From IMG/VR virus record IMGVR_UViG_3300046616_000172, positions 1 through 28,382 of that record: a stretch of DNA of 28,382 bases. The stretch is one strand, 5' to 3'. The notes under the pieces were generated by a model that was not told the origin of the DNA, searched no databases, and worked only from the letters and a program-made list of their open reading frames with translations. This DNA comes from a virus. Position numbers and translations under genes: made by a program. Positions 1 to 28,382 of this stretch are shown piece by piece (the stretch's first letter is position 1; the number at the start of each line of letters is the position of its first letter).

Positions 1-64
1 AGTCTGGCTGGGGACGCGCTTAGGGGCACCCCCCTGGCCCCTTGAGGCCCCTTCGAGGTCGCCT
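1..64. other. GC-rich left-end non-coding segment
   Basis: No gene is seen here. The segment is very GC-rich and holds an imperfect hairpin (AGGGGC with GCCCCT, about 20-42) and repeated CCCCTT/GAGG strings downstream of the last leftward gene. In many actinophages the last early gene encodes an HNH nuclease lying next to the cos site and terminase genes, so this could be the approach to the genome end. That is inference. Confidence 0.3.
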
Positions 65-388
65 CTAGAGGTGTGCTCGTCGTCCGCCTGCTGAGTCGTT
101 ACAGAAGGCGTGAGAGGGGCCTCGATAGGTGCCGCGGTCCTCGTCGTCATGGTCTAGATGCCACGGCGTGTTGGGTGCGATAGGTAAGCCGCATCGTGAG
201 CATGCGGTCGTGCCTGCCTGCACCTCGAGGTTGAGCCTTGCCCTCGTGCGTTGATGCTTCGACCCATAGCCTCGTGCTGTGCTGGTGCCACGCTCAGCCT
301 CATACGCTGCGTTGTGTGCAGTGCAGTACCTACCATCAGCAACGTGAGGGCAGCCGGGCTTAGGGCAGATGCGCTTAGCTCTCGGCAT
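65..388 (-). CDS. HNH endonuclease, small phage type
   Basis: A 107-residue protein. A first Cys/His cluster (C8, C13, C22, H25) is followed by a basic stretch and then a compact HNH core: C63-x2-C66, the LDHDDED segment at 78-84 with catalytic-type D79-H80, and SHAFCND at 92-98. Small HNH proteins of this kind sit beside terminase in many phages and are needed for DNA packaging (family knowledge). As the last gene of the leftward array it fits that place. It overlaps the gene upstream by 14 bases. The ribosome site before the ATG is weak, so expression may be coupled. The HNH fold is clear; the packaging role is inferred from position. Confidence 0.88.
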   Translation of the reverse strand: MPRAKRICPKPGCPHVADGRYCTAHNAAYEAERGTSTARGYGSKHQRTRARLNLEVQAGTTACSRCGLPIAPNTPWHLDHDDEDRGTYRGPSHAFCNDSAGGRRAHL

Positions 389-635
389 CTTCGCTTGTGA
401 ACGTGGCGGCAGAGGATAGCGTCAGCGTTCCAACTCCGCCAAGGTTGACGCGGGTTTCCCTTCGCCCTACGAGATAGCGGGGCGCGTCGTCTGCGTATCG
501 TGGCTGACTCATCATGTTAGCTTCGTGGGTTACTTCGAATAGGGTTCCACTCACTGTTACGCCTGCCTGCGAGTCAACGACTGACACGCGCGTTCCGATG
601 TGGGTTCCATTGAGTTCAAGGATTGATGTGCTCAT
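375..635 (-). CDS. hypothetical protein, 86 aa
   Basis: Not recognised. The chosen ATG at 635 follows AGGAG by five bases; a GTG six bases upstream would overlap that ribosome site and is unlikely. The product is polar with alternating hydrophobic and charged residues (for example GTHIGTRVSVVD and VNLGGVGTLTLSS), suggesting a small beta-rich protein. There is no signal peptide or membrane segment. It is the penultimate gene of the leftward array and overlaps the HNH gene by 14 bases. Confidence 0.7.
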   Translation of the reverse strand: MSTSILELNGTHIGTRVSVVDSQAGVTVSGTLFEVTHEANMMSQPRYADDAPRYLVGRRETRVNLGGVGTLTLSSAATFTSEDAES

Positions 636-647
636 GTTCACTCCTGG

Positions 648-878
648 TTAGACTGCTCTGGTGGGCGCACGGAACGTCAGCTCTACGTGCTCGGCACTGA
701 TGGCACTGTTGCGTACCTCATGCAGTCGTGGTGTGCCATTGACGATGCGTCTGCGCTTGAGTGCTTCCGTGTTCATGGTCGCCTCAGCTTCACGCAAGCA
801 TTCCTGTACGTGTGCGGGGTTAGCTTTCAGTCCTGCCGCTATGGTCTTGGTGACCAGTAGGCTTGCCTCAATCTCCAC
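648..878 (-). CDS. hypothetical protein, 76 aa
   Basis: Not recognised. The GTG start at 878 is preceded by AAGGGGGAAAC, a good ribosome site. The N-terminal half looks helical (residues 1-45, rich in Ala, Glu and Lys); the C-terminal half is basic and polar. It lies 12 bases upstream of the next leftward gene and downstream of a 127-base gap containing a short inverted repeat at 990-1011. Confidence 0.65.
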   Translation of the reverse strand: MEIEASLLVTKTIAAGLKANPAHVQECLREAEATMNTEALKRRRIVNGTPRLHEVRNSAISAEHVELTFRAPTRAV

Positions 879-989
879 GTTTCCCCCTTAAGTTAGTGTG
901 GCCGCGTCTCACGACGAGGGCCGTGCGCGTAAGCCAGCGCGGCAGATAGTGTTGACCAGCCTTTCAACCAGAGGTGCCTATCTTGTATC

Positions 990-1011
990 GACTAAGTTTC
1001 AATACTTAGTC
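990..1011. repeat. 8-bp perfect inverted repeat (AU-type hairpin)
   Basis: GACTAAGT and ACTTAGTC are separated by six bases. The hairpin begins over the stop codon of the 1006-1173 gene. It may be a weak terminator or mRNA end stabiliser in the leftward transcript. There is no run of U after it, so termination is uncertain. Confidence 0.45.
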
Positions 1012-1173
1012 GTCTTCGGTTTCGTCAGTGAGGACGAATTCGAAGTCCATGGCGTCGTCTTGCCCGTCCTTGTATCCGCGCGCATAGACCCCGAGTTGGA
1101 GCGTGGCGGTGTCTTCGCGGATGTTCTCAGCCTTAGCCTCGAGGAGTTCGACCAGTGCGTTGATGAGTCTCAT
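1006..1173 (-). CDS. hypothetical protein, 55 aa
   Basis: Not recognised. The ATG at 1173 overlaps the metallophosphoesterase stop as ATGA and has GGAG eight bases upstream, so it is preferred over a longer reading that starts 63 bases further up inside that gene. The product has an amphipathic helical first half (INALVELLEAKAEN) and a very acidic C-terminus ending DETEDD. Translational coupling to the upstream gene is likely. Confidence 0.7.
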   Translation of the reverse strand: MRLINALVELLEAKAENIREDTATLQLGVYARGYKDGQDDAMDFEFVLTDETEDD

Positions 1174-2480
1174 GCGGCCATCTCCATCCCATCCACCAGT
1201 GCAACCCCGTTGCGAATGCGGTAGACGTAGGGCCATGATTCGGTGTCGTTGTAGTAGGCGAGCCCGAATCCTTGCTGCCAGTTCTCAACGATCCTTGCGG
1301 CTGTACCGTCAGCACCGATAGCGCCGTTCACGCTGGGCACTGCACCGTCTACACGGCACAAGCAGCCAGGGTTAGCGGAATAGGATTCAACGGCTTGACC
1401 ACGGGCGCCTGTGACGCTCCGGTACGTGACTTCTACCCGGTGCGTGTGGCCTGCCCATGTGTTGAGGTGCGGCAGCTCAAAGACGTACTGAGCCGTCGTG
1501 GATCCGCGGCTGTTCGCTTTGGTGCCGTGAATGTTGCGGGTCGTGTCATTATCCCAATCACAGGCGGCAGGGTAGGCGTCAATGTACTTGATGCCCAGCT
1601 CGTCGAGCCGGAGCAGGTGGGGCAAGCTCATGACAGGCCACGACTCAGGTAAGCCAGCACGTTTGAGGCCGAACGCAGCGAGTGCGTTGGCTTCGATGAA
1701 GTTCTGCATGCGCTTGTCGTGGTTGCCTTCAATGACGATTATCTCGGCATCGGGGCATGCGGCACGGAGTGTCGCGAGGAATAGGTGTCCGCGGTTAAGT
1801 GAGGGCTGTGTGGTCTGCGCAAACGATGCTTCCTGAGCGAACCGGCCTTGCGAGGCGAGGTCCAGGAAGTCACCGAGGATCTGGATCTTGTCGGGCTGCA
1901 TCTTGAGCGCGGCCTGAACGAACACGTCCATTGCCTTGTCATCATGGAACGGGTCGAGCGTGCCGTCAGCGAGGCGACGGAACCCGATCTGCGTATCAGC
2001 ACCTTTGAGGGCCAGCCTCATGCCACGAACGGGCTTAGCGGGGCGGTCGGCGATGGTCACGGCAACGGGCGCGGCCTGCTGAATAACAGGCCATTCCGGT
2101 CCTTGTTCAGACTTTCCATCGGAACCAGAAATAGGGCGGACGTTATTTAGCTTATTCCAGAAGCCGCCTGCGGGGTTCGAGGTCCAGCCATGAGAGAACG
2201 TGACCAAGTCGGGATCTTGCCCGGTTGAGCGGATGAACGCGCGGTAGTCGTCAAAACCCCACGGCTTATCGCTGTAGCGGGTGTATGAGCTGGAGCCATC
2301 CGGGTTGTGCTGCTCGGACTCGCCAGGCGCCGACTTGACTTCACTCTTAGAGCAAACACAATTGCCCGACCTGTGGTCGTTGATGACTGACTTGCTGATC
2401 CCAGTGAGCTTCGCGGCCTGACGCGAGGTCATCGCTTCGGTGTTCGGTGTCCAGGCGGAACCGTATCGGCACTTGCTCAT
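1170..2480 (-). CDS. metallophosphoesterase with N-terminal HTH
   Basis: A 436-residue protein. Residues 18-40 read as a small helix-turn-helix (TSRQAAKLTGISKSVINDHR). A calcineurin-like phosphoesterase domain fills about 155-380, with ILGDFLDL (G203-D204), EGNHDKR (GNHD, 252-255), HGTKAN (H318) and AGHTHR (H345, H347). The first metal motif, usually D-x-H, reads D162-T-Q164-I-G. Such proteins are two-metal phosphodiesterases or phosphatases; the phage substrate is unknown. The ATG at 2480 follows AAAGGACACCAA. The HTH plus phosphoesterase layout suggests an enzyme that acts on or near nucleic acid, by inference. Confidence 0.88.
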   Translation of the reverse strand: MSKCRYGSAWTPNTEAMTSRQAAKLTGISKSVINDHRSGNCVCSKSEVKSAPGESEQHNPDGSSSYTRYSDKPWGFDDYRAFIRSTGQDPDLVTFSHGWTSNPAGGFWNKLNNVRPISGSDGKSEQGPEWPVIQQAAPVAVTIADRPAKPVRGMRLALKGADTQIGFRRLADGTLDPFHDDKAMDVFVQAALKMQPDKIQILGDFLDLASQGRFAQEASFAQTTQPSLNRGHLFLATLRAACPDAEIIVIEGNHDKRMQNFIEANALAAFGLKRAGLPESWPVMSLPHLLRLDELGIKYIDAYPAACDWDNDTTRNIHGTKANSRGSTTAQYVFELPHLNTWAGHTHRVEVTYRSVTGARGQAVESYSANPGCLCRVDGAVPSVNGAIGADGTAARIVENWQQGFGLAYYNDTESWPYVYRIRNGVALVDGMEMAA

Positions 2481-2519
2481 TTGGTGTCCTTTGGTTGCTC
2501 AAGCCATGCGGGTCGGTCG

Positions 2520-2651
2520 CTAGTTGGAGAATGTGTTGCCCGTGTAGACGCCCTTGGGGCTGTGGACAATGGTGGTCGGCGCCCCGAACTTGACGTTGGC
2601 GATGACTGGCCGGCGGAGAAGGATGTTGTAGATAGCTTTTACGGCAGACAT
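2520..2651 (-). CDS. hypothetical small basic protein, 43 aa
   Basis: Found by reading the minus strand. The ATG at 2651 has GGAG six bases upstream, and the frame runs to TAG at 2522-2520. The product starts MSAVKAIYNILLRRPVIANV and ends in Asn. It has a hydrophobic, basic N-terminal half and no membrane-length segment. It sits between the tRNA-like element and the metallophosphoesterase gene, 39 bases before the latter's start. Function unknown. Confidence 0.68.
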   Translation of the reverse strand: MSAVKAIYNILLRRPVIANVKFGAPTTIVHSPKGVYTGNTFSN

Positions 2652-2747
2652 GTGATGCTCCTTGCTCGATGGGTAGGTTTAGACGACTACTGGCTCTGCC
2701 CGCTTGGTGCGCTCGTGGCGCTAAGTCTTCGGGGGTGTTCGCCGTCA

Positions 2748-2820
2748 GTGGGCTGGCAGGATTCGAACCTGCGAAGTTCCCCGTTATATAAGGGCGCGTA
2801 ATGCCTCACGCCTCAGCCCG
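2748..2820 (-). tRNA. tRNA-like gene, possibly degenerate, anticodon uncertain
   Basis: The 73-base minus-strand segment folds as a cloverleaf. Acceptor pairs 2-7 (GGGCTG with CAGCCC) are perfect but pair 1-72 is C-A. The D stem GCGT/ACGC is perfect with an eight-base loop containing GG. The T arm GCAGG-TTCGAAT-CCTGC is perfect. The anticodon arm is poor: CCCTT against GGGGA gives one mismatch, two G-C and two G-U pairs. The loop ATATAAC would give anticodon ATA (Tyr UAU codon), and an A at position 34 would be unusual. It lies in the leftward array. It could be a working divergent tRNA or a decayed one. Confidence 0.55.
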
Positions 2821-2862
2821 TCCATGTACTTGTTGAGCCGCGCATGGTCGCGGACATTAATC

Positions 2863-2961
2863 CCTCTCGCGTGGCAGCTCTATGGCTGAGCAGGCCGCGG
2901 CTTGCGAGGCGTGGAAAGGCGTAAACCACATCACGGCTAATACGCTTCACCACGCGAGAGG
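2863..2961. repeat. 12-bp inverted repeat pair flanking 75 bp
   Basis: CCTCTCGCGTGG at 2863-2874 is the exact reverse complement of CCACGCGAGAGG at 2950-2961. The 145-base stretch 2821-2965 that contains them has no well-supported gene. In RNA the arms would close a stem over a 75-base loop just upstream of the tRNA-like element. The role is unknown. Confidence 0.6.
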
Positions 2962-2965
2962 AAAC

Positions 2966-3151
2966 TTAGATGGTCGCCTTGATGGTCCCGATGAGGATGG
3001 TTCGTGCGTTCATGATTCCTGCGCGTGCGCCGGCGGTGGTTAGCTCGTCCAGGCGCTCATCCATCGTGCGGACTAGCACGCGGAGGGCTTGGGCATCGTT
3101 CAGCTCGGCGACGGCTACGGGGTGGCGAGGGCGTGCAGATGGGTTATACAT
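2966..3151 (-). CDS. hypothetical protein, 61 aa
   Basis: Not recognised. The ATG at 3151 (MYNPSARPRH) has GGAGG six bases upstream; an in-frame ATG 18 bases earlier overlaps that site and is less likely. The N-terminus is short and Pro/Arg-rich, and residues 16-61 look like a helical bundle (LNDAQALRVLVRTMDERLDEL). It lies 14 bases downstream of the zinc-protein gene, and its end is followed by the inverted-repeat stretch. Confidence 0.65.
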   Translation of the reverse strand: MYNPSARPRHPVAVAELNDAQALRVLVRTMDERLDELTTAGARAGIMNARTILIGTIKATI

Positions 3152-3165
3152 GCCGTCCCTCCGTT

Positions 3166-3405
3166 TCATTCGAAATGTCCGTCATCGGCGATGTGCTTAT
3201 TGAGTGTGTGGCGTTCGTCCAAGAGCGCGGCGAGCATAGGCCTGACCGCTTCCTGGTGTTTGTTCCAGTGATGTGCGCAAAAGTACAGTTCGCCGTCACC
3301 CTTGCTCCACACGATGATGGCGAGGACGTAGGCCCTAGAGCCGCAGCGGTCGCACCTGTGTGAGTGATTCAATGCGGGCGCTACTGATTCAACCTGAACA
3401 CTCAT
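3166..3405 (-). CDS. small zinc-ribbon protein, DUF7455-like
   Basis: A 79-residue protein. The ATG at 3405 has GGGAG five bases upstream; the longer in-frame reading from 3450 lacks such a site. The core CDRCGSRAYV ... GELYFCAHHWNKH (about residues 18-48) holds two Cys plus Cys-x-His-His, the pattern of the DUF7455 family common in actinobacteria and their phages. It probably binds one zinc ion; the biochemical role is not known. Its presence supports an actinobacterial host. Confidence 0.78.
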   Translation of the reverse strand: MSVQVESVAPALNHSHRCDRCGSRAYVLAIIVWSKGDGELYFCAHHWNKHQEAVRPMLAALLDERHTLNKHIADDGHFE

Positions 3406-3431
3406 GACCGCTCCCTGCTCCGAGGAATGCG

Positions 3432-3457
3432 AAGGGCCCCGATTTCTCAAGGCCCTT
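3432..3457 (-). terminator. 7-bp GC stem-loop, possible terminator
   Basis: AAGGGCC and GGCCCTT pair over a 12-base loop immediately after the stop of the GIY-YIG-like gene (3461). There is no U-run on the leftward side, so it may be a weak or factor-dependent terminator, or an mRNA stabiliser. Confidence 0.45.
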
Positions 3458-3460
3458 GCG

Positions 3461-3988
3461 TTATGCGACTTTCTTGTGATCTATGAAGCCGGTCATTATC
3501 GGCTTGCCATGCTCCCTGCGCACCCTTGCTATATGCGTTAGGAGGTCTGCGGTTCGTTCGAAGTTCTCTCGGCGCCCTTGCCGGATGTTCGCAAACTGTA
3601 TGTGTCGCTCTCGCTCTTTTGCTCGCCCGCCGGGCTCCGTTGCCAGGATGTCCTTTGGCTCAACCCGGAGGCTGTTGATGCGCTGCCGCATGTTCGCCGT
3701 GTAGCCGATCTTGATCCATTCGCCGATGCGAATGTAGTAGACCTGCGACTGCTCTTCGTAAGCCTTGGTGACTTCCGGGGCGACCAGTGGGATGTTCAGC
3801 TCAGCACGTCGTAGCCGCTCGAAGTGGCCCTTCATCTCGCCCGTCACCCGTGCGTGCATGTTGAGGTAGACCTGAAATGCGTGGTCGTAGCAGAGTGCAA
3901 CTGGCGTGCCGTTGAGCACGTACCCTTTGCATTTCCTGCCGCTCTCGTGGATTGCTATGCACGGCGTTTTCTGTGTATCGTTGGTCAT
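3461..3988 (-). CDS. GIY-YIG-like nuclease (T5orf172/MUG113 type)
   Basis: A 175-residue protein. Residues 10-36 hold a Cys/His knuckle (CIAIHESGRKC ... LCYDH). Residues 83-150 match the T5orf172-type GIY-YIG domain: VYYIRIGEWIKIGYT (83-97), R101, E126/H129 in the helix KERERHIQF, and the GRRENF segment with E141. This family is thought to cut DNA, though phage members are mostly uncharacterised. The start follows GAGAGG by five bases. It is the first gene after a 200-base gap with two hairpins and a CAGTGA site, so it probably begins a separately controlled sub-operon. Confidence 0.8.
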   Translation of the reverse strand: MTNDTQKTPCIAIHESGRKCKGYVLNGTPVALCYDHAFQVYLNMHARVTGEMKGHFERLRRAELNIPLVAPEVTKAYEEQSQVYYIRIGEWIKIGYTANMRQRINSLRVEPKDILATEPGGRAKERERHIQFANIRQGRRENFERTADLLTHIARVRREHGKPIMTGFIDHKKVA

Positions 3989-4015
3989 ATCGGCCTCTCA
4001 ACTAGGTCGGTCAAG

Positions 4016-4042
4016 CCCCCAGTTGTTAGCGCAACGTGGGGG
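4016..4042. terminator. strong GC hairpin in the leader of the GIY-YIG-like gene
   Basis: CCCCCA-GTTG-TTAGCG-CAAC-G-TGGGGG forms a long stem with one bulge. On the plus strand it is followed by TTCTTT, so it best fits a terminator for rightward (antisense) transcription. On the minus strand it lies in the leader of the 3988 gene, 27 bases before its start, where it could also be regulatory. Confidence 0.5.
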
Positions 4043-4068
4043 TTCTTTGTGTCCCCTGCAACGGGAAA

Positions 4069-4093
4069 GGCCGCCCGGTTTCCCTTGGCGGCC
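4069..4093 (-). terminator. intrinsic-terminator-like hairpin
   Basis: GGCCGCC and GGCGGCC pair over an 11-base loop, and on the minus strand TTTCCC follows. It lies about 100 bases after the stop of the 4190-5005 gene and downstream of CAGTGA site A, so it may end the transcript from the right or attenuate the one starting near the site. Confidence 0.6.
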
Positions 4094-4148
4094 CTTCCTC
4101 GATACCTTTTTCAATCTACCTATAGATTATCAGGATTTGGGGTAAAAG

Positions 4149-4164
4149 TCACTGCGAATCACTG
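4149..4164 (-). promoter_or_regulatory. CAGTGA operator-like site A
   Basis: The minus strand reads CAGTGATTCGCAGTGA, two hexamers 10 bp apart. Next to it the minus strand has ACTGTGCCAATACAGT, which is close to ACTGCACCAATACGGT beside site B. It lies in the gap between the 4190 stop and the 3988 start. Unlike most of the other sites it points in the direction of local transcription. Confidence 0.6.
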
Positions 4165-4189
4165 TATTGGCACAGTAGTTACCATCTCG

Positions 4190-5005
4190 TTATAAACCGG
4201 CTGCCTGCTTCTTGACCTTCCTCCGCTCGGCCATGCGCTTTGCGACCGCCCAAACCTCATTCACGCGGTACTCTTTCGGGCTAGTATCGCCGACTGGGGC
4301 GAGGTGTCCGAGCTTCACCCAGTTCTTGAAACTGTCCGGCCTGATGTGCACCCCGTACTCAGCAAGCGCCCGCATGATGATCGGCGGGGTTGCACTGTGC
4401 GTCCAAGCTGCCCCGATGGCGTCACGCTGACGTTCCCGCACATCCCAGTCAGTTCCGCACACCCTGCACTTGATTGTGTCTTGGAATTTGAGCGGGTTCA
4501 GCGGGTTGTCGCAAGTTACCTCGTTGAAGACAGATCCGCAGGCGCCGACGTTGATCCGTTCACCTTGGGGTTGTGTTGCTTGCAGGCATTTCTTCAGCAG
4601 CCGTGACAACTCACCCTCAACAGTCCCGGCCCAATCCATGCCCCGCAGCTTCCCCATGTTGGCGAGCAGGTAACTTGCGAGCCCTGACGAGTCGCGCCGG
4701 CTGAGGTGAATGTTGGTGAAACTGGCGAGGTCGAGGCACGTCCGCATCAGGTACTTATCCAACGCCATGTGCGCATCCAACGCGGTGTCGTTGATCGGCA
4801 GCGGCGCGTGCAGGCTACCCGACGCACTGACCCTTTCGCCGTACGAGGCTGTCAGTGACGCCCGCGGAATCGCCGTAACCAGATCCTGCACGATGCTGTC
4901 CAGCTCGCACAACAGTTGCTCCAGACGGGCACAGCATGCGTGGCACAGGTAGATGCCATCGGATGTCTCGGCGCCGCACTTGCACATCACTTGTCGTGCC
5001 ACCAT
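4190..5005 (-). CDS. zinc-binding protein with C-terminal MerR-like HTH
   Basis: A 271-residue protein with two Cys-rich knuckles: C8/C10 with C21/C24, and C156/C165 with C180/C183 (CRVCGTDWD). Residues 208-258 look like a helix-turn-helix (IMRALAEYGVHI ... FKNWVKLGHLAP ... YRVNEVWAVAKRM), and the C-terminus is very basic. This suggests a phage DNA-binding or regulatory protein; I do not recognise a named family. The ATG at 5005 has GGAG four bases upstream. The 19-base overlap with the small zinc-protein gene upstream implies coupling. It is the last gene before a 200-base regulatory gap. Confidence 0.75.
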   Translation of the reverse strand: MVARQVMCKCGAETSDGIYLCHACCARLEQLLCELDSIVQDLVTAIPRASLTASYGERVSASGSLHAPLPINDTALDAHMALDKYLMRTCLDLASFTNIHLSRRDSSGLASYLLANMGKLRGMDWAGTVEGELSRLLKKCLQATQPQGERINVGACGSVFNEVTCDNPLNPLKFQDTIKCRVCGTDWDVRERQRDAIGAAWTHSATPPIIMRALAEYGVHIRPDSFKNWVKLGHLAPVGDTSPKEYRVNEVWAVAKRMAERRKVKKQAAGL

Positions 5006-5130
5006 TCAGCTCCGCAGCGGGTGCATTCCCATTGCTGCGTTTCGTCGTCCTCGTAGGTCACGCGCTGGGCGTGGTCGATTGTCTCCCCGCAGATGCTTTC
5101 GTTCTCTTCTTCTTTGGGCTCGGTGCTCAT
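4987..5130 (-). CDS. small acidic zinc-finger-like protein, 47 aa
   Basis: The ATG at 5130 overlaps the previous stop as ATGA and follows GAGGGGGG by three bases. The first 33 residues are very acidic (KEEENES, YEDDETQQ). The C-terminus has WECTRCGAEWWHDK, a CxxC with nearby His that could bind zinc. It overlaps the 4190-5005 gene by 19 bases in another frame. Another minus-strand reading at 5006-5242 covers the same DNA but is basic, low-complexity and has no ribosome site, so this frame is preferred. Confidence 0.75.
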   Translation of the reverse strand: MSTEPKEEENESICGETIDHAQRVTYEDDETQQWECTRCGAEWWHDK

Positions 5131-5282
5131 TTGCCCCCCTCGAGTATGTGTGTAATGGCTGATGGGCAGTGGACCCCGTTGCCGCGTTGCAGTTCGATTT
5201 CGTACAACGCCTTCGCGATCCGTTCGCGGGATTCTGACTCACGGGCCAGGAGTAAGTCGTAATTGTTCGTGCGGTCGGTCAT
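5127..5282 (-). CDS. hypothetical protein, 51 aa
   Basis: The ATG at 5282 overlaps the stop of the membrane peptide gene as ATGA, with AGGGG nine bases upstream. The product begins MTDRTNNYDLLLARESESRE and is mostly a charged amphipathic helix (residues 8-33). A longer in-frame reading to 5477 runs through two other small genes and is rejected. Function unknown. Confidence 0.7.
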   Translation of the reverse strand: MTDRTNNYDLLLARESESRERIAKALYEIELQRGNGVHCPSAITHILEGGK

Positions 5283-5377
5283 TTCTTGCGTCCCCTGACG
5301 TATTCGCCTATGTCGCGGATCAAGACAGCGGCCCATATGCCGGCAGCAAATCCCCACCACCATGATTCCAAGTTCAC
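5279..5377 (-). CDS. very small membrane protein, 32 aa
   Basis: The GTG at 5377 overlaps the previous stop as GTGA, with GGGAGG eight bases upstream, and the stop overlaps the next ATG as ATGA. The peptide has three consecutive Trp, one hydrophobic segment (WWWGFAAGIWAAVLI, about residues 6-20) and a basic tail (VRGRKK), typical of a single-pass inner-membrane peptide with the tail in the cytoplasm. Function unknown. Confidence 0.75.
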   Translation of the reverse strand: MNLESWWWGFAAGIWAAVLIRDIGEYVRGRKK

Positions 5378-5517
5378 AGCCCGCACCTCCCGCATGCCCC
5401 GTCAATGTGGCATCCTTCCGCGATGCATTTGCGTAGCCGGCGGGTGTGGATCGCCGCGGTAAGGTCTGCCCCGTCACGCTGCATGCTGGCCTGGTGGGCT
5501 CGCAGGTCCTCGCTCAT
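5374..5517 (-). CDS. hypothetical Cys-rich protein, 47 aa
   Basis: The ATG at 5517 overlaps the upstream stop as ATGA. The C-terminal part has four Cys and one His (KCIAEGCHIDGACGRCG), a probable zinc knuckle, after a charged helical first half. The stop overlaps the next GTG start. Ribosome-site support is weak, so coupling is likely. Function unknown. Confidence 0.7.
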   Translation of the reverse strand: MSEDLRAHQASMQRDGADLTAAIHTRRLRKCIAEGCHIDGACGRCGL

Positions 5518-5957
5518 GCGGTCGGCTCCAGTGCTTTGCGGATGGCGGCTGCATCGAGCGTCCAGCCATGCTTGCCAGCCCAGTTCGCCAGCGCCTCTAT
5601 CCGTTCAATCGCGGCCCGCTGTTCCCGGACCATGGCGAGGAGGGCCGCCACACGGCCGGACGCCTGAGTGGCTGCCTCCTGGATAAGCTCAACCGCGTTC
5701 GCCGCATCTGGCAGTCCGGGCCGGTTCTTGAAGTAATCGAAGTCGCTGTCCGCACCCCACGATTCAGTATGGTGCGAGCCCTTGCCAGCGATTGCAACGG
5801 CGGACAGGATGGCGTCGATACACCCGACGCCTGTCCGCTCGAAGCCGTAGTAGTAGGCGTCCATCCGCGCATCATCCGGAAGAGGTGCCTGAATCTGGCC
5901 GAGAACATCCCCGTCCCCGCCGGCCATGCTGATCAGGTGCTCGTTGTAGTCGCTCAT
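5514..5957 (-). CDS. hypothetical protein, 147 aa
   Basis: Not recognised. The ATG at 5957 follows GAGG by eight bases and overlaps the upstream stop; the 24-residue longer reading from 6029 is a shadow of the gene upstream. The N-terminal half is acidic with Asp/Gly turns (AGGDGDVLGQIQAPLPDD) and a YYYGFERTG motif around 35-43. Residues 88-147 look like a long helix pair (AANAVELIQEAATQASGRVAA). Confidence 0.75.
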   Translation of the reverse strand: MSDYNEHLISMAGGDGDVLGQIQAPLPDDARMDAYYYGFERTGVGCIDAILSAVAIAGKGSHHTESWGADSDFDYFKNRPGLPDAANAVELIQEAATQASGRVAALLAMVREQRAAIERIEALANWAGKHGWTLDAAAIRKALEPTA

Positions 5958-6121
5958 GCCACGTACCTCGGCGCTTTCGTGTAGTTGGTCCGGCAATAGG
6001 TGCGGCCTTCGTTGTCCAGCCGCGACCACCCGTCCTCAGTGAATCCCCACGCTGAGGCTACAAGGGCTTCCTGCAACGGGAGGCGGGTGTCAGCCGGCTT
6101 GGCTTTACGGAACCAGCTCAT
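5954..6121 (-). CDS. hypothetical protein, 55 aa
   Basis: The ATG at 6121 overlaps the upstream stop as ATGA, with GAGGAGG about nine bases before it, one of the best ribosome sites in this array. The product starts MSWFRKAKPADTRLPLQEAL and carries TEDGWSRLDNEGRTY, reminiscent of small phage proteins with a WSRLDxEGR strand pair, but I cannot name a family. The stop overlaps the 5957 start. Confidence 0.75.
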   Translation of the reverse strand: MSWFRKAKPADTRLPLQEALVASAWGFTEDGWSRLDNEGRTYCRTNYTKAPRYVA

Positions 6122-6252
6122 TTCGTGGCCTCCTCAGCCTTGGCGATGTGGCGCAGTTCGATCAGCAGCTCATCGAGGACGCGGAAGTTACCGCCATCCC
6201 TCGGGATGCCTTCTGCCAGGCTGATGCAGTTCTGCAAAGTGTGTAAACGCAT
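6118..6252 (-). CDS. hypothetical protein, 44 aa
   Basis: Three in-frame ATGs lie at 6267, 6261 and 6252. Only 6252 (MRLHTLQNC) has a properly spaced ribosome site (GGAG nine bases upstream), so it is chosen; starts giving 47 or 49 residues remain possible. The product is a likely two-helix protein ending AKAEEATK. It is the first gene after the leader with CAGTGA site B, its TAGAAT box and a hairpin, so it probably starts a sub-operon running to 4190. Confidence 0.7.
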   Translation of the reverse strand: MRLHTLQNCISLAEGIPRDGGNFRVLDELLIELRHIAKAEEATK

Positions 6253-6272
6253 GGTGCTCATCTCCATTTCGT

Positions 6273-6294
6273 GCCCACCGCGCAAGGGTGGGGC
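6273..6294 (-). other. leader hairpin downstream of site B
   Basis: CCCACC (6274-6279) and GGTGGG (6287-6292) pair over a seven-base loop. The hairpin lies between the TAGAAT box and the first start codon of the sub-operon and has no U-run. Similar GC stems follow sites A, D and G, suggesting a shared leader design. Confidence 0.45.
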
Positions 6295-6302
6295 GTAGGT
6301 CT

Positions 6303-6308
6303 ATTCTA
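6303..6308 (-). promoter_or_regulatory. probable -10 box TAGAAT at site B
   Basis: The minus strand reads GGTAGAATAGACCTACG. The same TAGAAT followed by a CCTACG string occurs at 12175-12180 next to site E, supporting a real leftward promoter. No clear -35 is seen; the CAGTGA site occupies that region, so a bound repressor would block the polymerase. Confidence 0.6.
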
Positions 6309-6319
6309 CCGTATTGGTG

Positions 6320-6335
6320 CAGTGAATCACAGTGA
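6320..6335 (+). promoter_or_regulatory. CAGTGA operator-like site B
   Basis: The plus strand reads CAGTGAATCACAGTGA. It overlaps the last codons and stop of the RusA gene and sits 11 bp upstream (in the leftward sense) of the TAGAAT box. It is an exact copy of site G at 18442. Confidence 0.7.
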
Positions 6336-6680
6336 ATCGAAGGTGAAAATAATGCCGGGCTCACCTTTTCCGCCGTGACGATGATCGGGCCCGTGAACGT
6401 GCTTCCAGTCATCGTCAACGAGCAGCCCGGCGTCAACGAACCCGTCAATGCACGCTTTCGTGGTCGTGTTCAGGTTGTTCGGGTCGTACCTGCCGGCGCG
6501 ATCCTTCCAGATGTGCGCCACGATCCTGACGGGGTGATCAAAGGACCATCCTGGCGGCACTGCTTCGGCTGCTGCTTCCCGCCACGCCTTCACGCGATTG
6601 GCCTTGACCATGCGGTGCAGGCGCTGATTCGAGTTCAGCCAGTCGGTCGGCTTCGGGACGAAGATTTGCAGGCTGGTCAC
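6327..6680 (-). CDS. rusA: RusA-like Holliday junction resolvase
   Basis: A 117-residue protein, close to the E. coli RusA length. The core RYDPNNLNTTTKACIDGFVDAG (64-85) followed by LLVDDDWKHVHG (86-97) matches the RusA family: D66, K75, D79 and D89-D91 are the metal and catalytic candidates. RusA dimers cut four-way DNA junctions and resolve recombination or replication intermediates. The GTG at 6680 overlaps the previous stop as GTGA; a GTG at 6692 is an alternative. The gene ends inside CAGTGA site B. Confidence 0.88.
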   Translation of the reverse strand: MTSLQIFVPKPTDWLNSNQRLHRMVKANRVKAWREAAAEAVPPGWSFDHPVRIVAHIWKDRAGRYDPNNLNTTTKACIDGFVDAGLLVDDDWKHVHGPDHRHGGKGEPGIIFTFDSL

Positions 6681-7093
6681 GCCGCCATCCACCCGTCATG
6701 GTTGTCATCGGCGCCACCCTTGCGAGCCTCAGTAGCCAGGCGGCGCTCCTCGTTGCCCTCACGGCGCCCCTGCTCAAACAAGCGGTCCCATTCCTCCGGG
6801 TTGCGCTTACGCCAGCTCAGGGGGTGCTTCACGGGCTGCGCAGGACCCTCAATGGCCCGCTGCCCGGCCTCCCGTGACGCCCGGATCGCCAACGCACGCT
6901 TACGGATCGTCCCAGGATTCGGAAGATCCTGATCGTTCGCCCGGTAATGCTCAAGAACCGCCTGCTGCGCCTCGCTGTACGAAACCGGGGCCAGCGAGTG
7001 GGCCCAGATGTCGCGTGCGCCCTTCGTGACCTGCACCCGCGGGTCGTGCTGGTTGATCCAAGTGATCAGGGCTACCGTCTCGTCAAGCTGCAT
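6677..7093 (-). CDS. conserved phage protein, possible helicase-loader type
   Basis: A 138-residue protein. Residues 1-70 read as a small helical domain with LITWINQHDPRVQV, WAHSLAPVSYSEAQQAVLEHY and LPNPGTIRKRAL. This is the layout of phage helicase-loader or inhibitor proteins (G39P-like) that follow replication initiators, but the match is by general pattern only. The C-terminal 55 residues are charged and probably unstructured. The ATG at 7093 has GGAG six bases upstream and lies one base after the initiator stop, so both are probably co-translated. The role in replication is inferred. Confidence 0.6.
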   Translation of the reverse strand: MQLDETVALITWINQHDPRVQVTKGARDIWAHSLAPVSYSEAQQAVLEHYRANDQDLPNPGTIRKRALAIRASREAGQRAIEGPAQPVKHPLSWRKRNPEEWDRLFEQGRREGNEERRLATEARKGGADDNHDGWMAA

Positions 7094-7094
7094 C

Positions 7095-7961
7095 TCATGC
7101 TCCTAGTTCTAGTTGTCCAGCCATTTCGGCCCGTGTTTCCTGGAGGAGGTCAAAACCTGCCTGAAGCCTGACCTGCGAACCCGTCTTGGGTTTATTTCCC
7201 TGCGCTTTGATCTTTAGTGCCTCGAACTTCTCCCGCAGCTTCGGCAGGGACAGGATGTTTGACATCCAGAACTCGTCCGTTGTCGCGTACCTGGCGACGA
7301 ACAAAACCTGCTCCGGGGTGTACCCGTCCTTGTCGATCAGGAGCCTCGCCGCCCTGCGCCAGGAGTCGTTCGGCTTGTGCTTCACGTCGTTGGCCTTTAG
7401 TAGTTCAGAGAAGCCTTGAATGACCTGATCGACGTCGGGCCGATCAATCTTCGGGGAAGAAGCTTTAGCTTCTTCTTCTCTCTCTCTTTCTCTCTCTCTA
7501 GCCATTGCGATTTCGGAAGAATCGCATTGCGGATCGCTATGCGATTCGTATGCGGTTCGCATGCGAACCGCATTGGGTACCGCATTTTTGTTCCACCTGG
7601 CGGCGGCTCCCTTCTTGCCGGCCTCCACGCTGCGCTTCACGCCCTCGGATGTGCGGTTGTGTTCGGTGTAGTCGTGGACGTAGACCTTGCCATCTTCGAC
7701 CTCGGGGCAGAATTCGCATTCGTGGCCCGGGATGTGCCACAGCCCCTTGTCGATCAGAAGCCTCGTGTCAGCCCCTGAGCCGCCCACTTTGCGCTGCATG
7801 GGGCCTGATGCGATCACCCCGTCCGTGAGGTGCTGTGCGCAGTACAGGACGGACGCCGCGTGCATTAGGACCGCAGTTGGTGACTCATCAAGAACGTCCA
7901 TGATCTTCGGGTTGTCGAGGTAGCCGACATCAAATTGGGCAAACGCCCTCTTGTCAGCCAT
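7095..7961 (-). CDS. phage replication initiator / replisome organiser
   Basis: A 288-residue protein. The N-terminal part (about 1-120) resembles the winged-helix domain of phage replisome organisers (FAQFDVGYLDNPKIMDVL, HDYTEHNRT, AGKKGAAARWNK). A middle low-complexity Arg/Glu stretch (REREREREEEA, about 155-165) is encoded by a polypyrimidine/polypurine tract. A C-terminal DnaD-like domain (about 175-250) has DQVIQGFSELL, WRRAARLLIDKDGYTPEQV and WMSNILSLPKLREKFEAL. Such proteins bind an origin inside their own gene and recruit helicase. Strong palindromes at 7519-7573 fit that. CAGTGA site C sits just upstream of its start. Confidence 0.8.
   Translation of the reverse strand: MADKRAFAQFDVGYLDNPKIMDVLDESPTAVLMHAASVLYCAQHLTDGVIASGPMQRKVGGSGADTRLLIDKGLWHIPGHECEFCPEVEDGKVYVHDYTEHNRTSEGVKRSVEAGKKGAAARWNKNAVPNAVRMRTAYESHSDPQCDSSEIAMAREREREREEEAKASSPKIDRPDVDQVIQGFSELLKANDVKHKPNDSWRRAARLLIDKDGYTPEQVLFVARYATTDEFWMSNILSLPKLREKFEALKIKAQGNKPKTGSQVRLQAGFDLLQETRAEMAGQLELGA
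7469..7499 (+). repeat. 31-base polypyrimidine tract
   Basis: The plus strand has an uninterrupted run of C and T, mostly TC dinucleotides and TTC. It encodes the Arg/Glu low-complexity segment of the replication initiator on the other strand. Such a tract can melt or adopt triplex forms and lies about 20 bases from the palindromes of the probable origin. Confidence 0.8.
7519..7547. repeat. 9-bp inverted repeat in probable origin
   Basis: GAATCGCAT (7519-7527) and ATGCGATTC (7539-7547) are exact reverse complements around 11 bases. The units resemble the half-sites of the adjacent 24-bp palindrome (GCGAT/GCGGT variants), which suggests a set of initiator binding sites. Confidence 0.7.
7550..7573. 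repeat. 24-bp perfect palindrome, probable replication origin core
   Basis: The sequence from A7550 to T7573 is fully self-complementary (half-site ATGCGGTTCGCA). It lies inside the replication initiator gene, where many temperate phages of Gram-positive hosts keep their origin. Further related units (CGCAT, CGGAT, ACCGCAT) continue from about 7520 to 7585. The DNA structure is certain; the origin role is inferred. Confidence 0.72.
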
Positions 7962-7976
7962 CCGCCGTAGTCCTCT

Positions 7977-7992
7977 CAGTGATTTGCAGTGA
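7977..7992 (+). promoter_or_regulatory. CAGTGA operator-like site C
   Basis: The plus strand reads CAGTGATTTGCAGTGA. It fills the 39-base gap between the 8001 stop and the initiator start at 7961, ending just upstream of the GAGAGG ribosome site. Binding here would stop transcription from entering the replication gene. Confidence 0.65.
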
Positions 7993-8000
7993 CTCGGTTC

Positions 8001-8309
8001 TCACGCCGCGTCCTGGTAGTCGATGCCGAGCAGGCGATTGTAAAGGTCGAGCCGGCCAGTCCTCGAGAGCCTGTCGCGGAGGCGATTTTCGCGGCCCGTG
8101 TAGTCGATGGCTTTGAGGATGTAGCCGGATCCTTGGCCGATGCCGAGCATGTGCTCGATTTCGGCGATGATTTCGGGGGTTTTCAGACGGGTTGGTGCGG
8201 CGAAGTATGCTTCCCGACATGGGGGGCATTTGTGTTCGCGCATTTCTTTGTGCCTGACGAATCCTTGTTTGGTGCCGCAGATTTCGCGGTACACGGTGGG
8301 GTTGCTCAT
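8001..8309 (-). CDS. two-module protein: CGTK zinc motif plus helical module
   Basis: A 102-residue protein. The ATG at 8309 follows GGAGG by seven bases; the 61-residue longer reading is a shadow of the methyltransferase gene. Residues 9-35 carry EICGTKQGFVRH ... CPPCREAYF, a Cys-x(n)-CxxC knuckle. Residues 44-92 are helical (IIAEIEHMLGIGQ ... ILKAIDYTGRENRL ... LYNRLLGID). The same two modules occur as separate overlapping genes at 9499-9723 and 9248-9502, so this appears to be their fused relative. Function unknown; DNA binding is a reasonable guess. Confidence 0.75.
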   Translation of the reverse strand: MSNPTVYREICGTKQGFVRHKEMREHKCPPCREAYFAAPTRLKTPEIIAEIEHMLGIGQGSGYILKAIDYTGRENRLRDRLSRTGRLDLYNRLLGIDYQDAA

Positions 8310-8959
8310 GCTGCTACCTCCAGTGCGGGGCGGTGGTTGGCGGCGAAGACCGCGCGGGCGAATCCCATGGGTGTTGCGCTGCGGAAGTTGGCTCGCTCGG
8401 GCCCGGGTGATGCGAAGTGGATGCGGTTGTCTGGTGCGCCGAGGCTTTCGTCTTTGGCAGGCTCTGGCATGATGAAGCCGCCACCAGTCCACAGGCAGGT
8501 CTTTTTGGTGTAGTTGTCGCCGGGCTCAAAGGCGGTGAAGTCTGCGGGGTGGAACGTGTGCTGCGGCTTACCGAACGCGGAGGCAAGGACGCTGACGGGG
8601 TTCTCCACGAACCAGGGGGCACCGGACAGTCTGCCGATGGTGCGGCACTGCTCTGCCACCATCACGGCCTTAGCCTGGAACATCCTGTCTGCGGCCCGCT
8701 TCGTCTCGAACCAGCGCGCCCCACTCACGGCCATGTCAGTGCATGGGGGCCAGCCGAAGACCATGGCTATGTCGTGGGTGCGGATGACGTGGCCGAGATA
8801 GTCTGCGGCGTCTTCGATGGTGCCGGCGAAGCGCGTTACCTTGTCATCCATGGTGGTCACGCCGTGCTGCGGGTCAACGAGGATGGCGCGGTAGCCGGCC
8901 TCAACCCAGGGTGTTGTCATGTTGCCCGTGAGGTCACACAGGCTGATTACTGTTTTCAT
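8306..8959 (-). CDS. DNA cytosine methyltransferase-like protein
   Basis: A 217-residue protein, short for a full C5 methyltransferase. It has an SAM-pocket-like start (VISLCDLTGNMTTPWVEAGY, 4-23; VDPQ, 28-31), the catalytic-type FGWPPCTD (68-75, with C73) and WFVENPVS (116-123), equivalent to the PPC and ENV motifs of C5-cytosine enzymes. A large target-recognition domain is missing, as in several phage proteins annotated only as DNA methylase. It may protect phage DNA or modify a nucleotide. The ATG at 8959 overlaps the upstream stop. Activity on DNA is not proven by these motifs. Confidence 0.8.
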   Translation of the reverse strand: MKTVISLCDLTGNMTTPWVEAGYRAILVDPQHGVTTMDDKVTRFAGTIEDAADYLGHVIRTHDIAMVFGWPPCTDMAVSGARWFETKRAADRMFQAKAVMVAEQCRTIGRLSGAPWFVENPVSVLASAFGKPQHTFHPADFTAFEPGDNYTKKTCLWTGGGFIMPEPAKDESLGAPDNRIHFASPGPERANFRSATPMGFARAVFAANHRPALEVAA

Positions 8960-9048
8960 TTCTGCTCTCTCTGTTCTTTGTGCTGTGCTTTGCGTTCCCG
9001 GTCGGCGAGCTTCCTTGCTGCCTTGCGTTCCTCCGTGGCCGCGCTCAT
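8956..9048 (-). CDS. very small charged helical peptide, 30 aa
   Basis: The ATG at 9048 overlaps the upstream stop as ATGA, with GGGAG five bases upstream; the stop overlaps the methyltransferase start. The product, MSAATEERKAARKLADRERK followed by ten similar residues, is a single charged helix. A longer in-frame reading to 9195 is a shadow of the DUF3310 gene. It may serve mainly to couple translation. Confidence 0.68.
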   Translation of the reverse strand: MSAATEERKAARKLADRERKAQHKEQREQK

Positions 9049-9251
9049 GCTCTCTCCCGTTTCTGGATTTCCCGGTTTATGTACCACGCGGCTTTGCGGA
9101 GGTCCTCGAGCGCGTCGTTCTTCAGGTCTGCACGCCACACGTACTTGATGGCGTTGCCGAGGTTGAAGCCCATGTGTTCTGTGATCTGGATGCACTCGAT
9201 GCCGCTGGGGTGGCCGGTGTAGTGGCTGGGGTTGTTTACCGGGTCGCTCAT
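9045..9251 (-). CDS. DUF3310 family protein
   Basis: A 68-residue protein with the family signature NPSHYTGHPSGIECIQITEH (residues 6-25), GFNLGNAIKYVWRA and KNDALEDLRKAAWYI. These small proteins are widespread in phage replication regions and are sometimes labelled nucleotide kinase-like or SaV-like; their activity is not settled. The ATG at 9251 has AAAGGA about eight bases upstream and overlaps the previous stop. The in-frame extension to 9413 is a shadow. Confidence 0.88.
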   Translation of the reverse strand: MSDPVNNPSHYTGHPSGIECIQITEHMGFNLGNAIKYVWRADLKNDALEDLRKAAWYINREIQKRERA

Positions 9252-9502
9252 GCGGCGCGTCCTTTCGGGCGTTGTTGCTCGTGGACCATTGCGTCCCATT
9301 CGAAGACGCGGGGGATGAGGTCGCGGCGGTTGATGCGTTGCAGTTGCCGTTTCAAAGTGATGCCTTGGCGGTATCCGAGTGCTTGGAGGATGGCCGCTTC
9401 TCCGACGTTGCATTGGAGTAGGAATTCGAGTTCTTCGATGAGTGCTTCGTTGCGTCGTGCGGCTGCTGCTGCTCTGGCGGTGTTGGTTGCTTGGGGGATC
9501 AT
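9248..9502 (-). CDS. helical module protein, paralogue of the 8001-8309 C-terminus
   Basis: An 84-residue protein. The ATG at 9502 overlaps the previous stop as ATGA. Residues 20-68 (ALIEELEFLLQCNVGEA, ILQALGYRQGITLKRQL, RRDLIPRVFEWD) align by eye with residues 44-92 of the 8001-8309 protein. The helix pattern is compatible with a small DNA-binding fold. The 39-residue longer reading in the same frame is a shadow of the zinc-motif gene. Confidence 0.72.
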   Translation of the reverse strand: MIPQATNTARAAAAARRNEALIEELEFLLQCNVGEAAILQALGYRQGITLKRQLQRINRRDLIPRVFEWDAMVHEQQRPKGRAA

Positions 9503-9723
9503 GCGGCGCGCCTCGCTTGGTAGTAGGCCCGCATGTAGTCGGCCTGTGCTTCCTGGCAGTCGGGGCATACGGTGACGCCGTGGTTCTGGTGCTGCCTGAA
9601 TCCGGCCTTGGTGCCGCACTTGTCGCGGTTGAATGTGGGGGCTTTGCGTTGCGGGCGGGGGGCTGTGACTAGCGATAGTCCCGCCGGCACGTCATGCTTG
9701 CTGCCCCGATACTGGTAGCTCAA
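9499..9723 (-). CDS. CGTK zinc-motif protein, paralogue of the 8001-8309 N-terminus
   Basis: A 74-residue protein. The TTG at 9723 overlaps the preceding stop as TTGA; the in-frame ATG at 9816 would need the other frame of the 9720-9866 gene, which has its own strong ribosome site. Residues 38-65 read KCGTKAGFRQHQNHGVTVCPDCQEAQ, the same Cys ... CxxC knuckle as the 8001-8309 protein, followed by a Tyr/Arg/Ala tail. The short N-terminal half is basic and probably flexible. Confidence 0.7.
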   Translation of the reverse strand: MSYQYRGSKHDVPAGLSLVTAPRPQRKAPTFNRDKCGTKAGFRQHQNHGVTVCPDCQEAQADYMRAYYQARRAA

Positions 9724-9866
9724 CGCCAGCACCTGCGGAATTCGGTGTCCATGTGGTCGCACGGGGAGTGTGGGCAGGCAGCCCACGACGTGAGCGGGTG
9801 CTCTACGGTGTGCCATTTTGCGAGTGCGGCCATGTTGTCCGCCACGGTGAGATGGAACTTGCTCAA
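9720..9866 (-). CDS. hypothetical protein, 48 aa
   Basis: The TTG at 9866 follows a near-perfect AAGGAGG by five bases. The product has KWHTVEHPLTSWAACPHSPC and a second Cys/His group (CDHMDTEF, RRCWR), so it may bind zinc. It is the first gene after site D and its leader hairpin, so it probably opens the sub-operon that ends at 8001. The stop overlaps the next TTG. Confidence 0.72.
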   Translation of the reverse strand: MSKFHLTVADNMAALAKWHTVEHPLTSWAACPHSPCDHMDTEFRRCWR

Positions 9867-9888
9867 AGCGTCCTCCTTGGGGGTTCCG

Positions 9889-9913
9889 AGGCGCCCCCTT
9901 TTCGGGGGCGCCT
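9889..9913. other. 10-bp perfect GC hairpin in leader after site D
   Basis: AGGCGCCCCC (9889-9898) and GGGGGCGCCT (9904-9913) pair exactly around TTTTC. It lies between the SSB stop and the TTG start at 9866, immediately before the ribosome site. On the minus strand there is no U-run, so it fits a stable leader or 3'-end stem better than an intrinsic terminator. Confidence 0.6.
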
Positions 9914-9925
9914 ACTGGGTTGATG

Positions 9926-9941
9926 CAGTGAATTGCAGTGA
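9926..9941 (+). promoter_or_regulatory. CAGTGA operator-like site D
   Basis: The plus strand reads CAGTGAATTGCAGTGA. On the minus strand TTCACTGCATCAACCCAGTAG follows, very close to TTCACTGCACCAATACGGTAG at site B, so a promoter related to that of site B may lie here although its -10 is poorer. It is in the gap after the SSB stop at 9953. Confidence 0.65.
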
Positions 9942-9952
9942 CTTGCTAGTGC

Positions 9953-10459
9953 TCAAAAAGGCGGATCCGCGGGCCCGTTGGACCATGCTGCGGACTGCTG
10001 GGGTGCTGCTGCCCACTGGTCGGCCTGTGCGGGCCGCTGGGTCCCGTGGTGGCTCGGCGCTGGCTCTGAGAACCCGCCCGCACTGGCACCCTTCTGCTTG
10101 CGAGTCACCTTAGCGGATGCGTACTGGAGGCTCGGCCCGATTTCGTCCACCTCGAACTCGATGACGGTCTTCTTCTCGCTGGTCGTCTTGTCTTCGTAGG
10201 AGCGGGACTTGAGCCGGCCCTGTGCGATGACGCGCATGCCCTTCTGCAAGGATTCGGCGGTGTTCTCGGCAGCTTCACGCCAGATGGATGAGCGGAGGAA
10301 CAGGGTTTCGCCGTCTTTCCACTCGTTGCTGTTGCGGTCGAACGTGCGCGGGGTAGAGGCGATGGTGAAGTTGGCGACGGCGGATCCGCTCGGGGTGAAC
10401 CGCAGCTCGGGGTCGGAGGTCAGATTGCCAATTACCGTGATGGTGGTGTCGTTAGCCAT
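9953..10459 (-). CDS. ssb: single-stranded DNA-binding protein
   Basis: A 168-residue SSB. An OB-fold occupies about 1-115 with [42 protein letters not shown] and [19 protein letters not shown] Gly/Pro/Gln-rich linker follows, and the tip is DPPF, the usual acidic-Pro-Phe tail that contacts partner proteins. It coats single-stranded DNA in replication and recombination. The ATG at 10459 has only a weak ribosome site and lies two bases after the NrdH stop, so translation is probably coupled. It is the last gene before site D. Confidence 0.96.
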
Positions 10460-10461
10460 GT

Positions 10462-10719
10462 TCAGTTGCTCATTTCTCGGGTTGCGTATTTGGTGAGGTT
10501 GTTGGGGTCAAAGCCGGACCACATGAGGTCTAGTTCGGGGTCGCCGCTGGAGACGATGACGACGGGCGCTTCTTTGAATCCGAGGGCCCTGATTGCTTCG
10601 GCGTCATTGGGGGAGGTGGTTACGTCCACTTCCTGGTAGCTGATGCCGCGGCGGTCAAGCCAACGTTTCGTCGCCTTGCACGGCTGGCAAGACGGCTGGG
10701 TGTATACGGTGAGGGTCAT
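10462..10719 (-). CDS. nrdH: NrdH-type redoxin / glutaredoxin-like protein
   Basis: An 85-residue protein with [21 protein letters not shown]: the C11-x-x-C14 redox motif at the start of helix 1. A cis-Pro loop (KEAPVVI, about 49-55) and WSGFDP (67-72) complete the NrdH fold, which passes electrons from thioredoxin reductase to class Ib ribonucleotide reductase. Here it would raise dNTP supply during phage replication. The ATG at 10719 overlaps the upstream stop; the longer in-frame reading is a shadow. Common in actinophages. Confidence 0.9.
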
Positions 10720-11330
10720 GATGCCTGTTCGGTTGGTGTTGCTGGTTCGTGGTGGTCGTCTTCTCGTACTGCTGCGAGGATTTTCTGTGCATCCTCGGGG
10801 CTGATCTTGTTCGGGTGGTCCCATGTTGCGCCGATGACATGCCCTGCTGTGGCGAGCATCTGGGGTCCCTCGCCTTCGTATCCGGCATTGGTTAGCGCGT
10901 TTTTGATTGCCTGCCACTGAGCGATCCACGGCTCAGTCTGCGGTTCGGCCAGGACCGTGACCGCGTGCTGCTTGACCTTCTTCTGACTGATGCGGACAGG
11001 GATGGTGAACGCCGCGCTGATGTGCGACATTGCGACGACTTCGACGCCGCCGACCTTTTCGCCGGCATAGATAACCTCGGGGTTGTTGGCGAGTTTGACG
11101 AGTCGCCCGATCCACTTATCGGATTCGGTGCCCCACGCGTGGGCGATGACTCGGAGCATTCCCTTGGATGGTTTCCACGGTCGCCCGTCCATGCCTTCGA
11201 GGTCGATGATGACCGGCTTGGCTGCATCGCCCTTCCGAACGTCCTTGATCGTTGCAACGATGGGCGAGCCGGTGAGGTCCGATGCGTTGATCTGGTCAGA
11301 TTTGGCGACAAGCGCCTGTGATATGTCCAT
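10716..11330 (-). CDS. conserved phage protein next to RecE-like exonuclease
   Basis: A 204-residue protein starting MDISQALVAKSDQINASDL at the ATG at 11330, which shares one base with the exonuclease stop (TAATG). It has a beta-rich core (SPIVATIKDVRKGD, KPVIIDLEGMDGRPWKPSKGM, WIGRLVKLANNPEVIYAGEKVGG) and a helical C-terminus about 135-190. I know this as a recurring phage family beside PD-(D/E)XK exonucleases but not its activity. The position suggests a recombination partner such as an annealing or ssDNA-binding protein; that is inference. Confidence 0.72.
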   Translation of the reverse strand: MDISQALVAKSDQINASDLTGSPIVATIKDVRKGDAAKPVIIDLEGMDGRPWKPSKGMLRVIAHAWGTESDKWIGRLVKLANNPEVIYAGEKVGGVEVVAMSHISAAFTIPVRISQKKVKQHAVTVLAEPQTEPWIAQWQAIKNALTNAGYEGEGPQMLATAGHVIGATWDHPNKISPEDAQKILAAVREDDHHEPATPTEQAS

Positions 11331-12151
11331 TAGAAGGTGATCTCCACTTCTGTGTTGATGCCGAGTAGTTCCTCGGCTTGGTAGATGGCCCACATGGGCA
11401 GGCTGATGAGGTCGGCGTTGGGGTAGCCGGGCCAGGTGTTAGTTTCGACGCATTCGCGGTAGATCCGCTTTGCCCGGTCGTTGAGCTGCCTGCCGATATT
11501 GATGGCTTCGATGTCCAGTTCAACCACGGACACAAGGTAGGGTGCGGTCTTCTCGACGAGGACGAACTTGAACGGCAGTTCTTCGCCGGTCGCTGCTTTG
11601 ACGCCGTCAATGTAGTGCGCGGCGGACTGGTGATAGCCGAAGTTGTGGGCCGTCTTGCCGAACTCGTTAGGGTCGGCGTTGAGCGTCGTCTTCAGGTCCA
11701 CGAGCATGCCGGGCTTCCATGCGTCCGGGCGGCACTTCAAGGTGAGTCCATCCTCATCCCAGAAGACGGACTGTTCGGCCTTGTGGCCCCGGAATAGCTC
11801 CCGCGCCACAGGATGATCCATGGCAGCCTCGTACATGCTGGCGACTTGATCCATTTCCTTCTTGAGTAGCGGCTGCCTACCTTCAGCCAGCGCCTCCGCC
11901 TTGGCTTCCTTGGCTGCCTTGGTGAGCCAATTGTCGGCCTGAATAACGGCAATGCCGGAGATATCGTTTTCCAGGATCAGCGAGTGTGCCGCCGTCCCCA
12001 GCGTGAAGGCGTCGGAGAACTTCGGGTGCGTCTTGTCGTGCTGGTAGTGGGCCGGCGTGCGGGTGGCCAGCGTCTTCAACGACGTCGAGCCGATCGCCGG
12101 ATCCTTGTGATAATCGGTGTTGCTGATGCCGGGGTAGATGCCAGCCTTCAT
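11330..12151 (-). CDS. RecE-like PD-(D/E)XK exonuclease
   Basis: A 273-residue protein matching phage RecE/exodeoxyribonuclease VIII-type nucleases (DUF3799-like): LGTAAHSLILE (51-61), LKCRPDAW (138-145, D143), MLVDLKTT (149-156, D152 and K154 of the PD-(D/E)XK core) and the helix FGYHQSAAHYIDG (171-183). The enzyme would resect double-stranded DNA ends for recombination, with RusA later resolving junctions. The ATG at 12151 has AAGG four bases upstream. It is the first gene downstream of site E and its TAGAAT box, so it starts a sub-operon with the 10716, nrdH and ssb genes. Confidence 0.88.
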   Translation of the reverse strand: MKAGIYPGISNTDYHKDPAIGSTSLKTLATRTPAHYQHDKTHPKFSDAFTLGTAAHSLILENDISGIAVIQADNWLTKAAKEAKAEALAEGRQPLLKKEMDQVASMYEAAMDHPVARELFRGHKAEQSVFWDEDGLTLKCRPDAWKPGMLVDLKTTLNADPNEFGKTAHNFGYHQSAAHYIDGVKAATGEELPFKFVLVEKTAPYLVSVVELDIEAINIGRQLNDRAKRIYRECVETNTWPGYPNADLISLPMWAIYQAEELLGINTEVEITF

Positions 12152-12174
12152 AATGCCTTCTTTCGTAGGTTCTG

Positions 12175-12180
12175 ATTCTA
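12175..12180 (-). promoter_or_regulatory. probable -10 box TAGAAT at site E
   Basis: The minus strand reads GGATAGAATCAGAACCTACG. The TAGAAT and the following CCTACG recur at site B, 5.9 kb away. It would drive the exonuclease sub-operon from about 30 bases upstream of its start. Confidence 0.62.
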
Positions 12181-12201
12181 TCCTGTTTCACTGACTTTTT
12201 G

Positions 12202-12217
12202 CAGTGATTCGCAGTGA
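12202..12217 (+). promoter_or_regulatory. CAGTGA operator-like site E
   Basis: The plus strand reads CAGTGATTCGCAGTGA, with an extra inverted half-site TCACTG at 12188-12193. It lies in the gap between the exonuclease start and the 12232 stop, just upstream of the TAGAAT box. Confidence 0.7.
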
Positions 12218-12231
12218 GTCGGCGGGCAAAG

Positions 12232-12363
12232 TTATTCGATGTCGTTCAGGTCGAGCGGGGTGGTCATGGCGTCATCTTGCTGGCATGCGCAATTCTCGGG
12301 ACACATGCCGGCGCTCGGTCGAGTCGGCTTGGGCGGGTCTTCGTCCTGCCAGTCCCAGCTCAA
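12232..12363 (-). CDS. hypothetical small protein with Cys cluster, 43 aa
   Basis: The TTG at 12363 overlaps the previous stop as TTGA. The product starts MSWDWQDEDPPKPTRP and has GMCPENCACQQDD (three Cys in six residues), possibly metal-binding. It is the last gene before site E. Start and ribosome-site evidence is modest; the overlap and composition support it. Confidence 0.62.
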   Translation of the reverse strand: MSWDWQDEDPPKPTRPSAGMCPENCACQQDDAMTTPLDLNDIE

Positions 12364-12530
12364 AGCACGCCGCCCATGATGACGCCGACGAGATCCGGCG
12401 CGAACTTGTCCAAGTACCGCAACGCCAGCCGCTCCTCCTCCGGGTTCCGCGGTACGTGGTTGAGAACGGCCTGCTTGCTGAACGTACGGACCTGCTGGAC
12501 GTTGCTGTTCTGGGGGTGCTGGGCGTTCAC
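12360..12530 (-). CDS. hypothetical protein, 56 aa
   Basis: The GTG at 12530 overlaps the previous stop as GTGA and has GAGGAG five bases upstream. Residues 28-50 are helical and charged (RNPEEERLALRYLDKFAPDL). The last seven residues are hydrophobic (IMGGVL). Function unknown; a typical member of the dense early array. Confidence 0.7.
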   Translation of the reverse strand: MNAQHPQNSNVQQVRTFSKQAVLNHVPRNPEEERLALRYLDKFAPDLVGVIMGGVL

Positions 12531-12655
12531 TGGTTCTCCTCGGTGTATGCGTCGTGGTGGCTGCGGTCGTTACAGGCCGGGTCTGGGTCTGAGTAGTAGG
12601 TCCAGATGTTGCCGGTAAGTTCGCGGCGGACGGTGCAGGTCGGGATGTGGCTCAT
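12527..12655 (-). CDS. hypothetical protein, 42 aa
   Basis: The ATG at 12655 overlaps the previous stop as ATGA. The product has two Cys (TCTVRREL and DPACNDRSHHD) and a His pair, so a weak metal site is possible. The stop overlaps the next GTG. Function unknown. Confidence 0.66.
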   Translation of the reverse strand: MSHIPTCTVRRELTGNIWTYYSDPDPACNDRSHHDAYTEENQ

Positions 12656-12870
12656 GGCTTGCCGCCCTTGTGGATGTAGTGCTTGCAGATGGGCCGGATG
12701 GTTTCGCCGAGGAAGTCGAGGAGGTGCGCCCTATAGGATCGCCAGCCATAGGGGCCTGCCTTGTGAATGACGACGGTCTTGGGAGTGTGCTGGAACGGGT
12801 TCCGCAACGGGGCGATCTCCCACGTGTAGCAGAGTTTCCGGTATCGGCGCTGGGCTCGAGTGCGGTTCAC
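12652..12870 (-). CDS. hypothetical basic protein, 72 aa
   Basis: The GTG at 12870 has GGAGG five bases upstream and overlaps the previous stop as GTGA. The product is strongly basic at both ends (NRTRAQRRYRK, KHYIHKGGKP), with KTVVIHKAGPYGWRSYRAHL in the middle, and could bind nucleic acid. Function unknown. Confidence 0.75.
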   Translation of the reverse strand: MNRTRAQRRYRKLCYTWEIAPLRNPFQHTPKTVVIHKAGPYGWRSYRAHLLDFLGETIRPICKHYIHKGGKP

Positions 12871-12953
12871 GGCTTCCTCCTGGCTGGTTGGGTGATGAGG
12901 CGGGCCGACTCGATGCCGAAGTAGACGGTTGCGACTAATAGCAGGGCGGTCAT
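12867..12953 (-). CDS. very small membrane peptide, 28 aa
   Basis: The ATG at 12953 overlaps the previous stop as ATGA, with an AAAAGG site eight bases upstream. Residues 2-14 (TALLLVATVYFGI) are a short hydrophobic helix, and the tail is basic (ARRKP). It may be an inner-membrane micropeptide like the 32-residue one at 5279-5377. The in-frame reading further upstream is a shadow. Confidence 0.65.
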   Translation of the reverse strand: MTALLLVATVYFGIESARLITQPARRKP

Positions 12954-13321
12954 GCGCTTACCTTTTCTTCTGCCCGCGCGAACGGTTCGGCGCAGGCCAA
13001 TAGTTCGCTGATGGACGCGTTGATCTGGGCGGTGACGCGCTCGGTGAGTTCGAGGGTGTTGTCCACGGTGCCGGCGTTGTTCACAACAAGGTCGGGGTGG
13101 GTGCCGCACTCGACAGACTCCAGCTCCTCGAAGTCGGTGATGAGCTGGTTGAGGTCGGCGCCGTTCACGCGAGCCCCGATAGCCGCGTTCATCGCCGCCT
13201 GGGTTCGACGTGCCCGTGCGATCCACTCGCGGGAAGGCTCATCCCACAACGTCTCCGCAACGTGCTGCTTGGCGTAATGGCGGACCAGCCAGCGGGCGTG
13301 CATGTTGCTTGCGGGGATCAC
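12950..13321 (-). CDS. hypothetical protein, 123 aa
   Basis: Not recognised. The GTG at 13321 overlaps the previous stop as GTGA, with GGAGG seven bases upstream. The product looks all-helical (HARWLVRHYAKQHVAETLW, ARRTQAAMNAAIGARV, NTLELTERVTAQINASISELL). No membrane segment or Cys motif is seen. Confidence 0.75.
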   Translation of the reverse strand: MIPASNMHARWLVRHYAKQHVAETLWDEPSREWIARARRTQAAMNAAIGARVNGADLNQLITDFEELESVECGTHPDLVVNNAGTVDNTLELTERVTAQINASISELLACAEPFARAEEKVSA

Positions 13322-13662
13322 TTGGTGGCCTCCGGGGTGTAGAGGACGGTAATGGGGAGGTGGGCCTTGTCGTCAAAGTTGCTGGTACGATCGATCCACT
13401 CGCTGCCGGGACGCAGCCATCCAGGCTCGCCTTCCGCGTACCAGTTGTCGTACTTCTGGAATACGATCCGTCCCCGCGTTTCAATCAGGGAGTCGTCCGG
13501 CAGTCCATCGAGTTCTTCGGCGTTCGTGATCGCGCGGGGCTTCGAGTAGCCCGCGGCGAGGAGTTCATCCGCTACAGCTTCTGCGTCTCGCTGGGAGTAG
13601 CCACCGAAGTCTCGCGTCTCTGTTGACCAGATGGCGGTTACAAGTTCGTCCCGGGCGCTCAC
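13318..13662 (-). CDS. hypothetical protein, 114 aa
   Basis: The GTG at 13662 has AAGGGA about eight bases upstream and overlaps the previous stop. The N-terminal half is helical with DAEAVADELLAAGY. The second half is a beta-rich element (LPDDSLIETRGRIVFQKYDNWYAEGEPGWLRPGSEW) of a type common in actinophage small proteins, where LP-D-G-W repeats form a single domain of unknown role. Confidence 0.75.
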   Translation of the reverse strand: MSARDELVTAIWSTETRDFGGYSQRDAEAVADELLAAGYSKPRAITNAEELDGLPDDSLIETRGRIVFQKYDNWYAEGEPGWLRPGSEWIDRTSNFDDKAHLPITVLYTPEATK

Positions 13663-13778
13663 TTGCGGTATCCCTTGGTGAGGTCAACGCGCTTGCCAGT
13701 TGCGACGGCTCCGAGCTGGCGGATGTCTTCGCTGAACCGTTCGGCGGTCCAGGTGCTGCGGTGCTTAGCGGTGCTCAT
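13659..13778 (-). CDS. hypothetical protein, 39 aa
   Basis: The ATG at 13778 has AAGGAG seven bases upstream and overlaps the previous stop as ATGA. The product is basic: MSTAKHRSTWTAERFSEDIR with a KRVDLTKGYRK tail. Function unknown; it may bind nucleic acid by charge alone. Confidence 0.7.
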   Translation of the reverse strand: MSTAKHRSTWTAERFSEDIRQLGAVATGKRVDLTKGYRK

Positions 13779-13933
13779 TTCGTTTCTCCTTCTAGTGCTG
13801 CTCGGATGTCTGCTACCCAGTACTCTTGTGCCGCGCCGTCTTCGGTTTGGATGAATACCTTGTCTGGGCTTATGCGGGTGATCGCGATGGGAGCCGTTCG
13901 GGTCGTGGACCAGATCGTTGTGCTCATCCCCAT
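13775..13933 (-). CDS. hypothetical protein, 52 aa
   Basis: ATG codons at 13933 and 13927 are both possible; 13933 abuts the stop of a six-codon mini-ORF as TGATG, so re-initiation there is favoured. The product is a compact beta-type protein (RTAPIAITRISPDKVFIQTE, EYWVADIRAAL). Function unknown. A longer reading from 13981 is a shadow of the HTH gene. Confidence 0.66.
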   Translation of the reverse strand: MGMSTTIWSTTRTAPIAITRISPDKVFIQTEDGAAQEYWVADIRAALEGETK

Positions 13934-13953
13934 CACGCGGCTTCTGCGTTCAT
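13933..13953 (-). CDS. six-codon mini-ORF (MNAEAA), possible translational relay
   Basis: The ATG at 13953 overlaps the HTH gene stop as ATGA and has a perfect GGAGG five bases upstream. It runs only six codons to a TGA that overlaps the next ATG. It probably loads ribosomes for the 13775-13933 gene, which has no ribosome site of its own. Confidence 0.45.
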   Translation of the reverse strand: MNAEAA

Positions 13954-14186
13954 CGGTTCCTCCGGGCTCTCGTGCCCACATTCGGGCGGGTCACTGGTGG
14001 TGCGGGTTTCTTCGTCATGCTGTCGAGGATTTGTTCCACATGGGTTTCGCGGAACCGGATGATCCCCTTCGCCGTCGTCCTCATGTGCGGCCACTCATGG
14101 AGCCGGTTGTAAACGGATGTCGGGGAGATACCGAGGAAGCCGGCGAGTTCCTGGACCGTGAAGAACCGTTCATCAAAAACGGTCAT
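13950..14186 (-). CDS. HTH DNA-binding protein, excisionase-like
   Basis: A 78-residue protein. Residues 8-58 form a MerR/Xis-type winged HTH: FFTVQELAGFLGISPTSVYN, then RLHEWPHMRTTAKGIIRFRETHVEQIL. A Pro-rich basic tail follows. Size, fold and position as an early gene near the switch fit a recombination directionality factor working with the integrase at 16781, but early HTH proteins of other roles look similar. The start overlaps the GIY-YIG gene stop. Confidence 0.75.
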   Translation of the reverse strand: MTVFDERFFTVQELAGFLGISPTSVYNRLHEWPHMRTTAKGIIRFRETHVEQILDSMTKKPAPPVTRPNVGTRARRNR

Positions 14187-14581
14187 GCGGCGAGATGTGC
14201 GGTGAACTTCTCCCGCTGTAGTGCCAGTGCCTTGTGGATCTTTCGCTCGTATCGGGGCGTCTTGCGCTGAGTGTGGTTTTCAAGGGCCGTGATGTAGTCG
14301 GCGCACATTGTGGCCGTCCAGTTGTTGCGGTGGATCCAGCGCGCTTCGATGTTCCAGCGCGGGTGCTCGGTGTTGCGGGCCTCGGTTTCGGCAGCGAGTC
14401 CGGCACTGCGGGACGGGTAGACCTTGACCCGCACCTTGGCGATTTGCGGCGCCCACCATTGGGTGCTGCGGTGGCGCTTGATGCGTTGCTCGGGTTCGTG
14501 GCTGCACCCCACGTAGATGAGGCGGCTCTCGTTGTCGTAGAGGCGGTAGACGTAGTGGTTGGCGTTCGCGAGGTCGCTCAT
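14183..14581 (-). CDS. GIY-YIG endonuclease
   Basis: A 132-residue protein. The ATG at 14581 overlaps the Cro-like gene stop as ATGA. The domain is VYRLYDNESRLIYVGCS (11-27), R33 in EQRIKRH, QWWAPQI, and the acidic helix LAAETEARNTEHPRWNIE (62-79) with the catalytic-type E65 and closing N77. The C-terminal third is basic. GIY-YIG enzymes nick or cut DNA; stand-alone phage members may be homing-like, defensive or recombination enzymes. It is the second early gene, so it would be expressed at once on induction. Confidence 0.88.
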   Translation of the reverse strand: MSDLANANHYVYRLYDNESRLIYVGCSHEPEQRIKRHRSTQWWAPQIAKVRVKVYPSRSAGLAAETEARNTEHPRWNIEARWIHRNNWTATMCADYITALENHTQRKTPRYERKIHKALALQREKFTAHLAA

Positions 14582-14847
14582 GCTGCCAGCTCCATTTCGT
14601 CTTCGACATCGAAGCACTTGATTGCAAGCGGCTTGAGGTCGAGGGCCTTGGCAATCCTGGCGAGGTGGATGTTGGAGAGGGGCTTGCGCCCGGCTTCGAT
14701 GTTGGCGAGGTGCGGACGGCTGATGCCGGCTGCTACGGACAGTTCGAGCTGCGTGTAGCCGAGGCGTTCGCGGAACCGGTGGATGGTTTCGCCGACTCGC
14801 TCGTGCTCTGGGTTCCTAGGGGCTTTCCCCGTTCTCACTGTGTTCAT
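14578..14847 (-). CDS. Cro-like XRE-family repressor
   Basis: An 89-residue protein with one HTH_3 domain at about 18-75: GETIHRFRERLGYTQLELSV, AAGISRPHLANIEAGRKPLS, HLARIAKALDL. It starts the leftward early operon and diverges from the two-HTH repressor, the usual place of Cro. There is no ribosome site before the ATG; a -10-like TAGTCT ends six bases upstream, so the mRNA may be leaderless. A palindromic operator at 14864-14878 lies upstream of that -10, fitting auto-repression. Confidence 0.88.
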   Translation of the reverse strand: MNTVRTGKAPRNPEHERVGETIHRFRERLGYTQLELSVAAGISRPHLANIEAGRKPLSNIHLARIAKALDLKPLAIKCFDVEDEMELAA

Positions 14848-14853
14848 GGGAAG

Positions 14854-14859
14854 AGACTA
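14854..14859 (-). promoter_or_regulatory. -10 box TAGTCT of the early leftward promoter
   Basis: The minus strand reads TAGTCT-CTTCCC-ATG. The spacing puts the transcription start at or beside the Cro-like ATG, giving a leaderless mRNA, which is common in actinobacteria. The -35 is weak (TTCCCA). Confidence 0.5.
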
Positions 14860-14863
14860 GCAG

Positions 14864-14878
14864 CAATGTGAAACATTG
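14864..14878. promoter_or_regulatory. palindromic operator CAATGT-GAA-ACATTG
   Basis: Six-base half-sites are perfectly symmetric around three bases. It lies just upstream of the early -10 box, the expected place for a Cro or repressor operator. Confidence 0.68.
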
Positions 14879-14910
14879 GGAAGCGGGGACCGGAAGAAAG
14901 TGGAAACAAG

Positions 14911-14981
14911 TAGCAGTCGAGAAAAGTTCCGCATGATTCCGGGGCCAAATCGGCCACTCTCGAATATTTGTTCGACTGCTA
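14911..14981. repeat. 10-bp perfect inverted repeat pair
   Basis: TAGCAGTCGA (14911-14920) and TCGACTGCTA (14972-14981) are 51 bases apart inside the control region. They could be paired repressor sites allowing looping, or a long-range stem in an antisense transcript. Confidence 0.65.
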
Positions 14982-15214
14982 ATCTGCCTATGTTTCCGCT
15001 TTTCCTGCCCCCAACTACCGATTGGCGAATATTGATGTTTCTTTTTGACCGGTGAGAGTGTGTGGCTATCAGCAGGAACGGGAATTGAGCCCCCCGCTCC
15101 ACAAGCGGACAAGAGCGGTTGCAAGTAGAGACAGGAAGAAGCGAGTAGTCGTCTTCCGAAAGTCGCGTAAACCTTCCCCTTGTCTCCCATTAGACGTATA
15201 GACAGGATTCGGAC

Positions 15215-15850
15215 ATGGACATCACATCAGAGCAGATCAAGTCAGCCCGTGAACGCCGCATGATGACCCAGCAGGAGTTGGCGGACGAGGTTGGGGTTTC
15301 GCTTCGTACGGTGGGGAGCTGGGAGCGGGGCGAGACGGTGCCGCGCAACCGTATGGGCGCCGTTTCTGAGGCGCTGGGTATTGAGGTGGAGGGCGAGCGT
15401 GATTTCGGCCCCGCAGCGATCCGCCGGCGCCTCGGAATCCTCGCTAAGCAGCGTCGGGAGCAGCTTGGTTTGGCGCGGATACCTTTCGCGCGGCACGCTG
15501 GTATGCACGATCAGGCTGTGATGCAGTTTGAGTATGCGCAGCGTTGGCCGCGGACTGCGACGTTGCGGAAGTTTGAGAACGCGCTGGGGTGGAAGCCGTT
15601 TATCACTGAGGACATTCTGAGTTCGTCGCGTCGGGCGTCAACGATTGAGTTGGCTGACCTGGATAACCCGGCGGTTGCTCAGCCTCGGCCGGGGTCGATT
15701 CCGTTGGCTGGTGTTTCGACGGCTGATTTGTTGGCTGAGCTGGTGCGCCGGAACGATGCTGCGGTGAGGGCCGCGGCTGAACCGACCCAGCACCTTTTCG
15801 ACTTGGCGGCCTCGGATGAGCACGTTGAGGGCGAGGATGACCGGGACTAG
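15215..15850 (+). CDS. immunity repressor with two HTH domains
   Basis: A 211-residue protein. HTH 1 (6-60): IKSARERRMMTQQELADEVG, VSLRTVGSWERGETVPRNR. A second XRE-like domain (70-132): IRRRLGILAKQRREQLGLAR, FARHAGMHDQAVMQFEYAQR, LRKFENALGWKPF. The tail 135-211 is acidic and partly disordered. Divergence from the Cro-like gene and the ImmA-like gene downstream fit the lysogeny repressor. GGA lies seven bases before the ATG. Two HTH units in one chain would suit asymmetric or tandem operators such as the CAGTGA pairs; that link is inference. Confidence 0.87.
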   Translation: MDITSEQIKSARERRMMTQQELADEVGVSLRTVGSWERGETVPRNRMGAVSEALGIEVEGERDFGPAAIRRRLGILAKQRREQLGLARIPFARHAGMHDQAVMQFEYAQRWPRTATLRKFENALGWKPFITEDILSSSRRASTIELADLDNPAVAQPRPGSIPLAGVSTADLLAELVRRNDAAVRAAAEPTQHLFDLAASDEHVEGEDDRD

Positions 15851-15924
15851 GTGACCCACAGCACGGCAACAAAAGTTCACCCAGCTAGGGTATTTCGGCC
15901 CTGACCTGCACCGTTACGTTCGTG

Positions 15925-15949
15925 TTACCGAATCCTCACTTTTCGGTAA
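15925..15949. repeat. 8-bp perfect inverted repeat between repressor and ImmA genes
   Basis: TTACCGAA (15925-15932) and TTCGGTAA (15942-15949) surround nine bases. It lies in the 209-base gap after the repressor stop. There is no T-run directly after it, so it may be an operator for the ImmA-like gene rather than a terminator. I see no other gene in this gap. Confidence 0.6.
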
Positions 15950-16059
15950 TGAATTTGTGACAGATGTAACCTGCTTTTTGGTCAAAACTGTCTGCCCGTA
16001 ATCGTATCTTTATTCGAAGGGCGGTCGTTGGGGTCGCCCGTAAGACGCGGGGGTTTGTT

Positions 16060-16464
16060 GTGGTTGCTGTTGTGTTCGGTCGTTTGCCTGAAGGTGTTCA
16101 CGGGTACACGGATGGTACGAAGATTTACGTTGATGACCGGTTGAGTGCTGAGCAGTTGTTGTGCACGCTCGTTCATGAGGGCATCCACATTGAGCGGGGG
16201 CATGGGACTAAGCAGCTCGAGTCCGTGGAGATGGCCGTGCGTTATGAGACGGCCCGGCGGCTGTTGCCCCTGGACAGGATCGCCGGCGCTTGCAAGTCCG
16301 GGAAGCTGTCAGAGATCGCTAGAGGGCTCGGGGTGACTAAGCGGGTGTTGATGGACAGGGCCGTGACGTTGACGGACCAGGAAGCGTCTGACGCCGGCTG
16401 TTGGGACTGCCAAGCCTGCCCGGCCATTGCGATGCGGGCGCAGAGGATGGTCGCCGCGGCATAG
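16060..16464 (+). CDS. ImmA/IrrE-family metallopeptidase
   Basis: A 134-residue protein. LLCTLVHEGIHIERGHG (33-49) contains the H39-E40-x-x-H43 zinc motif of the ImmA/IrrE family, with E54 or E57 as a third-ligand candidate. A short HTH-like segment (SEIARGLGVTKRVLMDRAV) and a Cys-rich end (CWDCQACP) follow. ImmA of ICEBs1 cleaves a phage-type repressor to induce excision; here the neighbouring two-HTH repressor is the obvious target. The GTG at 16060 has GGGGG seven bases upstream. The family's usual N-terminal helix is short, so the start is less certain. Confidence 0.82.
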   Translation: MVAVVFGRLPEGVHGYTDGTKIYVDDRLSAEQLLCTLVHEGIHIERGHGTKQLESVEMAVRYETARRLLPLDRIAGACKSGKLSEIARGLGVTKRVLMDRAVTLTDQEASDAGCWDCQACPAIAMRAQRMVAAA

Positions 16465-16471
16465 ACACAAC

Positions 16472-16512
16472 AAAGCGCCCCCGTTTAGAAGCAAGCGGGA
16501 GGCGCTTTTTTG
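16472..16512 (+). terminator. intrinsic terminator after ImmA-like gene
   Basis: AAAGCGCC-CCCG and CGGG-A-GGCGCTTT form a stem over a 12-base loop, followed by TTTTTT on the plus strand. It ends the repressor-ImmA transcript before the attP region. Confidence 0.85.
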
Positions 16513-16523
16513 TGGGCAAATCA

Positions 16524-16540
16524 TGTTGACGGCGTCAACA
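16524..16540. promoter_or_regulatory. palindrome TGTTGAC-GGC-GTCAACA
   Basis: Seven-base half-sites are perfectly symmetric around three bases. It lies between the terminator and attP and contains GTTGAC, also present in the direct repeats near the integrase start. A binding site for the integrase, an Xis protein or a regulator is likely. Confidence 0.6.
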
Positions 16541-16551
16541 ACAGGATGTAA

Positions 16552-16567
16552 TCATTGCGACTCACTG
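16552..16567 (-). promoter_or_regulatory. CAGTGA operator-like site F
   Basis: The minus strand reads CAGTGAGTCGCAATGA, one mismatch in the second hexamer. A further half-site CAGTGA lies at 16577-16582 on the plus strand. It is upstream of attP and the integrase, facing rightward transcription as the other sites face leftward genes. Confidence 0.55.
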
Positions 16568-16647
16568 CGACTGAATCAGTGAAAAACGGTGAGTGGATTC
16601 CGCGGATTCTAGGGAAATTCGCTAGATGTAGGGGATTTTGGGATGAC

Positions 16648-16680
16648 CGGAGGCGGGTTCGAGTCCCACCTCGGGCACAA
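16648..16680 (+). other. attP: attP core: tRNA 3'-end identity segment
   Basis: From 16653 the sequence reads as a tRNA T arm (GCGGG-TTCGAGT-CCCAC, one mismatch), then acceptor strand CTCGGGC and A at 16677. No D or anticodon arm precedes it, so it is not a tRNA gene. Phage integrases of this type use the 3' end of a host tRNA as crossover, so this is the probable attP core. The acceptor would pair with GCCCGAG, as in many tRNA-Leu genes. Confidence 0.8.
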
Positions 16681-16703
16681 GTAAATACAGGGATGTAGGC
16701 CTG

Positions 16704-16734
16704 TTCGTTGACGTAGATCTAGTATTCGTTGACG
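16704..16734 (+). repeat. direct repeats TTCGTTGACG, probable integrase arm sites
   Basis: Exact 10-bp copies lie at 16704-16713 and 16725-16734, 21 bp apart (two helical turns), between attP and the integrase start. Spacing and place fit arm-type sites bound by the integrase N-terminal domain. Confidence 0.68.
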
Positions 16735-16746
16735 AGAGTTGAGATA

Positions 16747-16788
16747 ATGGAACTGATGAATACTATTGAGTTGGTTCCGAATGGCTAA
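16747..16788 (+). CDS. 13-residue leader ORF overlapping integrase start
   Basis: An ATG at 16747 opens a 13-codon frame (MELMNTIELVPNG) that stops at TAA 16786-16788, three bases into the integrase coding sequence. The integrase ATG itself has no good ribosome site, so the leader could couple its translation. It may also be chance. Confidence 0.35.
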   Translation: MELMNTIELVPNG

Positions 16789-17896
16789 CATCCGATCACG
16801 TAAACGGGCCAACGGGAGCGAGTACTTCACAGTCTCCTGGCGGGACGGCAGGCAGCGCGGCATTTCGTTTGACACGAGCGCCGAGGCGCAACTGTTCAAG
16901 CGCTCCTTGGAGGTCAACAACAACTCCTTCGAGGTAGCCGAGGCCGTCCTGCTCGCACACCACAATGGGGCGCGCACTGTTGACGAGGTCGTTGACGAGC
17001 ACATTGATCTGCTCGTGAAGCCCACGAGCCAGACGATCCGCAATTATCGGAACATGCTGGAGATGCACATCACCCCGCATCTCGGCGGAATTTCCGTGGG
17101 GGATCTGTCACTGCGTCACCTGACGGCGTGGATCCGCGCAATGCAAGATAAGAAGCTTTCGCCTAAGACGATCCGCAACGTTCACGGACTCATCTCGGCG
17201 AGCATGGAGACCGCGGCCCGCCTCGGCTACCGCGCCGACAACCCATGCAAGGGTGTTGACCTGCCTACGATGGCCCATGCCGAGGATAAAGAGCAGTTCC
17301 TAACTTGGAGTGAATGGCAGCTCATCTATAAGCACATCCATATTACGTATCAGCCGCTCGCGTTGTTCCTGGTAATGACGGGGGCGCGGTTCGGCGAGGC
17401 TACGGCGGTGACGGTCGCGGACTTCAACTGGCGGAATGTGCCGGCGACGGTGCGAATCAATAAGTCCTGGAAGCGCGACGGGGACAACGCCTACTATGTG
17501 GGCTCGCCTAAGACCGCATCGTCCAAGCGGACGGTCGCAGTGCCGCCCGCGGTGACTGAGGCGATCCTGCCCCTCACGGAAGGCGTCTCAGGGGATGGCC
17601 TGATCTTCCGAACGAAGTACAACGGGCGTATCGCCCAGAAGTACTTCTGGGTTGCGTGGACCAATGCGCTTGAGTCGGCCCGCTTAGAGGATCCGCTGTT
17701 CAGTAAGACTCCACGCATCCACGACCTGCGCCACACGTCAGCATCCTGGGCGCTAGAAGGCGGGCTCACCCTTTATGAGGTGGCCCGCCGACTAGGGCAT
17801 TCATCTACTGCAACGACTGAGCGGGTTTACGCCCACCTCATGCACACCAGCATGGCGAAGGGCGCGGACGTGATGGGGCGGGCGCTCGAGCGCTAG
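16781..17896 (+). CDS. int: tyrosine integrase
   Basis: A 371-residue protein. An N-terminal arm-binding domain (about 1-50: ANIRSRKRANGSEYFTVSWR) is followed by a SAM-like core-binding domain (about 65-155) and a catalytic domain with R203 (TGARFGEA), K244 or K249 (PKTASSKR), H314-x-x-R317 (HDLRH), H340 (RRLGHSS) and nucleophile Y350 (ERVYAHL). All key residues are present. It would join the attP at 16650 to a host tRNA gene. The ATG at 16781 is preferred over a TTG 15 bases earlier. It converges with the HNH gene, overlapping its end by four bases. Confidence 0.96.
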   Translation: MANIRSRKRANGSEYFTVSWRDGRQRGISFDTSAEAQLFKRSLEVNNNSFEVAEAVLLAHHNGARTVDEVVDEHIDLLVKPTSQTIRNYRNMLEMHITPHLGGISVGDLSLRHLTAWIRAMQDKKLSPKTIRNVHGLISASMETAARLGYRADNPCKGVDLPTMAHAEDKEQFLTWSEWQLIYKHIHITYQPLALFLVMTGARFGEATAVTVADFNWRNVPATVRINKSWKRDGDNAYYVGSPKTASSKRTVAVPPAVTEAILPLTEGVSGDGLIFRTKYNGRIAQKYFWVAWTNALESARLEDPLFSKTPRIHDLRHTSASWALEGGLTLYEVARRLGHSSTATTERVYAHLMHTSMAKGADVMGRALER

Positions 17897-18342
17897 GCTG
17901 CCTTGCGCCTCGGCTTGCGAGGCTGGAGCGCCACCACTTCAGCCAGTCGCGCCAGGTCGGCTCGAGTGTCCCGCTCTATCTTCAAAGCTTTATTCAGCGC
18001 CCCTCGCTCGGCATTGGCCTTGCGGCACAGGTCGCACCGGCATTTGTAGATGCTCCCATAGCGGGTGATCGTGCCATGCTCGGGCGTGGGCCTGTCGGCT
18101 AGCGTCTTTGCCTTGTGGTGTTCAGTGCAGAGAATCTGGCACTTGGCGAGTTCGGCGTCGCGCCGGGGGATTGCCCACGTCCAGACGCGATGTGAGACTT
18201 TCTGGCTGGGGTCGATGTGATCGACCTCGAGGCTTTGCGTGGTTCCGCACTGGACGCAGGATTTGCCTGCCATCCATTCGGCGCGACGCGCCGCAGCCCA
18301 TCGCCTTTTGTATTCGCGCATATCTGAGGTAGCGTTAGTCAA
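17893..18342 (-). CDS. HNH endonuclease with extra Cys module
   Basis: A 149-residue protein. The HNH part (27-80) has CVQCGTTQSLEVDHID (C29, C32, D41-H42), then CQILCTEHHKAKT with C72 and H75-H76. A second module (88-115: HGTITRYGSIYKCRCDLCRKAN) resembles the CGTK ... CxxC knuckles of the 8001 and 9499 proteins. The C-terminus is basic. The TTG at 18342 has AGGAG six bases upstream. It sits alone between integrase and tail genes behind a CAGTGA site and leader hairpin, so it seems to be an independent cargo-like unit. Substrate unknown. Confidence 0.85.
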   Translation of the reverse strand: MTNATSDMREYKRRWAAARRAEWMAGKSCVQCGTTQSLEVDHIDPSQKVSHRVWTWAIPRRDAELAKCQILCTEHHKAKTLADRPTPEHGTITRYGSIYKCRCDLCRKANAERGALNKALKIERDTRADLARLAEVVALQPRKPRRKAA

Positions 18343-18370
18343 GTCGGACTCCTAGAGATAGTTCGGCCAT

Positions 18371-18406
18371 AACCCCGGATGCTTGCAGGCATCGCGGGGT
18401 TGTTTT
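18371..18406 (+). terminator. GC hairpin followed by T-run on plus strand
   Basis: AACCCC-G-GATGC and GCATC-GC-GGGGTT form a long stem, followed by GTTTT on the plus strand. It fits a terminator for rightward readthrough, and on the minus strand it is also the leader hairpin of the HNH gene. Confidence 0.55.
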
Positions 18407-18441
18407 GCGCGACAATCTTAGTCCATTTCACTGTGATCGTC

Positions 18442-18457
18442 CAGTGAATCACAGTGA
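18442..18457 (+). promoter_or_regulatory. CAGTGA operator-like site G
   Basis: The plus strand reads CAGTGAATCACAGTGA, identical to site B, with a further TCACTGTGA unit at 18428-18436. On the minus strand a -10-like TAAGAT follows (18414-18419 region), then the leader hairpin and the HNH start. Confidence 0.7.
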
Positions 18458-18471
18458 TTACGCGCCAACGC

Positions 18472-18509
18472 AAAAAAGCCCCCACCCTCCCGTAGGAAGA
18501 TGGGGGCTT
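18472..18509 (-). terminator. strong intrinsic terminator of the structural operon
   Basis: On the minus strand AAGCCCCCA and TGGGGGCTT pair over a 16-base loop that is itself partly paired, followed by TTTTTTG. It lies after the SGNH esterase stop and ends the tail-lysis transcript before the HNH gene. Confidence 0.9.
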
Positions 18510-18620
18510 AGCTTGCGCGCGCGGCGCGTCTGGGGCGTTGGGTTCCCGGACGCACGGTAGACGATACTACACGGTGTTTCAGGCGAGGACGTTGGTTGCG
18601 AGCGGCGTTTCGTGGGTGCT

Positions 18621-18626
18621 TATACT
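18621..18626 (+). promoter_or_regulatory. -10 box TATACT of the plus-strand small gene
   Basis: TATACT ends six bases before the ATG at 18633, with TG just upstream (GGGTGCTTATACT) as in an extended -10. The spacing predicts a leaderless mRNA. There is no good -35. Confidence 0.5.
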
Positions 18627-18632
18627 GATGCG

Positions 18633-18776
18633 ATGGAAGCTCAGCGACTCTTGGACCTTCAGGCCGAATACACTGCGGCGAGCAATGACCCGTTGGGGGC
18701 GTTGCAGGATGGGCGTGAGGCCCCGCAGATCGCCGCCGAGTATGGCGCGGCGTTGCGGGAGTTCTTGGGCGTTTAG
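18633..18776 (+). CDS. orphan plus-strand small protein, 47 aa
   Basis: The frame runs from ATG 18633 to TAG 18774-18776. The product, starting MEAQRLLDLQAEYTAASNDP and ending AALREFLGV, looks like two amphipathic helices joined by a turn. It has no ribosome site but an apparent leaderless promoter. It lies opposite to all its neighbours, after the structural operon, with four bases of tail-to-tail overlap with the esterase gene, and between that operon and its terminator. This is the position of a moron, a gene expressed in lysogeny. Function unknown. Confidence 0.62.
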   Translation: MEAQRLLDLQAEYTAASNDPLGALQDGREAPQIAAEYGAALREFLGV

Positions 18777-19837
18777 GCGGGCACGAGCGAGCCGTCAGGC
18801 CCGCGCCGGTACGTGTTCGTTGCCGCAGATACTGTCCCGCCGCCGATCTTCGCTTTGATGGACGCTGCGAGTCGTGGCGCGAGGTCGGACGTGTTGACGT
18901 AGCCGTAGGGGTGGAGCGAGTCTGACGCGTCCGCGGAGTTCCACCATCCGATTGTGTCCACGTAGGTGACGCGGGTCGGGTTGGAGCATGCCGCGATGCC
19001 TGCCTGGATTGGCGCGGCTTTTGTCTGCAACCAGCCGGCGAGTACGAAAATGGTTGGTTTCGTTGTGGCGGCGAGCCATTGGTTTAGTAGCGCCGTGGTG
19101 TCGGTGGTTACGGTTGCGTCTGCCGATGCTGAGTCGTTGGTGCCGATGTGGGCGACGATGAAGTCCGGTTCCTGCGGCACTGTCAGCGACCGCGCCTTCG
19201 TGTCCCAGAGGTACGGGGCATTTGTCGAGAACTTTGGAACGTTCCCATTCCCCGATTTTGAGATACCGGTTGCGCCGAACCCTACGACGCCGACCTCTGC
19301 GCCGAGCAGGTGGGTGAGCGGGAAAGCCCATGCCAGGCGGGAGTCGTTCCGCAGCGGGTCGGTGGCGGCGTTCATATTCAGGGTGCGGACGCCCTCGGTG
19401 ATGGAGTCCCCGAGGCAGAGCCCGTAGAGGTTCCGCTTTCGGGTGAGCCTGGTACTGATGACCGTATCCGCGGTGAGGCCGGTGAAGATGATGGCGGTGT
19501 TCTGCGGGCTCAGCCACCGGTTCTGCGTCTCAGTGCTGGACACCATGATGATTTCGACGGTGTGGCTGCCCCATGTGGTCCCGGCGGGGATGGTGATGGG
19601 GATGGATGCGGCGACGTTGGAGTCCTGCCATGACCCGCCGTCAACCCGGATGCCGACGCGGGAAGCTTGAGCGGGCATGTTGGTCACGTCGAACGTTGCC
19701 GCCAGCGTGGTCGGCGCCCCGGTGAAGGTGAGGCGCAGGTATGCGCCGGCATTGATGGTCTTGGCAGCGGTCGCGGTGACATCCCAGTTGTAGGGGGAGT
19801 AAACGATGTTCGCGTCGTTCGGGGCGATGGTGCTCAA
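18773..19837 (-). CDS. SGNH/GDSL esterase, tail-associated
   Basis: A 354-residue protein. The TTG at 19837 overlaps the previous stop as TTGA and has GGGAGG seven bases upstream; an ATG at 19852 lies before that ribosome site. An N-terminal beta domain (about 10-125) precedes an SGNH hydrolase: LCLGDSITEG (S145), GFGATGI (G186 region), HIGTND (N234) and DSLHP (D306, H309), all four blocks present. SGNH enzymes remove acyl groups from sugars; on a tail they can deacetylate host surface polysaccharide during adsorption. No signal peptide. It is the last gene of the structural operon. Confidence 0.9.
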   Translation of the reverse strand: MSTIAPNDANIVYSPYNWDVTATAAKTINAGAYLRLTFTGAPTTLAATFDVTNMPAQASRVGIRVDGGSWQDSNVAASIPITIPAGTTWGSHTVEIIMVSSTETQNRWLSPQNTAIIFTGLTADTVISTRLTRKRNLYGLCLGDSITEGVRTLNMNAATDPLRNDSRLAWAFPLTHLLGAEVGVVGFGATGISKSGNGNVPKFSTNAPYLWDTKARSLTVPQEPDFIVAHIGTNDSASADATVTTDTTALLNQWLAATTKPTIFVLAGWLQTKAAPIQAGIAACSNPTRVTYVDTIGWWNSADASDSLHPYGYVNTSDLAPRLAASIKAKIGGGTVSAATNTYRRGPDGSLVPA

Positions 19838-21048
19838 AGCATGACCTCCCATTTGTCATCAGTGAGCCAGTCAGTGGGCTGAAACGGCCCGAAGTAGCGC
19901 ACGGAACCGCCCGGTGCGGCGACTGGCCGGATCGGGTAGGAGCGCACGGCAACGTCCATGGTAGCTGATGTCATGTGGGCGAGGAGCAGGGTGCGGCCCT
20001 CGACAACGCCCTCAGATGTTGCCGGGGTGAACGCTGCCTTGTAGCGGGTGCCGACGCTGAGGCGGATCTCGTCCAAGCTTCCCGGCCAGTCGTACAGTGA
20101 CGAGCTGAACAGTCCGCCAATATCAAGGTTCGGGGACCATGCCTTAGCGATAGAGGGGGCGTTCAGGCTGATCACCTGCCCGTCGATCCAGAAGCCTTTG
20201 AGGTAGGTGATGCCGCTGATGCGGGTCAGTTCGTAGGCGATGTGATGCCAGGCGCCGTCGCAGATGTTGATGGTCGTGTTGACGCGGGATGGCGTGTCAC
20301 CGGAGATGCTGATCACCGCGTACCCTGTGGTTCCGATGGCGCCAACCCACAGGTTGCCGCCGTGTGACCATGCGACCATGGGGTTTGACCCGGCGGCGGG
20401 TGCGGCGGCGTAAACCCACCCTTCGACGGTTACGCTCGTGCCGATAGGTTCGGGGGCGACGCTGGAGGCGGTGAGCACTGCCCCGCGCAGGGCCGTTCCG
20501 CCGAACTTCGCAGGCGTTCCGTAGACGGGCGTTCCCCGCACAGTGGTTGCCGGGCCCGTGGACTTGGTTGCGCCCCAGACAAGGGAGTACGCCCCGTTGA
20601 CGGTCAGCACTTCTACGGCGCCTAGGCGTCCGTCCTGCGTGGACGCGGTCCAGTTGGAGGCGTTATAGGAGGCGCCGGAGGTGAAGTTGGCAATCGCGGC
20701 GACAACGTCACCGTTCGGGGCAATGACGCGCTGGCCTGCAACATACGCCGTGGTTGCTTTCCATGCCGGGACGTAGCCAGCCGTTTCGAGCGTGCTCAGG
20801 CGGGCGCGGTCGGCGCCTACCGCGCCATCAGTGTAGGTCTTCGCGTCCGCCACGGCGTTCGTGCGGGCGTTGGCGATGTCCGTGTCCTGCGTGGCGTTCT
20901 TCGCCTCGATGACGGTCAGCCTGCCGCGGGCGTCCTGGTGCAGTTCCTCGGATTTCGCGGCGTTCGCGGTGATGACGTTGTCACCGTTGCGGACCAGTTC
21001 GGCCCCGTCCGGCTTCTGGAACCCGAGCGGGGTTGTTGTTATAGCCAT
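19834..21048 (-). CDS. minor tail protein with LamG and sugar-binding modules
   Basis: A 404-residue protein. The N-terminus (1-90) starts like actinophage tail fibres (ITTTPLGFQKPDGAELVRNG) with a short coiled region. Residues 95-134 resemble a chitin-binding type module (AWKATTAYVAGQRV ... SNWT). About 180-335 is a LamG/concanavalin-like domain (FGGTALRGAV, SVTVEGWVY, DGAWHHIAYEL, LDEIRL). It is probably the receptor-binding tail protein. AAGGAG lies nine bases upstream of the ATG. Its gene comes after the lysis cassette, apart from the other tail genes. Confidence 0.87.
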   Translation of the reverse strand: MAITTTPLGFQKPDGAELVRNGDNVITANAAKSEELHQDARGRLTVIEAKNATQDTDIANARTNAVADAKTYTDGAVGADRARLSTLETAGYVPAWKATTAYVAGQRVIAPNGDVVAAIANFTSGASYNASNWTASTQDGRLGAVEVLTVNGAYSLVWGATKSTGPATTVRGTPVYGTPAKFGGTALRGAVLTASSVAPEPIGTSVTVEGWVYAAAPAAGSNPMVAWSHGGNLWVGAIGTTGYAVISISGDTPSRVNTTINICDGAWHHIAYELTRISGITYLKGFWIDGQVISLNAPSIAKAWSPNLDIGGLFSSSLYDWPGSLDEIRLSVGTRYKAAFTPATSEGVVEGRTLLLAHMTSATMDVAVRSYPIRPVAAPGGSVRYFGPFQPTDWLTDDKWEVML

Positions 21049-21070
21049 ATGCGGCGTCTCCTTAAATACG

Positions 21071-21092
21071 AAAGGCGCCCCAAGGGGACGCC
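21071..21092 (-). terminator. hairpin between holin and LamG genes
   Basis: On the minus strand GGCG-T-CCCC and GGGG-CGCC pair over a tight loop and TTTCG follows. It lies between the holin stop (21110) and the LamG gene start. Partial termination here could lower expression of the last two tail genes relative to lysis genes. Confidence 0.55.
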
Positions 21093-21109
21093 GCTAATGG
21101 TTAGTTCGG

Positions 21110-21316
21110 CTACGCTTCGTGGGCGCCGGGGGTGTTGCTTGCCGGGGTGTTCGGCAGGGCGAGGCCCGCAGCGCCGGTGCCGAGCACGGCGGTCACGATG
21201 TTGACCACGAGCGGGATAGCGTCACCGGGGATGAGGCGGAAGAACTGGAGCAGCGGGATAGCCGCGAGCACGATGCCGTAGATGTAGGCGCGAGTCTTGG
21301 GGTCTTTGATGTTCAT
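21110..21316 (-). CDS. holin-like protein, two membrane segments
   Basis: A 68-residue protein with a short basic N-terminus, membrane segments at about 10-29 (AYIYGIVLAAIPLLQFFRLI) and 33-54 (VVNIVTAVLGTGAAGLAL), and a Pro/Asn-rich tail. Size, topology and place right after the endolysin fit a phage holin that opens the membrane for lysis. CGGAGG is seven bases before the ATG, inside the end of the endolysin gene, which stops one base before this start. Confidence 0.82.
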   Translation of the reverse strand: MNIKDPKTRAYIYGIVLAAIPLLQFFRLIPGDAIPLVVNIVTAVLGTGAAGLALPNTPASNTPGAHEA

Positions 21317-22066
21317 CTACTTGCCTCCGAGTCGTGCGGCGAGTTCGTCGGCTACTTCTTTGGCGATGCCTGCGGGGATGATGCCAGCGAGAGCATCCGC
21401 CACGGCTTTCACGTCTGTGGATCCGGGCTTGATCGCCTGAACGAGCTTCACGATGTAGCCGCCGTCGTCCTTGTTCAGGGTCTTCCCAAGGGCTTCCATG
21501 ACTGCGGCGAACTGGGCGTCACGGGTGTTGTTCATGTACGCGCCGTCAGCGACGTTGAGCACGTCAGCGTCTTTGATGCGCCCGTTGATGCGGTCGGCTG
21601 CGGCGAGTAGTCGCTTCTGTTCCGCGTCGGTGAGTGCCATTAGGAAGTCTCCTTCGATTACGTCGCCTTGTGAGGCGAGGGTGAGGCTGGTCATTACGGG
21701 ATACCCGGCTACGTCTTCGGTCCAGCCGAGGTAGATGAGTGTCATGTCGTAGCGGGCGTAGTAGTTCATGAGGTCGGACAAGTCGAGGTGGTGGTGCGGG
21801 ACGTTCGCGTAATCCGATGTCGAGTACACCGAACCGTCCGGCGCCATAAGGGCGACGTGCCCAGCCGGCTCATTAGCGAGGGAGAACCACACCGGCAACC
21901 AGACGCCCTTGGGGAAGTTCCGGTCCCGGTGCTTGCTCGAGGATGCTTCCCAGGCGGCGGTCGCGGTCGGGTACGCAGCGGGCAGGTTGAACGCTTGCCG
22001 GACATATTGCAGGCACCAGCCCGGCTGACACGGAATGTTCGGGTTCGGGGTGATGAGTTGTCTCAT
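21317..22066 (-). CDS. endolysin, CHAP/NlpC-P60-like amidase or peptidase
   Basis: A 249-residue protein. The first 115 residues form a Cys-His peptidase-type domain: QPGWCLQYVRQAF (C18 as nucleophile), then PVWFSLANEPAGHVALMAPDG (H70) and YSTSDYANVPHHHLDL with a possible third residue. Such domains cut peptide or amide bonds of peptidoglycan. The rest (130-249) is helical and lacks a recognised wall-binding repeat, so it may be a new binding or oligomerisation part. There is no signal peptide, so export by the holin is needed. It lies between a small membrane protein and the holin. Confidence 0.85.
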   Translation of the reverse strand: MRQLITPNPNIPCQPGWCLQYVRQAFNLPAAYPTATAAWEASSSKHRDRNFPKGVWLPVWFSLANEPAGHVALMAPDGSVYSTSDYANVPHHHLDLSDLMNYYARYDMTLIYLGWTEDVAGYPVMTSLTLASQGDVIEGDFLMALTDAEQKRLLAAADRINGRIKDADVLNVADGAYMNNTRDAQFAAVMEALGKTLNKDDGGYIVKLVQAIKPGSTDVKAVADALAGIIPAGIAKEVADELAARLGGK

Positions 22067-22395
22067 GCCTGCTCCTGCGTGTTGTCCGGTTTTTCGAGGT
22101 TGGGCCAGGGGCGTAGTTCCCGGTCGGTGACGCCGTGCTCGGTGCAGTCGCGGCGGAGCTGGGATGCATACTCTTCGATGCGGCGGCGGTTGCGCGCTTC
22201 ACGGTCGGCCCGCTCGCGTTCCTTTTCGGCGTCGGCCCACGCCTCGTTCCGCTGGTCCTTCAGGGACACGTTGCGGATCCGCTCCCGACCGGCGGCGCCG
22301 CTGAAATACTTCATGAGACCGTTCACGAGGGCGAGGAGCGCGCCGGAACCGCCCAATGTTCCGAGGACTGTCACGAGTAGTTGTGTTGAGTCCAC
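22063..22395 (-). CDS. single-pass membrane protein with coiled coil, lysis cassette
   Basis: A 110-residue protein. One hydrophobic segment at about 5-28 (LLVTVLGTLGGSGALLALVNG), followed by a long charged coiled coil at about 38-85 (KDQRNEAWADAEKERERADREARNRRR). The stop overlaps the endolysin start as ATGA. In actinophages such proteins beside the endolysin are often second holins or spanin-like factors; neither can be proved here. The GTG start has AGTAGG five bases upstream. Confidence 0.75.
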   Translation of the reverse strand: MDSTQLLVTVLGTLGGSGALLALVNGLMKYFSGAAGRERIRNVSLKDQRNEAWADAEKERERADREARNRRRIEEYASQLRRDCTEHGVTDRELRPWPNLEKPDNTQEQA

Positions 22396-22401
22396 GCGGG
22401 C

Positions 22402-22833
22402 CTACTTTTCTGGGTCGTAGGCGTAGTGCCGTATTTTGACGAGGCGGGCGGCGAAGGCCAGGATCGAGAAGATGACGAAGCAGATGGACGCTACCCGGAC
22501 GCTGACTTGTGTGATGGGTAGTGCTGCGATGGCAACCCCGTAGACGGCGAGTGCTGTCATGCAGAACCCGGACGCGGCGCGTTCAAGCCACCAAATGCCT
22601 GGCAGGACGGATACGGTTCCGAGCCCGCCGCCGATTAGGAGCATGGTGCCCCATGCGATCAGCAGAGTGTGGCCCAACGCGGTCTGCACGGTGCGCGGCG
22701 GATCCGTGACCACAGCAAGCCCGAGGACGCCGATAGCGATGTAGGCGAAGAAGTAAATCACGGACAGCGCCCGCGGTTCCTGCACCCGGAGCCACATGCG
22801 ATGAGCAGCCTCGGCGAGTTTCTGATTGCGCAT
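22402..22833 (-). CDS. membrane protein with four predicted helices, lysis cassette
   Basis: A 143-residue protein with hydrophobic segments at about 23-43, 54-76, 87-107 and 110-130, a basic N-terminus and a charged C-terminal tail. GGGAGG is six bases before the ATG. It lies just upstream of the coiled-coil membrane protein, endolysin and holin, so a role in lysis or membrane effects is likely. Its fold is not that of a short class II holin. It could also be a superinfection-exclusion protein. Confidence 0.78.
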   Translation of the reverse strand: MRNQKLAEAAHRMWLRVQEPRALSVIYFFAYIAIGVLGLAVVTDPPRTVQTALGHTLLIAWGTMLLIGGGLGTVSVLPGIWWLERAASGFCMTALAVYGVAIAALPITQVSVRVASICFVIFSILAFAARLVKIRHYAYDPEK

Positions 22834-22893
22834 AGTGTGCCTCCCGGCGTGTTGTGACCTGCCGGGTTGGCGGTCGTATAGGGTTGGTGCGGT

Positions 22894-22931
22894 GTGGCCC
22901 TGGAGCGCAAGTCCGGGGCCACGCGTTTTTT
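22894..22931 (+). terminator. strong hairpin with T-run facing right, between tail and lysis genes
   Basis: On the plus strand GTGGCCC-TGGA and TCCGGGGCCAC pair over GCGCAAG, followed by GCG and TTTTTT. It would stop rightward (antisense) transcription. On the leftward mRNA the same stem lacks a U-run and lies in the gap before the 22833 gene. Confidence 0.65.
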
Positions 22932-22936
22932 GTTGG

Positions 22937-23524
22937 TTAGATGTACCAGTTCACGGAGATGAACAGTGTGTAGCCGGTTCCGAGGCTCACGGAGCCGCCG
23001 GACGTTGACCGCCCAACGAGTGCGCCGCCGGTGTTGATGACGAGCTGGGGGGTGGAGTTGTAGACCCCGGTGTTGGTGTTCACGGTCCCGGCGAAGAACG
23101 CGTTATCCGAGGGGCGGAACCCGGACGGGATGATCGCGGACGTGAGTGTCGTGTCAGCAACGTTGATCAGGATCGACGGGCCCGTGCGGACGAGCTGCAA
23201 CGTTGCCGTGACCTGCGCGAGACCGTTGACGACTGTCCGCAAAATGCCGCCCGTGATAGTCCACAAACCATCAGGGGTGGCCGCGGTGGAGACGATCACG
23301 GGCGAGCGGTTCCAGGCCGTGCCGTCCCACACTTCGGTAGGCCTGCCTGTAACGTCGAGGCGGCGCACGGTCAGCCCGTCGTACTTCGTGAGCGCGTCCC
23401 GTGCCGCCTGGTTCGCTACCTTGACGGTCACGTTCGCCGCTTTGAATGCGCTGGCGACATCGTCGGCAAGGTTGTACGGGTCGCCGTTAGTAAAAACCGT
23501 GACACCGTTTTCAAGTGTTTGCAT
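22937..23524 (-). CDS. minor tail protein, 195 aa
   Basis: The ATG at 23524 shares one base with the previous stop (TAATG), with GGAG six bases upstream. The first 75 residues carry a helix followed by VRRLDVTGRPTEVWDGTAWN, a short beta unit found in many tail fibre bases. The rest is beta-rich with many Thr, Ser and Gly (TPQLVINTGGALVGRSTSGG), as in fibre tips. Probably a baseplate or tip protein; no enzyme motif is seen. Confidence 0.75.
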   Translation of the reverse strand: MQTLENGVTVFTNGDPYNLADDVASAFKAANVTVKVANQAARDALTKYDGLTVRRLDVTGRPTEVWDGTAWNRSPVIVSTAATPDGLWTITGGILRTVVNGLAQVTATLQLVRTGPSILINVADTTLTSAIIPSGFRPSDNAFFAGTVNTNTGVYNSTPQLVINTGGALVGRSTSGGSVSLGTGYTLFISVNWYI

Positions 23525-24465
23525 TAGCTACTCCAAGAGATAATGAGCTTGCCGAACTCGGGATTGTCGAGGCGTGACTGGAATCCCACGTAGGGGTCGC
23601 CTGAGATGCTGATTCCGCCGCCCGCAACAAGGGTGGGGGCGAAGCTGAGGGGAAGGTCCGTGTAGCCGCCGGCGTAACCTTGCGGAACAGAGATGTCGAA
23701 CGGGCCGGTGACGCGGTTCACGTCGGTTCCTGGGCGGGATTTGCTGGTGTGGGCGTAGGCGTGGATTGTTGCCGTGCCTGAGGCGCCGACGTTGAGGCGT
23801 GCCGGGACTTTGAATAGGATCCGGGTGATGGTCTTCCCGGCAAGTTCAGGCTTCGGGGTTCCGTAGAACCACGAGCCCGTGAGTGTGTAGCCGCCCCACG
23901 TGCCGGAGTAAACGTCTTCACCGCCGCGCTGGGAGGTAGCCCAACGCCCCCAGCCGCCGACACCCCACGTATCGGAGGCGGTCGCGGACAGTTTCGTTTC
24001 GCCGCTCGTAGCCGATGACGGCGGCGGCGGGGGCGGTGATTGCGGGACTGTTGCGACCGCGGCTATCTTGCCGATAATCGTGGCCGTGGCAGCATCCCAC
24101 GTCAGGTAGACAGGATCGCCAGGTGAGTACGTGCCGATGAATCGGGTGGTCGTGTATGAGCCGCCATCGTCGCCAGTGAAAACAACCTGCGACACGCCAA
24201 CGGATAGCACCGTGCCCGTTGATGGGCGGGGCTGGTCCGTGTACCCGCCGATGACGAGCGCCGAGGACTGACCCTTGCCGTCGTTCGTGACATCGACAAC
24301 GATTTTGCCGTCCTGCAAAGGCTGGATCGGGTCCAGCCAGCGGGCGTCCAAAAGGTTGTCGCCGAGTTTCGCCCACCACTTGCCACCATCCCAATAGGCG
24401 GTGCCGAAATAGCGGGTCGTCTTACCCGGATCCATCGCGCCCATCGTGTACTTCAAACCGGGCAC
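23524..24465 (-). CDS. minor tail protein with proline-rich hinge, 313 aa
   Basis: The GTG at 24465 has AGGAGG five bases upstream. The N-terminal domain (about 1-140) is beta-rich (GTAYWDGGKWWAKLGDN, DPVYLTWDAATATIIGKI). A hinge of six prolines (about 144-149) links to a Gly/Trp-rich C-terminal domain (WGVGGWGRWATSQ, FKVPARLNVGASGTATI) that looks like a carbohydrate-binding jelly-roll. Genes between the tape measure and lysis cassette in actinophages usually encode tip proteins, which fits. Confidence 0.78.
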   Translation of the reverse strand: MPGLKYTMGAMDPGKTTRYFGTAYWDGGKWWAKLGDNLLDARWLDPIQPLQDGKIVVDVTNDGKGQSSALVIGGYTDQPRPSTGTVLSVGVSQVVFTGDDGGSYTTTRFIGTYSPGDPVYLTWDAATATIIGKIAAVATVPQSPPPPPPSSATSGETKLSATASDTWGVGGWGRWATSQRGGEDVYSGTWGGYTLTGSWFYGTPKPELAGKTITRILFKVPARLNVGASGTATIHAYAHTSKSRPGTDVNRVTGPFDISVPQGYAGGYTDLPLSFAPTLVAGGGISISGDPYVGFQSRLDNPEFGKLIISWSS

Positions 24466-24474
24466 AATGGCCTC

Positions 24475-25770
24475 CTAGGGCAGGTCGTTCCAGATGATCG
24501 GCGGGAGTTGGCCCCAGTTCGCGGGCATGCGGTCCCATGTCAAGGCGGGGAGTGTGCGGGTAAGGTTCTTCGCCCACTCGGTACGGCCCAGCGCGTTGAT
24601 AACGTCGCCGTACGAACACGTCACGGTCAGCGAGGTTCCGGTCGGCACAGTTGAGCCGCCGCGACGAATAGAGGTGACAGTTCCGGGGAAGTAAGCAACA
24701 TGCCCCGCGGCGACAGGGCAACCGACTTCGATGCGGTCACCAGCCTGCAACTCAGGGCGCGGGACCGTCTCAACCGCCAACTCGATAGCGAGTGACGCGA
24801 GGAACCTGTCCCGCAGCTCGGCGGCGTAGTAGTCAGCCTGTGCGCGGGTCGTGATCATCTCGGACGAGTAAAAATCCGGCGCCTTACCGTGCGGTCCACC
24901 CCATCGGAGCGGGCCCGTCTCGACAGTCGCTGACCCGCGAACCGGCGAACCGTTCCTCGAATCCTTGCCCTCAACAATCCACTTATTGAACAGGCCATCG
25001 ATGGACTGTTTGCGGCCCACGGACACGAGCGACACTTCGGGTTCAACACGCCAAACAGGCGCGCTCATGACCGGGTAGATGTGGCACTCGCCGTCGCCGC
25101 CCATCCGGTACCGGGCATTCACGCGCGAGGCAAGATCCTGGACAGCCTCGAGCCGTTCCTTATCGAAGACCAGCCGCGACGACACGTTTGTGTCCGTTAC
25201 GCCAGGATCCACAGCGGTCGGGAAATAGGCTGCGGTGAGGTTGGCAATCTCGGACAGGACTGTTGCCGTGCGCGGGGATCGGGGCGCCTCGAACTTGTCC
25301 CGGTCCACGTCGAAAGTCAGGTCCACAGCCTCAAGCTTCACAACACCAGTCGTCACATACCGGCGCCGTTCATGCGGTGCGGTGGGTGAATCTGGTGCAT
25401 CTAGCCCGAACTCGTCAATAATGCGCGAATCAACCGCCGTTGTCGGTTCATTCCCAACCACCCGGAACCAGCCAAAGTTCACCGCACCAGCACCGCCCAC
25501 GGTGTAGATGACCTGCAACTCAGTGCCCGCCACGGATAGCGGATCATCGAACCGCCACGCCCCCAACGAACCATCAGGATCCGCCACAGTCAGGGACAGC
25601 TTCTGCCCGATCTTCACACTGTCGCCGGCGTCATCAGACACAGACCAGTCGATAACATCCAGCGGCTCAGGCAACACCAGCGAACCGTCCCGCCACGCCC
25701 AAACCGTCAAACTGTCAGCCGGGCGCGAACCATCCAACGCAGCAAGGGAACCCTCATCAATCAAACGCAC
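24475..25770 (-). CDS. minor tail protein, probable tail-tip hub, 431 aa
   Basis: The GTG at 25770 has GGAGG five bases upstream and lies one base after the preceding stop. The product starts with a beta domain (VIDWSVSDDAGDSVKIGQKL, DPDGSLGAWRFDDPL), has a helical middle (ATVLSEIANLTAAYF, LEAVQDLASRVNARYRM) and ends in a beta domain (LQAGDRIEVGCPVAAGHVAYF). This resembles actinophage minor tail proteins that act as baseplate hub, of the DUF5047 type. No lytic motif is seen. Confidence 0.78.
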   Translation of the reverse strand: MRLIDEGSLAALDGSRPADSLTVWAWRDGSLVLPEPLDVIDWSVSDDAGDSVKIGQKLSLTVADPDGSLGAWRFDDPLSVAGTELQVIYTVGGAGAVNFGWFRVVGNEPTTAVDSRIIDEFGLDAPDSPTAPHERRRYVTTGVVKLEAVDLTFDVDRDKFEAPRSPRTATVLSEIANLTAAYFPTAVDPGVTDTNVSSRLVFDKERLEAVQDLASRVNARYRMGGDGECHIYPVMSAPVWRVEPEVSLVSVGRKQSIDGLFNKWIVEGKDSRNGSPVRGSATVETGPLRWGGPHGKAPDFYSSEMITTRAQADYYAAELRDRFLASLAIELAVETVPRPELQAGDRIEVGCPVAAGHVAYFPGTVTSIRRGGSTVPTGTSLTVTCSYGDVINALGRTEWAKNLTRTLPALTWDRMPANWGQLPPIIWNDLP

Positions 25771-25771
25771 A

Positions 25772-26608
25772 CTAGCCTCCGATGGGGTTCTTCAAATCAT
25801 CCAAATACTTCTTGCCCGCCATGCGGTCCTGCTTCTGCTGATACGTCGAAGTCAGGAGCGCGACATCGCCATACGTGAACGTCGCCGTTAGGACCTTGAT
25901 CGTTGGGGCGGCGACAACATCGCTCTTTAGGTCCCAGCGCGTCAGGTTCCCGCCCCACGACACATCAACCGGCAACTGAACCGCCGAAGCATTAGCCAAG
26001 AACAAAGAACCTGGCAGCGTCCGCGTACCCCAACCAGGCAGGGGCCTGAACAACAGTTGCGCCGAAGACTTCAACAAGTTCTCCAACCGGGCGTTCTGCT
26101 CAGCCGAACGCGTAGACATAGACGTGTCCAAGCCGCGCTCAGCCATCCGCTGACCAAACAACGCCAACGGCTTACTGCTGCCCATGATGTTGAACACCTG
26201 CACATCGGCCTGATACTCCAACTCCGACAAAGCCGAAGACCGCAAATACGTTTCATCCGTCGAATCGCCCACAACAGGCACTGCAGACTGTGGAACAAGC
26301 GGATCCATGATCCAGCCCGTCACAGCAGCAACCGTCACCGCTGAAGAAGTGACACGGCTAGCACCAGACGGGCCGCTAATCACCTCAACCTCATACGAGA
26401 CAGGCCGACCAAGCGGGGCATCAAAATCCACAACATACGACGAATCAGTCATGCTGACACGGCGGGCCCCGCGGACAGGATTACGTTCCCCATCCGCGTT
26501 ACGCCACACCGAAACAACCGAAGCCGAACCAGTGCCCAACCCCGTAACCGTCACCCCAACACGCGGGCACGGATCCGACAACAACGCCTCAACACTTACA
26601 GCAACCAT
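25772..26608 (-). CDS. minor tail protein following the tape measure, 278 aa
   Basis: The ATG at 26608 overlaps the tape-measure stop (TGATG) and has GAGGAGGGG about six bases upstream. The N-terminal part is an Ig/fibronectin-like strand set (VGVTVTGLGTGSASVVSVWR, SYEVEVISGPSGASRVTS). The C-terminal part includes KPLALFGQRMAERG and a beta region ending in a basic helix. By position it is the distal-tail type protein that joins the tube to the tip hub. Confidence 0.77.
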   Translation of the reverse strand: MVAVSVEALLSDPCPRVGVTVTGLGTGSASVVSVWRNADGERNPVRGARRVSMTDSSYVVDFDAPLGRPVSYEVEVISGPSGASRVTSSAVTVAAVTGWIMDPLVPQSAVPVVGDSTDETYLRSSALSELEYQADVQVFNIMGSSKPLALFGQRMAERGLDTSMSTRSAEQNARLENLLKSSAQLLFRPLPGWGTRTLPGSLFLANASAVQLPVDVSWGGNLTRWDLKSDVVAAPTIKVLTATFTYGDVALLTSTYQQKQDRMAGKKYLDDLKNPIGG

Positions 26609-28382
26609 CAGCGGCCCCTCCTCGAAAATTGGGACTGCGAATCAGCAGCCTGGATAGCAGACGAAGCGATCCGGTATTGGCGGGCGTCCAGTTGTTCGTT
26701 ACCGATCATCACCGTTACGGCAGGGGCGGAAACTGTGACCGCGCTGCCTCCCGCCGTGGCGAACGATTGCGCCGAATACAAGCCGCCCGAGGCGTAACCA
26801 GGCAGCTTCGGGAACGTCCCGGCATTGATGGCCGCAAGCTCCCGGTTGTAACGCCCAGAGGATCCTCGGTTGATGATCCATTCGCCGGCATCAACGCGCG
26901 CCATCGGAACGCCAGCCGACGAGATCCCAAGGAACCCGTCAGTCGTAGCCGTGCCAGGCCCGGACGTGGGCAACTGCCCACCGTCCGCATAGCCCGGCAG
27001 GCGACCGCCAGTAGCCTTCGGGCGGGCGATGCTGGCGGGCGGGGCACTCGATGCTGGCAAGCCGACCAGCTTCTCAAACGTCGTTTTGTATGTGTCAACG
27101 CTGATCGTGACCTGCCGAGGTATGTTGTTCAGAGCGCCCGTGGTGAGGTCGGCCATCCGCTTTGCCTCGCTCGACATCCACGACTGGATGCTGACACCAT
27201 CAGGCACGCCCAGTACCGAGCGCGCCAAGGCTTCGGCCTTAGTGCCCGTGATGCCGAACTGCCCAGCCGCAGCGAGGAGGCCGTTGTAGGTGTTGCTTAG
27301 GGCGCCTTGTAGTTCTCCGTTGCTGGCACCAGCAGTAGCCATGGCTTGAGCGTTTCGGATGCCAGCCTGAGCGACACCATCGAACATGGCCTGATTCTTG
27401 ATGCCCTTTTCGGTGGTGTTGTCGAACGCCGTACCGAGGCTGCCGATCTTCCCGCCAGTCCCGTCCGCGTTCAAACCCATGTCGAGGAGTGCCTGCGACC
27501 AGTTCCGCGACGCATCGCGGGCGCTAAGTTCACTCAGCCCAGCATCAAAAAGTGCCTTCGCAAACTTTTCAACACTGAGCACGGTCCCGTCAGCGCTAAG
27601 GCCAAGCTCGTCAAGAGCTTTAGCCACTTCCGCGGTCGGCTCTTTAGCGCCGGCCGCGGCGGTGCCGGCGCCCTCGATAGCCGCACCAGCGGCGCCGGCG
27701 GATGTCGGGATCTTGCCGAGGGCGATGTCCAGGAGCGTCTGATCGTCCGTGGCGAGCCCGGACGCCTTGGCTTGATCTTCAAGCTGCTTCCGGTAAGCGG
27801 GCATCAGGTCGAGGAGTTGCTTTAGCGTCCCGCTGGATCCATCCGTGGCCTTCGCCATCGACTGAAACGAAGACGCAGCCTTATCCGCATCCACCGACGC
27901 GAGCTGTTCACCCAGCGCCTTCATGCGCTCCCGCGCCTTATCAGACGTCGAAGTCACATCAGCCATGCCGAGAGACAGGATCTTTATGCCGCCGACAACG
28001 AGATTGTCGATATTTCCCATCAGGCCCGGATCAGCGATACCCTCAATGGCAGCCTGGAAATCGTTGACGCCATCCTTATGCTGCACAAGATCCTGGAAGG
28101 ACTTACTCAGCGTGTCAGCGCCAACGGCGCCCTGCGCCGCCTGCCCACCAAACGCCTCGAGCGCATCGCCGGTTTCACCGGTTGGGGCTAGAATTTTGTC
28201 AAGCGCAGGCTGGGCTGCGGCTGCTGCCACAGCAACGGCAGTAAGCCCCGAAGCGGCGCCAGCGGCGATCCTGCCCGTCTTCGACAGCGCGGCGTTAGCC
28301 TTAGACCCAGCCGGGGCCAGCAACTCCATCGCCTCGCGTGTCGCCGCGATCTTTGGAATGACGGTAATCAGCGCGCCGCCGA
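26608..28382 (-). CDS. tail tape-measure protein, 3' part (5' end outside window)
   Basis: The frame is open to the right edge, so the start lies outside; 590 residues are visible. The visible N-terminal part is Ala-rich and hydrophobic (AAGAASGLTAVAVAAAAAQP), followed by long helices with repeated Ala/Gly segments. The C-terminal 150 residues are Gly/Pro-rich with two GYA(D/S)GG units (GGRLPGYADGGQLP, KLPGYASGGLYS) and ARVDAGEWIINRGSSGRYN, a signature of tape-measure ends in actinophages. It sets tail length and helps DNA pass the membrane. Confidence 0.92.
   Translation of the reverse strand, partial: GGALITVIPKIAATREAMELLAPAGSKANAALSKTGRIAAGAASGLTAVAVAAAAAQPALDKILAPTGETGDALEAFGGQAAQGAVGADTLSKSFQDLVQHKDGVNDFQAAIEGIADPGLMGNIDNLVVGGIKILSLGMADVTSTSDKARERMKALGEQLASVDADKAASSFQSMAKATDGSSGTLKQLLDLMPAYRKQLEDQAKASGLATDDQTLLDIALGKIPTSAGAAGAAIEGAGTAAAGAKEPTAEVAKALDELGLSADGTVLSVEKFAKALFDAGLSELSARDASRNWSQALLDMGLNADGTGGKIGSLGTAFDNTTEKGIKNQAMFDGVAQAGIRNAQAMATAGASNGELQGALSNTYNGLLAAAGQFGITGTKAEALARSVLGVPDGVSIQSWMSSEAKRMADLTTGALNNIPRQVTISVDTYKTTFEKLVGLPASSAPPASIARPKATGGRLPGYADGGQLPTSGPGTATTDGFLGISSAGVPMARVDAGEWIINRGSSGRYNRELAAINAGTFPKLPGYASGGLYSAQSFATAGGSAVTVSAPAVTVMIGNEQLDARQYRIASSAIQAADSQSQFSRRGR

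What the first reader, a model, noticed from the sequence alone, without database searches (positions are those of the whole stretch)
7469..7585. Probable replication origin inside the initiator gene: 24-bp palindrome, second inverted repeat and polypyrimidine tract
Within about 110 bases there are a 31-base pure pyrimidine run, a 9-bp inverted repeat and a perfect 24-bp palindrome built of related GCGRTTCG-type units. They sit in the low-complexity linker of the initiator, where coding constraint is weak. Temperate phages of Gram-positive bacteria often carry the origin within this gene.
Basis: partly seen in the sequence, partly recalled or inferred. Interest (0 to 1): 0.62.

Follow-up and report, generated by a model that had tools for sequence, protein, structure and literature searches.

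The report
Phage replication origin inside initiator gene
An Arthrobacter phage appears to carry its DNA-replication start site inside the gene for the protein that starts replication: a row of 11-base protein-binding repeats next to a one-sided purine tract, a layout also found with different repeats in dozens of related phages and resembling the classic origin of phage lambda.

Summary
In detail: pyrimidine run 7469-7499, perfect 24-bp palindrome 7550-7573 and 9-bp inverted repeat 7519-7527/7539-7547, all in the linker of a phage replication initiator (7095-7961, minus strand). The palindrome is not the conserved element. Relatives lose it but keep a row of 11-12-bp units, TGCG-N3-CGCA, followed directly by a purine tract on the coding strand. 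Synonymous codons in the linker are frozen (119/119 identical, 83% in flanks), so the DNA itself is under selection. A sister clade carries TGCA-N3-TGCA units in the same place, and two naturally swapped genes show that repeat type follows the N-terminal DNA-binding domain, not the C-terminal domain. Across 35 initiators the layout (repeats, then a short-period strand-asymmetric tract) exceeds control genes. In a hold-out set, 10/13 two-domain homologs have the tract and 0/12 short homologs do. Best reading: an intragenic, lambda-like origin that moves with its own DNA-binding domain, differing from lambda in that the tract is a short tandem repeat and not A+T-rich. Binding, unwinding and origin activity are inferred; GC skew is inconclusive. 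Confidence 0.8.

The parts
7095..7961 (-). Replication initiator gene, 288 aa
   Evidence: PHROG 4880 replisome organizer E=2e-16, 391 O-like E=5e-16, 2514 DnaD-like E=2e-14; no Pfam hit
7587..7961 (-). Part coding for the N-terminal domain (residues 1-125), inferred to bind the iterons
   Evidence: AlphaFold confident here only (pLDDT about 70-90 over residues 11-100); repeat type follows this domain in swapped genes
7503..7585 (-). Iteron array, about seven 11-12-bp units TGCG-N3-CGCA (some degenerate); contains the 24-bp palindrome 7550-7573 and the 9-bp inverted repeat 7519-7527/7539-7547
   Evidence: self-similarity 63 pairs against 4.8 in shuffles
7469..7499 (-).
   Evidence: present in all close relatives and in initiators generally
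7456..7475 (.). 9-bp perfect inverted repeat with 2-nt loop, overlapping the tract; present only in some relatives
7098..7457 (-). C-terminal domain of the initiator, exchangeable between phages; inferred to recruit the helicase loader
6677..7093 (-). Downstream gene, possible helicase loader (weak)
   Evidence: phrog_2289 helicase loader only E=0.07; follows the initiator also in L003, L004 and L033

Best explanation
The segment of about 7456-7585 is the phage's replication origin, embedded in the inter-domain linker of its initiator gene. Proposed mechanism: the N-terminal winged-helix-like domain binds the row of TGCG-N3-CGCA iterons, spaced about one helical turn apart; the nucleoprotein complex strains and opens the adjacent strand-asymmetric purine tract; the C-terminal domain delivers the helicase loader or DnaB-type helicase there for theta replication, with operon transcription running through the site. 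Shown here: anatomy, non-randomness, DNA-level selection, conserved layout, coupling of repeat type to the N-terminal domain. Inferred: binding, opening, helicase loading, origin activity.
For: Initiator homology. Features real and clustered. Synonymous codons in the linker 119/119 identical against 83% in flanks, 89% against 47-51%, 90% against 54-57%, in three groups of relatives, permutation p<=1e-4, not explained by amino-acid composition. Same layout with different repeats in relatives down to about 33% N-domain identity. Reciprocal domain swaps L034 and L022: repeats follow the N-domain, not the C-domain. Tract above control 95th percentile in 30/35 initiators, and 10/13 two-domain against 0/12 single-domain hold-out homologs. 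Repeats before the tract p<=0.01 in 14/32 against 1/150 control windows; lambda O passes as positive control. Lambda's A+T region likewise has almost all purines in one strand (PMC5043065).
Against: No functional data. GC skew: local minimum at 7824 in the window, weak in the prophage relative, absent in ArV2. The tract is about 45% G+C, not an A+T-rich unwinding element. Arrays of L034 and ArV2 taken alone are not significant. Tract polarity is not universal: C-rich on the coding strand in Footloose, Yvonnetastic and others. Some thresholds were chosen after looking, and the sequences are related.
Confidence: 0.8

Rival explanations
1. The array is an autoregulatory site: the initiator binds inside its own gene to limit its expression, and the origin lies elsewhere.
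For: Repeat type follows the DNA-binding domain, which any binding role would predict; the site lies in the transcribed operon.
Against: It is inside the coding sequence, not at a promoter; the adjacent strand-asymmetric tract, conserved across initiators, has no role in this model. It could be true in addition to origin function.
Confidence: 0.08
2. The array is a secondary initiator-binding site (replication-switch or fork-stalling site), with the main origin elsewhere in the genome, as SPP1 has two origins.
For: SPP1 gp38 binds both oriL (within gene 38) and oriR, about 13 kb apart; stalling at bound oriR is the proposed switch (PMC6316719). The window is a fragment, so a second site may be missing.
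Against: No other comparable array in the 28 kb held.
Confidence: 0.06
3. No DNA function: a low-complexity linker that grows by slippage, with repeats as a by-product.
For: Linker amino acids vary and look low-complexity; some tracts are simple microsatellites, and the DNA pattern also occurs in unrelated genes (5 of 12 hits).
Against: Synonymous sites are frozen; repeats track the N-domain in swapped genes; all four tract arginines use AGA, which the gene uses nowhere else.
Confidence: 0.02
4. A recombination hot spot that joins interchangeable N- and C-domain modules, with no direct role in replication.
For: Modules do swap at this point (L034, L022); L005 shares the tract and hairpin DNA with the window despite about 62% N-domain identity.
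Against: The repeats differ between clades, so they offer little shared homology; the repeat array is phased at about 11 bp. Exchange at a conserved functional element explains the swaps more simply.
Confidence: 0.04

Closest known systems
Phage lambda origin (ori-lambda within gene O)
   Same: Repeats in the middle of the initiator gene, followed directly by a tract with purines concentrated on one strand; lambda O scores like the present gene in both tests (PMC5043065)
   Different: Lambda has four 18-bp iterons and an A+T-rich tract; here about seven 11-12-bp quasi-palindromic units and a GA repeat of about 45% G+C
Bacillus phage SPP1 oriL within gene 38
   Same: Direct repeats within the initiator gene, bound by its product gp38 (PMC6316719)
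   Different: SPP1 oriL has an AT-rich unwinding region, and SPP1 has a second origin oriR outside the gene; sequence homology was not tested
Phage P1 oriL within repL
   Same: Origin inside a replication gene, shown by synonymous mutation (PMC9948254)
   Different: The essential element there is an A/T-rich region; homology not tested
RepA-like initiators of extrachromosomal mycobacteriophages
   Same: Actinophage initiators with an N-terminal helix-turn-helix domain; an origin upstream of or within repA was suspected by analogy with lambda (PMC7157519)
   Different: Those authors report no repeated motifs in the regions examined; here a defined array and tract are identified. Homology of those RepA proteins to this initiator was not tested

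Membership tests
Lambda-type intragenic iteron origin | Tandem repeats within the initiator gene, between the N- and C-terminal domains | tested here: met
Lambda-type intragenic iteron origin | Adjacent strand-asymmetric tract (purines on one strand) | tested here: met
   31 of 31 purines on the coding strand
Lambda-type intragenic iteron origin | The adjacent tract is A+T-rich | tested here: not met
   The tract 7469-7499 is a CT/GA repeat of about 45% G+C; therefore it is described as working like the lambda origin, not filed as a member
Lambda-type intragenic iteron origin | Initiator binds the iterons | not testable with these tools
   Indirect only: repeat type co-varies with the N-domain
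Lambda-type intragenic iteron origin | Supports autonomous replication and local unwinding | not testable with these tools
   Needs plasmid and unwinding assays
Phage replisome organizer / O-like initiator family | Profile match to PHROG replisome organizer and O-like initiator families | tested here: met
   phrog_4880 E=2e-16, phrog_391 E=5e-16
Phage replisome organizer / O-like initiator family | Winged-helix fold of the N-domain | tested here: inconclusive
   Model confident for about residues 11-100, but PDB matches not significant; best are MarR-type regulators at E>=0.15
DnaA-dependent oriC | Cluster of DnaA boxes at the site | tested here: not met
   5 TTGTCCACA-like sites in the window, chance expectation 5.3, none near 7.5 kb

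The most novel reading that the evidence does not exclude
In actinobacterial and some other phages the inter-domain linker of the initiator gene is a portable origin cassette in which the usual A+T-rich opening element is replaced by a short-period (2-, 5-, 6- or 7-8-nt) strand-asymmetric tandem repeat. It would be read as single strand by the initiator or helicase loader, somewhat as DnaA-trios are read in bacterial oriC. N-domain, iterons and tract would form a self-matching unit that recombines as a block with different helicase-recruiting C-domains.
Probability: 0.25. Interest if true: 0.7.

Novelty: new variant of a known kind. Interest (0 to 1): 0.48.

Why it matters
It gives exact, testable origin coordinates for an Arthrobacter phage and, by the same layout, candidate origins in about 30 actinophage initiator genes; in a study of mycobacteriophage RepA-like initiators the authors found no repeats and could only suspect an origin in or near repA. 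The reciprocal domain swaps are a natural experiment linking a DNA-binding domain to its repeat sequence, useful for decoding initiator specificity and for building Arthrobacter replicons. If the short-period tract is the opening element, origin opening in these G+C-rich phages does not require an A+T-rich stretch.

Tried and rejected
GC skew as an origin marker: local minimum at 7824 in the window, weak in the near-identical prophage, absent in ArV2, so not used. The first iteron score (counts of 7-mers with one mismatch) did not separate initiators from controls (2/35 above the 95th percentile) and was replaced by a pairwise self-similarity test with shuffles; the two should be read together. 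An exact scan of viral contigs for two perfect tandem units TGCGAWTCGCA found none, so the arrays are degenerate and phage-specific. A first combined pattern was mis-specified and found nothing. The pattern-first scan (GCAATG plus GA tract) gave 12 hits, 7 initiator homologs and 5 unrelated, so the DNA pattern alone is not diagnostic. A first hold-out script picked wrong reading frames and was redone with an HMM. PHROG 391 hits in prokaryote genomes are mostly weak and heterogeneous and were not counted as initiators unless the HMM confirmed them. PDB fold search: no significant match. DnaA boxes at chance. Polypurine triplex (H-DNA) considered, but (CCGAC)n and (CCCGT)n tracts are not homopurine, so it cannot be the general principle. 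Cruciform extrusion of the palindrome considered: the strand folds unusually well (z=-4.7), but the perfect palindrome is not conserved.

Full report
What is there. The window is a 28,382-base virus record. Its closest relatives are an Arthrobacter prophage (L004/L006, 96% protein identity) and a 42-kb IMG/VR contig (L003, 98%). The minus-strand gene 7095-7961 encodes a 288-residue protein with no Pfam hit but clear PHROG matches to phage replisome organizers and to O-like and DnaD-like initiators. Codons of about 126-168 form a linker. On the coding strand it reads as a row of 11-12-bp units of the form TGCG-N3-CGCA, followed within a few bases by 31 purines. The palindrome and inverted repeat arise because neighbouring units abut (CGCA next to TGCG). 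Purine or pyrimidine runs above 21 nt did not occur in 200 shuffles of the whole window; a 24-bp palindrome occurred once. The motif is at chance level over the window as a whole but strongly clustered at 7528-7584.

Is it selected as DNA? Counting only positions with identical amino acids, synonymous codons in the linker are identical in 119/119 comparisons among window, L003 and L004 (flanks 83%). For window, L033 and L034 the figure is 89% (flanks 51% and 47%), and for the ArV2 group 90% (flanks 57% and 54%); column permutation gives p<=1e-4 in each. Expectations matched by amino acid are 83%, 46% and 63%. All four arginines of the window tract use AGA, which occurs nowhere else in the gene.

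Does it travel with the initiator? The perfect palindrome does not: L003, L004, L033 and L034 carry altered versions. The array does. A sister clade (ArV2, L020, L021, L022, L005; 61-66% identical to the window clade in the N-domain) has TGCA-N3-TGCA units at the same place. In the 100 nt before the tract, the window clade has 5-9 TGCG/CGCA and no TGCA; the sister clade has 4-8 TGCA and 0-2 TGCG/CGCA. The C-terminal domains do not follow the clades. L034 couples the window-type N-domain and repeats to an ArV2-type C-domain; L022 couples the ArV2-type N-domain and repeats to a window-type C-domain. Repeat type therefore follows the N-terminal domain, as expected if that domain binds the repeats.

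How general is it? I collected 35 initiator genes (34 by protein similarity, without a DNA criterion, plus lambda O as a control). The best short-period tandem score exceeds the 95th percentile of 132 other ORFs from the same loci in 30 of 35, and purine/pyrimidine asymmetry does so in 25 of 35. The tract differs by lineage: AG, AGAGA or GGAGA repeats in the window's family; GAGACA in Rousseau, Catfish, Typha and ThulaThula; GGGAACA-type in Austintatious and Norvs; and (CCGAC)n or (CCCGT)n, C-rich on the coding strand, in Yvonnetastic, Footloose and Phonegingi. In a hold-out set of homologs from prophages found by HMM, 10 of 13 two-domain proteins pass the tandem threshold and 0 of 12 short single-domain homologs do (Fisher p=1e-4). 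The 100 nt before the tract is enriched in internal repeats: 14/32 at p<=0.01 against 1/150 random windows, with lambda among those that pass. Limits: thresholds were set after part of the data had been seen; the sequences are related and so not independent; short homologs lack a linker altogether; an earlier, cruder repeat score was not discriminating; and L034 and ArV2 taken alone are not significant.

How it probably works. Lambda's iterons are annotated inside O and its A+T region has nearly all purines in one strand (PMC5043065); SPP1 oriL lies inside gene 38, whose product binds its repeats (PMC6316719). By analogy, the N-domain binds the repeats, the complex opens the adjacent tract, and the C-domain brings in the helicase loader or DnaB-type helicase encoded nearby; operon transcription passes through the site. 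Binding, opening and loading are inferences. The tract is not A+T-rich, so this is not filed as a member of the lambda origin family; it works like one.

What does not help. GC skew changes sign near 7.5-7.8 kb in the window without a change in gene direction, but the near-identical prophage shows only a weak inflection and ArV2 none. The AlphaFold model is confident only for the N-domain, and PDB matches are not significant. DnaA boxes are at chance.

What is known. Origins inside replication genes are established or supported for lambda, SPP1 oriL and phage P1 oriL, the last by synonymous mutation (PMC9948254). For mycobacteriophage RepA-like initiators the authors saw no repeats and suggested an origin upstream of or within repA (PMC7157519). 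The ArV2 paper names ORF59 a replication protein; a text search of it found no mention of repeats or of a replication origin (PMC4205034). I found no paper describing this array, or the short-period tract, as a recurrent element, but the literature search covers open-access papers only; the 2006 review on bacteriophage replication modules (Weigel and Seitz) was seen only as a citation and could not be read here. Verdict: a well-supported, lambda-like intragenic origin with its own repeat and a different kind of tract; new variant of a known kind.

Noticed in passing
7456-7475: Perfect 9-bp hairpin GAAGAAGCT-AA-AGCTTCTTC at the end of the tract. Its DNA is shared by window, L003, L004, L033 and the otherwise different L005, and is absent in L034, ArV2 and L020-L022, so it may mark a recombination joint or belong to the C-domain module.
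   Followed up: partly
L034 and L022 (initiator genes): Reciprocal domain swaps: N-domain with matching repeats of one clade joined to the C-domain of the other, with the joint at or just after the tract.
   Followed up: yes
L005:4980-5040: A second cluster of TTTGCAT-like sites lies in the N-domain coding part of L005, upstream of the main array; it may be further initiator sites or a coding coincidence.
   Followed up: no
9924-9951: Small tandem array (unit TGCAGTGAAT, 2.7 copies) just downstream of the single-strand DNA-binding protein gene.
   Followed up: no
L045, L046, L047, L049: Homologs of the N-domain fused to an apparent HNH-nuclease-like region carry a (GGCAG)n tract much further along the gene.
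   Followed up: no
11330-12151 and 8306-8959: Neighbouring genes: exonuclease VIII-like (PHROG 412, Pfam DUF3799) and a DNA methyltransferase (PHROG 757).
   Followed up: no
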